Positions 1 to 64,000 of a DNA stretch of 64,000 bases are shown in pieces (the stretch's first letter is position 1; every line of letters starts with the position of its first letter). The DNA comes from Burkholderiales bacterium. Lineage in GTDB: Bacteria; Pseudomonadota; Gammaproteobacteria; Burkholderiales; SG8-41. The stretch is taken from the NCBI GenBank assembly GCA_019744975.1, contig JAIETP010000027.1, forward strand, positions 1-64,000. The letters run 5' to 3'. The position numbers and the translations under genes were made by a program. The notes beneath the pieces are model-generated. The model was given only the letters and a program-made list of their open reading frames with translations, was not told the DNA's origin and did no database searches.

Positions 1-2
1 CG

Positions 3-287
3 TTATTTCTTGATGTCGACGCGTTCGCGCAATTCCTTGCCGGCCTTGAAATGCGGCACGTATTTCGCGGGCACCTGCACCCGTTCGCCCGATTTCGGAT
101 TGCGCCCGGTACGCGGCGGTCGGTAATTGAGACCGAAACTGCCAAAACCCCGGATTTCGATGCGTTGACCCTGTGACAGGCTTTTCCCCATCGCATCGAG
201 AATCATCTTCACAGCAAGTTCGGCGTCCTTGGCCACAAGCTGCGGATAACGTGCCGCCAGTTTCGCAATCAACTCCGACTTGGTCAT
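3..287 (-). CDS. ihfB: Integration host factor subunit beta
   Basis: Beta subunit of the IHF heterodimer, a nucleoid protein that bends DNA sharply and helps recombination and sigma-54 promoters. The 94-residue product has the normal family length and begins [11 protein letters not shown]. The DNA-binding beta-arm region carries GFGSFGL and [13 protein letters not shown], with the intercalating proline in the RxGRNPK signature. It is the last gene of the rpsA operon, 16 nt after the rpsA stop, an arrangement common in proteobacteria. The stop codon lies at the very edge of the window, so no terminator can be seen. Confidence 0.96.
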
Positions 288-303
288 GATGCTCCCTTAC
301 CTT

Positions 304-2034
304 TTATTGTTGAGTATTGGCCGTATCCATCTTGGCTTTGAGCAGGGCGCCAAGATTGGTGGTCCCCGAACTCGCCTGCTTGTTGTCCGAAGTCATCTTC
401 TGCATGGCCTCGGTCTCCTCCGCAAGGTCTTTCGCCTTGATCGACAGATTGATGGTGCGGTTCTTGCGGTCGACGTTGATGATCATCGCGGTCACCGAAT
501 CGCCTTCCTTCAGCTTGGTGCGGATGTCTTCCACGCGGTCACGCGAAACTTCCGACGCGCGCAGATAACCTTCCATGTCGCCTTCGAGGTGGATCACGGC
601 GCCCTTGGCGTCGATCGCCTTGACCGTGCCGGTAACCACCGAGTTTTTCTCGTGGCCGCCGACATAGTTGGTGAACGGATCACCTTCAAGCTGCTTGACG
701 CCCAGCGAGATACGCTCGCGCTCGACATCGATCGACAGCACCTGGGCTTCGACTTCCTCGCCCTTCTTGTAATTGCGCACGGCTTCTTCGCCGGGCACGT
801 GCCATGACAGGTCGGACAGATGCACCAAGCCGTCGATGCCGCCGGCGAGGCCGATGAAAATACCGAAGTCGGTGATCGACTTGATCTGACCCTTGACCTT
901 GTCGCCTTTTTTCGAGTTCATCGAGAACTCTTCCCACGGATTCGCCATGCATTGCTTCATGCCGAGCGAGATGCGGCGGCGGTCTTCGTCGATCTCCAGC
1001 ACCATCACCTCGACTTCATCGCCCAGCTGCACGACTTTGGAGGGATGTACGTTCTTGTTGGTCCAGTCCATTTCGGAGACGTGCACCAGGCCTTCGATGC
1101 CCGGCTCGATCTCGACAAACGCGCCGTAGTCGGTGAGGTTCGAAACCTTGCCGAACAGACGGGTGTTGGGCGGGTAGCGGCGCGACAGGCCGACCCACGG
1201 GTCCTCGCCCAGCTGTTTCATGCCCAGCGAGACACGGTTTTTTTCCTGGTCGAACTTCAATACTTTGGCGGTGACTTCGTCGCCGACATTGAGCATTTCC
1301 GACGGATGTTTGACACGGCGCCATGCGAGGTCGGTGATGTGCAGCAGGCCGTCGATGCCACCGAGGTCGACGAACGCGCCGTAGTCGGTGATGTTCTTGA
1401 CGATGCCCTTGACGGTCGCGCCTTCGCGCAGATTCTCGAGCAGCTTCTGCCGCTCTTCGCCCTGGCTCGCTTCGAGCACGGCACGGCGTGACACCACGAC
1501 GTTGTTGCGTTTGCGGTCAAGCTTGATGACCTTGAATTCCATTTCCTTGTTTTCGTACGGCGTCGTGTCTTTCACAGGACGCGTATCGACCAGCGAACCG
1601 GGCAGGAAGGCGCGGATGCCGTTGATCATCACGGTCAGGCCGCCTTTGACCTTGCCGCTGATCATGCCGGAGACGATGTTGCCCTTCTCGAGGGCATCTT
1701 CCAGTTCGTGCCAGGCGGCGAGGCGTTTGGCCTTGTCGCGCGACAGGCGGGTTTCGCCATGGCCGTCTTCGAGGGATTCGATGGCGACGCTGACAAAGTC
1801 GCCGGGCTTTACTTCAATCTGGCCGCGGTCATCATGAAATTCTTCGACAGCCACATAGCTCTCGGATTTCAGACCGGCATTGACCACCACAAAATTGTCA
1901 TCAATACGCACGACTTCGGCGGTAATCACTTCGCCGATGCGCATTTCTTTCGTCGCCAGGCTCTCTTCAAAGAGCGCGGCAAAACTCTCGGCAGGAATAC
2001 CGACAGGAGCAGCTTGTTGGGTTGTTTTCATCAT
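304..2034 (-). CDS. rpsA: 30S ribosomal protein S1
   Basis: S1 binds mRNA at the 30S subunit and allows initiation on weakly structured or SD-poor messages. I choose the start at 2034 (two consecutive ATG codons, [10 protein letters not shown]), giving 576 residues. The open frame extends upstream but loses family similarity there. Six S1 (OB-fold) repeats follow, visible as recurring blocks such as [19 protein letters not shown] and [19 protein letters not shown]. No purine-rich SD precedes the start. Instead there is a 7-bp hairpin about 22 nt upstream, reminiscent of the structured, autoregulated rpsA leader of E. coli. It lies between cmk and ihfB. Confidence 0.96.
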
Positions 2035-2055
2035 TGGAATCAGGAGGTTATCACA

Positions 2056-2072
2056 CCCGTTTGAGAAACGGG
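2056..2072 (-). promoter_or_regulatory. Hairpin in the rpsA 5' leader
   Basis: A perfect 7-bp inverted repeat, CCCGTTT and AAACGGG with a 3-nt loop, lies just upstream of the rpsA start, and no SD is visible between it and the ATG. In gammaproteobacteria the rpsA leader folds into hairpins that replace the SD and mediate repression by free S1. An equivalent role here is inferred from position only. Confidence 0.5.
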
Positions 2073-2127
2073 AGGGTAGTTGAAAAAAGCCATGGTCCTG
2101 GCGGCCCATGACGCCTGTTTGCTGCCG

Positions 2128-2808
2128 TTACGACTGGTTCGTGCTGCTTTTTTGATACTTTTGATACATATCCATGACCTGGGCCACCACGGCAGCCACC
2201 GGTATCCCGGTAGTGTCTATTTCAATGGCATCAGGGCACTTCAACAGGGGGGCCGTGGCGCGGTTGCTGTCGCGAAAATCGCGGTCACGGATGTCCTGCA
2301 AAAGGGCCGCCATACTAGCACCGGAGTCCTTTTCCATCAACTGCTTATGGCGCCTGAGCGCCCTCTCCTCGGCGGTCGCCGTCAGGTAGATTTTGAGTCC
2401 CGCATCCGGGAACACCACCGACCCCATGTCGCGACCGTCGGCCACCAGCCCCGGGGGTTGGCGAAAACCGTGCTGCAGCGACATCAGCGCCCGGCGCACA
2501 CCGGGCAAGGCCGCCACCCGCGATGCCGCAGCCCCGGCGACCTCGCCACGGATCTGGTTCGATACCTCCCGGGCATCGACAAAGACTTTATCGCCATTAA
2601 ATTTAACCTTTAAATTCAATGTGATATCAGTCATTTCTGAATCATTATCGAGATTCGCCCGGCGCTCTCCACCGACAAAACCGACGATCCGGTACAGCGC
2701 CCCGCTGTCCAGGTAATGAAATCCCAGGTGCTGCGCCACCGCCGCCGCGATGGTGCCCTTGCCCGATGCCGACGGACCGTCGATGGCGATGACTGGCGGC
2801 AAGCTCAT
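2128..2808 (-). CDS. cmk: (d)CMP kinase
   Basis: Phosphorylates CMP and dCMP to the diphosphates using ATP in the cytoplasm. The P-loop is near the N-terminus ([11 protein letters not shown], residues 8-18). The NMP-binding segments DSGALYR and [15 protein letters not shown] and the lid-region RALRRHKQL are also present. Its length of 226 residues is typical of bacterial Cmk. The start codon overlaps the aroA stop in an ATGA junction at 2805-2808, so the two are translationally coupled. rpsA follows, as in many proteobacteria. Confidence 0.96.
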
Positions 2809-4130
2809 GCGCTGATGCCCGCCAGCACCTGGAAATAATCGGGAAAAGTTTTGGCCACGCAGCCCGGATCATTGATCCGCACCGGCACCCCGCCCAAAGC
2901 CGCCAGCGAAAATGACATGGCCATGCGGTGGTCGTCGTAGGTGTCGATGGTGGCGGGCCGCCATTGCGTCGGCGGCGTGATTTTCAGGTAATCGGCGCCC
3001 TCTTCCACCGTCGCACCGAGTTTGACCAACTCAGCCGCCATCGCCGCGATACGGTCAGTTTCCTTGACCCGCCAGCTGGCGATATTGCGCAAGGTCGTGG
3101 TGCCGTCGGCAAACAGCGCGGCCACGGCCAGTGTCATCGCCGCGTCGGGGATGTGATTGCAATCGAGATCCACCGCGCGCAGCTTGCGGCGTTTTTTCGC
3201 CTCAGCACCTGCAGACGCTTCAATCCAGTGTTCATCCATGCTGACCGCGGCGCCCATCTGTTCCAGCGCCTCGGCAAAACGCACATCGCCCTGGGTGCTG
3301 TTGCGCCCCACGCCCTCAACACGAACCGGACCACCGCCGGTCAGGCCGCTGATCGCGCCCGCCGCGAGAAAATACGAAGCCGATGATGCATCCCCCTCGA
3401 CATAGAGTTCGCCGGGACTGACATAACGCGCAGCGGCCGGCACCGTGAATGAAGCCCAGCCGTCGCGCCCGACGGCCACGCCGAAACGGCGCATCGCATT
3501 CAGCGTGATCTCGACATAGGGTTTGGAAATCAGCTCCCCCTCTATGCGCACCCGCGTTTTTACGCCAAGCAGCGGCAAGGCCATCAGCAATCCGGTCAGA
3601 TACTGGCTGGACACATTGCCTCGTATGCTGACTTCCGTCTGTGACTTTATCTTGCCGGGATGGATTTTCAGCGGCGGAAAACCCGGATTGCCGGGGTAAT
3701 CGATCTGCGCGCCCAGCTGGCGCAAGGCATCGACCAGATCGCCGATCGGCCGCTCGTGCATGCGCGCGACACCGTCGATGCTGTATTCACCGCCGCACAG
3801 CGCAAGCACCGCTGTCAGTGGCCGCACCACGGTGCCGGCATTGCCGAGAAACAAATCAGCCTTTTTCACAGGGAAAACACCGTTGACGCCATAAACGGTC
3901 ATCGCGCGCGTTCCTGCGCTCTCGCAACGCACACCCAGTGCGCGCAACGCAGTCAGCATATAACCCGTGTCATCGGAATCCAGTACTTCGCGCAAGGTCG
4001 TCGTGCCCTGTGCCAGCGCAGCCAGCAGCAAGGTACGATTGGAAATGCTTTTTGATCCGGGCAGGCGCACCGTGCCGCGTACGGCGCGGATCGGTTGCAG
4101 ATCCAGGAATCCGGGTTTTGCCGCGCTCAT
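2805..4130 (-). CDS. aroA: 3-phosphoshikimate 1-carboxyvinyltransferase (EPSP synthase)
   Basis: Joins PEP to shikimate-3-phosphate, the sixth step of the shikimate pathway. The N-terminal motif [17 protein letters not shown] binds the substrates, [15 protein letters not shown] is the second signature, and the C-terminal half carries [18 protein letters not shown] and [11 protein letters not shown] start at 4130 ([12 protein letters not shown], 441 residues), whose ATG shares one base with the tyrA stop (TGATG). The frame stays open 7 codons further upstream, inside tyrA. It overlaps cmk by 4 bp downstream. Confidence 0.96.
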
Positions 4131-5023
4131 CAGCCGGGCTTGATCAACCATTTTGCCCGCGCTTTTTGCGCGGCACTGAACATATGCTCAAGCGATTCGC
4201 CGTCACCCGCCGCCAGTGCGGCACGTGCAGCCTCAAGCTCGCTGATGTAACCGTCGACCAGCGGCACCAGCGCCGCGCGGTTGGCGATGCAGATGTCGCG
4301 CCACATTTCCGGTGAACTGCCGGCGATGCGTACCGTATCGCGCAGGCCACCGCCGGAAAAACCAAGCAGGCGTTTGGCGTCGCGGCGCTGCGCCAGCAGG
4401 TTCACCAGTGCAAACGCCACGACATGCGGCAGATGGCTGACCGCACCGAAGATTTCATCATGCTCAGCTGCCTCAAGACGCACAATGCGTGCGCCGCAGG
4501 CCAGCCAGGCTTCGCGCACCAGGCGCACCGCGGCAGCCTTGGTTTCTTTTTGCGGCAACAGGATCAGATTGCGATCACGGAACAGTTCGGAAAACGCCGC
4601 ACCGGCACCGCTGTGTTCAGTGCCGGCGATCGGATGTGCCGACACGAATTGGGCAAAATGCGCGCCGAGATGGCGGCGCGCCGCGGCAATCACATCCTGC
4701 TTGGTGCTGCCGGCGTCCGTGACCACCGCATGTTTGGGCAAAGCCGGCGCGATGCGCGCAAAAATACCCGGCATCTGCCCCACCGGCGCACCGACCAGCA
4801 CCAGGTCGGCATCAGCAACTGCGCGTGCGACATCCGTCTCGGCTTTGTCGATCACGCCCCGCTTCAGCGCCAGTTGCAGGTTTTTGCGGCTGCGGCCGAC
4901 ACCAACCACCTGTTTGACCATGCGCGCTTTTTTCAGCGCCAGCGCAAACGAGCCGCCGATCAGGCCGACGCCGATGACGACGAGTTTATTGATGCGCTTA
5001 TTGTTGTGTTTATTGGCAGGCAT
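4130..5023 (-). CDS. tyrA: Prephenate dehydrogenase family protein
   Basis: NAD(P)-dependent oxidative decarboxylation of prephenate (or arogenate) to the tyrosine precursor. The Rossmann motif GVGLIGGS is at residues 18-25 and is followed by [17 protein letters not shown]. Conserved [16 protein letters not shown] and the C-terminal helical domain ([20 protein letters not shown]) are present. At 297 residues it is the short monofunctional form without a chorismate mutase or ACT domain. Whether it prefers prephenate or arogenate cannot be read from the sequence. It lies between hisC and aroA in the aromatic operon. Confidence 0.93.
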
Positions 5024-5077
5024 GGCTGTTCCGTTCAGACATTGCGACAGACAGGCTAGCTTATCGCGTGGCCGCCG

Positions 5078-6178
5078 TCAGCCCGCCAGCGCCTGCTGCA
5101 GTACTTCGAGGAAACGCGCGTTTTCGGATTCCAGCCCGATCGACACCCGCAGATGGTCGGGCATGCCGTAATTGGCGATGGGCCGCACGATGACGCCGGC
5201 CTTCAGCAGCTTCTGGAACACGGCGGCCGCGCCGGGCACCTTGAAGGTGATGAAATTGGCGTAGGACGGAATGTAATTGAGGGACAGCTGTTGTAATCCG
5301 GCAACAATCTGCCGCATGCCGCGCCGGTTGAGTTCGTAACTGTCACGGACAAAAACCTCGTCATCCAGCCCGGCGGCAGCTGCGGCCAGCGACAGACTGT
5401 TGACGTTGAAGGGCTGGCGCACGCGGTTCATCAGATCGGCGACGCCGGGCGCCGCCAGTGCATAACCCACGCGCAGGCCGGCCAGGCCGTAGACCTTGGA
5501 GAAGGTGCGCGTGATCATCAGGTTCGGATATTTTTTCAGCCAGCCGATGCTGTCGTAGCGGTGTTGCGGCTCGAGGTATTCGTTGTAGGCCTCGTCGAGC
5601 ACGACCAGCAACTGCGGCGGCAACTGCGCGATGAATGCCTCCAGCGTCGCGCCGTCAATGAAGGTGCCGGTCGGGTTGTTCGGGTTGGCAATAAACATCA
5701 GCCGGGTATCGGCACGCACTGCACGCGCCATCGCCGGCAGGTCATGGCCGAAATTGCTGGCCGGTACTTCGATACCCTTGGCGCCCATCGCCTGCACCGC
5801 CAGCGGATACACCGCAAAAGCATGTTGTGAATAAATCGCCGACAAATCCGGCGCGAGGAAGGAACGTGCCGCCAGTTCCAGCACGTCATTGGAGCCGTTG
5901 CCCAGGACGATGCCGTCCATGCCGACACCGAATTTCCGCGACAAGGCCTGCTTCAGTTCAAAACCGTTGCCGTCGGGATAACGCGCCAGGCCGTCGAGCA
6001 CCGCGCGTATCGCCAGTGCCGCTTTCGGGCTGACGCCCAGCGGATTTTCGTTCGACGCCAGTTTGACGATGCCGGATTCTTCGAGCCCCAGTTCACGGGC
6101 CAGCTCGGAAGTCGGTTTGCCCGGCAGGTAGGGTGCAATGGCCCGGATGTAACCGGGCGCGAGGTCGCAGACAGTCAT
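5078..6178 (-). CDS. hisC: Histidinol-phosphate / aromatic aminotransferase
   Basis: Fold-type I PLP aminotransferase of the HisC family, 366 residues. Visible features are [13 protein letters not shown] (residues 39-51), the PLP-binding NPNNPTGT, and the PLP lysine in [18 protein letters not shown]. Placement between pheA and tyrA rather than in a his operon suggests that this copy also transaminates phenylpyruvate, hydroxyphenylpyruvate or prephenate, as proposed for clustered HisC2 proteins. That role is inference. The upstream leader is AT-rich with no clear SD and contains the recurrent motif at 6190-6211. Confidence 0.9.
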
Positions 6179-6189
6179 TCTATTTTTAT

Positions 6190-6211
6190 CAATAAAATCA
6201 AATACTTATGA
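6190..6211 (+). repeat. Dispersed AT-rich motif, copy 1
   Basis: A 22-bp AT-rich string (CAATAAAATCAAATA followed by CTTATGA) in the hisC leader. It is identical base for base to 46294-46315, and close variants lie at 16257-16272, 22097-22116 and, on the minus strand, 48706-48726. Such recurrence in a GC-rich chromosome is unlikely by chance. Function unknown. Confidence 0.6.
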
Positions 6212-6226
6212 ATTAAGGCCAAAAGA

Positions 6227-7291
6227 TCAGCGTGCCGACGGATAGGAACCGAGAATTTTCAGGAACGAAGTCTTGCGCGCCAGCGCGGTAAGCGCGCGAG
6301 CCACACGCGGCTCCTGCTGGTGGCCCTCGATATCGACGTAGAACACGTATTCCCACAAACCGGTGCGCGCCGGACGTGACTCCAGTCGCGTCATGCTCAC
6401 GCCATGTTTCGCCAGCGGCGTCAGCAGGTCGTGCACCGCACCGGGTTCGTTGCGGGTCGACAGTACCAGCGAGGTTTTATCGCGGCCCGAGGGTGATACT
6501 TCTTCGGCACCGATCACCGCAAAACGCGTGGTGTTTTTCGGATCGTCTTCGATATTGCGCGCCAGCAGCTTGAGCCCGTACAGCGTCGCCGCAGTGCGGC
6601 TGGCAATCGCCGCCGAACGCCGGTCCCTGCTCGCCATTCTCGCGGCTTCGGCATTGCTGACCACTGCGATGCGTTCCGCCTGCGGCAGATTGCGCGACAG
6701 CCACTGCTGGCACTGCGCCAGGCTCTGGGTATGCGAATAGACTTTGTTGATGTTGTCGCGCCGCGCCGCCACACTCATCAGGCATTGCCGCACCGGCAGC
6801 ATCACTTCACCGCAGATGCGCGCGGAGGTGTTGAGCAGCAGGTCCAGCGTGCGCCCCACTGCGCCCTCGGTGGAATTTTCAACGGGAACAACGCCATAAC
6901 CCGCAGCACCCGTTTCGACGGCACGAAAAACCTCATCAATCGAGGCATGCGGCTGCGAGCCGGTGGCTGCGCCGAAATGTTTGACCACGGCTTCCTGGCT
7001 GAAAGTGCCTTCGGGACCGAGGTAAGCCACTGCCATCTGCTCCTCAAGTGCCCTGCAGGCCGACATGATTTCGGTGAACAGGCGGCTCAGCGCGGCACCC
7101 GACAGGGGGCCCTGATTCAGCTCCCGCACCCGGCGCAGCACCTGTGCCTCGCGTTCGGGTTTGTACGCTGCTGCACTGCCCTTGGCCTGCCAGGCCTGCT
7201 GCGCCAGTTTGGCGCGCGCCGACAGCAGCTGCACCAGACGCTCGTCCAGCGCATCGATCTTGCCTCGGATGTCCTTCAGTGAATCAGCCAT
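6227..7291 (-). CDS. pheA: Bifunctional chorismate mutase / prephenate dehydratase
   Basis: Converts chorismate to prephenate and then to phenylpyruvate. Residues 1-90 form the AroQ chorismate mutase helix bundle (IRGKIDALDERLVQLLSAR). Residues 91-270 are the prephenate dehydratase domain, starting VAYLGPEGTFS and including the catalytic-region TRFAVIG. The C-terminal ACT domain (from LVLSTRNEPGAVHDLL) carries the ESRP motif that binds phenylalanine for feedback inhibition. The length of 354 residues matches betaproteobacterial PheA. It lies downstream of serA and upstream of hisC. Confidence 0.96.
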   Translation of the reverse strand: MADSLKDIRGKIDALDERLVQLLSARAKLAQQAWQAKGSAAAYKPEREAQVLRRVRELNQGPLSGAALSRLFTEIMSACRALEEQMAVAYLGPEGTFSQEAVVKHFGAATGSQPHASIDEVFRAVETGAAGYGVVPVENSTEGAVGRTLDLLLNTSARICGEVMLPVRQCLMSVAARRDNINKVYSHTQSLAQCQQWLSRNLPQAERIAVVSNAEAARMASRDRRSAAIASRTAATLYGLKLLARNIEDDPKNTTRFAVIGAEEVSPSGRDKTSLVLSTRNEPGAVHDLLTPLAKHGVSMTRLESRPARTGLWEYVFYVDIEGHQQEPRVARALTALARKTSFLKILGSYPSAR

Positions 7292-7306
7292 GGACGAGCA
7301 TCGAAA

Positions 7307-8503
7307 TTAATTTGTCGGCAGATATCTTACCGCGAGCACACCCTTGATTGCCGCCAGTTCCGCAATCACCGCGTCCGGCACGGCGCTGTCGACGTCCACC
7401 AGCGTGTACGCCAGGTCGCCACGCGACTTGTTGAGCATGTTGTGGATGTTGAGGCTGGCGCGGGCCAGAGTCGTCGAAATCTGTCCGACCATGTTCGGCA
7501 CGTTGGCGTTGGCAATCGCAACGCGCCAGGCCGATTCGCGGTTCATTACCACGTCGGCGAAATTGACCGCGTTGCGGATATTGCCGTGTTCAAGAAAATC
7601 ACGGACCTGGTCGGCGACCATCACCGCGCAGTTGTCCTCGGCCTCGCGCGTCGATGCGCCAAGGTGCGGCAGAGCCACGACCTGGGGATGACCCAGGAGT
7701 TTCTGCGCCGGAAAATCACAGACGTAAGCACGCAGCCGTTTCGCGGCCAGCGCCTCGATCACGGCGCCGTTGTCGACAATGCCGTCACGCGAAAAATTGA
7801 GCAATACACTGCCCTTTTTCAGCAGTCCAGCACGTTTTGCATTGATCAGATCGCGCGTCGCCGACACCAGAGGCACATGCAAGGTGATGAAGTCGGCAGC
7901 TTTCAGCACTTCCTCGATGGTGTGCGCCTTGCGCACCTGCGATGGCAGGCTCCACGCCGCATCGACGGTGATTTCCGGGTCGTAACCCAGCACGTCCATG
8001 CCGAGCTTGATCGCGGCATCCGCCACCAGGCTGCCGATCTTGCCGAGGCCGATCACACCCAGCGTGCGGCCCGGCAGTTCGAGGCCGGCAAACTGTTTTT
8101 TGCCGTCTTCGACCAGCTTGTGCAAGACCTTGTCGTCTCCGCTGAGGCCATCGACAAAACGCGCCGCCGGCAGCAGGTTGCGCGCCGCCATCAGCAGCGC
8201 GGCAATGACCAGTTCCTTTACCGCGTTGGCATTGGCGCCGGGTGCGTTGAACACCGGCGCACCGCGCAGGTTCATCCTGTCGACCGGAATGTTGTTGGTG
8301 CCCGCCCCCGCGCGGCCGATGGCCTTGACGCTGGCGGGAATATCCATGCTGTGCATGTCATGCGAACGAACGAGGATCGCGTCTGGCGCCGCGGTATCGT
8401 TGCCAACCTGGTAAAGCTCCGCCGGAAACCGCTGCAGGCCGACGCCGGCAATCGAATTCAACGTGAGTATTTTCAACGGCGCAGGCTTCATCGCTTCAGC
8501 CAT
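7307..8503 (-). CDS. serA: D-3-phosphoglycerate dehydrogenase
   Basis: First step of phosphorylated serine synthesis: NAD-dependent oxidation of 3-phosphoglycerate. The nucleotide-binding motif [20 protein letters not shown] and the signature [10 protein letters not shown] are seen. The catalytic histidine lies near PHLGAST, and a C-terminal ACT domain of about 70 residues begins [12 protein letters not shown] place the start at 8503 (398 residues), overlapping the serC stop by 8 bp; an ATG at 8491 is an alternative. Together with serC it supplies phosphohydroxypyruvate and phosphoserine in one transcript. Confidence 0.93.
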
Positions 8504-9578
8504 TCCTGCGCTCAAATTCACGCATGAACTGCACCAGTGCCTGCACACCTTCGATCGGCATCGCGTTGTAAATCGATGCACGCATGCCGCCGACAGATCG
8601 GTGCCCCTTCAGCTGCGTCAAACCCGCCGCCTCGGTTTCCTTCAGGAAGGCCTTGTCCAGATCCGCGTTGCGCAGCGTGAACGGAATGTTCATCAGCGAA
8701 CGGTCATCCTTCGCCACTGGCGAATGATAAAACTCGGTCTGATCGAGATAATCGTAGAGCAGCCCGGCCTTGGCGCGGTTGATCTGCTCCATCTTCGCCA
8801 GGCCGCCCAGCTGCTTCAGCCACTGGAACACCAGACCCGCGACATAAATGCCGTAAGTCGCCGGCGTGTTCGACATTGAGTCGTTTTCCGCCTGCGTCTT
8901 GTAATTGAATACCGTCGGCGTGATCGGCAGCGCCTGACCGAGCAGGTCATCGCGCACGATGACGATGGTGACGCCGGCCGGGCCGATGTTTTTCTGCGCA
9001 CCGCCGTAGATCAATCCGTAACGCGACACATCCATCGGCCGCGACAGGATGTGCGAGGACATGTCGGCGACCAGCGGCACATTGCCGGTGTCGGGCACCC
9101 AGTGGAACTCGACGCCGCCGATGGTCTCGTTCGAGGTGATGTGGACATAAGCCGCATCGGGATCGAGCTGCCACTGCGCCTGTTTCGGCACATGGCTGAA
9201 GCTGGCAGCCTCGGAACTCGCCGCGACATTGACCCTGCAGTATTTCTTAGCTTCGGAAATGGCCTTTTTCGACCATTCGCCGGTGTTGATGTAATCCGCC
9301 TGGGTTTTGCCGCGCAGCAGATTCATCGGCACCACCGCGAACTGCGCGGATGCGCCCCCCTGCAGGAACAGCACCTTGTAGTTTTTCGGGATGTTCATCA
9401 GCTCGCGCAGGTCGGCTTCGGCCTGGGCGTGGATCTCGATGAACTCCTTGCCGCGGTGGCTCATTTCCATGACCGACATGCCGCTGCCGTGCCAATCGAG
9501 CATTTCCGCCGCCGCCTGCCGCAACACCGGTTCCGGCAATACCGCCGGTCCGGCGCTGAAATTGAATACTCTTGCCAT
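8496..9578 (-). CDS. serC: Phosphoserine aminotransferase
   Basis: PLP enzyme that transaminates 3-phosphohydroxypyruvate to phosphoserine and also acts in PLP synthesis on 3-hydroxy-4-phosphohydroxythreonine. The 360 residues match the family. The N-terminus [14 protein letters not shown] is typical, GASAQFA and the PLP lysine in [14 protein letters not shown] are present, and the C-terminal [14 protein letters not shown] closes the domain. It lies between gyrA and serA, with its ribosome entry just after a 94-bp inverted-repeat region. Confidence 0.96.
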
Positions 9579-9582
9579 AATT

Positions 9583-9676
9583 AGGATTGAAGATTGAGGA
9601 ATGTGGATTGAGTGATTCTCCGGTGAGGATTGCGTGGCGGGATTTTCTCAATCCTCAATCCGCAATCCTCAATCCT
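9583..9676. repeat. Imperfect 30-bp inverted repeat between gyrA and serC
   Basis: The left arm (9583-9612) and right arm (9647-9676) are built from repeats of GGATTGA and its complement, separated by 34 bp. The arms pair imperfectly over about 30 bp. The right arm itself contains two ATCCTCAATCC-like direct copies. It fills nearly the whole gap between the two genes. It may act as an attenuator or RNA processing hairpin, or be a mobile palindromic repeat; the sequence does not decide. Confidence 0.6.
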
Positions 9677-9681
9677 GCAGT

Positions 9682-12231
9682 TCACTCTTCTTCGTCGCCG
9701 GTATCGACGATGGTTTCCATGCCGACCAGGCGCTCACCCGCGTCAAGGTTGATCAGGCGCACGCCCTGGGTCGAACGACCCTGCTCGCGCACTTCAGATA
9801 CGCGGGTGCGGATCAGCACCCCGCCGCTGGCGATCAGCATGATCTCGTCTTCCTTGCTCACCAACTGTGCCCCGACCAGCTTGCCGTTGCGGTCGCTGGC
9901 CTGGATCGCGATCATGCCCTGCGTGCCGCGGCCGTGGCGCGTGTATTCCGCCACCGGAGTGCGCTTGCCATAACCGTTTTCGGTCGCGGTCAGCACCGAC
10001 TGGGTTTCCTCGCCGGCCGTCAGCAGCGATATAACCTTTTGTTTTGCCTGAAGTTTCATGCCGCGCACCCCCGCCGCCGCACGCCCCATCACGCGCACTT
10101 CCTCTTCATTGAAACGCACCGCCTTGCCGGCATCGGAGAACAGCATGATGTCCTGCTTGCCGTCGGTCACCGCAACGCCGATCAGGTAATCGCCGTCGTC
10201 GAGATTGACCGCGATGATGCCCTTGGCCATCGGTCGCGAAAACGCCGACAGCGCGGTTTTTTTCACGGTGCCGGTGGACGTCGCCATGAACACAAAATGT
10301 TCGTCGTCGAATTCCTTCACCGGCAGGATCGCGGTGATTTTTTCATGCTCCATCAGCGGCACGAGGTTGACGATCGGTTTGCCGCGCGACGCACGGCTGC
10401 CCTGCGGCACGGCATAAACCTTGATCCAGTACACCCTGCCGCGGTTGGAGAAACACAGGATGTAATCGTGGGTGTTGGCGATGAACAGTTTCTCGACAAA
10501 ATCATCGTCCTTAGTCGTCGTCGCCTGTTTGCCGCGGCCGCCGCGTTTCTGCGCGCGGTAATCCGCCACCGGCTGCGATTTCATGTAGCCGCCGTGCGAC
10601 AGTGTCACCACGACATCTTCCGGCTGGATCAGGTCTTCGGTGCTCAGATCCTGGGTGCTGGTGACGATCTCGCTGCGACGCTCGTCGGCATAAAGCTTCC
10701 GGACATCCGTAAGTTCCTGCGCAATGATCTTCGTCACCCGCGCCGGTTTGTCGAGGATGTCAAGCAGGTCGGTGATCTTGTCCATCGTTTCACGGTATTC
10801 GGCAACGATCTTGTCCTGCTCCAGCGCGGTCAGGCGCTGCAGGCGCAGTTCAAGGATCTGCTGGGCCTGCGCATCCGAAAGCCGGTAACCCTTTTTCTGC
10901 AGGCCGAACTCGGCGGACAATGCTTCGGGCCGGTACGATGCGCCTTCTTCGGCACGTTCGAGCAATTCCTCGACCAGCTTGGAACGCCAGAACCGCGCCA
11001 TCAATTCGCGCTTGGCGTCCGCCGGGGTCGGCGCCGCCTTGATCAGCGCGATGACTTCATCGACGTTCGACAACGCCACTGCCAGGCCTTCCAGCAGGTG
11101 GCCCCGTTCACGCGCCTTGCGCAGCTCGAATACAGTACGGCGGGTCACCACCTCGCGGCGATGGCGCAGGAAGGCTTCGAGGAACTGTTTCAGATTGAGC
11201 ACGCGCGGCTGGCCGTCGACCAGCGCCACCATGTTCATGCCGAAACTCTCCTGCATCTGCGTGTCTTTCCACAGATTGTTCAGGACAATCTCCGGCACTT
11301 CGCCGCGTTTCAGTTCAATGACAGCCCGCATGCCGGACTTGTCGGACTCGTCGCGGATGTCGGAGATGCCTTCCAGCTTTTTCTCGCGCACCAGTTCGCC
11401 GATTTTCATCAGCAGGTTGGCTTTGTTGACCTGGTACGGCAGTTCATCGATGACGATGGAGACTCGGCCGCCCTTTTCCGCCTCTTCGAAATGGGTGCGC
11501 GCGCGCATGATCACGCGGCCGCGGCCGGTGCGATAACCGTCGCGTACGCCCGAAACGCCGTAAATGATGCCCGCGGTCGGAAAATCCGGTGCGGGAACGA
11601 TTTCGATCAGTTCATCGATGGTGATTTCAGGTTTTTTCAGCAACGCCTGGCAGGCGTCGATCACTTCGCCGAGATTGTGCGGCGGAATGTTGGTGGCCAT
11701 GCCGACGGCAATGCCCGAAGAACCGTTGACCAGCAGGTTCGGCACCCTGGTCGGCAGCGTAACCGGCTCTTTTTCCTTGCCGTCGTAGTTATCGACAAAA
11801 TCGACAGTGTCCATGTCGATGTCGGCCAGCATGTCGGAGGTGATTTTCTCCAGCCGGCACTCGGTGTAACGATAGGCTGCGGCGGAATCGCCATCGACCG
11901 AGCCGAAGTTGCCCTGGCCGTCGACCAGCATGTAGCGCATCGAGAAATTCTGTGCCATGCGCACCAGCGCTTCGTAGGTGGCGCTGTCGCCGTGCGGATG
12001 GTATTTGCCGAGCACGTCACCAACGACACGGGCACACTTCACATAGGGCCGGTTCCATACCGTATTGGACTCATGCATTGCGAACAGGATGCGGCGATGC
12101 ACGGGCTTCAAGCCGTCGCGGACATCAGGCAACGCACGCCCGACAATCACGCTCATGGCATAGTCCAGATAAGAGCGGCGCATCTCCTCTTCGAGGCTGA
12201 TGTTCAGTGTTTCTTTGGCGAATTGATCCAT
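9682..12231 (-). CDS. gyrA: DNA gyrase subunit A
   Basis: Breakage-reunion subunit of the type IIA topoisomerase that introduces negative supercoils. The N-terminal [22 protein letters not shown] and [12 protein letters not shown] are invariant, and the active-site Tyr lies in AAYRYTECR near residue 120. The QRDR reads [14 protein letters not shown], so the positions equivalent to E. coli 83 and 87 are Ser and Glu, with no classical resistance change at 83. The C-terminal beta-pinwheel blades ([35 protein letters not shown]) are present. Length 849 residues, acidic tail. Confidence 0.97.
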
Positions 12232-12767
12232 GGATTCCAGAGGCTTGTTTTTATGATCGGCCGGGCACTTTGCGCGACCGTGGAAGGCAACATTACAAAA
12301 CGTGGAATTCTAACATGCTGCAATGCGGGTCACACCTTGCCGGCAACGCCCAAGCGGCAGCCGAGCGGTCGCGCATGCGCTGGAAAGGGAGCAGATCATT
12401 CGAGGCTGAATTGCAGTTGTTTGTGTCTGCTGCACTTCCGTAAAAATGCCGCAGAAAACCCGACCGACCGCCGCAGGCCGAAGGCGGCATGACGCAGCGT
12501 GTTGCGGCAGCCATCCCAATCCGGGCGATTTTCGCCCAAAAGCCGCCTATCCCGATGTTCCACAAAGTGAAATACAACGGGGGATGAATGATGCATTTAC
12601 ACCACAGACCCGTGCTTTATTTTTAAAAAACATGCTAGTATTCACCTCAAGGGTTACTCAGATATCGGGGATGTGGTATCAAGTGGCTCGGGGAGCACCA
12701 AATTTCGTATTTTTTTACCGGCTATCAGGCACGTCCCTACTTTCCGTAAAACAGGAGGATCAAAAAC
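12232..12767. other. 536-bp intergenic region between gyrA and the OmpA-family gene
   Basis: This gap holds the divergent promoters of gyrA and the OmpA-family gene. A GC-rich hairpin GGGCGA-TTT-TCGCCC sits at 12523-12537. Close to the OmpA-family gene is an extended -10 candidate, TGCTAGTAT at 12633-12641, giving a leader of roughly 120 nt, and the start is preceded by a strong SD (AGGAGG). Short frames on both strands have no family character. I see no RNA gene. Confidence 0.6.
12633..12641 (+). promoter_or_regulatory. Extended -10 promoter candidate for the OmpA-family gene
   Basis: TGCTAGTAT reads as TGn followed by TAGTAT, a sigma-70 extended -10. It is preceded by an A/T-rich run but no good -35 box. 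Position and lone match only. Confidence 0.35.
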
Positions 12768-13517
12768 ATGCGTTCAGCACTCAGGATTACCTTAGCAAGC
12801 GCCATCGTTGCAGCCGCGCTTGCCCCTGCCCTCGCTTCGGCGCAGGCCAAGGATGGCTATCTGACGGATACCGCGGGTGGTGTCGTCAAAGCCCCCGGCG
12901 CCGGCGTCTGCGTGCGCACCAGCCAATGGACCCCGGCTCTGGCCATCGCGGAATGCGATCCGGATCTGGTGAAAAAACCGGCACCGGCCGCCCAGAAAGC
13001 CGCGCCGCAAAAAGCCGCGCCGCAAAAAGCCGCACCGAAACCGAAGCCCGCAAAACCCGAGTTCCTCAACGTTGAAGAGAAAATCGAGTTGCAGGGCATG
13101 GAGTTCAACAAGGCTGAAATGACCGCAGGCAACAAGGAAGATCTCGACAAATTCCTCGGCGCCCTCGGCAAAGCCACCAAGGCACGTGCACCGGTTCAAA
13201 TCGGCGCCGTCATCGTTACCGGTCATACCGATCGCATCGGCAGCATGAAATACAACATGAAGCTGTCCGAGAAGCGCGCGATCACGGTGAAGGATTACAT
13301 CGTGTCCAAAGGCATCGACCAGAAGCTGATTTTCTGGGAAGGCAAAGGCCCGAAACAGCCGATTCCGGTCACCAAGTTCTGCGACAACAAGATGAAGCGC
13401 AAGCAGCTCATCGAGTGTCTGGCGCCGAACCGCCGTGTCACCGTGGAAGTGGTTGGCCGCGCCCAAAGCCTGGCAAAACCGAAAGCTGCAGCCAAAAAGC
13501 CGGCAGCCAAGCGTTAA
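12768..13517 (+). CDS. OmpA-family outer membrane / peptidoglycan-binding protein
   Basis: The 249-residue protein has a signal peptide (residues 1-27, cleavage near ALASAQA). A low-complexity Pro/Ala/Lys linker with three exact QKAAP repeats follows at about residues 76-90, and the C-terminal OmpA domain carries the peptidoglycan-binding signature GHTDRIGSMKYNMKLSEKRA. There is no eight-stranded porin barrel, so it probably tethers the outer membrane or an envelope complex to the cell wall. It has a strong SD and a strong terminator right after it, so it is likely monocistronic and well expressed. The gyrA-ompA-like-ubiG-gph order is familiar from betaproteobacteria. Confidence 0.88.
   Translation: MRSALRITLASAIVAAALAPALASAQAKDGYLTDTAGGVVKAPGAGVCVRTSQWTPALAIAECDPDLVKKPAPAAQKAAPQKAAPQKAAPKPKPAKPEFLNVEEKIELQGMEFNKAEMTAGNKEDLDKFLGALGKATKARAPVQIGAVIVTGHTDRIGSMKYNMKLSEKRAITVKDYIVSKGIDQKLIFWEGKGPKQPIPVTKFCDNKMKRKQLIECLAPNRRVTVEVVGRAQSLAKPKAAAKKPAAKR
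12993..13037 (+). repeat. Three in-frame 15-bp repeats in the OmpA-family gene
   Basis: Three near-identical 15-bp units encode QKAAP three times in the linker between signal peptide and OmpA domain. The unit number could vary by slippage and would change only linker length. Confidence 0.8.
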
Positions 13518-13528
13518 GTAACTGCTCT

Positions 13529-13563
13529 GAAAAAAAGCCCTGCTTCGGCAGGGCTTTTTTTTT
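13529..13563 (+). terminator. Rho-independent terminator after the OmpA-family gene
   Basis: AAAAAAAGCCCTGC, a TTCG tetraloop, then GCAGGGC and at least nine T. Strong stem with UUCG loop, 12 nt after the stop codon. Confidence 0.92.
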
Positions 13564-13602
13564 GCCATACAATCAGCGTTTCGTCCTGGTCTGCAACGCA
13601 AC

Positions 13603-14916
13603 ATGTCTTCAACAACCGTCATTGAGCCGCGCTGGGTAGTTCCGGTCGAACCTGCCAACCATGTGCTTGCTGCACATGCCGTGGTCATTGAAGACGATCA
13701 CATCCTCGCCGTGCTGCCAGTGGCCGATGCCGCAAGCCGTTATCCGGGCGTGACCCGCATCCATCTGCCCGACCATGTGCTGATCCCCGGACTGGTCAAT
13801 CTCCATACCCACGCCGCGATGACCCTGATGCGCGGCATGGCTGACGACCGGGCCCTGATGGACTGGCTGCAGAACCATATCTGGCCGGCGGAAGCACAAC
13901 TGGTCTCCGACGAGTTTGTATACGACGGCACCCTGCTCGCCTGCGCCGAAATGCTGCGCGGGGGCATCACCTGCTTCAACGACATGTATTTTTTCCCGGA
14001 AGCTGCTGCCCGCGCCGCACTGCGCACAGGCATGCGTGCCGCGCTCGGCATCATCGCCATCGAGTTTCGTTCGGCTTATGCCAGCGACGCCCAGGATTAC
14101 CTGGCCAAGGGTATGGCCCTGCGCGACACGCTGCGCGACGAACCACTGCTGTCGTTCTGTCTCGCCCCGCACGCACCATTCACGGTGTCGGACGCTACCT
14201 TCGCGCAAATCGCCACTTATGCCGGGGAACTGGAACTCCCGGTGCATATCCATATCCACGAAACCGCGCAGGAAATCAGCGACAGCATGGCCCAGCATGG
14301 CGTGCGGCCGCTGGCACGGCTGGAAAAAGCCGGACTGCTCGGCCCCGGGCTGATCGCCGTACACAGCGTGAACTTGGATGACCATGAGATTGCGCTGTTC
14401 GCCCGCCACGGTTGCTCGGTGGCGCACTGCCCGTCGTCCAACCTCAAATTGGCCAGCGGCATCGCGCCTGTGGCGAAAATGCTGAAGGCCGGGATCAATA
14501 TCGGTCTGGGCACCGACGGCGCCGCCAGCAACAACCGGCTCGACCTGTTCAGCGAAATGCGCCTGGCCGCGCTGCTCGCCAAAGGCGGCTCGGGTGATGC
14601 AACGGTAATGCCGGCGCACACAGCCCTGGAATGCGCCACACTGGGCGGCGCACGCGCGCTGGGCCTGCAAGACCGGATCGGATCCATCGTTCCGGGCAAA
14701 CTCGCCGACCTGACCGCGGTGAACCTGGCGGCGACGGCACTGTCTCCCTGTTATGACCCGGTTTCGCACCTGGTATACGCCGCAGGGCGCGAACATGTCA
14801 GCGATGTCTGGGTCGGCGGCGAACGGCGGCTGGTGAACGGCGAACTGATCAACCTTGATGAATCCGCAATTCTGGCAAAAGCCCGGCAATGGCAAATGAG
14901 AATACGTCCGTCATGA
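13603..14916 (+). CDS. mtaD: 5'-methylthioadenosine / S-adenosylhomocysteine deaminase family amidohydrolase
   Basis: Amidohydrolase of the TRZ/ATZ (chlorohydrolase-like) family, 437 residues, a cytoplasmic metal-dependent deaminase. The metal ligands are visible: [15 protein letters not shown] (HxH, about residues 67-69), the downstream His in [10 protein letters not shown], His in [11 protein letters not shown] and Asp in [20 protein letters not shown] deaminase activity is inferred from family membership. The stop overlaps the ubiG start (ATGA), and SAH is the by-product of the UbiG methyl transfers, which fits a by-product removal role. Substrate could also be another aminopurine or guanine derivative. 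Confidence 0.82.
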
Positions 14917-15617
14917 ACACCAACGTCGATCCCGCCGAACTGGAAAAATTCAGTGAACTCGCCCACCGCTGGTGGGATCCCGAGAGCGAATTCCGCCCGC
15001 TGCATGAAATCAACCCGCTGCGCCTGGATTACATCGACGGCATCGCAACGCTGCACGGCAAGAAGGTGCTGGATGTCGGCTGCGGCGGCGGCATCCTTGC
15101 CGAGGCCATGGCAACGCGCGGCGCGCGGGTCACCGGCATCGACCTCGCCGGCAAACCGTTGAAAGTCGCTCAGCTGCATTTGCTGGAATCAAAACTCGAC
15201 GTGGTCTACCGCAACATCGCGGTCGAAGCCCTGGCGCAGGAGGCGCCGCACAGTTTCGATGTCGTGACCTGCATGGAAATGCTCGAACACGTGCCGGATC
15301 CGGCATCGGCGGTGCGCGCCTGCGCCGCGCTGCTGAAACCCGGCGGTCATGCTTTTTTTGCGACGCTGAACCGCAATCCGAAGTCGTACCTCTACGCCAT
15401 CATCGGCGCGGAATATGTGCTCAACCTGCTGCCGCGCGGCACCCACGACTACGCGCGTTTCATCAAACCCTCGGAACTGTCGGCCACCTGCCGCAGCGCC
15501 GGCCTTGAGATCAGCGGCATCACCGGCATGACCTACAACCCGTTCAGCAAAATCTACGCCCTCGAAGCAGACGCCAGCGTCAATTACATCCTCTGCGCCC
15601 GCGCGCCGCAGTCATGA
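14913..15617 (+). CDS. ubiG: Ubiquinone biosynthesis O-methyltransferase
   Basis: SAM-dependent methyltransferase that performs both O-methylations in ubiquinone synthesis. I start at 14913, where ATGA joins it to the preceding deaminase, giving 234 residues ([20 protein letters not shown]). An upstream in-frame ATG at 14889 is less likely. SAM motif I is [35 protein letters not shown] and the C-terminal GMTYNPFSK are specific to UbiG. It overlaps gph by ATGA. Confidence 0.96.
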
Positions 15618-16258
15618 CCGCGGCTGTCCTGTTCGACCTCGACGGCACCTTTGCCGATACCGCGCCCGACCTCGGCCGCGCCGTGAATGCCATGCGTGCA
15701 GCGCGCGGCCTGACGCCGGTGCCACTGGCTGATACCCGCCGCGTGACCTCGCTGGGCGCGCGCGGCCTGCTCGGTGTCGGTTTCGGCATTACGCCGGAAC
15801 ACGCCGACTACCTGGCGATGCGCGACGAATTCCTGCGCATCTACGAAAACAACCTGTGTCGCGACACCGTGCTCTTCCCCGGCATGGCGGCACTCATTAC
15901 CCGTCTCGAACAACGCAACATCACCTGGGGCATCGTCACCAACAAGGCGGAACGTTTCGCCAAACCGCTGATGCAGCAGCTGGGTTATGCCACGCGCGCC
16001 GCCTGCATCATCGGCGGCGACACCACCGGCCACATGAAACCCCATCCCGCGCCATTGCTCGCCGCAGCAACGACCATCAATATCGCGCCGCAATCCTGCA
16101 TCTACGTCGGTGACGATGAACGCGATATCCAGGCCGGCCGCGCTGCCGGCATGCGCACCGTGGCCGTACGGTTTGGTTACCTGAACGGCAGCAGTCCGGA
16201 TCTCTGGGGCGCCGACGTCATTGTCTCCACCCCGGCGGAAATTGAAAATATACTTTAA
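15614..16258 (+). CDS. gph: Phosphoglycolate phosphatase (HAD family)
   Basis: HAD hydrolase of 214 residues. Motif I is [14 protein letters not shown] with the nucleophile Asp near residue 8, motif II is IVTNK, and motif III/IV includes KPHPAPLL and YVGDDERDI. It removes 2-phosphoglycolate made by DNA repair or oxygenase activity. The start overlaps the ubiG stop by ATGA, the conserved ubiG-gph arrangement. It stops right at an AT-rich motif before the tmRNA gene. Confidence 0.9.
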
Positions 16259-16272
16259 AATCAAATAGTTAT
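16257..16272 (+). repeat. Dispersed AT-rich motif, variant copy
   Basis: AAAATCAAATAGTTAT overlaps the gph stop codon and matches the motif at 6190-6211 and 46294-46315 apart from C to G in the ACTTAT half. It lies about 95 nt upstream of the tmRNA 5' end and continues into TATATAAT. Confidence 0.5.
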
Positions 16273-16364
16273 ATATAATTCCCGGCGTGGGAGCACCATG
16301 CGATAATCGCCACCGCAAGGCTGCTACTTGAACTTCGGCCATGCGGCGCAATCTGAAGGAACAT

Positions 16365-16757
16365 GGGGGCGACCCGGTTTCGACGTGGGTTACAAAGCAG
16401 CACAGGGCATGCCAAGGTCCAGTCACCTTGTAAATCCGCTGGAAATTCTTTACACGCCAACGACGAGCGTTATTCTCTCGCCGCCTAATACCGGCGAGAC
16501 GCTGCACTGACCTGCTGATGGGTCAGGCTCTTTAGCAGGGAAAGCGCAAGCCGACCTTGTTCGGGAGTGCAGTGTCATTTACATCAGCCCCTCTGCAGGG
16601 TTTGGTCGCTTGGCCCTGCGGATCCGTCGAAGCGGCTAGCCAAACACCAGCCTGCCGGCTGGCGGGTGCGAGGCGAAATCCAAATAACCAGGCTAAGCAT
16701 GTAGTCCTGACTGCGGAGGGCTTGCGGACGCGGGTTCAATTCCCGCCGCCTCCACCA
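16365..16757 (+). ncRNA. ssrA: Transfer-messenger RNA
   Basis: One-piece tmRNA of about 393 nt. The 5' end GGGGGCG pairs with CGCCTCC before the 3' ACCA at the end, forming the alanine-type acceptor stem with one G-U pair. The T arm GGTTCAATTCC is at the 3' end. The tag reading frame starts with GCC at 16456 and encodes ANDERYSLAA, stopping at TAA 16486-16488, a betaproteobacterial tag ending in the LAA degron. It rescues stalled ribosomes with SmpB, which is not in this window. Confidence 0.97.
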
Positions 16758-16763
16758 TTCAAA

Positions 16764-16794
16764 TGAAAAAGCCGGCCTCGCGCCGGCTTTTTCA
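16764..16794 (+). terminator. Terminator of the tmRNA gene
   Basis: TGAAAAAGCCGGC, loop CTCGC, GCCGGCTTTTTCA: a perfect 13-bp inverted repeat starting 7 nt after the tmRNA CCA end. It can also serve the convergent RidA gene. Confidence 0.9.
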
Positions 16795-16812
16795 TTCGGG
16801 AATGGCCGGCGC

Positions 16813-17178
16813 TCAGGCCATCGCGGCCTGTGCCGCGGTCACCACGATCTCGATCCGGTAATTCGGATCCGACAATGCCGCCTGCACCGTCGCGCGCGGC
16901 GGCGCCGAGCCCGGTGCAACCCAGGCATCCCAGACCTCGTTCATCGCCGCTATGTCCTTGATGTCGGCGAGAAAAATCTGTGTGCGCAGGATGCAGGCCT
17001 TGTTGCTGCCCGCCTCTTTCAGCCGTAAATCCACCTGCGCCAGCACATCAGCGGTCTGGCTGCGGATGTCGGCGGCGTCACATTCCGGCACCATGCCCGC
17101 CAGGTACACCACGCCGTTAAAAATGGCGGCTTCACTGTAACGCGCCGCGACATGCAGCCTCTGTAAACTCATCATCAT
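16813..17178 (-). CDS. RidA / YjgF family protein
   Basis: Small RidA-family protein of about 121 residues. The family hydrolyses reactive enamine/imine intermediates released by PLP enzymes. The conserved Arg is seen in PPRATVQAAL, and the C-terminal strand RIEIVVTAAQAAMA is typical. I take the ATG cluster at 17172-17178 as the start because GGAGA lies just upstream; the frame is open further. It lies 34 nt before the BCCT transporter stop codon region on the same strand, so the two may be cotranscribed. Which RidA subgroup it belongs to is not decided. Confidence 0.85.
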   Translation of the reverse strand: MMMSLQRLHVAARYSEAAIFNGVVYLAGMVPECDAADIRSQTADVLAQVDLRLKEAGSNKACILRTQIFLADIKDIAAMNEVWDAWVAPGSAPPRATVQAALSDPNYRIEIVVTAAQAAMA

Positions 17179-17211
17179 TCTCCGCAGGTTGAACAAACGT
17201 TTGAAAGGATT

Positions 17212-18741
17212 TCATGCCGCCGGCGGCTGCCGGCCGCTGCGGCCTTCAGGCAAGGCTTCGGCCCGCAGCAGCCGGATCAGCGCCGCCATCATCAGGATCA
17301 GCAGCAGCGTAAACGGGAGGGCCGCCACCAGCGAGGCCGTCTGCAGGGAGGAGAGACCGCCTGCCGCGAGCAGCACCGCCGCGACCACCGACATCATCAT
17401 CCCCCAGAACAGCTTCAGCGACTGGCGTGGATCAGGATTGCCTCCCGATGCCATGCCGGCGAGGATGTAGGTCGCAGAGTCTGCCGAGGTCACCAGGAAG
17501 ATGAAGATCAGCAGAATCGACAGCATGGACAGCAATTCGCCCAGCGGCAGGTGGCGGTAGAGCGTGAACAGCGCCACCGCGACATCCCGGTCGACCACCG
17601 CAGCAATGCCGGCGGCGTGATTCAGGTCCTCATGCAACGCCATGCCGCCGAAGGTCGCGATCCAGACGCAGGCAATGGCCGGCGGCACTACCAGCACGCC
17701 GACGATGAACTCGCGGATGGTGCGCCCCCGCGACACCCTCGCCACAAACGCCCCGACAAAGGGTGACCAGGCAATCGCCCAGGCCCAGTAGAAAATCGTC
17801 CAGTCGCGCACCCAGGTGCCGCCGCGGTAAGGCGTCAGGCGCAGGCTGTATTCAACGAAGTGGCTCAGGTAGTCGCCCAGTCCCAGCGTGAATGCATTGA
17901 GGACGAACACCGTGGGTCCGGCGATGAACACGAACAGCAGCAGCGCCAGGCACAAGCCGAGGTTGACGTTGCTCAGCCAGCGGATGCCGCGGTGCAGTCC
18001 GCTCGTCGATGACAGCATGTAGGCCGCGAACATCACGGCAATCACCAGCAGCTGCATCTTCAGCGAGCCCGTCCATCCCGTCACCAGCTGCAGGCCGCCG
18101 CTGATCTGCAGCACCCCCAGGCCGAGCGAGGTCGCGATGCCCATCACCGTCGCCACCACCGCCAGCACATCCACCGCGGTCCTGATGCCTTGGCGTTTCC
18201 CGACAACCGGCTCAAGCGCCGTCGACACCAGGCCGTCGCGCCCCTTGCGGAACTGCATGAAGCCGATGCCGAGCCCCGTCAGCGCGAACACCGACCACTG
18301 GCTGATGCCCCAGTGGAAAAAGGAATATCCCATCGCCACCCGCGCAGCAGGCGCCGACTGCGGATCCATGCCCGGGAATGGCGGTGTGAAAAAATGGCTC
18401 ATCGGTTCGGCGACACCCCAGAACACCAGCCCGGCGCCGAATCCCGCGGAGAACAGCATTGCAATCCAGGTGAACAGCGGAAATTCCGGGCGGCTGCCAT
18501 CCGGCCCGAGACGGATGCTGCCGTGACGGCTGAGCGCCAGGCCGAGCAGGAAAATCACGATGACAAACACTGTCAGCAGGTAGAACCAGCCGAAGTTGGT
18601 GGTGGTCGACAGCAGCAGTCGTTTCGCCACGGCGCCGAAATCATCGGGCCACAAGGCGCCCGCGGCAGCCAGTGCCAGCACCATTGATGCCGACAGCAGC
18701 ATGACGACACCGGTTTTCTGGGCATTGTTCTGTTTTTGCAT
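17212..18741 (-). CDS. BCCT family betaine/choline/carnitine transporter
   Basis: Secondary transporter for quaternary ammonium compatible solutes with about 12 membrane helices, 509 residues from the ATG at 18741 (MQKQNNAQKTGVVML). The BCCT core is present: WGISQWSVFALTGLGIGF, and DWTIFYWAWAIAWSPFVGAFVARVS, which contains the Trp-rich substrate box. RGRTIREFI follows it. Ion coupling (Na+ or H+) cannot be told. There is no long C-terminal osmosensing extension like that of BetP. With ectABCD 5 kb away it suggests uptake and synthesis routes for osmolytes. Confidence 0.9.
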   Translation of the reverse strand: MQKQNNAQKTGVVMLLSASMVLALAAAGALWPDDFGAVAKRLLLSTTTNFGWFYLLTVFVIVIFLLGLALSRHGSIRLGPDGSRPEFPLFTWIAMLFSAGFGAGLVFWGVAEPMSHFFTPPFPGMDPQSAPAARVAMGYSFFHWGISQWSVFALTGLGIGFMQFRKGRDGLVSTALEPVVGKRQGIRTAVDVLAVVATVMGIATSLGLGVLQISGGLQLVTGWTGSLKMQLLVIAVMFAAYMLSSTSGLHRGIRWLSNVNLGLCLALLLFVFIAGPTVFVLNAFTLGLGDYLSHFVEYSLRLTPYRGGTWVRDWTIFYWAWAIAWSPFVGAFVARVSRGRTIREFIVGVLVVPPAIACVWIATFGGMALHEDLNHAAGIAAVVDRDVAVALFTLYRHLPLGELLSMLSILLIFIFLVTSADSATYILAGMASGGNPDPRQSLKLFWGMMMSVVAAVLLAAGGLSSLQTASLVAALPFTLLLILMMAALIRLLRAEALPEGRSGRQPPAA

Positions 18742-18901
18742 TGCAATGCGGGCCGTTTGCTGCCCGCCTCCTCGTTTACCCCTGTATACGCAGGCCCGCG
18801 TGCATAGGTCAAGTCGTTCGACCCTCCGGAAGGGAACGTGGCGTCCGAACCTGCTACCATGCGCCCGCTCCGGCCAGTCCGGCAGAATCGGGATCGAGAT
18901 C

Positions 18902-19744
18902 ATGCTGTCTTACCGCCACCAGTTTCATGCCGGCAATGTCGCCGACGTGTTCAAACATGCCATGCTGACCCGGCTGCTGACCGCGTTGACCAAAAAAGAC
19001 AAACCCTTCGGCATGCTCGACACCCATGCCGGGATCGGCCTGTACGACCTGACGCACCCCTGGTCGCAAAAAACCGAAGAATGGCGGCAGGGCATCGGCC
19101 GCGTCTGGGCGCGTACTGACGCTCCTGCAACACTGCTGCCCTATCTTGAAGCCGTACGTGCCGATAATCCCGACGGTCATCTGCGGCGTTACCCCGGATC
19201 GCCGCGCATCGCTCGACGGCTGATGCGCGCGGACGACAGGCTGGTGTTGTGCGAATTGAACAAGGACGACTGCGCGGCGCTGAAACTGGTGTTTGATGGT
19301 GTGCGCCATACCGCGATCCATAATCAGGACGGCTTCACAGCACTCCGCGGATTCCTGCCGCCGCCGGAGCGGCGCGGCCTGACCTTCATCGATGCGTCTT
19401 TCGACCAGGCTGATGAGTTCGGCCGCATCACCCGCGCCATCAAGGAAGCCCACACCCGCTTCGCCACCGGCATGATTGCGGTTTGGTATCCGCTGATGGC
19501 GCCCTCTTCAATGCAGGCCTTCGCGCGCAGCCTGCAGGCGATGGGCCTGCCAAAAACGCTGCAACTGGAATTGTCGGTTTACCCGGAGGACTGGACGGAA
19601 CACATCCGCGGCAGCGGCATGATTGTGGTCAATCCGCCGTTCGGACTGGACCGCGAAGCGCCGCCAATGCTCGACTGGCTGTGGCGGGCGATGTCACCGG
19701 AAAAAAAGGGCGGCACACGTTGCGAGTGGCTGGTGCCGGAATAA
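18902..19744 (+). CDS. rlmJ: 23S rRNA (adenine2030-N6)-methyltransferase
   Basis: Methylates A2030 of 23S rRNA. The N-terminus LSYRHQFHAGNVADVFKHAML is diagnostic of the RlmJ family, and motif I region DTHAGIGLYDL follows. I start at 18902; the frame extends upstream without family similarity. Length 280 residues matches RlmJ. Oddity: the catalytic motif IV, normally a DPPY-type sequence, reads DASF in FIDASFDQADEFGRI, so the Asp is kept but both prolines are lost. This may weaken or change activity. Confidence 0.88.
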   Translation: MLSYRHQFHAGNVADVFKHAMLTRLLTALTKKDKPFGMLDTHAGIGLYDLTHPWSQKTEEWRQGIGRVWARTDAPATLLPYLEAVRADNPDGHLRRYPGSPRIARRLMRADDRLVLCELNKDDCAALKLVFDGVRHTAIHNQDGFTALRGFLPPPERRGLTFIDASFDQADEFGRITRAIKEAHTRFATGMIAVWYPLMAPSSMQAFARSLQAMGLPKTLQLELSVYPEDWTEHIRGSGMIVVNPPFGLDREAPPMLDWLWRAMSPEKKGGTRCEWLVPE

Positions 19745-19766
19745 CTGCAGCAACAAATGCTGCAAT

Positions 19767-19797
19767 AAAAAAGCCGCAGAATTCTGCGGCTTTTTTT
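19767..19797. terminator. Bidirectional terminator between rlmJ and efp
   Basis: Perfect palindrome AAAAAAGCCGCAGAAT / ATTCTGCGGCTTTTTTT between convergent genes. It serves rlmJ on the plus strand and efp on the minus strand. Confidence 0.92.
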
Positions 19798-19810
19798 GAC
19801 GGCTTAAAAC

Positions 19811-20371
19811 TTATCCTTTTGTACGGCTGCGGTATTCGCCGGTGCGAGTATCGATTTCGATCTTGTCGCCGGTGGCGCAGAACAGCGGCACCGGGATTTC
19901 GTAGCCGGTACTCAGCTTTGCCGGTTTCAGCACCTTGCCCGAGGTATCGCCGCGCACCGCCGGTTCGGTGTAGATGATCTCGCGCACGATGGTCTGCGGA
20001 ATTTCCACTGAAATCGGGCGGCCTTCATACAGCGTGACTTCGCAGGGCATGCCGTCTTCGAGGTAATTCAGTGCGTCGCCCATGTTTTCCTTGTCGACCT
20101 CGAACTGGTTGAACTCGGCATCCATGAACACGTAGGACGGCTCCGCAAAATAGGAATAAGTCACTTCCTTGCGCTCAAGCTGCACCATGTCGAATTTTTC
20201 GTCGGCGCGATAGACCGTTTCCGTGCCGCCATTCGACAGCAGGTTTTTCAATTTCATCTTGACCACCGACGCATTGCGGCCCGATTTGCTGAAGTCGGCT
20301 TTCAGGACGACCATCGGGACATCACCGACCATGATCACGTTGCCTGCGCGGATTTCCTGTGCGATTTTCAT
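19811..20371 (-). CDS. efp: Elongation factor P (Arg-32 type)
   Basis: Relieves ribosome stalling at polyproline. Starting at 20371 ([17 protein letters not shown], 186 residues) places an arginine exactly at residue 32 in the loop [10 protein letters not shown], the position that EarP rhamnosylates. Lysine-type EF-Ps have Lys here. All three OB domains are present, ending with EYRSRTKG. The gene follows earP by 37 nt on the same strand, the classic earP-efp pair of betaproteobacteria and pseudomonads. An ATG two codons upstream is less likely. Confidence 0.96.
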
Positions 20372-20408
20372 ACCCAAATACCCTTGATTTGCCGGAGTAA
20401 AAAAGGCG

Positions 20409-21557
20409 CTATTTTACCTTGCCACGGACAAATTCCACCAGTTGCTGAGCCATGTCGGCACTGTTGGCCAAATCCAGGGCCCAGCGCCCGGCATGCAGCG
20501 CAAGATCGCGCCTTGCCGCCCGCAATGCCGGCCATGCCGCGCCGATACCGGCCGGATCGCCGTTCCAGCAGCGCCAGAACTCTTCCAGGACCGCCGCCGG
20601 CGCCAGCCCGGCGCCATACCGGTCGAGGAATGCCTGCAGCTTGCGCTGGTGCGCGCCGTCTTCCTGGCGGTAAGGCTGCCAGACCAGCGGTCGCCCCGCC
20701 CATTGCGCCCGCACGAAGGAATCTTCGCCGCGGACAAAATTGAAATCGCAGGCCCATAACAATTCGTCGTAGCGTGCCTGCGGCAGAAACGGCAGTGCAC
20801 GAAGCTCCAACGCGCCCCGATGCCACGATCCCTTGTCACCGGCAGCAACGCCAAAAAACGATCGCAGCGCCGGCAGCAGCGTGCCGCCCGGCACCGCGAC
20901 CACCACCGGTTTTGCATCCTGCGCCATCGCCGCCAGCAATTCAGCGACTGGTGCATCGCCATACGCAAACAGCGATACCGTCAGCGCATCGGCGGCGACG
21001 TCCGAAAACCCCATATCACGCCAGAAAGCCTGCCGCGCCACGGCGTCAAAAGCCGCCCTGCGCGATTGCAGATCCGCCTCGCGCAACAAACCGCCGGTAG
21101 CGGACGTGAATCCGGGAAAGAAAAAGTAGCGCGGCAAGGGCAAACGCGGGTGTGGCGAAGACAAACCGTGATGTTCATCGACCCAGGACTCGGCGCTCAG
21201 GTATTCGAGCACGATCCACAGCGGCGGACGGGTGTTTGCCGCCATCGCAGCAATATAGTTGTCTGGCAAACCGCAGCCGAAGGCTTCGATGACCACCGCC
21301 GCATCAGCAGGCAGCGGCACCGCATCCTGCCAGCGACAGACAGTGATGCCATCAAGCTGCTGCTGCGCTGCATTGGCATCCAGGGCGGGATGTAATAAGC
21401 GCAGCGTGGCCAGATCATCAATGCACAGGCGGACAGGCAGTCCATGTTCGCGATGCAGTATCCGCGCCAGGCGCCAGCAGACACCCGCATCGCCGAAGTT
21501 ATCGACGACCTTGCAGAAAATATCCCAGGTCTTCGGAATGGAATGTATGGCGGCCAT
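20409..21557 (-). CDS. earP: EF-P arginine-32 rhamnosyltransferase
   Basis: Inverting GT-B glycosyltransferase (DUF2331/EarP) that transfers rhamnose from dTDP-rhamnose to Arg32 of EF-P. The N-terminal [28 protein letters not shown] contains the conserved Asp catalytic region. The C-terminal nucleotide-sugar site includes [23 protein letters not shown]. Length 382 residues matches the family. It is directly upstream of efp, whose Arg32 is its substrate, so the assignment is supported by both sequence and partner. Confidence 0.96.
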
Positions 21558-21631
21558 CAGCGGCCCCGATTATGCAATGCCGGGCAGTGGCGGTGTCATC
21601 AGGCCGGCTTCAGAAAATGGAAATGCAGACG

Positions 21632-21661
21632 AAAAAAAAACCGGGCTTGCGCCCGGTTTTT
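21632..21661 (-). terminator. Terminator of the cold-shock gene
   Basis: CCGGGC-TTGC-GCCCGG flanked by A and T tracts, 15 nt after the cold-shock gene stop. The A and T tracts on both sides would allow function in either direction. Confidence 0.88.
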
Positions 21662-21675
21662 CTGGAGCGTCCAGC

Positions 21676-21882
21676 TTAGGCAGCCTGGATGTTGCTCGCT
21701 TGTTGCTTGCCCTTGTTGCCGGCGGTGATGTCAAACGTCACCTTCTGGCCTTCTTTCAGGGTTTTGAAACCGTTCATGTTGATGCCCGAGAAATGGGCAA
21801 ACAGGTCTTCGCCACCGCCGTCCGGGGTGATGAAGCCGAAACCTTTAGCGTCGTTGAACCACTTAACAGTACCAGTTGCCAT
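21676..21882 (-). CDS. Cold-shock protein, CspA family
   Basis: A 68-residue OB-fold RNA chaperone. RNP1-like [11 protein letters not shown] and RNP2-like LFAHFSGI are present, and the N-terminus [13 protein letters not shown] is invariant in the family. SD AGGA lies just upstream of the ATG at 21882. Longer in-frame codons upstream belong to the leader. The leader is AT-rich and long, as for cspA genes, and includes a 7-bp inverted repeat at 21998-22013. Whether it is cold-induced cannot be told. Confidence 0.93.
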
Positions 21883-21997
21883 GATGTTGTCTTCCTTTTG
21901 AGGATGGATAATTTCCGGCTTGCGCCGGGCATCGTATTTAAATCTCACAGCCCCAAAAGCACGAACACCACATACTGCTAACGCGGGAACCGCTGAC

Positions 21998-22013
21998 TTT
22001 CAAGCACTTGAAA
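21998..22013. promoter_or_regulatory. Palindrome in the cold-shock gene leader
   Basis: TTTCAAG-CA-CTTGAAA, a perfect 7-bp inverted repeat 116 nt upstream of the cold-shock start. It could be an operator or a leader hairpin. Confidence 0.35.
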
Positions 22014-22096
22014 CCAAACACGCGCTGCCGTTATACGTAATGCCCGTGACAGCGTCAAGCGCATTGTGGAACCCGATGGCAGTGAAAAATAAATAT

Positions 22097-22116
22097 CAAT
22101 AAAATCAATTAGTTAA
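22097..22116 (+). repeat. Dispersed AT-rich motif, variant copy
   Basis: CAATAAAATCAATTAGTTAA differs from the 6190-6211 motif at few positions and contains the stop codon of the protease gene at 22105-22107. It lies at a gene boundary like the other copies. Confidence 0.5.
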
Positions 22117-23196
22117 AAACTTTTTGGCGAACTCTTTTGCCGCATTGGCGTCGATTTTTTCGAGGCGCGCATGCACTTCGCGCACCCGGGGCCGTTGATT
22201 TTGCAGATAAAACGCGTTGCCCAGCAACTGCAAAGACGGCACATGATCAGCGCGCAGGCGCAGCGCTTCCTGCGCCGCCTCGACCGCACGGTCGTACTGA
22301 TTCAGCGCAAGATAGGTATTGCCCGCCCCCAGCCAGGCCTCCGGGTTGTTGCCGTCCAGCTTCAGCGCCTGGTTGTAGGCGACGATGGCGCGCCGCGGCC
22401 GGTTGACCAGACGATAGGCCTCACCCAGAGCGATCCAGCCCGTCACCCCCGCCGGCACCGCGCGCACCCATTGCTGTGTAACGGCCAATAATCCGACCCA
22501 GTCTTTTTTGGCACGCAATTCGGCGCTGCGCGCCTGCCATCTGTCATTGACGTTTTCGCGGCTGACCAGCGTCAGCTGCGAACCGCTGCGCGCGGCAAGT
22601 TCGGTGATCCAGGACGCGGGCAACGCAAAATTCAGGTTCTGGCCTTCGGCCAGGATGAACGCCGTCAAACCGACCAGCCGCCCTTCCACATCAAACAAGC
22701 CGCCGCCGCTGGAACCCGAAGAAATCGGCGCCGAAGTCTGGATGTAATGGGCGCCTTCCATTTCGCGGATGCTGGACACCAGCCCCTCGCTGATCGTCAG
22801 GTCCAGTCCCTCGGGGGCACCGATGGCATACACGCGCTGGCCGATGCGCAAACGGCCCGTGTACAGCGTCACACGCGGCGCCTGCAAACCCGCGACCGCG
22901 AGTTCGCACAGGTCACGGTCCACGTCGGACAGTCGCACCACGCCTTTCAGCGTTTCATTGCCACTCAACACCGACAGGCGCTGACCGCCCTCGACCACAT
23001 GACAATTGGTAATCACCGTAGCGGGCGCCGTCACCACGCCGCTGCCCAGACTGAGAACATTGCCCTCCGCGTCAAAGGCCTGGATGGTCACGATGCTTCG
23101 CGACACGTCCTGGAATATCTGCTCAGGGGTTTTGCCCAAGACCGCCAATGGCGTTACGGCCACACAGCACAGCGCTGCACTGATCAATCCCTTCAC
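22105..23196 (-). CDS. Trypsin-like serine protease with TPR repeats
   Basis: Exported S1C-type protease of about 363 residues. I take GTG at 23196 as the start because GGGAGA lies 5 nt upstream and a signal peptide follows at once (KGLISAALCCVAVTPLAVLG). The catalytic triad is visible: His in TNCHVVEG, Asp in DVDRDLCELAV, Ser in SSGSSGGGLFD. No PDZ domain is seen. The C-terminal third has at least three TPR-like units (WIALGEAYRLVNRPRRAIVAYNQAL, WLGAGNTYLALNQYDRAVEAAQEAL). Probably periplasmic quality control with a protein-binding tail. Substrate unknown. Confidence 0.85.
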   Translation of the reverse strand: MKGLISAALCCVAVTPLAVLGKTPEQIFQDVSRSIVTIQAFDAEGNVLSLGSGVVTAPATVITNCHVVEGGQRLSVLSGNETLKGVVRLSDVDRDLCELAVAGLQAPRVTLYTGRLRIGQRVYAIGAPEGLDLTISEGLVSSIREMEGAHYIQTSAPISSGSSGGGLFDVEGRLVGLTAFILAEGQNLNFALPASWITELAARSGSQLTLVSRENVNDRWQARSAELRAKKDWVGLLAVTQQWVRAVPAGVTGWIALGEAYRLVNRPRRAIVAYNQALKLDGNNPEAWLGAGNTYLALNQYDRAVEAAQEALRLRADHVPSLQLLGNAFYLQNQRPRVREVHARLEKIDANAAKEFAKKFLTN

Positions 23197-23353
23197 CCGA
23201 TTCTCCCGGAATGGTTGCTGGACACAGTAATAAAAGATCCTATGGGCAATTATGCCCTGCACCACCCTGAACGGATATCCCCGAACTCACGGTCGAGACT
23301 GCTGGCGTCACGCCGCTTGGCAGGCACAGGTCTGTGTGCGTGCCAACCCTCCC

Positions 23354-24259
23354 CTACAACCGCTCCAGCGGCAATACCTGCTCGCGCGCAGCAATAAACT
23401 CCGGCCGCGGTTGCAGGCCCTGCTGTGGTGTCTGCAGGCGGTTCTCGACACTGTTGTAGACGCAGAACAGATTGGCCCGCGGGAACGGTGAAATATTGCT
23501 GTTCGAACCATGCATGGTGTTGCAATCAAAAAACACCACCGAACCCGCCGGTCCCTTGGCCGACTGCAGGCCGCCGCGTTCAATCAGGAAATGCAGGCTG
23601 GTCGGATCCGGCACGCCGTATTCCTGTTTACGCAGCGACTGTTTGTAATGATCCTGCGGCGTCTGCCCGACACAGGAGATGTAATGCCTGTGCGATCCCG
23701 GCACCAGCATCAGCGGTCCGTTGTATTCGTTGTTTTCCGTCAGCAGCACCACGCAGCTCACGGCGCGCATGCGCGGCATGCCGTCTTCGACATGCCAGGT
23801 CTCGAAATCGGAATGCCAGTAAAACTCCTTGCCGCCGAATCCGGGTTTAAGATTGAGTCGTGACTGGTGGACATAGACGTCACTGCCGAGGATCTGCCGG
23901 GCCACGTCCAGCAACCGTCGGTCACGCATCAGACTGCTGAAAATACCGCTCAAACCATGCACCCGGAACACAGAACGCACATCGCTGCTGTCAGGTTCGT
24001 ACACCGCTTCCGGGCGCTGCTCGCGGCCGCTGGCAACAGCCAGATGGCCGGCCTCGCTCAGCAGTTCCGCCACTTCAGCGCCGGGCAACAGGCCACGCAA
24101 CTGGATGAACCCGTTCTTGCGATAATTGCGCAATTGATGTTCGGACAGCGCGAATCCGCCTTTTGCATACGGGCCCGGATAAAACACCGGATCCTGCCGC
24201 TGGAGAATCGCGGACTCCCGGTCGGTGCGTGATTGATAAATATCTGAAACCAATACCAT
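23354..24259 (-). CDS. ectD: Ectoine hydroxylase
   Basis: Fe(II)/2-oxoglutarate dioxygenase that converts ectoine to 5-hydroxyectoine. The EctD signature FYWHSDFETWHVEDGMPRMR contains the HxD iron ligands, and the distal His is in NTMHGSNSNISPFPR. The ATG at 24259 with AAGGAG 8 nt upstream gives 301 residues, the normal EctD length; a TTG further up is unlikely. It is last in ectABCD, so the cell should make hydroxyectoine. Confidence 0.96.
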   Translation of the reverse strand: MVLVSDIYQSRTDRESAILQRQDPVFYPGPYAKGGFALSEHQLRNYRKNGFIQLRGLLPGAEVAELLSEAGHLAVASGREQRPEAVYEPDSSDVRSVFRVHGLSGIFSSLMRDRRLLDVARQILGSDVYVHQSRLNLKPGFGGKEFYWHSDFETWHVEDGMPRMRAVSCVVLLTENNEYNGPLMLVPGSHRHYISCVGQTPQDHYKQSLRKQEYGVPDPTSLHFLIERGGLQSAKGPAGSVVFFDCNTMHGSNSNISPFPRANLFCVYNSVENRLQTPQQGLQPRPEFIAAREQVLPLERL

Positions 24260-24295
24260 CTGTTGTGCTCCTTGTGTTGGGATCAACCGGCTGCC

Positions 24296-24691
24296 TCATC
24301 CAGCAATCTCGTTCAGCAGCGGATAGACGCCCTGTTCATCATGTACCTCGCGCCCGGTGAGCGGTGGATTGAATACACAGACCAGCCGCAGATCGCGATA
24401 CGCGCGCAGATAATGTTCGTCATGGTGGTTCAGCGCATACATGACGCCCGGACTTATTGCGTGCACCCGGCCATCAGCGACGGTGACCACTTCGCCTTCA
24501 CCCGTGATGCAGTACACGGCCTCCAGGTGATGCTGATAATGGATATGGGTCTCGGTGCCGGCAAAAATCGTGGTTTCGTGCAATGAGAAGCCCATGCCGT
24601 CGCGCGCCAGCAGCAGGCGCCGGCTGACCCAGTTGGGTGTCATCACGTCCTGCGCCGTGCCCTTGATGTCCTCGATGCTGCGGACAATCAT
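24296..24691 (-). CDS. ectC: L-ectoine synthase
   Basis: Cupin-fold enzyme that cyclises N-gamma-acetyl-diaminobutyrate to ectoine. From ATG 24691 it is 131 residues and begins MIVRSIEDIKGTAQDV. Typical sequence THIHYQHHLEAVYCITGEGEV and PGVMYALNHHDEHYLRA give the metal and substrate residues. The start overlaps the ectB stop (ATGA at 24688-24691). A longer in-frame opening upstream lies inside ectB and is not the start. Confidence 0.97.
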   Translation of the reverse strand: MIVRSIEDIKGTAQDVMTPNWVSRRLLLARDGMGFSLHETTIFAGTETHIHYQHHLEAVYCITGEGEVVTVADGRVHAISPGVMYALNHHDEHYLRAYRDLRLVCVFNPPLTGREVHDEQGVYPLLNEIAG

Positions 24692-26001
24692 CTTGCGGCC
24701 CGGAAGTTGATGTATTTTATTTTTCGGTCCCGCCCCTGCACCCGCGGCACGCCGAGCATGTCCGCCACGCTGTCCTCGATGATGCCGAGACCCTGGCACA
24801 GCAGCTTCTCGTCGATGGTCAGCGCCGGCATCAGTTTCAGCACGTCGTCGGCGCCGGAAGTCTCAATGACCAGGTTTTTTTCAAAGCAGCGTCTGGCAAT
24901 GCGATCCGCCAGCGTCTCATCCGTCGACGCCAGACCCTGAATCATGCCGCGGCCGCGCACGGTGAATTCGCCGGACGGATAATCCGCGGCGATATGTTCC
25001 AGCCAGTTGCGCATGATCACGCCCTTGCGGCGTACCGCGTCCTGGAAAGTATCGTCGCTCCAGTAATGCATCAACGCCGCACGCGCGGTGACAAAGGCGA
25101 GGTTGTTGCCGCGGAAAGTGCCGTTGTGCGCACCCGGCTTCCAGATGTCGATTTCGGGCTTCAGCAACACCAGCGCCATCGGCAGACCATAGGCGCTGAT
25201 CGATTTCGACAGCGTGACGATATCCGGTGAAATGCCGGCCTCTTCGAAGCTGAAGAAGCCCCCGGTACGGCCACAGCCCATCTGGATGTCGTCGACGATC
25301 AGCAGCATGTCGTGGCGGCGGCACACCTGCTCCAGCGCGCGCAGCCAGGCGAAGCTGGCGACATTGACACCACCCTCGCCCTGCACTGTTTCGACGATCA
25401 CCGCCGCGGGATGGTCCATACCACTGCTGCGGTCGGCAACCATGCGCTCCAGATACTCGGTCGTGTCCACTCCCTTGCCGAGATAACCGTCATAGGGCAT
25501 GAAGGTGGTGTTGTCGAGCGGAGCACCCGCGGCATCGCGGTACTTGGCATTGGCGGTCGCCGCGAGCGAGGCGCCGCTGACACCGTGGAAGCCGTGTGTA
25601 AAAGACACAATGTTGCTGCGCCCCTTAACCAGGCGTGCCAGCTTCAGCGACGCTTCCACGGCATTGGTGCCGGTGGGGCCGGGAAACTGCAGCTTGTAGT
25701 TCATGCCGCGCGGCTTGAGAATGATGCGCTCGAATGCCTCCAGCAACTCCTTTTTCGCCACAGTGGCCATGTCGAGGCCGTGGATCACGCCGTCCGACTC
25801 GAGGTAATTCAGCAGTTCCTGCTTGATCACCGGGTTGTTGTGCCCGTAATTAAGCGTACCGGCACCGGCAAAAAAATCAATGTAGCTGTTGTTTGCCTCG
25901 TCGATCAGGCTGGAACCGCGCGCCTTGTCGAACAGCGCCGGAAAGGAACGGATATAACCGCGCACTTCCGATTCCATGCGGTCGAATATTTTCAGGTTCA
26001 T
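24688..26001 (-). CDS. ectB: Diaminobutyrate--2-oxoglutarate transaminase
   Basis: Class III PLP aminotransferase, 437 residues, first step of ectoine synthesis: aspartate semialdehyde to L-2,4-diaminobutyrate. The motifs are YIDFFAGAGTLNYGHNNP near the N-terminus, the PLP phosphate-binding GFHGVSGASLAAT, Asp in LLIVDDIQMGCGRTG, and the PLP lysine in TLSKSISAYGLPMA. It sits between ectA and ectC and overlaps ectC. Aspartokinase (ask-ect) is not in the cluster, so the general aspartate pathway must supply the precursor. Confidence 0.97.
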   Translation of the reverse strand: MNLKIFDRMESEVRGYIRSFPALFDKARGSSLIDEANNSYIDFFAGAGTLNYGHNNPVIKQELLNYLESDGVIHGLDMATVAKKELLEAFERIILKPRGMNYKLQFPGPTGTNAVEASLKLARLVKGRSNIVSFTHGFHGVSGASLAATANAKYRDAAGAPLDNTTFMPYDGYLGKGVDTTEYLERMVADRSSGMDHPAAVIVETVQGEGGVNVASFAWLRALEQVCRRHDMLLIVDDIQMGCGRTGGFFSFEEAGISPDIVTLSKSISAYGLPMALVLLKPEIDIWKPGAHNGTFRGNNLAFVTARAALMHYWSDDTFQDAVRRKGVIMRNWLEHIAADYPSGEFTVRGRGMIQGLASTDETLADRIARRCFEKNLVIETSGADDVLKLMPALTIDEKLLCQGLGIIEDSVADMLGVPRVQGRDRKIKYINFRAAR

Positions 26002-26038
26002 GCTGTGGTTCTCCTCTGCCCGGTTTGACCAGTCCGGC

Positions 26039-26566
26039 TCATGTTGACCATGGGCCGATGGAAATCAGCATCTCGGGCTCGTGATGCGGATCCTGGAAGT
26101 CCTCCCTGGAAAAAAAACTGCGCTCGGCGCAGCGTACGTTTAGACGTGTTGCCAGTGTTTCAAATACCCGCCGCGAGGCGGCATTCGAAGGGGTGACCGT
26201 GGTCTCCAGCCGGCGACAGCCGGCCAGCGCCGGCCGTGCCAGCAGGTGTTCGAGCATTTGCAGCGCGAGGCCCCGTCCGCGTACTTCGGGCGCCACGGCA
26301 ATCTGCCAGACGAAAACGGTGTCAGCCTGTGCCGGCAGGCGGTAGGCGGAAACGAAGGCGAAGGGTTCAGCGGCCTGCCCGGCGACCACGCAGGTCGCGG
26401 CGTGGTGCGCGCAGAGCAGCAGGTAGGCGTACGGGGAGTTCAGGTCCAACGGCGGACACGCGCGAACCAGCCTGTGGATGGCCGCGCCGTCGGTCATGCG
26501 GGGTTCTCGTAAAAGAGACTTTGACGACGCTGGCGCCACCGGTGATGCAGTGGGCAGCGTTTTCAC
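26039..26566 (-). CDS. ectA: L-2,4-diaminobutyrate N-gamma-acetyltransferase
   Basis: GNAT acetyltransferase, 175 residues. EctA-typical REPRMTDGAAIHRLVRACPPLDLNS and the acetyl-CoA loop VRGRGLALQMLEHLL are present. I use the GTG at 26566 because the conserved N-terminal region begins before the internal ATG at 26497; the exact start is uncertain and no good SD is seen. First gene of ectABCD, transcribed away from marC, with an 18-bp palindrome 57 bp upstream. Confidence 0.92.
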   Translation of the reverse strand: MKTLPTASPVAPASSKSLLREPRMTDGAAIHRLVRACPPLDLNSPYAYLLLCAHHAATCVVAGQAAEPFAFVSAYRLPAQADTVFVWQIAVAPEVRGRGLALQMLEHLLARPALAGCRRLETTVTPSNAASRRVFETLATRLNVRCAERSFFSREDFQDPHHEPEMLISIGPWST

Positions 26567-26622
26567 CTATATATTCAATTAAAACAATAAGTTAGCTTGA
26601 TTTACTACATTGCTTTCATCAG

Positions 26623-26640
26623 TGTCTATTATAATAGACA
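26623..26640. promoter_or_regulatory. Perfect 18-bp palindrome upstream of ectABCD (candidate operator)
   Basis: TGTCTATTA joined directly to TAATAGACA, a perfect inverted repeat without spacer in the 154-bp divergent gap between ectA and marC. Surrounding DNA is very AT-rich, and TATTATAAT-like promoter strings overlap it. MarR-type EctR represses ect operons in several halotolerant bacteria and binds palindromes at this position. A MarR-like regulator is not in the window, so the binding protein is unknown. Confidence 0.6.
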
Positions 26641-26720
26641 TCAACTTTCGGGTCAATCCATTTTATCATTTATAATCAATAGGTTATATATATTTTTAAC
26701 TACCGGAGTCCAATTTCAAG

Positions 26721-27353
26721 ATGCTGAGCGATCAGGTTTTGCTGCAATCCTTCACCCTTTTTTTCGCACTGCTCAATCCCTTCCTGCTGAGTATCTATCT
26801 ACTTGATTTAATTACAGATTTAAAAACCCCGGTGTTTGCCGGGGTGCTGATGCGTGCCTCGCTGATCAGTGGCGCGGTGTTCTGGCTGTTCGCCTGGGGT
26901 GGTGAAGCCATATTCACCAATTACCTGCAGGTCAGCTTCGCCTCCTTCCAGCTGTTCGGCGGCATCATTTTCCTGATGATCGGCATCCGTTTCGTGTTCA
27001 CCGGAGTGGATGCCATTCGCGCCACCCGCGGCGCCCCGGAACACCTCGCCGGCTCGGTGGCGATGCCCTTCCTGATCGGCCCGGGCACGGTCAGCGCCGC
27101 GGTGGTCATCGGTTCCCGCCATGATGTCGCCATTTCCGGACTGGTGATTTTCAGCACGCTGGCGCTGACCATGACCCTGGTGGTCGCGCTGAAATTCGCC
27201 CACGACTACGTCAAGGAACGCAACGCACGGCTGATCGACCGCTACATGGAAGTTGTCGGCCGCATCTCGGCACTGCTGATCGGCACCATCGCCGTGGAAA
27301 TGATCATGATCGGCGGCGGCAGCTGGCTGCGCGAAATCACTACAACCCCCTGA
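26721..27353 (+). CDS. MarC family integral membrane protein
   Basis: Six-helix membrane protein of 210 residues of the MarC/UPF0056 family. The N-terminal FFALLNPFLLSIYL resembles the conserved NP region, and MPFLIGPGTVSAAVVIGSRH is the second half-repeat with its GPG motif. Molecular function is not established for the family; the historic link to multiple antibiotic resistance has not held up. It is divergent from ectA and shares its AT-rich promoter region. Confidence 0.85.
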   Translation: MLSDQVLLQSFTLFFALLNPFLLSIYLLDLITDLKTPVFAGVLMRASLISGAVFWLFAWGGEAIFTNYLQVSFASFQLFGGIIFLMIGIRFVFTGVDAIRATRGAPEHLAGSVAMPFLIGPGTVSAAVVIGSRHDVAISGLVIFSTLALTMTLVVALKFAHDYVKERNARLIDRYMEVVGRISALLIGTIAVEMIMIGGGSWLREITTTP

Positions 27354-27366
27354 ACGGGGGAAACCC

Positions 27367-27930
27367 TCAGCCGCCCAGCACCCGGGCGCGAATTTCCTGG
27401 CGCCCCGGCAACGCGTTGCGGACCAGGCGGACATGGCGGATACCCGCCCGCTGCAGGCATTGCGATTTGAAATCGGGCGCCGTCGTCAGCGCTGCCGGCG
27501 GTTCCGCAGCCAGCAAGTCCACCGCCACCACCGGCTGCATGGCCTTGCTGCAGACCACAAAATCGACGCGATGTTGTTTCAGCAACTGCTGCGGCTGCCC
27601 CAATCCGGCATCGCCGCTGCCGGACGGCGGCTCGAGCAGCTCGGCGAGCGCCACATTGGCCAGGACCTCGTGATCCGGCATGCCCTGCTTCAGCAGCAGG
27701 TAGACCAGGGTCTGCCCGGCATCGAGCAGACGTTCGCGCCGCCGGTATTCCGGCGTTGCCGCGGTCACCGCCGGTGCGCTCGCATCGTCAACCCTGGCGG
27801 TTTTTACCAGGCGCTCCCAGCGCATGCCCGACAACGCCTCCTTTTGCGCCAGCTTGCGGCGGTAGTTCCACCACAACACGGGGATCACGATGAAGGGCGC
27901 GAGAATCAGCAGGTACCAGAATGCAATCAT
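27367..27930 (-). CDS. Membrane-anchored DUF2726-type protein
   Basis: A 187-residue protein with one N-terminal membrane helix (FWYLLILAPFIVIPVLWW). A DUF2726-like domain follows, seen in RRERLLDAGQTLVYLLL, VDFVVCSKAMQPVVAVDL and the closing K..CLQRAGIRHVRLV. This domain is distantly related to nuclease folds, but a catalytic role is not evident here. It lies convergent to marC and downstream of a small membrane gene and the Crp/Fnr regulator, probably one transcript. Confidence 0.65.
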   Translation of the reverse strand: MIAFWYLLILAPFIVIPVLWWNYRRKLAQKEALSGMRWERLVKTARVDDASAPAVTAATPEYRRRERLLDAGQTLVYLLLKQGMPDHEVLANVALAELLEPPSGSGDAGLGQPQQLLKQHRVDFVVCSKAMQPVVAVDLLAAEPPAALTTAPDFKSQCLQRAGIRHVRLVRNALPGRQEIRARVLGG

Positions 27931-27940
27931 GATCCGGCCG

Positions 27941-28204
27941 TCACAGGCCTGAAAATGCCGACCGGATGGCGGGATACCGCAGCAGCAATCCCGTGCACAG
28001 AATCAGGATCATCGCGACCCATCCCAGCCAGTACAGCCGCCAGTACCGCAAACCTTGTGGATTCAGCCCCCGGCGGCGTGGCAGGCTCAGCACGACGGCG
28101 AGCCCCGGCGCGGGCGCGGCATGCGGCGCCTGATGCGCATGAATCATCAGCCGGCAGAATACGATGAAATAAATGCTGCCAATCAGCAAGACCACGAACA
28201 GCAC
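27941..28204 (-). CDS. Small two-helix membrane protein
   Basis: An 87-residue product if started at GTG 28204, which has GGGAGG 6 nt upstream. The frame is open further, but that part would run back into the upstream regulator gene. Two hydrophobic helices are visible, LFVVLLIGSIYFIVFC and GWVAMILILCTGLLLR, separated by an Arg-rich loop. It begins 16 nt after the Crp/Fnr gene and ends just before the DUF2726-type gene. I do not recognise a family. Confidence 0.6.
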   Translation of the reverse strand: MLFVVLLIGSIYFIVFCRLMIHAHQAPHAAPAPGLAVVLSLPRRRGLNPQGLRYWRLYWLGWVAMILILCTGLLLRYPAIRSAFSGL

Positions 28205-28220
28205 GCACCACCTCCCGGAT

Positions 28221-28958
28221 TCAATGCGGCCCGGCAATCCCCGCAAGCAACTCTTCGCTTTCAATCCGTATGCGGTGATTGTCGATGGAAAGAACCCCCT
28301 GTCGTTTCAGCGCGGACAGCGCACTGGTCACGGTTTGGCGCGTTGTTCCGACCATGTCCGCGATTTCCTGGTGCGTGAGAGGAACATTGAGAAGAATCTC
28401 CTGCCCGGAACGCTGGCCGTAACGCGCGGACAACCGCAGGATCAGCTTGGCAATGCGCGTATTGACGTCATCGGACACCAGATTGACGAACATTTCCCCC
28501 AGGATCCGCAGGCGCGACGACAGTACCTGCATGCTGATCAGCGCGGCCTCCGGATGCAGTTTCAGGAACAGCTTGAACTGCTCCTGCGATACCGCCAGCA
28601 CTTGCGACGGCATGCAGGCCACCGCGCTGACCACCCGGCCGCCGCCGCGCGCGACTTCCGCCAGCCCGCAGATTTCACCCGGCAGGCAAAACCACAGGAT
28701 CACTTCGCGCCCGAGGGGGGAAACCTGGCCGATTCGCAACTGGCCGCTTTGCAGGAAATAAACATGACTGCCTGGACTTCCCGCGCGGAAGACCAGTTCA
28801 CCTTTCGCGTATTGCTGCAATCTGCCCAGGGCATCGAGATCGCCCCGGGATTCCGCGTCGAGCTGGGCGAGAAAATTCGACGGTGCTATTGGAGGTTGCA
28901 CCGCAGCATCACGGCTTTTCCCGTAGTCATCCAATGTCGCAATGGGTTTGTGGAGCAT
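28221..28958 (-). CDS. Crp/Fnr family transcriptional regulator
   Basis: A 245-residue regulator with an N-terminal cyclic-nucleotide-binding-like beta roll (YFLQSGQLRIGQVSPLGREV) and a C-terminal winged helix (LTHQEIADMVGTTRQTVTSALSAL). It has no N-terminal Cys cluster, so it is not an oxygen-sensing FNR. The recognition helix reads TTRQTVTSAL rather than the E. coli CRP sequence RETVGRIL. The effector is unknown. It may govern the small membrane genes downstream or the divergent DASS transporter gene. Confidence 0.85.
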   Translation of the reverse strand: MLHKPIATLDDYGKSRDAAVQPPIAPSNFLAQLDAESRGDLDALGRLQQYAKGELVFRAGSPGSHVYFLQSGQLRIGQVSPLGREVILWFCLPGEICGLAEVARGGGRVVSAVACMPSQVLAVSQEQFKLFLKLHPEAALISMQVLSSRLRILGEMFVNLVSDDVNTRIAKLILRLSARYGQRSGQEILLNVPLTHQEIADMVGTTRQTVTSALSALKRQGVLSIDNHRIRIESEELLAGIAGPH

Positions 28959-29130
28959 TATGGATGCCTGCTGAAAATGTCGGCTGGCTGACTTACCGTG
29001 CCGAATGGATTTGATTCAATCCTACCCGGCCGGCAAGAACCGTGTAAAGCGCATTCGCTCACAAACTAAAGCGCTGCACATCTGCCGAATCGCAGTCCCG
29101 CATCCCGCAATCTCTGGAGGAGAATAAATA

Positions 29131-29214
29131 ATGGGAAAAATCCAATGCAGGCGGACAGCAGAATCCGATCGTTCAGGCAGCGGCGGCGCAACTACCGGGT
29201 GCAGCCATGGCTGA
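29131..29214 (+). CDS. Overlapping leader ORF before the DASS transporter
   Basis: ATG at 29131 has a near-ideal SD (GGAGGAG, 8 nt upstream) and encodes 27 residues (MGKIQCRRTAESDRS...). It ends at TGA 29212-29214, just past the transporter start ATG at 29207, in another frame. The transporter start itself has no SD. This suggests a leader peptide with translational coupling, or an ancient frameshift at the gene start. The peptide has no recognisable features. Confidence 0.45.
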   Translation: MGKIQCRRTAESDRSGSGGATTGCSHG

Positions 29215-30748
29215 TCCGAATCCACAAGTTGCAACAGGGTCCGCGGCGGCAAGCGACAGTTTCCTCGGCGTTTTCCGCGGCAACATCGTCGCGACCGGAC
29301 TGACCCCGCGTAAGGCGCTGCTCGGATTCTTCCTCGGCTGGGCGCTGTTTTTCTACATCCTGTGGTGGATGCCGCAGCCTGAAGGGCTGTCGGTGTCCGG
29401 CAAGGCCGCACTTGCAGTGATGGTGTGGGCCTGCACCATGTGGATATTCGAGGCCATGCCCGTGGGCATCTCGGGTCTGCTGATCCCGATGCTCCTCGTG
29501 ATGACAGGCGCGGTGAAGGGTTTTCCCGTCGCGGCCAACGGATTCACCACACCCGTCGTGTTCCTGTGTCTCGCCGCCTTCCTGTTTGCCGCCATCATGC
29601 AGGCCGCCGGGCTGGACCGGCGCATCGCCCTGTCCCTGCTGAAGTGGATGAAGGTGAAAACGGTAAACGGTGTCATCTGGGCGATGTTCATCGTGAATAT
29701 CGCCCTTTCGTTCATCATTCCCGCCGCCAACGCGCGGGCGGCGACGCTGCTGCCGGTCATCAACGGCATCACGAATTTTTTCGGCGACACCGAGGCGGAG
29801 CGCAACGGCAAAAAAGCCATTGTCATCCAGACACTGGTCTACGGCTCGATGATCAGCGGCATGTGCATACTCACCGCGCATTTGCCGAACCTGGTCATCG
29901 TCGGGCTGTTCGAAAAACAGCTGGGACTCAAGCTCTCCTATGTCGACTGGTTCATCATGCAATGGCCCTACCTCGGCATGTTCGTGCTGACGCAGTGGTG
30001 GGTGCAGTACTACTTCGGCACCCGCAAGGTCGGTGTTTCAGGCGGCTATCAGGCGATCGAGAAACTGCATGCTGAAATGCCCCGCACTTCGCAGTCGGAA
30101 TGGCTGATCCTCGCCGCTTTCGTGCTGGTCGCGCTGGCGTGGATGACCGAGAGCGTACACAAGGTCGCCGCGCACAATGTTGCGCTGATCGGCCTCGCGG
30201 TGCTGTTCGTGCCCGGACTGTTCGGCTTCAAGTGGAAAGAGGTCCAGGACCGCACCATCTGGGGCACGCTGCTGCTGCTCGCCGGCGCGCTGTCGCTGTC
30301 TTCCGCGATGTCGTCGTCGGGCCTCGCCGCATGGCTGGCGAAGGTGCTGCATCCGGTGGGCGCCGGCCAGTCGTGGTGGATGATATTGCTGGTGTTCATG
30401 GTCGGCACACACATCATGCGCCTGGGCATGCTGTCCAACGTCGCGGCGATCACCATGATCGCGCCGATCCTGCTTGCGCTGGCGCCCACGCTCGGGCTGC
30501 ACCCGGTAGCGTTCACGATGCTCGTCGCCGACACCGACACCTTCGCCTACCTGCTGCCAACGCAGATCACCGCCGCCGTGATCGCCTACTCCAGCGGCAC
30601 CTTCTCGATGACCGATTACTTCAAGGTCGGCTGGGTTTCGGTGCTGATCGCGATCGCCTACGGGATTCTGGTGATGGCGCCCTGGTATGCCTTCCTCGGC
30701 ATCCCGGTGTGGGATCCGGCAGCGCCCTGGCCTTTCGGAAAAGTTTGA
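29207..30748 (+). CDS. DASS family anion:sodium symporter (SLC13-like)
   Basis: A 513-residue permease with about 12 helices of the divalent anion:Na+ symporter family. Typical parts are MWIFEAMPVGISGLLIPM near the N-terminus and, in the second half, TIWGTLLLLAGALSLSSAMSSSG. The N-terminal tail (about 35 residues) is soluble. Substrate could be a dicarboxylate, citrate, sulfate or an organosulfonate; the sequence does not decide. The DUF3604 gene follows after 30 nt, so they are likely cotranscribed. Confidence 0.85.
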   Translation: MADPNPQVATGSAAASDSFLGVFRGNIVATGLTPRKALLGFFLGWALFFYILWWMPQPEGLSVSGKAALAVMVWACTMWIFEAMPVGISGLLIPMLLVMTGAVKGFPVAANGFTTPVVFLCLAAFLFAAIMQAAGLDRRIALSLLKWMKVKTVNGVIWAMFIVNIALSFIIPAANARAATLLPVINGITNFFGDTEAERNGKKAIVIQTLVYGSMISGMCILTAHLPNLVIVGLFEKQLGLKLSYVDWFIMQWPYLGMFVLTQWWVQYYFGTRKVGVSGGYQAIEKLHAEMPRTSQSEWLILAAFVLVALAWMTESVHKVAAHNVALIGLAVLFVPGLFGFKWKEVQDRTIWGTLLLLAGALSLSSAMSSSGLAAWLAKVLHPVGAGQSWWMILLVFMVGTHIMRLGMLSNVAAITMIAPILLALAPTLGLHPVAFTMLVADTDTFAYLLPTQITAAVIAYSSGTFSMTDYFKVGWVSVLIAIAYGILVMAPWYAFLGIPVWDPAAPWPFGKV

Positions 30749-30778
30749 ATTTATCAACATAATCAAGGATTTGCAGTA

Positions 30779-33196
30779 ATGAACAAAATGACCGATCCCA
30801 CCCGGCGGCAACAACCCGTCTTTGATGAAAAAACGCTGCGCAAAAAACTCGGGAATTACTTTGCCCCCGCGGGCCTGTACGACCGCAACAAGGCGCGCCC
30901 CTTTGTCGGCAAAGTCAGTTGCAATGTTGACCGCCTGGTCGCCGGAAGCTGGACTGAGATCGTGCTCGACTACGAAATCGGCGCCTCCGGTGTCGCCGAT
31001 GGCGCCTGGTTCAAGGCGACTTTCAAATTCTATTCCGACTGGGCGCTGTTCCAGACCACCAATCCGCAGGGCGCCAACTATGTGTCGGCCGAATATCAGT
31101 CCGTGGCGCTGATGCCCGGCCAAAGCCCGGCGGCCGTGCAGTCGCTGAAGGTGCGCTTCGACCAGAAAGGCCACGAACGGCCGTTCCAGAAATCCATTAT
31201 CGTGGATACCGTGGATGGATACCTCAACGCCGGTGACCATATCATCATCCGGCTTGGCGACCGCCGCAGCGGCGGTCCGGGTACCCGGGTGCAGACCTTC
31301 GTCGAGGACAAATTCCGCTTCCGTTGTTATGTCGATCCTTTGGGCACATCGCGGTTTGTGGCGGTCCCCGGCGACGTCGTCATTGACATCGTGCCCGATG
31401 CGCCCCGCTCGTTATCCCTGGTCGGCCCGCGCATTGCGAGACCGGGGACGACACTTCCGGTGCGGGTCAACGCGCACGATCAATGGGGCAACGCCTGCGC
31501 CGACATCGGCGGCAAGGTGGATATTGTCGCCGAGCACGGCGGAAAAGAAGTGTACCGAAAAGCCGTCACCCTGCCGGACAGCGGCTGGGCCAGCGCGGCC
31601 ATAGCGGGCCTGCCTGCGCAGGCCGGTGAACTGAAAATTTCCGCCCGGCTTGCCGGCGCCCGCGGCTGCGAGGACGCCGTGCATTACGTCACCATCGACA
31701 AAAACTCCCCCTGCGAACGCGCTTTCTTCGGTGACCTGCATGTGCACTCACACGACACCGTGGGCACCAACAGCCCGGATTACAACACCCGCTATGCGCG
31801 CGATATCGCGGGTCTCGATGTCATGACCTACACCGCCAACGATTTCCAGATCACCGACCAGAACTGGGAACTGGGCGTGAAGGTCATGCATGAACTGCAC
31901 AAGAACGGCCAATTCGTCTGCTTCCCAGTGCAGGAATGGTGTGGCAGTTCCACCGCCGGCGGCGACCACAACGTCGTATTCCTGTCCGACAAGAAGCCGG
32001 ATTTCCCGTTCAACGACAAAGGAGAACACAACAGGACCTTTGTCTGGAACGAAGACATGAAAGGAGCCGGTGTCGAGCTCGGACGATGGCCCATCGAGGA
32101 ATTATGGGCCGCCTATATTGACGATGCCGAAAATCACCTGATCATGCCGCATGTCGGCGGCCGGCGTTACATCCCCGACTGGCATCACCCCGAACTGGAG
32201 CGGCTGATCGAAATCACTTCGGCCTGGGGGCATTTCGGATGGCTTTATCAGGACGTAATATCCCGCGGCTATAAACTCGGTGCATCCGCCTCCGGCGATG
32301 AGCATCGCGGACGCCCGGGCGGCGGCCTGCCCGGCACCCAGGTGTTCGGCACCAAGGGGGGCATTACCGGCATCATTGCCGACAAACTGGATCGTGCAAC
32401 CATCGGCCGCGCCCTGCGTGCACGCCATACCTGGGCTTCCAGTGGCGAACGTTCGGCCGGACTCCTGTCCTGCGGCAAACACATCCAGGGGGATGAGTTT
32501 CAACACAAGGGCGCCGCCCACATCGACTATCGTTTTCTTGGCAATACAGGCTGGGATGAAATCGCCGCCTTTGACCATGCCGGTCGCATGTTTTACCGCG
32601 ATTTGCAAAAAGAAGCCGGTTATTCCGGGCGGCGCATCCGTATCCGCTGGGGAGGCGCCCGCATCCCTGACCGTTACCGCTGGGCGGAATGGCGCGGCAC
32701 TGTCAGCATCATCAACGGCACCATCAACCGCTTCGCCGGCGGTGGCTTTGAACATCCGGAGGAATCGGTCTGGCGTGCCGGGCCGACGGACATCGGCTTT
32801 CGCACCGACACCTATGGCGACTCCGACAGCATCGTCATTGATATCGACAAGCTGGAAAACTGCCGCATACGGGTGCACGGCAGGATCGACAGCTATGTCA
32901 AGGTCGGCGACCCCCTGGCCGGAAATCCATTTATCCACTGCCCGACATTCGACTGGGAAATCACCGGCGCCGAACTGCTCGCCAGCGACGGCCGCTTGCG
33001 CAAGGAACTCGGTGGATGCGAGCTGTTTCTGGCGGCGGAACGGATGAGTGAAGAGCCGATGCCGCGCGATGTCTCCGGGGTTCTGGAAGTCAAACCGAAA
33101 AACAGTCCCCACGGATTCCGGCCGGTGTATTTTTACGGCCGGCAGACTGACGACGCCAAGGTCTGGACCTCGGCGATGTTCATCACCTTCAAGTAA
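30779..33196 (+). CDS. DUF3604 domain protein (PHP-like metallohydrolase)
   Basis: An 805-residue protein of the DUF3604 family. The middle carries GDLHVHSHDTVGTNSPDY, a PHP-like His metal cluster, and later GDEHRGRPGG and MPHVGGRRYIPDWHHPE also look metal-binding. No signal peptide is seen. The reaction is unknown. Its partner is the DASS transporter just upstream, so a catabolic role on the transported anion is a reasonable guess. The 3' end overlaps a convergent gene by 8 bp. Confidence 0.8.
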   Translation: MNKMTDPTRRQQPVFDEKTLRKKLGNYFAPAGLYDRNKARPFVGKVSCNVDRLVAGSWTEIVLDYEIGASGVADGAWFKATFKFYSDWALFQTTNPQGANYVSAEYQSVALMPGQSPAAVQSLKVRFDQKGHERPFQKSIIVDTVDGYLNAGDHIIIRLGDRRSGGPGTRVQTFVEDKFRFRCYVDPLGTSRFVAVPGDVVIDIVPDAPRSLSLVGPRIARPGTTLPVRVNAHDQWGNACADIGGKVDIVAEHGGKEVYRKAVTLPDSGWASAAIAGLPAQAGELKISARLAGARGCEDAVHYVTIDKNSPCERAFFGDLHVHSHDTVGTNSPDYNTRYARDIAGLDVMTYTANDFQITDQNWELGVKVMHELHKNGQFVCFPVQEWCGSSTAGGDHNVVFLSDKKPDFPFNDKGEHNRTFVWNEDMKGAGVELGRWPIEELWAAYIDDAENHLIMPHVGGRRYIPDWHHPELERLIEITSAWGHFGWLYQDVISRGYKLGASASGDEHRGRPGGGLPGTQVFGTKGGITGIIADKLDRATIGRALRARHTWASSGERSAGLLSCGKHIQGDEFQHKGAAHIDYRFLGNTGWDEIAAFDHAGRMFYRDLQKEAGYSGRRIRIRWGGARIPDRYRWAEWRGTVSIINGTINRFAGGGFEHPEESVWRAGPTDIGFRTDTYGDSDSIVIDIDKLENCRIRVHGRIDSYVKVGDPLAGNPFIHCPTFDWEITGAELLASDGRLRKELGGCELFLAAERMSEEPMPRDVSGVLEVKPKNSPHGFRPVYFYGRQTDDAKVWTSAMFITFK

Positions 33197-34082
33197 CTTG
33201 TGAGGCTGCCGGCACCAACCCATGGTGCCGGTAGATGTCGGCAACCCGGGGGCCGCGCAGGAAATCGACCAGACGCGGCCCCCACTCCCCGCCGTCCCCG
33301 ACAAGACCGACATGCACCCGGGAGCGCTCCTGTCCAGTGTCGTGCTCGCCTTCCGCCGTCAGCGGCAGCATGGTGAATATCTCCGGGAATATCCGCGTAT
33401 AACGCAGCGCCAGATGATGGAACACCACGGCGGCATCGGCATCTCCCGCCGCCACCGCCTGCGGCGCCTCGCGATGGTGGATGGATTCGCCGTAGAGCAC
33501 GCGCGGATGCGGCCGGCCGTCGAGAAAATCCAGCGCGAGGTCCAGCCGCGCGGCGATTGCACGCAGGGTGTTGATGTAGGTCGTGTAGCTGACCGTTTCA
33601 GTTTTCGGATTGGACAGGAACAAGCTGATGTCATCGCGCGCAAGATCGGCAATGCCCTTGATGCCCTTGGGATTCGCCTTGGGCAGGAGCAGCACGTTGC
33701 CACGGCTGCCCGCAAGGGGAAAGTGCGCGTTCATGGCGCCCCCGGCGACCAGCGCATCGAGCACCTTCGGCGGGCTGATGAATACCTGCGGTTTGACCGA
33801 GATCGTCAGGTTTCCCAGGACGATGCCGCCGGTTGCCAGTGCTTCCACCACCACGCGCGGCGGCGTGGTCGCGTAAAAAATGTCCACGACCTGCGGGTGG
33901 TCTGAAAGAAAAGCCTGCAGCGCCTGCTCCAGCGCCATGTGATGATTGCCGTCTGAAAACACCGCCAGCCGCGCCAGCCGCGGATCGCCATGGAGATCAA
34001 GGCAGATGTTCGAATCCCGCTGCTGGAAAAACGCCTGTGTCGCGGGCTGCGCGCGTTCGCCGGGCCAGTCAAGACGGGTCAC
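33189..34082 (-). CDS. Substrate-binding-like protein without signal peptide
   Basis: A periplasmic-binding-protein fold of about 297 residues. I start at GTG 34082, which has GGAG 8 nt upstream; an open frame runs further into the LETM1-like gene. LAVFSDGNHHMALEQALQAF and the hinge ISPPKVLDALVAGGAMNAHF are visible. It has no signal peptide or lipobox, so it would stay in the cytoplasm as a ligand sensor or carrier. It follows soeABC and the LETM1-like gene, so the ligand may be sulfite, molybdate or another oxyanion (inference). Convergent with DUF3604. Confidence 0.6.
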   Translation of the reverse strand: MTRLDWPGERAQPATQAFFQQRDSNICLDLHGDPRLARLAVFSDGNHHMALEQALQAFLSDHPQVVDIFYATTPPRVVVEALATGGIVLGNLTISVKPQVFISPPKVLDALVAGGAMNAHFPLAGSRGNVLLLPKANPKGIKGIADLARDDISLFLSNPKTETVSYTTYINTLRAIAARLDLALDFLDGRPHPRVLYGESIHHREAPQAVAAGDADAAVVFHHLALRYTRIFPEIFTMLPLTAEGEHDTGQERSRVHVGLVGDGGEWGPRLVDFLRGPRVADIYRHHGLVPAASQVT

Positions 34083-34099
34083 GGCGCGGTCTCCGGGCT

Positions 34100-34423
34100 T
34101 CAAACCTGCGGCTGGCCACCGCGCGCACGCGTGCGCCGCCGATCCAGCCACCAGGCAAACACCGGCAGCATGAAAAATCCTCCGGGCATCACCACCAGCA
34201 CCAGGTAGGGACTCAGCCGTGACAGTCGTCCAAGGTGGTCACGCAATTCGATCCGCTCCTCCGCTGTCCAGCGCTGACCGTTACGCGGCTTCATCAGGAT
34301 GGGTACCAGGCCGCGCGTCTGCTGCATTTCGGCGAGCAAACGCTGCTTTTCACGTTGCGTCAGGCCACTGACGGATTCGTAGGTACGGCGGGCGTGGTGG
34401 CGTATGACTTGTAGCGGCGGCAT
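34100..34423 (-). CDS. LETM1-like membrane-anchored protein
   Basis: A 107-residue protein resembling the LETM1-like family: charged N-terminal half (GLTQREKQRLLAEMQQTRGLVP), then RIELRDHLGRLSRLSPYLVLVVMPGGFFMLPVFAWWLDRRR with one membrane helix. Molecular role in bacteria is unknown. It lies between soeC (24 nt) and the binding-like protein (17 nt) on the same strand, so it is likely part of the sulfite dehydrogenase transcript. Assignment rests on the SPYLVL..PGGF pattern. Confidence 0.6.
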   Translation of the reverse strand: MPPLQVIRHHARRTYESVSGLTQREKQRLLAEMQQTRGLVPILMKPRNGQRWTAEERIELRDHLGRLSRLSPYLVLVVMPGGFFMLPVFAWWLDRRRTRARGGQPQV

Positions 34424-34446
34424 TGAACTGCGGGAACTTTAAGGGG

Positions 34447-35391
34447 TCAGGAGATCGCCTGATAATAAAGGTTTTGCGGATGATTGGCTTGGGCAAAAAA
34501 GAACCAGCGCTCGGCGATCAGCCCACTCAACTGCACCACAAAGATCAGCCATAACAGGGCCGGTGCCGGCGACGGCACCGCCAGGGCCGCGGTCAGCAGC
34601 AGCGCCGGGATCACGAAGGCGCCGGCGAGGAAACCCCATTTCACGGCGCGCAAAGCCCCGCGACTGCGGCCGTGAAAAAATTCACGGGTATTGAAGGACC
34701 CGCCCATGAAACCCTGGGATTTCTGCGTGATTTTCGGATGTTTGATGCCGATCGCCGTCTGCAGGCTGGATCGCGGCCTCAAACGGGCATTACGTTGCAG
34801 CGAGATCACACGGGTCAGCAGTCCGGCGACAGTCAGCACGATCGCCCAGGCCACGACGCAAGCCGTGAATGTTTCGCCCCGCTGCCCAGCCAGCGCTGCC
34901 GCCAGCGCGACACCTGATGCACAGCCAAGGATGGTGAAGTTGACCAGCGTCAGCGGCGATGCCCATTCCTGCAGGAACTTGATGCAGGCGTAAATCATCC
35001 CCGTGCACAGGAACAAGGCCAGGCACAACAGCACACCCGCGCCCCCCAGCAGCAAGGTGCCGGAAATACCCTGCCAGTGCGCCCAGCCATAGGCCGCGAC
35101 CAGCGCCATGAACGCCGGCAGTACGATGACCTCGCGTGACAGCCAGGACGTGCGCCACATCGCCGCGGAGCGCCAGGCCCGCTCCGGATGCCCGAGGTGA
35201 AAAAACGAAGCCAGCAGTCCACCCGCCAGCAGCAGCAATGCCAGCACGCTGCCGGTCGGGTAAAACCCCGGCGACGGCGCTGCGGCAATGCCGGCAGCGA
35301 CCACCGCCTCAATCACAAACAGCGCGAGGAACAAACCCTGCCCCGCACCGATCAGCACGGTCAGCAGGATGACCGAGAACGCCGGATTCAT
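34447..35391 (-). CDS. soeC: Membrane anchor subunit of sulfite dehydrogenase (DmsC/SoeC-like)
   Basis: A 314-residue quinone-reactive membrane subunit with about eight helices, of the DmsC anchor family. The N-terminus NPAFSVILLTVLIGAGQGLFLALFV and the central AAYGWAHWQGISGTLLL are typical. It would pass electrons from SoeB to the quinone pool. It starts 13 nt after soeB. Member of soeA-soeB-soeC in the order known for sulfur oxidisers; assignment depends on the whole operon. Confidence 0.82.
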   Translation of the reverse strand: MNPAFSVILLTVLIGAGQGLFLALFVIEAVVAAGIAAAPSPGFYPTGSVLALLLLAGGLLASFFHLGHPERAWRSAAMWRTSWLSREVIVLPAFMALVAAYGWAHWQGISGTLLLGGAGVLLCLALFLCTGMIYACIKFLQEWASPLTLVNFTILGCASGVALAAALAGQRGETFTACVVAWAIVLTVAGLLTRVISLQRNARLRPRSSLQTAIGIKHPKITQKSQGFMGGSFNTREFFHGRSRGALRAVKWGFLAGAFVIPALLLTAALAVPSPAPALLWLIFVVQLSGLIAERWFFFAQANHPQNLYYQAIS

Positions 35392-35404
35392 GTCCTGCTC
35401 CCGC

Positions 35405-36136
35405 TTACCATGAGGTCACGTCATCCAGCGACGGATCCTTGATGCCGGGCCGCGGCAGCCGGCCGTCGATCTTCAGCGGATTATCGGCGCGTTCGAGTTC
35501 GTCTTCATGGATACGCATCTCCGTCCTGCGGCGCGGCAGATAGTGGTTGGCCGGCTGGGTGCCCCATTCCGGCATCAATGCGTACCCCGAATTCTCGCGG
35601 ATGGCTTTTGACACCACCGACTCTTCATCGTGGATGTCGCCGTAGAGACGCGCATTGGTCGGACAGGCCAGCACACAGGCCGGTTTGCGTTCGGACTCCG
35701 GCAGCTTCGCGTCGTAAATGCGGTCCACGCACAAGGTGCATTTTTTCATCACTTTCTGATGCTCGTCGATTTCGCGCACGCCATACGGGCAGGCCCAGGA
35801 GCAATACTTGCAGCCGATGCATTTGTCGTAATCGACCAGCACGATGCCGTCTTCAGGACGTTTGTAGCTGGCCCCCGTAGGGCATACCGGCACGCAGGGC
35901 GGATCCTCGCAATGCAGGCAGGATTTGGGGAAATGCACGGTCTGCGTATTCGGGAACTCACCGACCTCGAAGGTCTGCACGCGGTTGAAAAATGTGCCGG
36001 TCGGGTCGCGGTCGTACGGATTGTCATCCGACATGAAGCCGGCTGCGCCGGAAGTATTCCATTCCTTGCAACTGGTGACGCAGGCATGGCAGCCGACGCA
36101 GACGTTTAAATCAATCACCAAGGCTAATTGCGTCAT
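35405..36136 (-). CDS. soeB: Iron-sulfur subunit of sulfite dehydrogenase (SoeB-like)
   Basis: A 243-residue ferredoxin-like subunit with four [4Fe-4S] motifs: CVGCHACVTSCKEWN, CLHCEDPPCVPVCPTGASYKR, CIGCKYCSWACPYG and CTLCVDRI...CVLACPTNAR. The start at 36136 (MTQLALVIDLNVC) overlaps the soeA stop by ATGA; the frame is open 12 codons upstream inside soeA. Electron transfer between the molybdopterin subunit and SoeC. Confidence 0.88.
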   Translation of the reverse strand: MTQLALVIDLNVCVGCHACVTSCKEWNTSGAAGFMSDDNPYDRDPTGTFFNRVQTFEVGEFPNTQTVHFPKSCLHCEDPPCVPVCPTGASYKRPEDGIVLVDYDKCIGCKYCSWACPYGVREIDEHQKVMKKCTLCVDRIYDAKLPESERKPACVLACPTNARLYGDIHDEESVVSKAIRENSGYALMPEWGTQPANHYLPRRRTEMRIHEDELERADNPLKIDGRLPRPGIKDPSLDDVTSW

Positions 36137-39024
36137 TTGTAATCCCCCTTGCCGGCCACAAACGCCTGCCACAGCTTTCTCACTGTGCTGGTTCCGGGTG
36201 CAGCCGGCACCGGCGCAAACTGCGGCGAAGTTTCCGCCGGTTCATCGGCAGCAGCTTTGCGGATGCGCACGCGCACGTCATACCAGCCCGCCTGTCCGGT
36301 CACCGGATCGGAGTTGGACATGCGCCGGCCACCGGCCGCCGGCAGTTCATCGGCAATCACATGGTTCAGCAAAAAGCCGCGCTGCGCTTCGTTGGCGTCC
36401 GGCGCGAGATGCCATGCGCCCTGTACTTTACCTATGGCGTTCCAGGTCCACACGGTGCCGGGCTCCACCGCCTCGCTGACCCGGCACATGCAGCGCACAC
36501 GGCCATGCATCGATTCGACCCAGATCCAGTCGTCGTCGGCGACACCGTAAGAACTTGCCGTTTTTCCGTTTATAAACAAATAGTTATGCGAATGTATCTG
36601 GCGCAGCCAGGCATTCTGCGAATCCCAGGAGTGGTACATGGCCATCGGGCGCTGGGTGATCGCCGCCAGTGGATACTGCGTGGTATCGGTCGCCTGCACT
36701 TCCAGCGGCGCGTAATAAAACGGCAGAGGATCGCAATACATCGCAATACGCTCGCGCAACTGCGCCGGCGGACGCCGCACGGATTCGCCGCGCCCCTCGG
36801 CCGCCATGCGGAATTTCTGCAGCACCTCGGAATAGATCTGGATCACCACGGGATCGGTGTAACGGCGCAAGCGCGTGCGCTGCGCCCACTCGTGGTAGCC
36901 CTGGTTCCAGTTGCGCATGTACTGGTACGAACGCGGCAGACGCTGGTGAAACACGCAGTTGTTCTTTTCGTACATCTCCCACTGTTTCGGGTTGGGCTCG
37001 CCGACCATGGTTTTTTCGCCGCCGCGCCCGCGCCAGCCGGCGAGGAAACCGATGCCCGAGCCGGGCTCGGTTTCGTAATTGACGATGAAATCCGGGTAAT
37101 CGCGGTATTTGCGCGCACCGTCCGCGGTGACAAAGGCCGGAAACTTCAGCCTGGAGGCGAGTTCGATCAGCACTTCCTGGAACGGTTTGCATTCACCCTT
37201 CGGCGGCACCACCGGGATGCGCACCGAGTCCGCCGGTCCGTCGAATTCCGAGATCGGCCGGTCGAGCATGGACATCACGTCGTGGCGTTCGAGATAGGTG
37301 GTGTCCGGCAATACGAGATCGGCGAATGCGGTCATCTCCGACTGGAAGGCATCACAGACGATCAGGAAGGGAATTTTGTATTCACCGTTCGCATCGCGAT
37401 CGTTGAGCATCTTGCGCACCTCGACGGTGTTCATCGACGAGTTCCACGCCATATTGGCCATGAAAATCATCAGCGTGTCGATGCGGTACGGGTCGCCGCG
37501 CCAGGCATTGGTGATCACGTTATGCATCATGCCGTGCACGGCCAGCGGGTACTCCCAGGAAAAGGCCTTGTCGATGCGCACCGGCCCGCCGTCGGCATCA
37601 ACAAACAGATCATCAGGCCCCGCCGGCCAGCCCAGCGCCAGCCCGGCGAGGGGCGTATCAGGCTTCACCGCTTCCGGCCCTTTCGGCGGTTTGGCGACAG
37701 GAGGGATCGCCCGCGGGAACGGCGCCTTGTGGCGAAAACCGCCGGGGCGGTCGATGGTGCCGAGCACCGACATCAGGATCGCCAGCGAACGCACCGTATG
37801 AAAACCGTTGGAATGCGCAGCGAGGCCGCGCATCGCATGGAAAGCCACCGGATTGCCGGTGACGGTGTTGTGTTCCTGCCCCCAGGAATCGGTCCAGGCA
37901 ATCGGCAATTCGATTTTCTGATCGCGTGCGGTGATGCCCATTTCATGCGCCAGCCGGCGGATGCGCGCCGCCGGAATGCCGGTAATACCCTCCGCCCACT
38001 CGGGCGTGTATTTCTTGACCCGCTCCAGCAACAGCTGGAAGGCAGGCTTGACCGGAGTGCCGTCCTGAAGACGATAGTCGCCGAGCAGTGCCGGATCCGC
38101 ACCGGGGCTGTGGTTGGGCACTGCGCGCCCGGTATGGCGATCCCACCATAACTGGTCATGGCGATGATCGGGGTTGTCGCCCTTCGGCACTCCACCCGAG
38201 CGCACCGACGTGCCCTGCTGCGCGCTCGCCGGATCCATGTTGATCAGGTAGCCGGAATTGGTGTAACGCGCGAGAAAATCGCGGTCATACAGTCCGGTAT
38301 TGATGATCTCGTGCGTCAGCGCGAGCAGCAGCGCGCCGTCGGTACCGGGACGGATAGGCACCCACTCGTCGGCAATCGCCGAATAACCGGTGCGCACCGG
38401 ATTGACTGAAATAAAGCGCCCGCCGCGGCGCTTGAATTTCGAAATGGCGATTTTCAGTGGATTGGAGTGATGATCCTCCGCGGTGCCGATCATCACGAAC
38501 AATTTGGCGCGCTCGAGATCGGGCCCGCCGAATTCCCAGAAACTGCCGCCGATGGTGTAGATCATGCCGGCTGCCATGTTCACTGAACAAAAGCCGCCGT
38601 GCGCCGCGTAGTTCGGCGTGCCGAACTGGCGCGCGAACATGCCGGTCAGCGCCTGCATCTGGTCGCGCCCGGTGAACAGCGCGAATTTTTTCGGGTCGGT
38701 GGCGCGGATTTTGCGCAGGCGCTCTTCCATCAGACTGAAGGCTTCGTCCCAGCTGACCGGCTCAAACTCGCCGGCACCGCGTTCCGAGCCGGCCTTGCGC
38801 CGCAGCGGCTGCGTCAAACGCGCCGGCGAATACTGTTTCATGATGCCGGATGCGCCCTTGGCACAGATCACGCCCTGATTCAGCGGATGTTCAGGATTGC
38901 CCTCGATGTAACGCACCTCGCCGTTTTTCAAGTGCACCCGGATGCCGCAGCGGCAGGCGCACATGTAACAGGTGGTGTTTCTGGTTTCGACCTGGTCCGG
39001 CGTCGGCTGCAGGCGGGCGTTCAT
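36133..39024 (-). CDS. soeA: Molybdopterin subunit of cytoplasmic sulfite dehydrogenase (SoeA-like)
   Basis: A 963-residue DMSO-reductase-family enzyme that would oxidise sulfite to sulfate. The N-terminal CYMCACRCGIRVHLKNGEVRYIEGNP with a later CAKG provides the [4Fe-4S] site, and AHGGFCSVNMAAGM carries the likely Mo-ligand Cys. No Tat signal precedes these, so the complex faces the cytoplasm, as in SoeABC and unlike periplasmic SorAB or Psr/Phs enzymes. The length is close to Allochromatium SoeA. It could instead be a related thiosulfate, tetrathionate or arsenate enzyme. First of a five-gene run. Confidence 0.82.
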   Translation of the reverse strand: MNARLQPTPDQVETRNTTCYMCACRCGIRVHLKNGEVRYIEGNPEHPLNQGVICAKGASGIMKQYSPARLTQPLRRKAGSERGAGEFEPVSWDEAFSLMEERLRKIRATDPKKFALFTGRDQMQALTGMFARQFGTPNYAAHGGFCSVNMAAGMIYTIGGSFWEFGGPDLERAKLFVMIGTAEDHHSNPLKIAISKFKRRGGRFISVNPVRTGYSAIADEWVPIRPGTDGALLLALTHEIINTGLYDRDFLARYTNSGYLINMDPASAQQGTSVRSGGVPKGDNPDHRHDQLWWDRHTGRAVPNHSPGADPALLGDYRLQDGTPVKPAFQLLLERVKKYTPEWAEGITGIPAARIRRLAHEMGITARDQKIELPIAWTDSWGQEHNTVTGNPVAFHAMRGLAAHSNGFHTVRSLAILMSVLGTIDRPGGFRHKAPFPRAIPPVAKPPKGPEAVKPDTPLAGLALGWPAGPDDLFVDADGGPVRIDKAFSWEYPLAVHGMMHNVITNAWRGDPYRIDTLMIFMANMAWNSSMNTVEVRKMLNDRDANGEYKIPFLIVCDAFQSEMTAFADLVLPDTTYLERHDVMSMLDRPISEFDGPADSVRIPVVPPKGECKPFQEVLIELASRLKFPAFVTADGARKYRDYPDFIVNYETEPGSGIGFLAGWRGRGGEKTMVGEPNPKQWEMYEKNNCVFHQRLPRSYQYMRNWNQGYHEWAQRTRLRRYTDPVVIQIYSEVLQKFRMAAEGRGESVRRPPAQLRERIAMYCDPLPFYYAPLEVQATDTTQYPLAAITQRPMAMYHSWDSQNAWLRQIHSHNYLFINGKTASSYGVADDDWIWVESMHGRVRCMCRVSEAVEPGTVWTWNAIGKVQGAWHLAPDANEAQRGFLLNHVIADELPAAGGRRMSNSDPVTGQAGWYDVRVRIRKAAADEPAETSPQFAPVPAAPGTSTVRKLWQAFVAGKGDYK

Positions 39025-39127
39025 GGGGGGGGTTGATTCTGCTCGAAAAACGAAGTGCCCATTCTAGGCGCACAGCCCGGCCCGCTGTTTCGAAATTACT
39101 TATGCGGCCATTAAAGCCGCCCCGCCT

Positions 39128-39712
39128 TCAGACCTTCTGGTCCATCCACTTGCTGACCTCCGGCATGGTCCAGTTCTGCAGGCCTGCGAGCAGCCGCTGT
39201 GGATCGCTTTCCACCACGACCATGCCGCGATGTTCAGCACGGATGAAGCGCTCGGCCACCGCATGGTCGAGAAAGCCGACCAGACGGTCATAAAAACCGG
39301 CGACATTGAGCAGGCCGCAGGCTTTACGGTGCACACCCAGCTGGGTCAGGGTCAGCACCTCGAAAGTTTCATCCAGCGTGCCCATGCCTCCCGGCAATAC
39401 GATGAAGGCGTCGGACAATTGGGTCATCATCACCTTGCGCTCGTGCATCGACTCGACCACGTGTAACTCGCTGAGTCCCTTGTGCACGACTTCGTGTTCC
39501 AGCAATCGGCGCGGTGTAATACCAACCACATACGCTTTTGCCGCGATCGCCGCTTCCGCCACCACCCCCATCAGGCCGACCTTGCCGCCGCCGAAGATGA
39601 TTTTGATACCGGCTGCCGCCAGCGAACGTACCAGCGCGCGCGTGGTTTCGGCATAGATTGGATTGCCCCCTGTGTTGGAACCGCAGAAAATGCAGACACT
39701 CTTGATGGACAT
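39128..39712 (-). CDS. LOG family protein (TIGR00730 Rossmann)
   Basis: A 194-residue cytokinin riboside 5'-monophosphate phosphoribohydrolase-like (LOG) protein. Motifs are VCIFCGSNTGGNP at the N-terminus, IIFGGGKVGLMG, and the signature PGGMGTLDE. I start at ATG 39712; upstream open codons run through a direct repeat and lack conservation. It lies 103 nt beyond the start of soeA on the same strand, so it could share a transcript, but function suggests an independent nucleotide salvage or housekeeping role. Confidence 0.85.
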   Translation of the reverse strand: MSIKSVCIFCGSNTGGNPIYAETTRALVRSLAAAGIKIIFGGGKVGLMGVVAEAAIAAKAYVVGITPRRLLEHEVVHKGLSELHVVESMHERKVMMTQLSDAFIVLPGGMGTLDETFEVLTLTQLGVHRKACGLLNVAGFYDRLVGFLDHAVAERFIRAEHRGMVVVESDPQRLLAGLQNWTMPEVSKWMDQKV

Positions 39713-39732
39713 GTGAATTCTTGAACCCTGTA

Positions 39733-39778
39733 TTTTGGCCATGCATTTTGACAATGAGTTTTGACCATGCATTTTGAC
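39733..39778. repeat. Direct repeat upstream of the LOG gene
   Basis: Two 20-bp copies at 39733-39752 and 39759-39778, TTTTG(G/A)CCATGCATTTTGAC, 19 of 20 identical, with a period of 26. They contain palindromic ATGCAT and lie in the promoter region of the LOG gene. Could be paired operator sites. Confidence 0.65.
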
Positions 39779-39888
39779 TAGGAACTGCCGGTGGTCGATT
39801 TTAGACGATAGGCATTTTTCTGCACGCCTAACCCCATTCCTGAACACCGCACGTTTATACCGCCTGACCGACTTTTAAAGGAAGCGCC

Positions 39889-41415
39889 ATGAAACCCTTA
39901 ACCATCTCCTCCATCTCCATGATCAGCGCTGCCGTCCTCGCCGCGCTGCCCCAGATCACCATTGCTCAGACCAGCACCGGCGGCAACGCCCTCACCATCT
40001 ACAGCAGCGCGCGTCCCGGTGCCGTGCCACCCGAGTTGTATCGCAGCGGCGGCAACGGTCAGGCGGTGCCCGGATATGCCGTGGTGCGCCAGCAGCGCGA
40101 CCTCTCCTTCAATCGCGGCCGCAATACCGTGCGTTTTACCGATGTCGCGGCACTGATCGACTCGACCACGGTCAGCTTCCAGTCGCTGACCGACCCGACA
40201 GGCACCAGCGTCATCGAACAGAATTTCCAGTTCGACCTGGTCAGTGTGCAGAAAATGATGGAAAAATACATCGACCGCCGCATCAGCGTAGACCAGGTGC
40301 GCGGCAACAGCACCGAATCCTTCAGCGGCACCCTGCTGTCGACCAGCGACAGCGGGCTGGTACTGAAACGCGATGACGGCGGCATCCAGACCCTGCCCCA
40401 CAACGCGGGCGTGCGCCTGCCCGAACTGCCCGGCGGCCTGATCACCAAACCGGCGCTGGTGTGGGACGTCAATGCCAACCGCGCCGGAACCCACAATACC
40501 CAGGTGTCGTACCAGACCACCGGCATCACCTGGTGGACCGACTACAACGTGACGCACCAGGAAGGCACCAACGCCAACAGCTGCAAACTCGACGTCGCCG
40601 CCTGGGTCAGCATCATCAACCAGTCCGGCGCCAGTTATCCAGATGCCAAACTGAAACTCGTCGCCGGCGACGTGCAACGCGCACAACCGCAGGGCCGTGT
40701 CTACGCAGCCCCCCAACGCGCCGTTATGGCCAGCGAAATGAGCGCCAAGGGTTTCGAGGAAAAGGAATTCTTCGAATACCACCTCTACACCCTGGGCCGC
40801 CCGACCACCCTGCCCGACAACTCAACCAAACAGATCGAACTGTTCCCGGCCGTGCGCGCCGTGCCCTGCGAAAAAAACCTGGTCTACACCGGCGCCGCCG
40901 GCATACGCCCCTACGGCAGCCCCGCCACTGACCGCAACTACGGCGTGCAAAGCAATAAAAAAGTCGACGTCTACCTGAGCTTCAAAAATGCCAAGGAACA
41001 GAACATGGGCATGCCCCTGCCCGCAGGACGCATCCGCGTGTCCAAACTCGACGAGACCGACAAAACCCTGGAATTCATCGGCGAAGACGTCATCGACCAC
41101 ACCCCGCGCAATGAACAACTGCTGATCAAACTCGGCTCCGCCTTCGACGTTGTCGGCGAACGTCGCCAGGTCAATTTCACGGTCGACACCTCACGCAAAA
41201 CCATGACCGAGGAAATCGAAGTCAAGCTGCGCAACCAGAAAAAGGAAGCGGTGACGGTGATAGTCAAGGAGAACCTTTACCGCTGGAGCAATTGGCAGAT
41301 TACGACCAGGAGTCATGACTATCGTAAGGATGATGCGCGGACGGTGACGTTTCCGGTGAAGATTGCGGCTGAGGCGGAGGCTGCGTTACGGTACAGTGTG
41401 ACTTACACGTGGTAA
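39889..41415 (+). CDS. Secreted DUF4139-type protein
   Basis: A 508-residue exported protein with an N-terminal signal peptide (residues 1-27, ending PQITIAQ). The C-terminal two thirds match the DUF4139 type, with NTQVSYQTTGITWWTDYNVT and KKVDVYLSFKNAKEQNMGMPLPAGRIRV, rich in beta strands. It may be an envelope or adhesin-like protein, but no function is established. Divergent from the LOG gene. Codon choice near the 3' end drifts from GC-rich to AT-richer codons. Confidence 0.7.
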   Translation: MKPLTISSISMISAAVLAALPQITIAQTSTGGNALTIYSSARPGAVPPELYRSGGNGQAVPGYAVVRQQRDLSFNRGRNTVRFTDVAALIDSTTVSFQSLTDPTGTSVIEQNFQFDLVSVQKMMEKYIDRRISVDQVRGNSTESFSGTLLSTSDSGLVLKRDDGGIQTLPHNAGVRLPELPGGLITKPALVWDVNANRAGTHNTQVSYQTTGITWWTDYNVTHQEGTNANSCKLDVAAWVSIINQSGASYPDAKLKLVAGDVQRAQPQGRVYAAPQRAVMASEMSAKGFEEKEFFEYHLYTLGRPTTLPDNSTKQIELFPAVRAVPCEKNLVYTGAAGIRPYGSPATDRNYGVQSNKKVDVYLSFKNAKEQNMGMPLPAGRIRVSKLDETDKTLEFIGEDVIDHTPRNEQLLIKLGSAFDVVGERRQVNFTVDTSRKTMTEEIEVKLRNQKKEAVTVIVKENLYRWSNWQITTRSHDYRKDDARTVTFPVKIAAEAEAALRYSVTYTW

Positions 41416-41464
41416 GGTAAGTGCCGGACAAACACCGGCCATAAAACAATCACAGGGACCAACG

Positions 41465-41704
41465 TTGAGCCCGACCATCTTCCGCGAAGACGGATTCCGG
41501 TTCTTTTTCTTCTCCCGGGAGGAAACACGGCTGCACGTCCACGTCCACCATGCCGATGGTGAGGCCAAATTCTGGCTTGAGCCCGCCATTGAACTGGCGC
41601 AGAATCATGGCCTGAACGACCGGCAGTTACGATCCGCTGAAACACTGATCCGGAGACATGAACATGACATCCGCTCTGCATGGCGCAAGCATTTCGGACG
41701 TTGA
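41465..41704 (+). CDS. DUF4160 protein
   Basis: A 79-residue protein of the DUF4160 type (SPTIFREDGFRFFFFSREE, LHVHVHHADGEAKFWLEP). I read the start as TTG at 41465. The family typically pairs with DUF2442, here overlapping by 47 bp. Toxin-antitoxin or DNA-linked roles have been suggested for such pairs but are not established. It starts the accessory stretch with lower GC than its surroundings. Confidence 0.7.
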   Translation: MSPTIFREDGFRFFFFSREETRLHVHVHHADGEAKFWLEPAIELAQNHGLNDRQLRSAETLIRRHEHDIRSAWRKHFGR

Positions 41705-41933
41705 AGTCACCAACGTCTCGACCCACGGCTTCTGGCTGATGCTGGATGCAGAGGAACTGTTCGTTCCCTTTGCCGAGTTTCCGTGGTTCAAAGAGGCGCC
41801 GATTGCGAAGCTCACGCGTGTCGAGCGCCCGCAACCCCATCATCTCTATTGGCCCGATCTTGATGTCGACTTGGCCGTCGAATCCCTCCGGCATCCTGAA
41901 AGGTTTCCGCTGAAGGCTAAGCCTCTCTCGTAA
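41658..41933 (+). CDS. DUF2442 protein
   Basis: A 91-residue DUF2442 protein: ISDVEVTNVSTHGFWLMLDAEELFVPFAEFPWF is the conserved core. It overlaps the DUF4160 gene by 47 bp on the same strand, so the two are coexpressed and perhaps act together. The start may be the ATG at 41658 or at 41664. Confidence 0.75.
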   Translation: MNMTSALHGASISDVEVTNVSTHGFWLMLDAEELFVPFAEFPWFKEAPIAKLTRVERPQPHHLYWPDLDVDLAVESLRHPERFPLKAKPLS

Positions 41934-42055
41934 TTTCTGGTCGGCATTCGGTGAGTCACATCGCTGCGCAATCGATTTATATTTGAACAGCCGTGGATGC
42001 GTGACTCACGGCACAGACCACGCACTATCCAGGTGCAGAATGTCAACTATTATTC

Positions 42056-42062
42056 GTTAGGT
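42056..42062 (+). other. Integron-type core site GTTAGGT opening cassette 1
   Basis: GTTAGGT fits the GTTRRRY core recognised by integron integrases. Its exact complement ACCTAAC lies at the 3' end of the same gene unit (42937-42943), as required for a cassette whose own ends form one attC site when circular. The gene starts 6 nt later. Confidence 0.55.
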
Positions 42063-42068
42063 TGCTCG

Positions 42069-42629
42069 ATGAGAGTGGCGCCGCTGAAGTGCATGTTCGA
42101 CACAAGGGCCTTTAACCTTATCTTGGACGGACCCTTTCCGATCGACAACCTGAAGGATCTGGTGATCGCATTTGCCACTCACATCCAGCGCGACGAGATC
42201 ACCAACACCAAAAACCTCGAACGGAAATCAGCTCTATTACGGGTTTTCAAGGAGATCGTCTCTGAGTCAGTGCCGACAGACTCCTTAGTGCTCGGGGTGT
42301 CCCGCCTAGGCGAAGCTCGCTTAGGTGGTGAGCGTATCGTTCCAACGAAGTCCGCGGTTTGGTGTGTCTCGCGCTGGGGCAAAGCGAAGTGGACCGCGAA
42401 TGACAATCTCTATACCCCGATCAAGGCGGACTTGGACAAGCTGAATAAAAGCAAGAGCAATAACATGCAGGACGCACTTATTGCGGAAACCTCAATAAAA
42501 GGTGGCTATGTCCTGGTAACGGACGACACGCATCTGATTGAAGTTACGAAGCGGTATGGAGGTAGGTGCATTTCGCTCGAGGAGCTTTTGGCTGAGGGAA
42601 AGGGGAAACCATGGAAAATCTCTTCATAG
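42069..42629 (+). CDS. PIN-like domain protein in cassette 1
   Basis: A 186-residue protein starting at ATG 42069. A short acidic N-terminal motif FDTRAFNLILDG and the C-terminal MQDALIAETSIKGGYVLVTDDTHLIEV resemble a PIN-type nuclease fold with scattered Asp residues. The match is by pattern only. Lower GC than the core genome fits horizontal transfer. The upstream context (cassette ends) suggests it is carried as a gene cassette. The next gene overlaps it by 19 bp. Confidence 0.5.
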   Translation: MRVAPLKCMFDTRAFNLILDGPFPIDNLKDLVIAFATHIQRDEITNTKNLERKSALLRVFKEIVSESVPTDSLVLGVSRLGEARLGGERIVPTKSAVWCVSRWGKAKWTANDNLYTPIKADLDKLNKSKSNNMQDALIAETSIKGGYVLVTDDTHLIEVTKRYGGRCISLEELLAEGKGKPWKISS

Positions 42630-42949
42630 CGTTCCTGGGGCTGGCCGCTTTTAACGTCGCCACGAGTCTTGTTTCTTTCGCCGTGGCATTCACAACCAGA
42701 AGGAAGCGTTATCCCATCACTTGGCTGCGCGCTGGTGCCGTGCTCGTCGGCGGTTGGGTAATAGGATCAATCATTGTCTTCACCGTGCATGTATTAAGCA
42801 CCTTCGGCGGATTCATCATCGAAGACAAAGCTCCCTTAGAAACGATTGTGTCGTTGGGCGTGCTTCTGCCGACCATGTTTTTCCTGCTCGATTTCTCAAG
42901 GCCCAAAGAACAAGAACGCACCAATGCGCAAGAGCAACCTAACCCGTAG
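42611..42949 (+). CDS. Small membrane protein in cassette 1
   Basis: A 112-residue product with about three hydrophobic helices (LFIAFLGLAAFNVATSLVSF, GAVLVGGWVIGSIIVFTVHV and ETIVSLGVLLPTMFFLLDF). It overlaps the PIN-like gene by 19 bp and its stop codon falls just past the ACCTAAC core, inside the candidate attC site, as in integron cassettes. No known family. Confidence 0.55.
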   Translation: MENLFIAFLGLAAFNVATSLVSFAVAFTTRRKRYPITWLRAGAVLVGGWVIGSIIVFTVHVLSTFGGFIIEDKAPLETIVSLGVLLPTMFFLLDFSRPKEQERTNAQEQPNP

Positions 42950-43027
42950 CCGCTACGGACGGGCCGCAAGAGCCTGGCTCCATCAACCGCTCGCGGTGGC
43001 GGCTCGCCGCAGAGCACCACGTTATGT
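42937..43027 (+). other. Candidate attC site between cassettes 1 and 2
   Basis: R'' ACCTAAC at 42937-42943 and R' GTTATGT at 43021-43027 pair with one mismatch. Inside, AGCCGCTAC (42948-42956) pairs with GTGGCGGCT (42996-43004) with one wobble, as L''/L' would. Total 91 bp is a normal attC length. Spacers are unequal (4 and 16 nt), which is unusual, so it may be degenerate. Confidence 0.5.
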
Positions 43028-43039
43028 GACAAGGAAAAC

Positions 43040-43387
43040 ATGGCGCTGAATGACCTCGAACGGAAACGGATCGAGAACACCGTCACTGCGTTTGTTCAGA
43101 AGCATCGGCCTGCGCCGCATATCCGACCAGAGTTGGACATAGGTTTCCGCGTCTCAGGTCAAAGCGTCGAGATTTTTGAGATTCGGCCTCGGTGGAAAAA
43201 ACCGAAGGTGAAGATGGAACATCCGATTGCGAAGGCAACCTTTGTCCGGAGCACGGGTCTGTGGAAGATCTTCTGGATGCGCTCCGACCTCAAATGGCAA
43301 GGCTATGAGCCATTACCGGTGGTCGGCTCAATTGAGAAGTTCCTGGCCGCGGTCGAGAAGGACGAGTATGCATGCTTCTGGGGCTAG
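43040..43387 (+). CDS. DUF3024 protein in cassette 2
   Basis: A 115-residue DUF3024 protein (LNDLERKRIENTVTAFVQKHRP, FEIRPRWKKPKVKMEHPIAKATF, WKIFWMRSDLKWQGYEPLP). The family is small and often found in integron cassettes; function unknown. It starts 12 nt after the GTTATGT core and ends 7 nt before ACATAAC (43395-43401), the exact complement, so the gene fills its cassette completely. Confidence 0.7.
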   Translation: MALNDLERKRIENTVTAFVQKHRPAPHIRPELDIGFRVSGQSVEIFEIRPRWKKPKVKMEHPIAKATFVRSTGLWKIFWMRSDLKWQGYEPLPVVGSIEKFLAAVEKDEYACFWG

Positions 43388-43394
43388 CCTTGCC

Positions 43395-43401
43395 ACATAA
43401 C
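43395..43401 (+). other. Integron-type core site ACATAAC closing cassette 2
   Basis: ACATAAC is the exact complement of GTTATGT at 43021-43027, the 5' core of the same unit. No matching GTTRRRY follows within the expected distance; palindromic repeats and the IS110 element occupy that place. Confidence 0.5.
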
Positions 43402-43411
43402 AGAGCTCGTA

Positions 43412-43437
43412 GGCGGAATAGCGCAGTGTATTCCGCC
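43412..43437. repeat. Palindromic element GGCGGAATA...TATTCCGCC
   Basis: A 9-bp perfect inverted repeat with an 8-nt loop, extended by the outer pair CACATA / TATGTG. Elements of this type are dispersed in many betaproteobacterial genomes. Function unknown. Confidence 0.7.
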
Positions 43438-43497
43438 GTATGTGAAGTCAAGAAATGGCGTGCGACTCTGTCACGCGCATGGTGAATAACAACGACC

Positions 43498-43529
43498 GGC
43501 GGATTACGCCGCTGCGCGGCTAATCCGCC
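43498..43529. repeat. Palindromic element GGCGGATTA...TAATCCGCC
   Basis: GGCGGATTA and TAATCCGCC enclose an inner GCCGC-TGC-GCGGC stem, a 14-bp hairpin. It is a close relative of the element 60 bp upstream, with ATT in place of AAT. Such REP-like hairpins are known targets for some IS110-family elements. Confidence 0.7.
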
Positions 43530-43539
43530 CTTGTATTGT

Positions 43540-43720
43540 TCGTCTGACCGATTTACGGTTGGCTTGTAGGCATACAAGCCGGCGATCCGGACCCCGCATC
43601 CGCCCTTGGGTAGAACCCGTAGCGTAGATCGGTGCCGGGTCGCCACTCCATAAATTGAAGATCGAACGGTATCTTGGGCGTGGATACTTCCGCAAGCCCG
43701 CATTGACAAGGTTGATCACT
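43540..43720 (+). ncRNA. Candidate bridge-RNA-like region of the IS110 element
   Basis: The non-coding segment upstream of the transposase contains the perfect 8-bp hairpin at 43561-43580 and further pairings such as CGGTGCCGGGTCGCC. IS110 elements carry a bridge RNA in one non-coding end that directs donor and target recognition. Assignment is by position and structure only; its ends and target-binding loops are not resolved. Confidence 0.3.
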
Positions 43721-44692
43721 ATGGACTCGGTAACAATGTCTTATCTCGGCCTGGATGTCTCCAAGGTCAAAGTTGATTGCGCTTTGTTGTTAAATAACAA
43801 GGTGAAATCGAAAGTGGTTCAGAACTCCCCGGAGGGCTTTAATGCGTTGACGCAGTGGCTGGTCAAACACGGTGCAGACCATGTTCATGTCTGCTGCGAG
43901 GCAACCGGGACCTACAGCGATGCGATAGCGCTGTTTCTGCATGAGCAGGGGTATGTCGTGAGCATGGTCAACCCGGCACAGATTGCGGCTTACGCCCAGT
44001 CCCAGCTCGCGCGTGCGAAAACCGACGCTCTGGATGCACGGCTGATCGTACGTTACTGCGAGCGCGAGCGGCCTGTGGCTTGGACGCCACCGCCGGCCGA
44101 GGAGCGCCTGCTGCTGGTGCTGCTGCGCGATCTGCAGGATTTGCAGACGATGCAGCAAGCGGAATCCAATCGTCTGGAGACGGCACACCCCGGTGTGCGC
44201 GAGCGCATCGAGCGCCATCTGGACTTCCTCGCCCGTGAGATTGAGGACCTCAGAAAGAAGATCGAGCAGCACATCGACCATCACGACAATCTGCGGGGCC
44301 GGCGTGACTTGCTCGACAGCGTACCGGGACTGGGTGAGCACACCATCCCTTGGTTGATTGCCTATCTGGGTGATGGCCAGCGATTCGATGGCGCCAAGCG
44401 TGCGGTCGCCTTCTTCGGCCTGTGTCCGAAACCCCGACAATCGGGCAGCAGCGTGCGGGGCAAAGCCCGCATTGCCAAGACTGGGCACGCAGACCTGCGC
44501 CGTGCCCTGTATATGCCCGCCATGGTCGCCTACAGCCGCTGTGCCGCCTTCGCACCCTTCGTGCAACGGCTTAAAGCCGCGGGCAAGCCACCCAAGGTGA
44601 TCATCGTCGCGCTGATGCGTAAACTCGTCACCATCGCTCAGGCCATACTCAAATCCGGCAAGCCCTTCGATCCAACGCTACATCACGCTTGA
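43721..44692 (+). mobile_element. IS110-family element (transposase ORF)
   Basis: The 323-residue transposase starts at ATG 43721 (MDSVTMSYLGLDVSK). It has an N-terminal DEDD RuvC-like domain (YLGLDVSKVKVDCAL, CCEATGTYSDAIALFLHEQGYVVSMVNPAQIAAYA, KTDALDARLIVRY) and a C-terminal Transposase_20 domain (LLDSVPGLGEHTIPWLIAYLGD, and GKARIAKTGHADLRRALYMPA). The reading frame is intact, so it may be active. No terminal inverted repeats or target duplication were recognised, which is normal for IS110. It sits right after the candidate cassettes. Confidence 0.88.
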
Positions 44693-44783
44693 CTCGGATA
44701 ACGGTATCTACAACACGTTTCCCCACCCCGCCCCTGCTATACAATCCCTCCAGCACTCACAAAAAAGCACAGGGAGAAACACC

Positions 44784-45359
44784 ATGGGCATAGGCACAAT
44801 AATCACACTAGGCATCCTGATCATCATCGCCGTCTACGGCGTCACGATCTACAACAGCCTGGTCCAGATCAAACACAACGTCACCAAGGCCTGGGCCAAT
44901 ATCGACGTGTTGCTGAAGCAGCGCCACGACGAGCTGCCCAAGCTGGTCGAGACCTGCAAGCAGTACATGAAATTCGAGCAGGACACGCTGACCCGCGTCA
45001 TCGAGGCACGCTCCAAGGTGTTCACCGCGCGCGAAGCGCAGAACGTTCCCGCGCTGGGCCAGGCCGAAGGCGGTTTGCGTGCTGCGCTGGGCAGCCTGTT
45101 CGCGCTGGCCGAGTCTTACCCTGATCTCAAGGCCAACCAGACCTTCCAGCAGTTGCAGACGCGCATCTCCAGCCTTGAAAACGCGATTGCCGACCGCCGC
45201 GAGTTCTACAACGAGTCGGTCAACGTCAACAACGTGCGCATTGAACAGTTTCCGGACGCGATCATCGCGCGGCTGCTCAATTTCAAGGAAGCGCAGCTGC
45301 TGGAGTTCACCGAGGAAGAAAAAAAGGACGTCGACGTCAAGCAGCTGTTCGGCTCCTGA
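44784..45359 (+). CDS. LemA family protein
   Basis: A 191-residue membrane-anchored helical protein: one N-terminal helix (IITLGILIIIAVYGVTIY) and the LemA core NSLVQIKHNVTKAWANIDVLLKQRHDELPKLVETCKQYM. It is a coiled-coil-like three-helix fold with no known enzymatic role. Followed after 26 nt by the GIDE-domain gene, with which LemA often forms an operon. Confidence 0.9.
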   Translation: MGIGTIITLGILIIIAVYGVTIYNSLVQIKHNVTKAWANIDVLLKQRHDELPKLVETCKQYMKFEQDTLTRVIEARSKVFTAREAQNVPALGQAEGGLRAALGSLFALAESYPDLKANQTFQQLQTRISSLENAIADRREFYNESVNVNNVRIEQFPDAIIARLLNFKEAQLLEFTEEEKKDVDVKQLFGS

Positions 45360-45385
45360 TGTGCTGATCTGCGCCATCGCGCAAC

Positions 45386-46291
45386 ATGTTCGGTAAAACA
45401 CGTACGCACGGCCCTTGGTGGCTCTCGGGCGCGGCGCATTTTTTCATCATCATTGTTGCCGTCAAAACGGAAACACCCGCGGCATGGCCCTGGGCGCTGC
45501 TGGCGATGTGCGGCGTCAGTTTTTTCGCCTGGCTCGGCAATCACCGCCGTTACCGCCAGATCCACGACCTGCCCACATCCAAGGTCGCCTCCGCCGCCCA
45601 GGGTTATGTCGAACTGATCGGCCGCGGCGAACCGGTCGACGGCGAGCCGGTCATCAGCAAACTCGGGCGCAAACCCTGCTGCTGGTACCGCTACGAAATC
45701 GAAGAGCAGAAATCCGACAACAAGTGGCAAACCATAGACCAGGGCACCAGCGTCGCCCATTTCCTGCTGGTCGACGATACCGGCGCCTGCGTGATTTCAC
45801 CTGAGAACGCGGAAGTGGTCACCAGCAACCACCGGACCTGGATCGAGGAACCCTATCGCCACACCGAATGGCTGCTGATGCCCGGGGAAGTACTCTACGC
45901 GCTAGGGGAGTTCGTCACCCACAGCGGCAACGTCGGCGGCCATGCCGATGAACGCGAGGAAATCCGCCTGCTGATCGACGACTGGAAACGCGACCAGCAG
46001 GCGCTGAACGAACGCTTCGACCTGAACCGCGACGGCACCATCGACATGAAGGAATGGGAACTGGCCCGCCTGCAGGCTGCGCGCGAAATCCGCAATCAGC
46101 GCGCATCACAAATGAACAAACACGTCGAAGGAGTACATCTCTTGCGCCGGCCTCGCGACAAACGCCTGTTCCTGCTTGCCAATGAAATGCCTGATACGCT
46201 GGGCCGGCGTTACCGGCTGTGGAGCCTGTTCCATCTGCTCGTCATGATCGGTACCGGCATCGGCAGCCTGATCCTGTTCGGCGTAAAATAA
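45386..46291 (+). CDS. GIDE-domain membrane protein with EF-hand
   Basis: A 301-residue protein with N-terminal hydrophobic helices (WWLSGAAHFFIIIVAV, PWALLAMCGVSFFAWLG), a GIDE (E3 ligase-like) domain seen in AAQGYVELIGRGEPV and GRKPCCWYRYEIEE, an EF-hand loop DLNRDGTIDMKEWE near residue 214, and a C-terminal helix (LFHLLVMIGTGIGSLILFG). It is the usual LemA partner. No RING or catalytic residues are seen, so ligase activity is not implied. The Ca2+ site suggests calcium sensing. Confidence 0.8.
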   Translation: MFGKTRTHGPWWLSGAAHFFIIIVAVKTETPAAWPWALLAMCGVSFFAWLGNHRRYRQIHDLPTSKVASAAQGYVELIGRGEPVDGEPVISKLGRKPCCWYRYEIEEQKSDNKWQTIDQGTSVAHFLLVDDTGACVISPENAEVVTSNHRTWIEEPYRHTEWLLMPGEVLYALGEFVTHSGNVGGHADEREEIRLLIDDWKRDQQALNERFDLNRDGTIDMKEWELARLQAAREIRNQRASQMNKHVEGVHLLRRPRDKRLFLLANEMPDTLGRRYRLWSLFHLLVMIGTGIGSLILFGVK

Positions 46292-46293
46292 TA

Positions 46294-46315
46294 CAATAAA
46301 ATCAAATACTTATGA
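46294..46315 (+). repeat. Dispersed AT-rich motif, copy 2
   Basis: Identical over 22 bp to 6190-6211. It contains the start codon region of the alpha/beta hydrolase (ATGATG at 46312). No SD precedes that start, so the motif may serve in translation or transcription here. Confidence 0.6.
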
Positions 46316-47199
46316 TGAAAGAGCAGTACATCCAGGGTTTGGACAGCCGCGGGTTTCACCAACTGCATTACACCGAATGGGGTGATGCAGAAAATCCGCG
46401 CGTGGTGATCTGCGTGCACGGCCTGACGCGCAACTGCCGCGATTTTGATGCGCTGGCCGCAGCACTGCAGAACGAACTGCGCGTGGTTTCGGTGAGCATT
46501 GCCGGACGCGGCAAAAGCAGCTGGCTGACCAACCCCGACGATTACTGTTATCCGCAATACATGGCCGACATGACGGCGCTGATCGCGCGTGTCACCGCCA
46601 TCGGCAGCAACGATATTTCCTGGGTCGGCACCTCGATGGGCGGCATGCTCGGCATGCTGCTCGCATCACGCCCTGAAACACCGATCAAACGTCTGGTGCT
46701 GAACGATGTCGGCGCCGTCATCCCCAAAGCGGCGATGGAACGCATCGGCAGCTACGTCAGCAAGATTCTGCGCTTCGAAAGCCTCGAAGAAACCGAGGCC
46801 TGGCTGCGCATTACACTCGCACCGTTCGGACCACTGAGCGATGCGCAATGGCGGCATTTGACCGTACACAATTCAAAACAGCATGACGACGGCAGCTGGA
46901 GCATGAATTACGATCCGGGCATTGCCCTGCCTTTCCAAAAGGCGCAGGCCCGCGACATCGAGCTGTGGAATTACTACGACACGATCCGCTGTCCCACACT
47001 GCTGCTGCGCGGCGCGTTATCCGATCTGCTGCAAAAAGACATTGCCGTGCAGATGACGCAGCGCGGCCCGCGGCCGGAACTGGTCGAATTTGCAGGCATC
47101 GGTCACGCACCGGCGCTGATGAGCGATGACCAGATCCGGGTCGTGCGCAATTTCCTGCTGCAGGGTCAGGCTGGAACAACCGCGCCGACGAGGGGATAA
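46312..47199 (+). CDS. Alpha/beta hydrolase
   Basis: A 295-residue hydrolase with the nucleophile elbow GTSMGGMLGM and an HG motif CVHGLTRNCRDFD forming the oxyanion hole. The catalytic His is likely in GIGHAPALM near the C-terminus. Substrate unknown. It follows the GIDE gene by 20 nt. The ATGATG start is embedded in the AT-rich motif and has no SD; a leaderless or motif-driven start is possible. PlsC-like acyltransferase follows 15 nt later. Confidence 0.8.
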   Translation: MMKEQYIQGLDSRGFHQLHYTEWGDAENPRVVICVHGLTRNCRDFDALAAALQNELRVVSVSIAGRGKSSWLTNPDDYCYPQYMADMTALIARVTAIGSNDISWVGTSMGGMLGMLLASRPETPIKRLVLNDVGAVIPKAAMERIGSYVSKILRFESLEETEAWLRITLAPFGPLSDAQWRHLTVHNSKQHDDGSWSMNYDPGIALPFQKAQARDIELWNYYDTIRCPTLLLRGALSDLLQKDIAVQMTQRGPRPELVEFAGIGHAPALMSDDQIRVVRNFLLQGQAGTTAPTRG

Positions 47200-47214
47200 G
47201 GGGGAATAAAGGAG

Positions 47215-47958
47215 ATGTTGCTGCTGCTGCGATTGCTGCGGAAATTCCTGGGCTGGATGGATTTCATCCTGGTCAGCCTGCTGGTTTATGTGCTGGCCTG
47301 GCTGCCGTGGCCCGGCAAACATCCGGTGGCGCACCTGTTCCCCGTCTGGTGCAGGACTTTCGTGCGCGCACTCGACGTCGACATCCGCGTTCATCAAAAA
47401 AATCGCCGGCGTCTGCCCCAGCGCTACATTCTCATCGCCAATCATCCCTCGGCTTTCGAGGACATCGGCATCCCGGCGGTATTCAACGTGGTGTCCCTGG
47501 CCAAACTCCAGGTGCAGGACTGGTTCATCGCGGGGCGGATTGCGAAGACGGCGGGTACGCTGTTCGTGGACCGCGACAATCCCGAATCGCGGCAGCAGGT
47601 CATCCAGACCATGGTGGACGCCGTCAACGCCGGCCGCAACATCGCGCTCTATCCTGAAGGGGGCTGCAAGGGACGGCGCCTGCACAAGGAATTCAAATCC
47701 GGGGCCTTCGATGTCTCAATCCGGACGGGAATCCCGATCCTGCCGGTATTCCTGCACTACGAAGCGCAGGACGATTTCGAGTGGCAGCCCCCCTACACGC
47801 TGCCGGACAAGATCCGCCACTTCATCAATGCATCAAACAACCGCGCCAATTACTACGTGTTCGACCCGCTGGACCCCAAGGACTACGCCGACAAATACGC
47901 CATGAAAGCGGCAGCGTATGCCCTGTACGTGCGCTGGAATGCTCAGTACCTGGAGTAA
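47215..47958 (+). CDS. PlsC-like lysophospholipid acyltransferase
   Basis: A 247-residue glycerolipid acyltransferase with one N-terminal helix (LVSLLVYVLAWLPWP). Motif I reads NHPSAFED: the HX4D catalytic dyad is HX4E or HX5D here, an unusual spacing. Motif III is YPEGGCKGRRLHKEFKSGAF and motif IV IPILPVFLHY. The likely reaction is acyl transfer to lysophosphatidate or another lyso-lipid. It is the last of a LemA-GIDE-hydrolase-PlsC run on the plus strand. Confidence 0.8.
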   Translation: MLLLLRLLRKFLGWMDFILVSLLVYVLAWLPWPGKHPVAHLFPVWCRTFVRALDVDIRVHQKNRRRLPQRYILIANHPSAFEDIGIPAVFNVVSLAKLQVQDWFIAGRIAKTAGTLFVDRDNPESRQQVIQTMVDAVNAGRNIALYPEGGCKGRRLHKEFKSGAFDVSIRTGIPILPVFLHYEAQDDFEWQPPYTLPDKIRHFINASNNRANYYVFDPLDPKDYADKYAMKAAAYALYVRWNAQYLE

Positions 47959-48005
47959 AGCGGCAGGTACGCGCCCGAAGGAATTCTCCCGAGGTTGATT
48001 CTGCG

Positions 48006-48665
48006 CTACGCGGTCTTTGCGCCAGCCATCGCCTGCTGCATCCCCTGCAGCAAGACTTCGGGATCCTGCGCGCCGGACATGCCGATGCTGCGGTTGAAAA
48101 TGAAAAACGGTACGCCGTTGACGCCTGCATTGCGCGCCTCGACATCGGCGCTGCGGATCACGTCGGCATCCGCCCCGCTCTCCAGATATTTCAGCGTCCC
48201 GTCACGATCCAGTCCGGCCTGCGCCGCGTAATCGGCGAGCACGGCGCTGTCGGTCAGGTTCGCACCCTCGATGAAATAGGCGCGGAACAGCGCCTCCGCC
48301 ACCGCGTCCTGTTTGCCCAGCCCGCCGGCATGATGCAGCAGCCGGTGCGCCTTCACTGTGTTGGGCTGCACGGCGATTTTTTCGAATTGCATGTCCAGCC
48401 CGACGGTCCTGCCGACATTGGCCACGCGCTGGTAACGGCTGTGGTCCTTGTCGCCGAATTTTTGCCGGATGTATTCCAGGCGCGGGATTCCGGACTCCGG
48501 CAAATCGGGGTTCAACTGAAACGGCAGCCAGCGCACGGCCGGCGGTTCTTCATCGGGATACAGTTCAGCGAACTGCTTCAGCGCGATTTCCAGCTTGCGC
48601 TTGCCGATGAAGCACCAAGGTCAAACCACGTCGGAAACGATGTCGATGCTCAGGCGTTTGTTCAT
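48006..48665 (-). CDS. DsbA/FrnE-family oxidoreductase with in-frame TGA at the first Cys of CPWC
   Basis: Thioredoxin-fold oxidoreductase of 219 codons from ATG 48665, which has GGAG 5 nt upstream. The first codons read MNKRLSIDIVSDVV, then TGA at 48621-48623, then PWCFIGKRKLEIAL. Family members have CPWC at this spot, so TGA replaces exactly the first catalytic Cys. The frame is otherwise intact to the C-terminus (NGVPFFIFNRSIGMSGAQDPEVLLQGM). Either selenocysteine (UPWC) or a nonsense mutation. A 9-bp stem with one bulge follows directly after TGA, but its loop lies only 11 nt away, shorter than usual for a bacterial SECIS, and does not begin with a G. Confidence 0.75.
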
Positions 48666-48705
48666 GGGTTCTCCGTGAAAGGCGGATGTCAGGTCACAGT
48701 TATAA

Positions 48706-48726
48706 CATAACCTATTGTTTTTATTG
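48706..48726 (-). repeat. Dispersed AT-rich motif, variant copy on the minus strand
   Basis: Read on the minus strand it is CAATAAAAACAATAGGTTAT, a variant of the motif at 6190-6211. It lies between the MmgE/PrpD stop and the DsbA-like gene. Confidence 0.4.
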
Positions 48727-48745
48727 TATATTTTTATATCATGGC

Positions 48746-50134
48746 TCAGGTGCGCAGGGAATTCAGATCCAGCTTGCCGTCAAAAAACCCGGGCACTGAT
48801 TTCAGAAAAGCGGCGCACTGCTGCTCGCTCCAGCCGCCGAACAGCGCATTCAACCGGAACTTGTCCTCGATGTCGGCACGCGACAGCGGCTCCTGCACGC
48901 CGCCGCGGATATGCGGTTGACGCTCCTCGAACACGCGGCCGTCCTTCAAGGTCATCCGCACATGGCCGGTATAAGCCTTGGGGTATGGATTTTTGGGATC
49001 AACGACGTATTTTACTTTCGAAGCCAGTGCGAGTATGCGTTCGTCACGCACGGTCTTTTCGGTGAAGGCCGCCAGCCCCGCGCCGCCGGTGACAAAGGCC
49101 ACCGCGATGTTGAAGGGCGCGCTGAATTTCGCCGCGTATTCATTGGCCGGGCGGTGTTTTGACGGCAGCGGATCCCACAGACGGTGCACATAACCTTCCG
49201 CGGTTTCGCACAACACATCGGCCACGTCTTCCGCGGAAAATCCTTTTTTCGCCAGGCGCAGCGCACAATCCACGTAGGGCTGGTTCATGGTGCCGGTGGC
49301 ATAGGGTTTGAAGGTGATGCGCGAGGTGTACCAGTCGCTGCCGAAATCGCGGGTCAGCACATCGTAATTGCCTTCAGTGGCGCGGGCAAAACCATTTAAC
49401 AAACCGTGCGTACCCTCGAACACCGTGCGCGGCCCGAGAAAGCCCTGTTGCCCGAGGCGGCAGGCCTGGATGCCGACCTGCGCCGCCCAGCCGGCGTGCA
49501 GGCGCTTGGTCCACGCCCCTTCCGCGAGATACTCAATGATGCCGCTGGCCATGCTGCCGGCGATGCCCAGTGCATCCACGGTCTGTTGTTTGTTCAGTTT
49601 CAGCGTACGCGCCACCGCCACGGTCGCCGCCATCGCACCGAGCACCGCGGTCGGGTGGAAGCCGGATTTGTGGATCGCCTTCGGAATCACCATCGACATC
49701 CGGCACAGGGTTTCAACACCCGCGACAAAACCCGCCAATGCATCACGACCATCACAAGCAAACCGTTCAGCAGCCGCCAGCACCGCAGGTCCGATGACCG
49801 TGCTCGAATGCACCGGTCCGCCTTCGAAAGTGTCGTCGAAATCCTCGCCATGGGTCGCGGTGCCGTTGATCAGCGCCGCGGCCTCGGCCGAAAATGTCTG
49901 CGTGTGCCCGATGGCCGTGCAGGGTCCACCGGCATCAACACCGGCGATCACTGCTTTCACATAGTCGGTATCACGCGCCGCCACGCACAGGCCGACGACA
50001 TCAATCAGCAATTCTTCGGCGCGGGCGCGCACGGCTTCGGGCACTTTCCCTGCGGTCAGTGCGATGGCCTGGTCGGCCAGTTTTTCGGCTACGGCTACTT
50101 CGGGTAATTTTACGGTCATCGCCTGTTCAATCAT
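48746..50134 (-). CDS. MmgE/PrpD family protein (copy 1)
   Basis: A 462-residue protein of the 2-methylcitrate dehydratase/aconitate-like MmgE/PrpD family. Core segments are EELLIDVVGLCVAARDTDYV, NGTATHGEDFDDTFEGGPVHSSTVI and LGIAGSMASGIIEYLAEGAWTKRLHAGWAA. The real substrate may be another hydroxy-tricarboxylate or related acid. It follows the TctC gene by 86 nt in one run VOC-tctB-tctA-tctC-this gene, so it probably acts on the transported acid. A second copy at 58409 is in a different context. Confidence 0.85.
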   Translation of the reverse strand: MIEQAMTVKLPEVAVAEKLADQAIALTAGKVPEAVRARAEELLIDVVGLCVAARDTDYVKAVIAGVDAGGPCTAIGHTQTFSAEAAALINGTATHGEDFDDTFEGGPVHSSTVIGPAVLAAAERFACDGRDALAGFVAGVETLCRMSMVIPKAIHKSGFHPTAVLGAMAATVAVARTLKLNKQQTVDALGIAGSMASGIIEYLAEGAWTKRLHAGWAAQVGIQACRLGQQGFLGPRTVFEGTHGLLNGFARATEGNYDVLTRDFGSDWYTSRITFKPYATGTMNQPYVDCALRLAKKGFSAEDVADVLCETAEGYVHRLWDPLPSKHRPANEYAAKFSAPFNIAVAFVTGGAGLAAFTEKTVRDERILALASKVKYVVDPKNPYPKAYTGHVRMTLKDGRVFEERQPHIRGGVQEPLSRADIEDKFRLNALFGGWSEQQCAAFLKSVPGFFDGKLDLNSLRT

Positions 50135-50220
50135 TCCAATAAAGAAACGGGGGCCGGCAGCCCGTCAGCTGCATACCCCCGCCAAAATCACCCCGTTGCC
50201 GGGGCACGTTACGTTGCGAC

Positions 50221-51195
50221 TCAGCGCACGACCTTGGCGCCGGCTTCTTTGAGGATACCGCGCATCTGATCGGAATAAACATCGAAGAACTTGGTCAGTT
50301 CTGCGGACTTCATGTAACCATCCTCGAACTGCTGCTCTTCGAGGTATTTGCGCCAGGTCGCCGTTTTGGTAATACGCAGGAACAGATCCTCGTAATAGGC
50401 CAGCACATCGGGGGCCACGCCGGCGGGCATCACGATGCCGCGCACCTGCGGCACGTTCGGAATGTCGTAACCAGCTTCCTTGATGGTCGGCACGTTGGGA
50501 AAACCGGCCAGGCGTTTGTCGGAAACCTGGGCGATCACCCGCATGTTGCCGGCCTTGATGTGCTCCCCGGCTTCCTGCGGTTCCACCACCATCATGTTGA
50601 CATGGCCGCCAAGCAGCGCGGCAATACGCTCACCACCGCCCGGGAAGGAGATATAGGCCCAGCTGGAACCGCTCTCCTTCATCAGCAGCTGGCGCACCAC
50701 GTTGTCGCGGCTGGTGATCGAACCACCCGACTGCTTCATCGTGCCCGGCGCTTTTTTCGCGGCCTCGATGAAGTCCTTCAGTGTCTTGTACGGCGCATCA
50801 CCCTTCACCGCCACCAGCGCCGGCTCCAGCACCAGGCGCGCGACCGGCGTCATGTCCTTGACCGTGTACTTGGCCTCGGCGCGCGTCAGCGGGTTGGTCA
50901 GCCAGTTGCCGGTGAATACGGCGATGGCATGGGTGTCGCCCTTTTTCTCGGCGACATAAGCCATCGCCGTCAGCCCCCCACCGCCGGACTTGTTGTTGAC
51001 CTGGAAACGCACCGGGGCGAGATTTTCCTTCTCGACCACCTGCGCGATAAACCGTGCCAGCACATCGGCGCCACCACCGGGACCGGTGTGTACGATGAAT
51101 TCGACCGGCTTGGTCGGTTTGAACTGGGCCCAGGCCGGGGCTGCCGCCAGGGCTGCCGCGCAGGCCGCAATAACCATCGATGAACGTAGTTTCAT
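50221..51195 (-). CDS. Bug family substrate-binding protein (TctC-like)
   Basis: Periplasmic receptor of a tripartite tricarboxylate transporter, 324 residues from ATG 51195 with SD AGGAG. The signal peptide KLRSSMVIAACAAALAAAPAWA is cleaved before QFKPTK, and VEFIVHTGPGGGADVLARF is the Bug ligand loop. The ligand is a carboxylate; identity unknown. The longer open frame upstream is the leader. Unlike the classical tctCBA order, here it follows tctA. Confidence 0.9.
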   Translation of the reverse strand: MKLRSSMVIAACAAALAAAPAWAQFKPTKPVEFIVHTGPGGGADVLARFIAQVVEKENLAPVRFQVNNKSGGGGLTAMAYVAEKKGDTHAIAVFTGNWLTNPLTRAEAKYTVKDMTPVARLVLEPALVAVKGDAPYKTLKDFIEAAKKAPGTMKQSGGSITSRDNVVRQLLMKESGSSWAYISFPGGGERIAALLGGHVNMMVVEPQEAGEHIKAGNMRVIAQVSDKRLAGFPNVPTIKEAGYDIPNVPQVRGIVMPAGVAPDVLAYYEDLFLRITKTATWRKYLEEQQFEDGYMKSAELTKFFDVYSDQMRGILKEAGAKVVR

Positions 51196-51310
51196 TTTGT
51201 GTTCTCCTCGTTGTGTTGAAATTGTACTTATTGATATTTTCCAAAAACATGACAGCCTCGCCAGAGGCATGTTTTTGTCATTATTCATGGAATTCTCATT
51301 ACATTCATAC

Positions 51311-52822
51311 TTAACCGTTTTCTTCGATTGCCTTGATACGCCATGCATTGGCCTTGCGGAACAGCGGCAGAAACAGCAGTGCAATGGTCAAAAGTAACAT
51401 CACCGCCGAAATCGGTCTAGACACCAGGATGCCGAGATCGCCCTGCGACATCATCAGCGACTGGCGCAGCGCGCGTTCCATCGAATCGCCGAGCACCAGG
51501 CCGAGGATCAGCGGCGCCGACGGATAATCCAGCCGCCGCATCACGTAACCGAGCAGGCCGAAGACTGCCAGCAACCAGCAATCAAACAGGCTGCCCGAGA
51601 CTGAATACACGCCGACGATCGAAATGCCGAAAATGATCGGGTAAAGGAAATATTCCCGCAGCTTGAGGATTTGCGCAAACAGCGGGATCAGCGGCAGATT
51701 CAGCACCAGCAGCATGATGTTGCCGACATACATGCTGGCGATCAACCCCCAGAACAGTTCCGGGTTGTCCTGGATCATCAGGGGTCCCGGGCGCAATCCC
51801 CAGAGGATGAATGCCGCGAGCAGGATTGCCGTGGTGCCGGAGCCGGGGATGCCCAGCGTCAGCAGCGGCACCATGGCGCCACCGGTTTCCGAGTTGTTGG
51901 CGCCTTCGGGTGCGGCCACACCCTCGGGCACGCCGGTACCGAATTTCTCCGGATGTTTGGACACCGCTTTTTCGATGCCGTAGGAAATGAACGATGCCAC
52001 CGTCGAGCCGGCGCCCGGCAACACACCGATGATGAAGCCGATGATCGAGCCGTTGAGAAAAGCAAAACGGCAGGCTTTCAATTCAGCCATGGTCGGCAAC
52101 AGATTACGCAGACCCTTGGGCACCGGCAGCATGGTGCCCTCGCCGCGTTTTTCCATGTTGCCGAACACTTCGCCCAGCGCAAAAACGCCGATGGCGACAA
52201 TGACAAAATCCACACCGTCCAGGAGTTCGGACTGGCCGAAGGTGAAACGCGATGCGTCGCTGAACAGGTCGATGCCCATGCTGGCGATCCACAGTCCCAC
52301 CAGCATCGCCAGCAAGGCCTTGACCATTGATGCCCCCGCGAGCAGCACCACCATCGCCAGCCCCATCGCCATCAACGCAAAATATTCGGGCGAGCTGAAC
52401 GACAGCCCGAACTTCGCCAGCGGCGGCGCCAGCAGCATCAGGCCGATCACACCCACGGTGCCGGCGATGAAGGAGGAAATCGCGGCAATGCCAAGCGCAG
52501 CCCCGGCCCGCCCCTTGCGCGCCATCTGGTAACCGTCGAGGCAGGTCACCACCGATGCCGACTCACCGGGCACGTTGAGCAGAATAGCCGTGGTCGAGCC
52601 GCCGTATTTGGCGCCGTAATAGATGCCGGCGAGCATGATCACCGCAGTGGTCGGCGGCATGCTGAAGGTCAGCGGCAGCAGCATCGCGATGGTCGCCGCG
52701 GGTCCGAGGCCCGGCAACACGCCCACCACGGTGCCGAGGAACACACCGACAAAACACCAGAACAGGTTCAGCGGCGCGAAAGCGACGGCAAAACCGTGGC
52801 CCAGGCTGGTCAGGACTTCCAT
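51311..52822 (-). CDS. Tripartite tricarboxylate transporter large membrane subunit (TctA-like)
   Basis: A 503-residue permease with 10-12 helices. Signatures: LGTVVGVLPGLGPAATIAMLLP near the N-terminus and GFIIGVLPGAGSTVASFISY in the second half, an internal repeat. ATG 52822 is one base after the TctB stop (TGACATG); the frame is open upstream inside tctB. Works with TctB and the downstream TctC-like receptor. Confidence 0.92.
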   Translation of the reverse strand: MEVLTSLGHGFAVAFAPLNLFWCFVGVFLGTVVGVLPGLGPAATIAMLLPLTFSMPPTTAVIMLAGIYYGAKYGGSTTAILLNVPGESASVVTCLDGYQMARKGRAGAALGIAAISSFIAGTVGVIGLMLLAPPLAKFGLSFSSPEYFALMAMGLAMVVLLAGASMVKALLAMLVGLWIASMGIDLFSDASRFTFGQSELLDGVDFVIVAIGVFALGEVFGNMEKRGEGTMLPVPKGLRNLLPTMAELKACRFAFLNGSIIGFIIGVLPGAGSTVASFISYGIEKAVSKHPEKFGTGVPEGVAAPEGANNSETGGAMVPLLTLGIPGSGTTAILLAAFILWGLRPGPLMIQDNPELFWGLIASMYVGNIMLLVLNLPLIPLFAQILKLREYFLYPIIFGISIVGVYSVSGSLFDCWLLAVFGLLGYVMRRLDYPSAPLILGLVLGDSMERALRQSLMMSQGDLGILVSRPISAVMLLLTIALLFLPLFRKANAWRIKAIEENG

Positions 52823-52823
52823 G

Positions 52824-53285
52824 TCAGAACCCCAATGGTCCGGCCGGCAGGTCGAGCTGCAGCGCCAGTCCGAACACCAGGTAAAAACCAGCGGCATTGC
52901 CGATGGCCGCGGCCAGCGCCACTTTCAGCGGCCGGCCATACAGCACCGCCACCACGAACAGGGTCAGCAATGCCAGCGCGGTCAGGAAACCGATCAACTT
53001 CATCAGCACGATGGCCAGGGCAAAAGCCGCCCACACCGTCAGCGCGCGCCCGATCCCGCCCCAGTCCGTGGTTTTTCCGGCCGTTGCGGAAAATGCCGAA
53101 CTCAGCACCAGAACCAGTGACAGCACCACCATGGCAATGCCGTACCACAACGGAAAAAACCCGGGGCCCGGGCCTTCCGCAGTACTGTAATCCCAGCGCC
53201 AGGCTTCGCTGACGATGTACACGCCCAGCGCGGCCAGCACTGCACCGGACACGACATCACCCTTCATCCATTTTGCTTGCGCCAC
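52824..53285 (-). CDS. Tripartite tricarboxylate transporter small subunit (TctB-like)
   Basis: A 153-residue protein with four membrane helices (AVLAALGVYIVSEAWRWDY, WYGIAMVVLSLVLVLSSAF). The length and pattern fit TctB. It directly precedes tctA, and VOC lies 44 nt upstream. Start ATG at 53285. Confidence 0.85.
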   Translation of the reverse strand: MAQAKWMKGDVVSGAVLAALGVYIVSEAWRWDYSTAEGPGPGFFPLWYGIAMVVLSLVLVLSSAFSATAGKTTDWGGIGRALTVWAAFALAIVLMKLIGFLTALALLTLFVVAVLYGRPLKVALAAAIGNAAGFYLVFGLALQLDLPAGPLGF

Positions 53286-53329
53286 GCCTTGCTCCTCCTG
53301 CGGTTACCCGGCACTTGCATGCGACAGGT

Positions 53330-53722
53330 TCAGCCGCGTTTTGTCCGCTTGTAACGGCCCACCGGTACAATTTCGGCGGTGGTCCCGCCGGGAGCGCGGA
53401 ATTTGACCGGGATCACGCCCGGATCGCTGATGATGGTGCAGCCGTATTTCTGGATTTCGGCGGCATATTTTTCAACATCTTCGACTTCGATCGCGAAATG
53501 ATGAATACACGGTCCCGCGCCGGAAGCCTTGGATTCCGCCGACTGGGTACCGGCGTCATATTTGATCAGCGTGAAGTCCAGGTCACCGTCGGTGAGGTGG
53601 CGGGATATGTGGTCGCGCGTCTTCTTGGTCTCGACTTCCTCGAAGCCGAAAACCTTTTGATAGAACTCGGTGGTCTTTTCGAGGTCTTCAACTTTCAGCG
53701 CCAAATGCACGATGCGGTTCAT
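53330..53722 (-). CDS. VOC family (glyoxalase-like) protein
   Basis: A 130-residue vicinal oxygen chelate protein. Beginning MNRIVHLALKVEDLEKTTEFYQKVFGF, it has the first metal His in HLALKV and the second half IHHFAIEVEDVEKYAAE with a further His. The C-terminal Glu is probably in TTAEIVPV. Enzymatic role unknown: lyase, isomerase (epimerase-like) or dioxygenase. First gene of the Tct/MmgE run. Confidence 0.82.
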   Translation of the reverse strand: MNRIVHLALKVEDLEKTTEFYQKVFGFEEVETKKTRDHISRHLTDGDLDFTLIKYDAGTQSAESKASGAGPCIHHFAIEVEDVEKYAAEIQKYGCTIISDPGVIPVKFRAPGGTTAEIVPVGRYKRTKRG

Positions 53723-53834
53723 GGAGTTCTCCGGTTAATACACGCGCAGGGATTGCGACGTTGACGGCGTTTTACACGCCGGGCTCCCGCTTCCGCAAAT
53801 GAAGTGATAGACTGCAGGTGCCATATTATCTGAC

Positions 53835-53903
53835 TGGCCGGTATCTGGCAGCGCCGGTATCTGGCAGCGCCGGTATCTGGCAGCGCCGGTATTTGACAGC
53901 GCC
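53835..53903. repeat. Tandem 16-bp repeat, four and a half units
   Basis: Units of GCGCCGGTATCTGGCA: units 2 and 3 are identical, unit 1 starts TG instead of GC, unit 4 has a C-to-T and a G-to-A change, and a partial fifth follows. It occupies the 270-bp gap between the VOC gene and the binding-like gene. There are no spacers, so it is not CRISPR. It could be a protein-binding array or a slippage tract. Confidence 0.9.
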
Positions 53904-53992
53904 ATATCCTCTGTAAAAAACCCGTTCCGCGTACGTGAAGCGCGTGATGCACAACTGCGTTTTCTGCGTTGTCGCATCCGCATTCAGAACAT

Positions 53993-54694
53993 TCAGAAAT
54001 CAATTTCGTAACCAGCCCCGCGCAGATTGGGCCGGAACTCCGCGGCGGTCAGACGACGCACAAATTCGCGCGCCAGTTCGGGTTGTGCGGCGCGTGCGGC
54101 GATACCCGCGGTGTAGACCGTTTTCATCTGGAACTCATCGGGCAGCGGGCCGACATAAGTCACCCCTGCAATCGGCAGTATTTCGGTGTTCTGGGTGATG
54201 CCCAGCTCGAAATTTCCGTTGCTCGCCGCCAGCCAGTTCATCGCCGCATTGCCGTTGGGGAAAAACTGCATACGGTCCTCGACCTGGGAAGCCACGCCGA
54301 GACGCTCCATCAGTTTCATCACGATCTTGCCCGCCGTCGCCGTTGCCGGATCCGGACAGACGATGACCGAGGCGGCAAGAATATTGCCGCGCAGCGCTTC
54401 GCGGCTGCGTACTTCAGGCAAGGGTGTGCCGGCGCGTACCGCGACGCCGGTGCCGACCTTGCCGATGTCAGTCACCGAAGACACGGCCACCATTCCACCG
54501 GAAACCAGGTCCTGGATCAGTTGCGCGCTGAGGACGATGACGTCGACCGGCTCGCCGCCGACCATGCGCGCCTTCATGGCGCCGACCGCGCCGAACGCGG
54601 CCTCGACCTCATGTCCGTCACGTCGCAATCCGGCGATCACCTGCTCACAAACAGCCTGTGCCGCCCCGGCGCTCAGCAAGCGCAATACCGCCAT
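53993..54694 (-). CDS. Molybdate-binding-like protein (ModA fold) without signal peptide
   Basis: A 233-residue extracellular-solute-binding fold resembling ModA (GAAQAVCEQVI, VDVIVLSAQLIQDLV, ELGITQNTEILPIAGVTYVGPLP). No signal peptide and no transport genes nearby, so it would be cytoplasmic. It ends with FRPNLRGAGYEIDF. Role unknown; a ligand-sensing or storage function is possible. It lies alone between tandem repeats and the divergent DUF2007 gene. Confidence 0.65.
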   Translation of the reverse strand: MAVLRLLSAGAAQAVCEQVIAGLRRDGHEVEAAFGAVGAMKARMVGGEPVDVIVLSAQLIQDLVSGGMVAVSSVTDIGKVGTGVAVRAGTPLPEVRSREALRGNILAASVIVCPDPATATAGKIVMKLMERLGVASQVEDRMQFFPNGNAAMNWLAASNGNFELGITQNTEILPIAGVTYVGPLPDEFQMKTVYTAGIAARAAQPELAREFVRRLTAAEFRPNLRGAGYEIDF

Positions 54695-54812
54695 GGCATT
54701 TCCCTCCGGAATGGATAACCGCTGGATGTTACCAGCCCCCCTGTCGAACTCCTACCCCCGCACCCGCCCCGAATTGCCCTGGTAAAGTCCATGGCGTACT
54801 CTTGACCACATC

Positions 54813-55136
54813 ATGAAACGCGTCCACAACGCCCGGCACATCACCGAAGCCCACCTGATCCGCGGTTTTCTGGAGTCGCATGGAATAGATGCCCTGGTCC
54901 GCGGCGACTTCCTCACCGGGGGCTGGGGCGAATTGCCGGTAGACGTCTGCGCGGTATGGATTACCGACGACAGCCGCCTCGATGAAGCCGACCAGCTGCT
55001 GCGGAATTTCCTCAGCGGCTCACTGGCGCGTATTCATGCCGGCCCGGACTGGTCATGTCCGCATTGCAATGAAACCATTGAAGGCCAGTTCACCGCCTGC
55101 TGGCGATGCGGGGGGCAGGGACCGCTGCCTGCCTGA
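54813..55136 (+). CDS. DUF2007 family protein
   Basis: A 107-residue protein. The DUF2007 core is KRVHNARHITEAHLIRGFLESHGIDALVRGDF, followed by a zinc-ribbon-like C-terminus with two CxxC pairs, CPHCNETIEG and CWRCGG. Predicted signal transduction or metal-binding protein, function unknown. Convergent with the ABC exporter genes. Confidence 0.75.
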   Translation: MKRVHNARHITEAHLIRGFLESHGIDALVRGDFLTGGWGELPVDVCAVWITDDSRLDEADQLLRNFLSGSLARIHAGPDWSCPHCNETIEGQFTACWRCGGQGPLPA

Positions 55137-55233
55137 TAACCGGCAAACGGGCCATTGAATGGACTGCCGAAGGGGCCAAGACCACCAAACACCGGCGCAT
55201 GCGGTGTCAATAGCCGGCGATAACAAAGCGTCA

Positions 55234-55974
55234 TCACTGTGACACGACGTTCGCCCGGTCACCGGCAATACGACCATCCACCAGTTCAACGATGCGATCG
55301 CAGCGCGCGGCCAGTCTTGGATCATGGGTGACAATCAGCAATGCCGTACCGAATTCGCGGTTAAAACGACGCAGCAAGGCAAAAATACTGTCGCTGGTGG
55401 CCGTGTCGAGATTTCCGGTGGGCTCGTCTGCCAGCACCAGTTGGGGTTCCTGTACCAGCGCACGCGCAATCGCCACGCGCTGCTGCATGCCTCCGGACAG
55501 CTCCTGCGGCTTCTTGTCATGGGCTTTGCTCAAACCCACAGCGTCAAGCAGCGTCGCGGCGCGGGCACGCAAGTCGGTGGCCAGCCGCCGGCCGCCATCA
55601 GCGCCGGCGCCGCGCCGCTGTCCGATCAGCCCCGGCATCATCACGTTTTCCAGCGCCGTGAATGCAGGCAGCAGGTGGTGAAACTGGAAAATGAAACCCA
55701 GCACCGCATGCCGGGCGTTGGTGCGCTCATCATCATTGAAGCCGGTCACGTCACGGCCTGAAAGGTGGTAACTGCCTCCGGAAGCGGCTTCAAGCAAGCC
55801 GATGTTGTTCAACAGCGTACTTTTACCCGACCCCGAAGGTCCGATCAACGCGGTAAATTCACCCGGCTGGATGGCGAGGTCAATGCCATGCAGCACTTCC
55901 TCTTCGTTAGGCAGGCCTGTGTTGTAGGTTTTGCGCAAACCCTGCAGCCGTACCAGTGGTTCGCCGCCGGCCAT
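55234..55974 (-). CDS. MacB/LolD-type ABC transporter ATP-binding protein
   Basis: A 246-residue ATPase. Walker [13 protein letters not shown] signature [15 protein letters not shown], Walker [13 protein letters not shown] and the His-loop VTHDP are all intact. It lacks a transmembrane domain, which is on the separate permease, so this is a split LolD/YknY-like type. It starts 3 nt after the permease stop, last gene of the MmgE-adaptor-permease-ATPase run. Confidence 0.93.
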
Positions 55975-55977
55975 CGC

Positions 55978-57204
55978 TCAGCCTCTGATCGCCTGCGCGG
56001 GATCCAGCCGTGCGGCATTGCGGGCCGGCAAGGCCGCGGAGAGCAGGCCGAGCGCAGCGGCGGCGAGGATAACAATGCCGATCAGCTGAACGTCATAATC
56101 CAGCGAAAAAAGTGCCCGGCCTTCGGCATCGCGCAACACATGGCTGAACACCACGATCAGCAGGTATCCCAGCATCGAACCCAGCAGCGCGCCCGCCACG
56201 CCGACGATGACCCCCTGCCACAGGAACACGCGCAGCATCTGCCGCCGTGTTGCGCCGACCGCGCGCAGAATGCCGATTTCCTTGCGCTTTTGCACGACCG
56301 ACACCACCAGCACGCTGGCGATGCCCAGTACCACGACGATCGAAATAAACACCTTGATCAGCGTGGTCATGATGTTCTGGTTGTTGATCGCGGTAAAAAT
56401 GAAGGTGTTGGTCTGGATCCAGTCCTCGATCAACTGGCCGGATTGCGTACGCAGCCGGGCCGCCACTTCTTCCGCCTTCATCATCTCCAGCACCGAGACG
56501 TCAAGGTTGGTCACCCGGCCCGGAATGCCCAAGAGGCTCTGGGCGGCGCGCAAGTCGATATAGACGTAGCGGCGGTTCAACTCCCGCGAGCCAAGATCAA
56601 GCAATGCGCGGATACGGAACACTTCGCTGCCGCCCTGCGCGGACTGCACACGAATCCGGTCGCCGAGCACGGCACCCAGATCCTTTGCCAGCTCGATACC
56701 GATCAGGGCATCGCCCGGACCGAGCTGCAGTACGCCGGCGCTGATCTTGTCATCAAGGCGCACCACGCGCAGGTAACGCTCCAGCTCCGTGCCCAGCAGC
56801 ACCACCGAGCGCGAGGCATCGCCCTTGATGCCCAGTGCCGAACCCGATGCGACCGGCGCCACTGCCCTGACCCCCGTTGTCTGCTCCACGGCCTGCAACA
56901 GGGTCTGCCAGCCGTCGATGGTGGTCAGCCGCTGGGGGCGTGCCTGCAGTGAAAATATGCGCGGTAGCTCGATGCCGCCGGCGATCAGGGGCGCCACCGT
57001 TTCTTCAGGCGGCTTCACCACGATATGCGGCTGTGCGCCGGTCACCCGTCTGATCAGATCCGCCTGCACACCGGCAAGAACGGCGGTAATGAAAAAAATG
57101 ACCGCAACGCCGATCCCGGCGCCACCGACGGTCAATGCAGTCTGCATGCGGCCCTCGCGCAGGAAGCGCAAGGCCACCGTCAACTCAAAACCCAGGGCGG
57201 TCAT
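55978..57204 (-). CDS. MacB/FtsX-type ABC transporter permease
   Basis: A 408-residue permease with an N-terminal helix (residues 20-45), a large periplasmic domain and three C-terminal helices (VFISIVVVLGIASVLVVSV, GVAGALLGSMLGYLLIVVF, and the last near LIGIVILAAAALGLLSAA). This is the type VII (MacB-like) fold. The RAVGATRRQMLRVFLWQ segment before helix 3 is typical. It overlaps the adaptor gene stop by 4 bp (ATGA at 57201-57204). Confidence 0.9.
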   Translation of the reverse strand: MTALGFELTVALRFLREGRMQTALTVGGAGIGVAVIFFITAVLAGVQADLIRRVTGAQPHIVVKPPEETVAPLIAGGIELPRIFSLQARPQRLTTIDGWQTLLQAVEQTTGVRAVAPVASGSALGIKGDASRSVVLLGTELERYLRVVRLDDKISAGVLQLGPGDALIGIELAKDLGAVLGDRIRVQSAQGGSEVFRIRALLDLGSRELNRRYVYIDLRAAQSLLGIPGRVTNLDVSVLEMMKAEEVAARLRTQSGQLIEDWIQTNTFIFTAINNQNIMTTLIKVFISIVVVLGIASVLVVSVVQKRKEIGILRAVGATRRQMLRVFLWQGVIVGVAGALLGSMLGYLLIVVFSHVLRDAEGRALFSLDYDVQLIGIVILAAAALGLLSAALPARNAARLDPAQAIRG

Positions 57205-58412
57205 CGCAGGTCGCGGACGCGGGCACCGGCCTCCACGTCGCGATTGATGATCACGTGCTCACCGGCTTTGAGGCCCTCGATGATTGCAACGCGCCCCTGG
57301 GACTGCAGGCCGGTGCGCACAGCCACCCTGACTGCCACGCCGTCGCGCTCGACCAGCAGCCAAGGCGCATCGGTCTGCAACTGCCGCACACTGTCGGCCG
57401 GCAGCATAATGGCCTGCTTCAACAGGGGACCCTGCAGGTCCATGGCAATGGTCATGTCGGACTTCAGCAACGGCGGCGGTTTGGGCACATCGAGTCGCAA
57501 CTCCACCGTGCCGCGCGCGGCATCTATGCCTGGCGACACGTAATTCACCACCGCCTCGAAACGCTCGTTCGGAAACGCATCAGCGGCAGCCGTTGCCACG
57601 GCCCCGGTCCTGATCAGAGGCAGGTTTTTCTCGTCGACCTGTACGATCAGCCGCACCGGCCCGTCGAGCGCCAGGGTCATCATTTTCCGCCCCGGCTGGG
57701 CAATATCGCCGGGCTCGATCAGGCGCTCAAGCACCACCCCGGCGGCTGGCGCGCGAATCAGCGTTTGTGACAGCCGCGCCTGCGCAAGCAGAAGCGCGGC
57801 TTCGGCCTCGACCAGCAGGCTTTGCGCCTGCTGCGCTTCGGCGCCGGCGGCGGACTGCGCAGTCGTCTGCGCACGCGCACTTTCGAGCTGACTTCGCGCC
57901 ACATCGAGCTGCCGCTCCGCATCGTCCACACGCGAGCGACTGACAAAGCCCTTCGCCAGCAAGTCGCGTGCACGCTGTGCTTCGCGTTCGGCCAGCGTGA
58001 GATTGGCCAAGGCCTGTTGTTGTGCAGCCTGCGCCATAGGCAAGGCCAGGGTTTTCACCGAAGACACCCGCGCCCGCGCCCTGGTCACCGCAGCCTCAGC
58101 CTGGGCCACGGCAGCTTTCAGTTCACGCGGGTCGAGTTCGACCAGAATTTCATCGGCAGCCACGCGCGCGCCCTCGCGCACCCGCACCGTCTCAACCCTG
58201 CCGGTAATCGTCGCGCCGATGTCGACCCGTGACGGGGCCAGCACCCGGCCGCTCGCCACCACGCTGGTCTGGATATCGGCAGGCACTGCGCTGATCAGTT
58301 GCACGGCAACGTTTGCCGGCCGCAGCATGAACAAGGTCAGCGCCGCCAGCAGCAGCACGATCACAATGATGGATATCTTGCGGCGCATGGACAACCGCTG
58401 CTCGCCGGTCAC
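57201..58412 (-). CDS. MacA/HlyD-type periplasmic adaptor
   Basis: A 403-residue membrane-fusion protein. The N-terminal helix (ISIIVIVLLLAALTLFMLRP) is followed by a lipoyl-like domain (SGRVLAPSRVDIGATITGRVETV), an alpha-hairpin of about 90 residues (LKAAVAQAEAAVTRARARV) and beta-barrel. The GTG start at 58412 overlaps the MmgE/PrpD stop (GTGA), so they are coupled; an internal ATG at 58388 is an alternative. Links the inner-membrane ABC unit to an outer-membrane channel, which is not seen nearby. Confidence 0.88.
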   Translation of the reverse strand: MTGEQRLSMRRKISIIVIVLLLAALTLFMLRPANVAVQLISAVPADIQTSVVASGRVLAPSRVDIGATITGRVETVRVREGARVAADEILVELDPRELKAAVAQAEAAVTRARARVSSVKTLALPMAQAAQQQALANLTLAEREAQRARDLLAKGFVSRSRVDDAERQLDVARSQLESARAQTTAQSAAGAEAQQAQSLLVEAEAALLLAQARLSQTLIRAPAAGVVLERLIEPGDIAQPGRKMMTLALDGPVRLIVQVDEKNLPLIRTGAVATAAADAFPNERFEAVVNYVSPGIDAARGTVELRLDVPKPPPLLKSDMTIAMDLQGPLLKQAIMLPADSVRQLQTDAPWLLVERDGVAVRVAVRTGLQSQGRVAIIEGLKAGEHVIINRDVEAGARVRDLR

Positions 58413-59803
58413 TGTCGTGCCAGGAAATCGCGCACAGTCACTTCGTTGTGCAAACGCCAGATGCGCGCAATGATCTCCTGCATTTCACCAGCCGTCGCGG
58501 CGCCGGAGTAGGCGACCAGCCGCTGCGCCTTGTCTTCCAGTTCAGGGCGTGACAGCGTGTTCTCCGGGTCGCCCTTGGGCGTTTCTACCCTGCACTCCAG
58601 CGTACGCCCGTCACCGGTCTGCACTGTCACGCGGCCGATCCAGCGCCGCGGGTAGGCGGCATCGATATCTTTGTCAAAAACCATCGTCACACGGTCATGA
58701 AATTTACGTAACTCATTATTTTTAATTGATTTTTCAGTAAAGTCCGCGAGTGAGGCACGACCCAGCGTGGCAATCATCGCGAGCACAAAACCCATGGAGA
58801 ACTTGGACTGATGCACGGTCTGCGGATCGGTCACCGGCCCCAGCACATCGATCGCTCCCTGGTGCACATGCGCAGTCACCTTCACGATGTCATCCGCCTT
58901 GAGCTGGTGCTGCCGCATCAAGGTCTGCAGGGCATCCGCTGCGGGATGGGTGTGGCGGCAGGACGCATGGAACTTGAACGAAGTCTCAGCCGTCGCCCAG
59001 CGTGTACCCAGGCCGTCGACCAGCCAGCGCGCATCGGCATCGCTGGACATGCCTGCGGCCATGCCCTGCCTGCCTTCGAGTATGTCGCGCGCGCCGGTAA
59101 AACCGTCACGGGCAATGTATGCCGCCATCAAGCCGTCGGCCGCCGCTTTCGCGGTATGCAGTTGTTTGGAATCCGCGGCATCGCGCAGGAATTCCCACAA
59201 TCCTGCGGCCATCGTACCGGCGGAACCGAGGCAATGCTGCATTTTGCCGGCATCGAGTTTCAGCACATGCGCCACACCGGCGGCGGCGGCTAGTTTGCCC
59301 GCGGTGCCGGTGGTGTGAAATATTTTGTAATGCGAACGGCCGAGAAATTCGCCGACACGCACACCGCATTCATAACCGGCAACCGCGGCTGCAATCAGAT
59401 CCCTGCCGGTGGCGCCGACATCCTGCGCCGCGGCCAGCACAGCGGGAAACACCACCGTACCCGGATGCAGCACCGAACTGTTGTGCAGATCATCCTGCTC
59501 GACAAAATGCGAAGCAGCGCCGTTGACCAGCGCCGCAAACAACGGCGACGTGTGTTTGCGGGTCAACAGATTCTCGGCGGTACCGTCCCCGGGCCCCATC
59601 GCAGCGGCAAACGCAGCGATCGTCGATACCGGCCGCGCGCCCTTGCCGGCCAGCGCCGAGGCGAACCAGTCGAGAAACAACTCTTCGGTGCGCGCCACGA
59701 CCGGCTCCGGCAGATCTTCATAACGGATCGATGCGAGAAAGGCGCTGAGTGTCTGCGACGGACTGGCGGCGGGCGCCGATTGTTTCTTGACGGACATTTG
59801 CAT
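58409..59803 (-). CDS. MmgE/PrpD family protein (copy 2)
   Basis: A 464-residue MmgE/PrpD-family protein (TEELFLDWFASALAGKGARPVS, VNGAASHFVEQDDLHNSSVLHPG, CLGSAGTMAAGLWEFLRDAADSKQLHTAKAAADG). It is only distantly related to the first copy, so it probably acts on another acid. Its stop overlaps the exporter adaptor start (GTGA). Start could be 59803 or the next ATG two codons on. Divergent from the citryl-CoA-lyase-like gene. Confidence 0.82.
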   Translation of the reverse strand: MQMSVKKQSAPAASPSQTLSAFLASIRYEDLPEPVVARTEELFLDWFASALAGKGARPVSTIAAFAAAMGPGDGTAENLLTRKHTSPLFAALVNGAASHFVEQDDLHNSSVLHPGTVVFPAVLAAAQDVGATGRDLIAAAVAGYECGVRVGEFLGRSHYKIFHTTGTAGKLAAAAGVAHVLKLDAGKMQHCLGSAGTMAAGLWEFLRDAADSKQLHTAKAAADGLMAAYIARDGFTGARDILEGRQGMAAGMSSDADARWLVDGLGTRWATAETSFKFHASCRHTHPAADALQTLMRQHQLKADDIVKVTAHVHQGAIDVLGPVTDPQTVHQSKFSMGFVLAMIATLGRASLADFTEKSIKNNELRKFHDRVTMVFDKDIDAAYPRRWIGRVTVQTGDGRTLECRVETPKGDPENTLSRPELEDKAQRLVAYSGAATAGEMQEIIARIWRLHNEVTVRDFLARQ

Positions 59804-59908
59804 GGTGGACTCCGGTATCAGCGGTATTTTAAAACAAACCCCGCGTTTTACCCGGAGAAAATTACCGGTGTTAAGCTTCCCGGCACCATAAAAAACCGGG
59901 GATCAGAC

Positions 59909-60685
59909 ATGGCAAAACGCAAATCCATACGCACCGACATCGCCTGGAGCGCTGTTGACCGCATCACCGTCAAGGGCCATGACCTGTGCAGCGAAATCCT
60001 CGGCAAGCTGTCGCTGGGCGACATGGCCTTTCTTGAAATCACCGACCGCCTGCCGACGTCGAGCGAGTCCGTGATGTTCAATGCCATCGCGGTGACACTG
60101 GTTGAACACGGCCTGACGCCGAGTTCGATCGCCGCGCGCATGACCTACACCGGTGCGCCGGAAGCCATGCAGGCCGCGGTCGCCGCCGGTCTGTGCGGGC
60201 TGGGCAGCGTGTTTGTCGGCAGCATGGAAACCGCGGCGCGCATGCTGCAGGAAGCCCTGCCCGATCCCGGCGTCAATGCCGACCTCGACCAGCTCGCCGT
60301 GCAGATCGTTGAACGCTTTCACTCACGAAAACAAATCGTCCCCGGCATCGGTCACACCTTGCACAAGCCGGTGGATCCGCGTGCGCCGCGGCTGTTCGCC
60401 ATCGCAGCCGAACAGGGTTACGACGGCCCTTATGTGAAACTGATGCAAAAAGTCGGCGCGCAGGCGGAAAAGGTTTACGGCAAATCGCTGCCGGTCAACG
60501 CCACCGGCGCCATCGGCGCGATTGCCAGCGAGCTCAAGTTACCGTGGAAAATCGTCCGTGGCATCGGCGTACTGGCACGTGCCATCGGCCTCGTCGGCCA
60601 TATCCTCGAGGAAATGAAAAACCCGATGGCCTACGAAATCAAGCAGCGGGCGGAAGAGGAAGCGACGGCGCATTTGCGCAATTAA
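59909..60685 (+). CDS. Citryl-CoA lyase / citrate-synthase-like protein
   Basis: A 258-residue protein of the citrate-synthase superfamily, short form. I start at ATG 59909 (MAKRKSIRTDIAWS); the frame is open upstream over MmgE copy 2. The catalytic His region GIGHTLHKPVDPRAPRLF is present, with an earlier AFLEITDRLPTSSESVMFNAI. Short forms are annotated as citryl-CoA lyase, which splits citryl-CoA to acetyl-CoA and oxaloacetate; related proteins may act on methylcitryl- or other citryl-like CoA esters. Divergent from MmgE copy 2, so they may share regulation. Confidence 0.8.
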   Translation: MAKRKSIRTDIAWSAVDRITVKGHDLCSEILGKLSLGDMAFLEITDRLPTSSESVMFNAIAVTLVEHGLTPSSIAARMTYTGAPEAMQAAVAAGLCGLGSVFVGSMETAARMLQEALPDPGVNADLDQLAVQIVERFHSRKQIVPGIGHTLHKPVDPRAPRLFAIAAEQGYDGPYVKLMQKVGAQAEKVYGKSLPVNATGAIGAIASELKLPWKIVRGIGVLARAIGLVGHILEEMKNPMAYEIKQRAEEEATAHLRN

Positions 60686-60793
60686 AATTGCTCCGCAGCG
60701 CAACATCTGTAACGGTTGACAATGTCATGGACCGGCGCAGAATCGCCATTCCTGACGATCGTCCGATCGCCGGAAATCCAGGGGAGACAAAAA

Positions 60794-61402
60794 ATGAAGC
60801 GACTGTATGCGATTGTCCTGGTTGCCGCCGCGCTGCTGCTTGCCGGCTGCGCCAGCACATCCTCGCCAGGCTGGATCACGTTGATCGACGGTGAAAAAGG
60901 TCTGGAAAACTTCAACCGCATCGGGGACGCCAACTGGCGCGCCGAGGGCGGCGCCATTGTTGCCGACAAGGCCAAGGGTTCCTCGCATCTTGTCACCAAA
61001 AACTCCTACAGGAATTTTGAAATTTATGCCGAGTTCTGGGCGGACACCACGACCAACAGCGGCATTTTCATGCGCGCATCCGATCCCAAAAAAATCGGCG
61101 CTGACAATTCCTACGAGGTCAATATTTTTGACCAACGCCCCGGTCAGGAATACACCACCGGCGCCATAGTCAATTTCGCCCAAGTCAAGGCTCCGTATCC
61201 CAGGGCCGGCGGCAAATGGAACACCTTCGAGATCCATGCCAACGGCCCGGAATTGACGGTCAAGTTCAACGGCAATGTGACCGTCAGCACCACGAACAGC
61301 CAGTTCAAGGAAGGCCCGTTCTCGCTGCAGTTCGCCAACGGCGCGAAGGATGCACCGGGCGGCCCCATCAAGTGGCGCAAGGTGATGGTCCGGCCGCTGT
61401 AA
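60794..61402 (+). CDS. DUF1080 lipoprotein
   Basis: A 202-residue lipoprotein with lipobox LLLAGC (Cys near residue 19). The DUF1080 (3-keto-disaccharide hydrolase-type) beta-sandwich follows: YRNFEIYAEFWADTTTNSGIFMRASDP and KWNTFEIHANGPELTVKFNG. Outer-membrane anchored, likely carbohydrate-binding or hydrolase. SD GGGGAG precedes ATG 60794. Terminator 20 nt after the stop. Confidence 0.88.
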   Translation: MKRLYAIVLVAAALLLAGCASTSSPGWITLIDGEKGLENFNRIGDANWRAEGGAIVADKAKGSSHLVTKNSYRNFEIYAEFWADTTTNSGIFMRASDPKKIGADNSYEVNIFDQRPGQEYTTGAIVNFAQVKAPYPRAGGKWNTFEIHANGPELTVKFNGNVTVSTTNSQFKEGPFSLQFANGAKDAPGGPIKWRKVMVRPL

Positions 61403-61420
61403 TCCGGCAGGACAAACAAA

Positions 61421-61445
61421 AGGGGCGCGATGCGCCCCTTTTTTA
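61421..61445 (+). terminator. Terminator of the DUF1080 gene
   Basis: AGGGGCGC-GAT-GCGCCCCT followed by six T or more, preceded by an A run. Could also end the convergent small lipoprotein gene. Confidence 0.88.
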
Positions 61446-61493
61446 TGCCTGAAAAATCGTTTGCCGTTCTTGTTTGTTTACCTTATTTGCCCT

Positions 61494-61691
61494 TCATTTT
61501 TTTGCTTCATTCGCGGCATCCTGGATTTTTTCACCGGCCTGCTCGATTTTTTCGCCGGCTTTTTGCACCGCGTTGTCGAACGCCTTGCCGGCGCGTTCGG
61601 CCGGACCCTCTTCCTTCTTGCAGGCCGACAAACCCGCCATCAGCATGCCCATCGCCAATGCGATCGCGGCACTCTTTTTGAAATTCATCAT
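61494..61691 (-). CDS. Small lysine-rich lipoprotein
   Basis: A 65-residue lipoprotein from ATG 61691, chosen because AGGAG lies 6 nt upstream (ATG 61697 is too close). Signal peptide with lipobox MAGLSAC, then a charged coiled-coil-like repeat with EKIEQAGEKI and AGKAFDNAVQKAGEK. Similar small lipoproteins are entericidin-like or late-embryogenesis-like stress proteins; not assigned. Convergent with the DUF1080 gene. Confidence 0.75.
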   Translation of the reverse strand: MMNFKKSAAIALAMGMLMAGLSACKKEEGPAERAGKAFDNAVQKAGEKIEQAGEKIQDAANEAKK

Positions 61692-61757
61692 GTTCATCTC
61701 CTATCATGGTCTGCAATGGTTTGCGAAGCTTGGATCGGCAGCCCCCTTTTACTCATC

Positions 61758-62252
61758 TTAACCGGTCTGCCGAATGAAATCCGGAATAATCCCCAGCCTC
61801 CGATAACGGCGCAGCGTCACCGCCGGTAGCGCGCTGAAACTGCGGACCATCTTCCGGCAGCCGGGCTCACCGCAATTGCATCGCATTTTCCACACGTCGT
61901 CCGCACCGAGCAGCGTCGAGTAGTCGTGGGTGACCTCATCGCCGACAGCGATGGGCCGGATGGCCCGCAACAACAAGCGGCGACCGGTTTTGACGATGCC
62001 GGCATTGGGATTGCAGGAATGGTTCGCATAAGCGCCGATTTCACCCTCTGGATCCAGGTAATGATCGGCGTCGTAGCGAAAACAGTTTTCACCGCGCCGT
62101 GGATCATTGTCCCAGTACTGCCACACCACCTCGGCGGTAACGACCTCGCCCCTGATCCGGCAAACAGTCACGCCGGGCGCAAACGCCTTCAGTGCAACAA
62201 TGCCGAGGCCATTGCGCACCGGATGCACCGCGAGATTTTTTTCGGCAGTCAT
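61758..62252 (-). CDS. SET domain protein
   Basis: A 164-residue SET-domain lysine methyltransferase-like protein. SET core: YANHSCNPNAGI (the NHSC motif binding SAM), GDEVTHDYS (catalytic Tyr region), and a post-SET CNCGEPGCRKMV zinc motif. The N-terminal GIVALKAFAPGVTVCRIRGE begins the domain. Bacterial targets could be histone-like or ribosomal proteins. Convergent with none; between the small lipoprotein and prpE on the same strand. Confidence 0.88.
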   Translation of the reverse strand: MTAEKNLAVHPVRNGLGIVALKAFAPGVTVCRIRGEVVTAEVVWQYWDNDPRRGENCFRYDADHYLDPEGEIGAYANHSCNPNAGIVKTGRRLLLRAIRPIAVGDEVTHDYSTLLGADDVWKMRCNCGEPGCRKMVRSFSALPAVTLRRYRRLGIIPDFIRQTG

Positions 62253-62294
62253 GACGCCAATTTTAACTGCACAGACCGGTGACCTGCTGCTGAT

Positions 62295-64000
62295 TCAGCT
62301 GCGCAGCACCTCGCGGATCTGCTCCAGCGCCGCCGGATCCTCAATGGTGGTGAGATCGCCCGGGTCACGCCCCTCGGCCAGCGCCTGCAGGGAGCGCCGC
62401 AGCAGCTTGCCCGAGCGTGTCTTCGGCAGCAGCGTCACGAACAACACGCGCTTTGGCCGCCCGATGCCGCCGAGCTGGCGATCCACCACGGCCATGACCT
62501 CCTGCTCCTGCGCCGCGCGGCCCGCATCGCCAGCGATTCTCGAGAGGTCTTTCACCACCGCGAACGCCAGCGGCATCTGGCCCTTGAGAGCGTCCGCAAC
62601 ACCAACCACTGCGACTTCGGCAATATTGGCATGCGCCTGCACGGCCTCCTCTATTTCCCGGGTGCCGATGCGATGACCGGCCACATTGATCACGTCATCC
62701 GTGCGACCGAGGATGAAGGTATAACCGTCGTCATCGCGCACCCCCCAGTCGAAGGTCGAGTACAGCAGTTGTTTCGGGAAGGTGCGGAAATAAGTTTCGA
62801 CAAAACGCGTGTCATCACCCCACACCGTGGTCATGCAGCCGGGCGGCAGTGGCGGCGTGATGGTCAGCACGCCCTTCTCGTTCGGGCCGGCCTCGCTGGC
62901 GTCGGATTCGCGCAGCAGTTTCAGGTCGTAGCCGTACACCGGAAAACCCGGACTGCCGTATTTCACCTTCGCAGGCTCAATGCCCGGCGCCAGCGACATG
63001 ATCGGCCAGCCGGTTTCGGTCTGCCAGTAATGGTCGATCACCGGTTTCCCCAGCGCATCATGCAGCCAGCGGTGCGTGGGTTCATCCAGCGGTTCACCGG
63101 CGAGGAACAGGTGACGCAGCGATGACAGGTCGTATTTTTTCAAGTACGCCGGATCCTGCTTTTTCAGCACCCGTGCCGCGGTCGGCGAAGAAAACATGAC
63201 GCTGACCTTCTGCTCGGCGACGATTTTCCACCAGATGCCGGCATCGGGACGGATCGGCAGACCCTCATACAGTATGGTGGTCATGCCGTGGATCAGCGGA
63301 CCGTAAACGATGTACGAATGACCCACCACCCAGCCGACGTCCGAGGTTGTGAATATGGTTTCTCCGGGCCTGGCGCCGTAAATTCGATCCATCGAACTCG
63401 CCAGCGCCACGGCATAACCGCCGGTATCGCGCTGAACACCCTTCGGTTTACCGGTAGTGCCGGAGGTATAGAGGATGTACGAGGGCTCGCCGGACTCCAG
63501 CCAGGTCACCGGCACCTGCGCGCTGGCATGTTCGCCGGCGAGCGTAGCGTAGTCGAGGTCGCGCCCGGACACCGGCTGCCAGTTTTTGTCGATGCCGCGA
63601 TCGACCACCAGCACGCGCTGCGGCGGATGCTGCGCCAGACGCAGGGCTTCATCGACCAGCGGTTTGTAGTGGATTGCGCGTCCGGCGCGCAGTCCGGCGT
63701 CCGCGGTAATCAGCAGTTTCGGTTTTGCATCGTCGATACGCGTGGCACAACTCGCCGCGGCAAAACCGCCGAACACCACCGAATGCACGGCCCCCAGCCG
63801 CGCGCAGGCCAGCATCGCGAACACCGCCTCGGGAATCATCGGCATGTAGAGCAGCACGCGGTCGCCGCGACCGACGCCCTGCGCGGCAATCACTGCCGCC
63901 ATCACGTTCACCGCGGCATGTAATTCGCTGTACGTATAACTTTTTTCACTGTTGGTTTCAGTGGAAATGTAGACCAGCGCCCGCTGGTCGCCGCGCGTCG
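62295..64000 (-). CDS. prpE: Propionyl-CoA synthetase, 5' end beyond window
   Basis: Adenylate-forming acyl-CoA synthetase for propionate, truncated at the window edge (at least 568 codons seen; the full gene is about 630). The frame is open to position 64000 through TNSEKSYTYSELH. AMP-binding motifs YTSGTTGKPKG, YWQTETGWP and the C-terminal GRTDDVINVAGHRIGTREIEE are intact, with the acetylatable Lys in TRSGKLLRRSLQAL. PrpE-specific TSDVGWVVGHSYIVYGPL. It may feed the methylcitrate route; the nearby MmgE/PrpD genes could be functional partners. Confidence 0.92.
   Translation of the reverse strand, partial: TRGDQRALVYISTETNSEKSYTYSELHAAVNVMAAVIAAQGVGRGDRVLLYMPMIPEAVFAMLACARLGAVHSVVFGGFAAASCATRIDDAKPKLLITADAGLRAGRAIHYKPLVDEALRLAQHPPQRVLVVDRGIDKNWQPVSGRDLDYATLAGEHASAQVPVTWLESGEPSYILYTSGTTGKPKGVQRDTGGYAVALASSMDRIYGARPGETIFTTSDVGWVVGHSYIVYGPLIHGMTTILYEGLPIRPDAGIWWKIVAEQKVSVMFSSPTAARVLKKQDPAYLKKYDLSSLRHLFLAGEPLDEPTHRWLHDALGKPVIDHYWQTETGWPIMSLAPGIEPAKVKYGSPGFPVYGYDLKLLRESDASEAGPNEKGVLTITPPLPPGCMTTVWGDDTRFVETYFRTFPKQLLYSTFDWGVRDDDGYTFILGRTDDVINVAGHRIGTREIEEAVQAHANIAEVAVVGVADALKGQMPLAFAVVKDLSRIAGDAGRAAQEQEVMAVVDRQLGGIGRPKRVLFVTLLPKTRSGKLLRRSLQALAEGRDPGDLTTIEDPAALEQIREVLRS

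Follow-up and report, generated by a model that had tools for sequence, protein, structure and literature searches.

The protein described here has two kinds of described relatives, DsbA-like selenoproteins and FrnE proteins; COG2761 is presumably FrnE, and we take PDB entries 5cnw and 5cp1 to be FrnE of Deinococcus radiodurans. DsbA-like selenoproteins with a UxxC motif have been reported with COG2761 (PMC1088965), as 'DsbA 1' with PF01323 (PMC2398784), and as 'DsbA-like protein form 1', again with PF01323 (PMC13188914). DsbA-like selenoproteins are also named for Anaeromyxobacter, Desulfovibrio, and Desulfotomaculum (PMC1794560). Given these four reports, this kind of protein is already known. 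FrnE of D. radiodurans is a predicted cytoplasmic thiol oxidoreductase, and the C-terminal CxxxxC of many FrnE homologues is missing from some (PMC8945050), so this motif does not define the FrnE family.

Bacterial SECIS elements are described as lying directly after the UGA, mostly with 16-37 nt to the loop (PMC13188914, PMC10778597). The published bSECIS model has a loop of 3-9 nt, a stem of 4-16 bp, a G at loop position 1 or 2, mostly as G[G/U]N, an MFE of at most -7.5, and a distance of 16-37 nt from the UGA (PMC13188914; the spacing also in PMC10778597), and its loop pattern expects a closing pair (PMC13188914). The minimal SelB-bound upper stem-loop is 17 nt (PMC11431864). For the new families of PMC1088965, the DsbA-like family included, SECIS-like stem-loops were reported downstream of the TGA. 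A subset of genes fails the bSECIS model, pointing to distinct classes (PMC13188914).

Within a window of 64,000 nt, the whole stretch of Burkholderiales DNA that was analyzed, we identified a minus-strand gene (48006..48665) for a FrnE/DsbA-like selenoprotein of 219 residues plus TAG, with a UPWC active site. From the ATG at 48665 the minus-strand translation reads MNKRLSIDIVSDVV-TGA-PWCFIGKRKLE..., and the frame stays open up to the TAG at 48006-48008. A Shine-Dalgarno-like GGAG, read from the sequence (48671..48674, minus strand), lies 5 nt ahead of the ATG. A preliminary description of this DNA had noted an unbroken frame to the C-terminus and a normal Shine-Dalgarno sequence, as we find, and had placed the in-frame TGA at the catalytic Cys of a DsbA/FrnE-type oxidoreductase. 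Two results agree with that placement. When the TGA (48621..48623, minus strand) is translated as Sec15, the protein matches Pfam DSBA (PF01323) over residues 7-207 (E 5.1e-37). The nearest solved relatives are FrnE proteins, and alignment with 5cp1 (E 1.2e-37) puts the first Cys of CPWC on the TGA. A search of the protein against NCBIfam profiles returned no families at E up to 0.001.

The window protein thus has a DSBA domain and a CPWC-type active site with Sec as the first Cys, and shares the Pfam domain, the UxxC motif, and Sec for the first redox Cys with DsbA-like form 1. It is related to D. radiodurans FrnE over nearly the whole length, with the CPWC of FrnE aligned to UPWC. FrnE has a first Cys and a C-terminal CxxxxC, whereas the window protein has Sec and lacks CxxxxC, since its single Cys is that of UPWC. 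No signal peptide is evident by eye in the N-terminal sequence MNKRLSIDIVSD. The enzyme is presumably a cytosolic-type FrnE/DsbA oxidoreductase with a Sec-Pro-Trp-Cys active site and a redox role. By analogy with FrnE, this role may be cytosolic dithiol-disulfide exchange or disulfide reduction, which could be faster with Sec (PMC8945050). Ordinary annotation would probably call the frame broken or call a short gene. An antisense open frame (47781-48710, plus strand) spans the whole selenoprotein gene. The codon ahead of the TGA (48624-48626 in the window) is GTT in 48 and GTC in 22 genes, that is, in 70 of the 71 genes of the family described below, and GAC two codons further upstream is likewise constrained.

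The source genome, a 44-contig draft of 3,685,515 bases with 99.28% completeness, encodes the machinery for selenocysteine. On contig C3 we identified selB above the curated cut-off (C3:245922-247805), with two SelB winged-helix domains, selA just upstream (C3:244400-245734), and a tRNA-Sec (C3:251198-251288; 75.9 bits), with which ARAGORN concurs. The same genome has selD, which carries an in-frame TGA of its own. With selA, selB, tRNA-Sec, and selD all present, the cell very probably synthesizes selenocysteine and puts it to use; a search for these genes had been proposed in the preliminary description. Formate dehydrogenase was considered as a further selenoprotein, and none of the 17 matches listed has a TGA.

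The TGA recurs across relatives. Including the window's gene, 71 distinct UPWC genes have TGA at the first cysteine of CPWC, and 93 distinct homologues have a Cys codon there (CPWC), with both sets picked by motif. The set of 71, which takes in another family (f6) and named contigs, came from 106 hits after removal of identical copies, and one UPFC row (L071) was taken out of the Sec set ahead of counting. That row is another, distinct DsbA-like gene, with SDYVUPFC, on contig C79 of genome G033, which is a relative from the same family. In all 71 UPWC genes, a further 161-209 residues follow the Sec codon without a stop. The named contigs with UPWC genes are titled Betaproteobacteria, beta proteobacterium, or Burkholderiales, and one is titled only bacterium. 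In a family search of 74 genomes, 66 matched at E <= 1e-40, giving 69 matches; exactly one TGA is present in 67 of these, all 67 being UPWC, and the other two are CPWC paralogues, a distribution that excludes chance.

Across 61 genomes (the source genome and 60 relatives), UPWC genes occur in 35, and the Cys homologues seen have CPWC at that codon. The selA gene is present in 32 of the 35 UPWC genomes, 5 of the 12 CPWC-only genomes, and 4 of the 14 with neither, classes that we assigned from gene searches. The three UPWC genomes without selA are drafts, 74, 84, and 92% complete. We built a tree of 117 proteins by a quick search, with SH-aLRT as the sole support measure and without 24 Cys rows of the 93 (chiefly Rhizobium and its allies); on it the Sec label requires two changes. 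Most simply, Sec would have been gained once and the Cys paralogue pair L062/L063 would have reverted later; support in the tree is mixed, so a single origin of Sec is likely, not proven. CPWC paralogues occur alongside the Sec gene in genomes G041, G027, and G333 (L062, L063, and L295, respectively); L062 and L063 have FDFVCPWC, and L063 retains pairing like that of the helices described below.

Considering the 71 UPWC genes, the 93 CPWC homologues, and the machinery of the genome, the TGA at 48621-48623 is real and very probably a selenocysteine codon, not a lesion, and Sec is almost certainly encoded at the UGA of this FrnE/DsbA-type gene. The candidate UPWC selenoprotein of the preliminary description is therefore supported by the machinery, by the alignment of TGA with Cys, and by the open downstream frame, and its statement that homologues have CPWC here holds in 93 distinct sequences.

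Downstream of the UGA, the coding region contains two helices, P1 and P2, whose parts are all on the minus strand. An 11-nt spacer (48610..48620), in which the GGU at 48614-48616 belongs to a weak closing helix of 3 bp, leads to the P1 5' strand CAUCGG (+12..17 past the UGA; 48604..48609), identified by pairing and ensemble probability. The P1 3' strand CCGAUG (+65..70; 48551..48556) contains the third base of codon 23, which is T in 71 of 71 genes. P2 (+78..94; 48527..48543), the proposed SelB-binding SECIS hairpin, is a 17-nt hairpin with a 6-bp stem, GCCGGC-CGUGC-GCUGGC, and its apical loop CGUGC (48533..48537) has G in position 2 and then U. The 3' strand of the closing helix predicted by RNAalifold, GCC, follows at +96..98 (48523..48525).

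The loop of P2 is CGUGC in 69, CGUGA in one, and GGUGC in one of the 71 genes, in each case with a length of 3-9 nt and G in the first two positions. The MFE of P2 is -9.0 in the window and at most -7.5 in 47 of the 71 genes. In stem, loop, and 17-nt length P2 fits the canonical SECIS (bSECISearch; Escherichia coli fdhF type), but it differs from it in its spacing (83 or 80 nt), in the intervening P1, and in the C.C flanking the loop, which is unable to pair. The distance from the UGA to the P2 loop is 83 nt in 55 of the 71 genes, 80 nt in 15, in which a codon is missing, and 83 nt by alignment in L051, all outside the canonical range of 16-37 nt. P1 begins 11 nt past the UGA and ends 7 nt before P2 (4 in the shorter genes), so once it folds the path shortens by about 47 nt. 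Compared with the DsbA-like family as reported in PMC1088965, the window gene is without a conserved canonical stem-loop and has instead a conserved hairpin at 83 nt.

Both helices emerged from a structure-free scan of 48 genes, which asked for 4 bp or more and for conservation of every pair in no fewer than 90% of the genes. The scan yielded three 6-bp helices: P1 (+12..17/+65..70), P2 (+78..83/+89..94), and a GU-rich one. RNAalifold, run on the plain alignment, predicted P1, P2, and the weak closing helix. In the 68 distinct rows of the 71, 99.3% of P1 cells and 97.3% of P2 cells are paired. Invariant pairs are uninformative about covariation. In P2 two pairs show changes on both sides, and across the 68 rows there are 13 cells with both-side changes versus 2.5 +/- 1.2 in shuffles, with none of 500 reaching 13, a control that leaves in the kinship of these related rows. 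Further pair types did not rise above shuffles in the 68-row test (58 of 500 as high) or in another run (446 of 500 as high). Two rows leave the outer position of P2 unpaired; the others have G-C (53), A-U (10), or G-U (3) there. Two rows far apart in the tree, L051 and L053, have a joint change of G82-C90 to A82-U90, and L053 also has U-A in place of C-G within P1. In L294, Leu replaces Pro at codon 27, and the pair is kept as U-G, so that all pairs can form. The closing helix is 98.0% paired and little supported, because two of its three pairs never vary. The GU-rich helix (+4..9/+87..92), 99.6% paired with zero both-side changes, was rejected as unsupported.

Synonymous redraws, with codons drawn from each gene's own usage, give the expectation from the protein. 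The combination of at least 5 of 6 pairs in P1, at least 5 of 6 in P2, and a.GUG loop is found in 71 of 71 genes versus 17% of redraws. Considered singly, 5 of 6 pairs are retained in 60% of redraws for P1 and 69% for P2, so part of both helices follows from the protein. All six pairs are present in 96% of genes for P1 (14% of redraws) and in 85% for P2 (24% of redraws). Over the 71 genes the mean ensemble pairing probability is 0.87 for P1 versus 0.10 in redraws, and 0.78 for P2 versus 0.19. Predicted pairing falls below 0.3 in five genes for P1 and in eight for P2, the latter including the compensation rows L053 (0.01) and L294 (0.04).

Codon choice is also constrained. Heterogeneity was scored against the codon usage of the family itself over 107 columns and 71 genes. 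The lowest synonymous heterogeneity of the 107 columns is found at codons 23, 29, 28, and 30, followed by codons 4, 22, and 5, and codons 23 and 29 alone reach zero. The four lowest all fall within P1 and P2. Codon 23 is GAT in 67 of 67 Asp codons, and codon 29 is GTG in 71 of 71 genes. Codon 28 is GCC in 68 genes, ACC in two, and GCG in one, and codon 30 is CGC in 69, CGT in one, and AGT in one. Median heterogeneity is 0.05 for the six scanned columns of codons 22-30 versus 0.85 for 81 later columns (Mann-Whitney p 6e-5, with columns and rows not fully independent). In the Cys homologues, the codons that match 22-30, and even the residues, vary.

The three features (P1, P2, and the loop) go together with Sec: every one of the 48 Sec genes in the first set has all three, versus 6 of 93 Cys genes, a count in which 38 of the 93 Cys rows are gapped at codon 22 and scored as without P1. 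Three of the six (L055, L063, and L168) are near the Sec clade, and their features may be remnants or pre-existing sequence; the others (L058, L096, and L103) are not near it. A covariance model (R1) searched against the 61 genomes, with at most 66 candidates scored per genome and strict filters that could miss weak copies, found strong matches only in this gene family; the best elsewhere has 26.7 bits. The model gives Cys homologues up to 74.7 bits and, because it also models protein-coding sequence, its scores alone do not prove structure. A pattern search for the 3' half of the element in the source genome found just the one known site. With Rfam, no relevant family came up around the gene at E up to 5, and none at gathering score in the selB locus.

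We consider it probable that the directing signal is a distal bacterial SECIS in the coding region, with P2 brought near the UGA by P1. The conserved UGA/Cys pair, the machinery, the pairing of P1 and P2, and its link to Sec genes were all observed computationally; SelB would bind P2, and P1 would act as the bridge. According to the proposed mechanism, the UGA would be decoded by the cell's SelA/SelB/tRNA-Sec/SelD system. P1, eleven bases past the UGA, would loop out about 47 nt of coding RNA, and P2, just 3' of P1, would then lie within reach of SelB near the ribosome despite a linear distance of 83 nt (80 in some relatives). The P2 loop would supply the G-U expected of bacterial SECIS loops. 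With slightly less assurance, we think it likely that this is a new SECIS architecture, with a SelB-binding hairpin about 83 nt past the UGA, about 47 nt looped out by P1, and the same SelB serving near hairpins (selD and glutaredoxin) and a far one (frnE). Such a distal, bridged SECIS departs from the description of bacterial elements as lying directly after the UGA, mostly 16-37 nt from the loop, in the accounts cited above (PMC13188914, PMC10778597). We did not find the architecture in the literature searched, most subscription journals being outside the search, and it looks new, although the kind of protein is known. If correct, it would explain a group of selenoprotein genes to which the model does not apply, call for wider rules in searches for such genes, and offer a natural system for SelB acting from afar.

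The main competing explanation, which we regard as unlikely, is that Sec is inserted via an atypical hairpin close to the UGA (e.g., +7..11/+19..23), with P1 and P2 accessory, for pausing, mRNA folding, or efficiency. Atypical bSECIS classes are admitted by published models (PMC13188914), and the near stem can form in 96.5% of cells across 46 distinct rows. This is the stem that the preliminary description had pointed out after the TGA, with the loop CATCGGC: its formation is possible as described, but its proposed role as a SECIS is unsupported. Changes on both sides of the near stem are not above shuffles (100 of 500 as high), its letters are probably dictated largely by the protein motif CFIGKR, and its loop is occupied by the P1 5' strand, which pairs with +65..70; for the first and last of these reasons we rejected it as the SECIS. 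Published bSECIS rules, applied by script with a hairpin scan without bulges, pick out 4 of 48 DsbA-Sec genes as having a hairpin with a G[G/U] loop at 16-37 nt, versus 22 of 22 SelD-Sec genes, and locate none in the other 44. A looser rule (G in loop position 1 or 2) finds some hairpin at 16-37 nt in 15 of the 48, which favors a near element. The SelD hairpins are seen by the scan yet are energetically weak, 4 of 22 being at or below -3. At 75-90 nt, G[G/U] hairpins occur also in 44 of 93 Cys genes, but those reaching -5 are present in 10 of 93 Cys versus 43 of 48 Sec genes. Folding energy of short segments inside the first 48 nt showed only a weak excess over synonymous shuffles (mean z -0.4 to -0.9), much alike in 12 Cys genes; this test missed the signal because the segments are too close to the UGA.

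Other readings of the locus dispense with the RNA element or with Sec. The constraint at +64..+93 could reflect shared ancestry, codon bias, or an overlapping gene and not RNA structure, and the rows are indeed related, some of these codons are favored in GC-rich genomes, and the antisense frame covers the gene. We disfavor this reading as improbable: zero heterogeneity is confined to codons 23 and 29, with 28 and 30 next, the joint G82-C90 to A82-U90 change appears in distant rows, and L294 has Leu for Pro with its pairs still formable, though its predicted P2 probability is low. More improbable still is ordinary suppression (with Trp or another residue) or a regulatory TGA, without Sec, even though downstream structure could stimulate readthrough and the GTT/GTC in 70 of 71 genes points to a constrained 5' context. 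The position is that of the redox Cys, which is Cys in 93 distinct homologues; a residue other than Cys or Sec there is expected to abolish catalysis, and selA accompanies UPWC in 32 of 35 genomes. A pseudogene or sequencing error, through random nonsense mutation or miscall, would look alike if there were a lone in-frame stop in one genome. We give this next to no credence and rejected it, since 71 distinct genes share the TGA at the same codon, with the frame open for 161-209 residues beyond and third codon positions constrained; these were the alternatives left standing in the preliminary description, pseudogene and base-call error. The distal SECIS, with P1 as bridge, is thus the reading we prefer.

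The selD genes of this clade allow comparison with a near hairpin. Among 31 fetched copies (L019 and L186-L215), 22 have Sec (GGGUGCK) and 9 have Cys. The SelD-Sec hairpin is CRGC-GUU-GCUG in 21 of the 22 and CRGC-GGU-GCUG in one; it lies 20 nt past the UGA, in the canonical range, versus a P2 loop at 83 nt. Its stem letters CRGC/GCUG are common to P2 in 22 of 22 Sec copies. However, CRGC N3-5 GCTG occurs 98 times in the window on both strands, so the motif is common by chance. The same machinery would decode SelD and the FrnE-type gene. On contig C3, about 5 kb upstream of selA, a Glutaredoxin-DinB_2 fusion gene (L009:587-1357) has an in-frame TGA at QPGUSSC, and an 8-bp hairpin with the loop GUU lies 23 nt past this TGA, within the canonical SECIS range.
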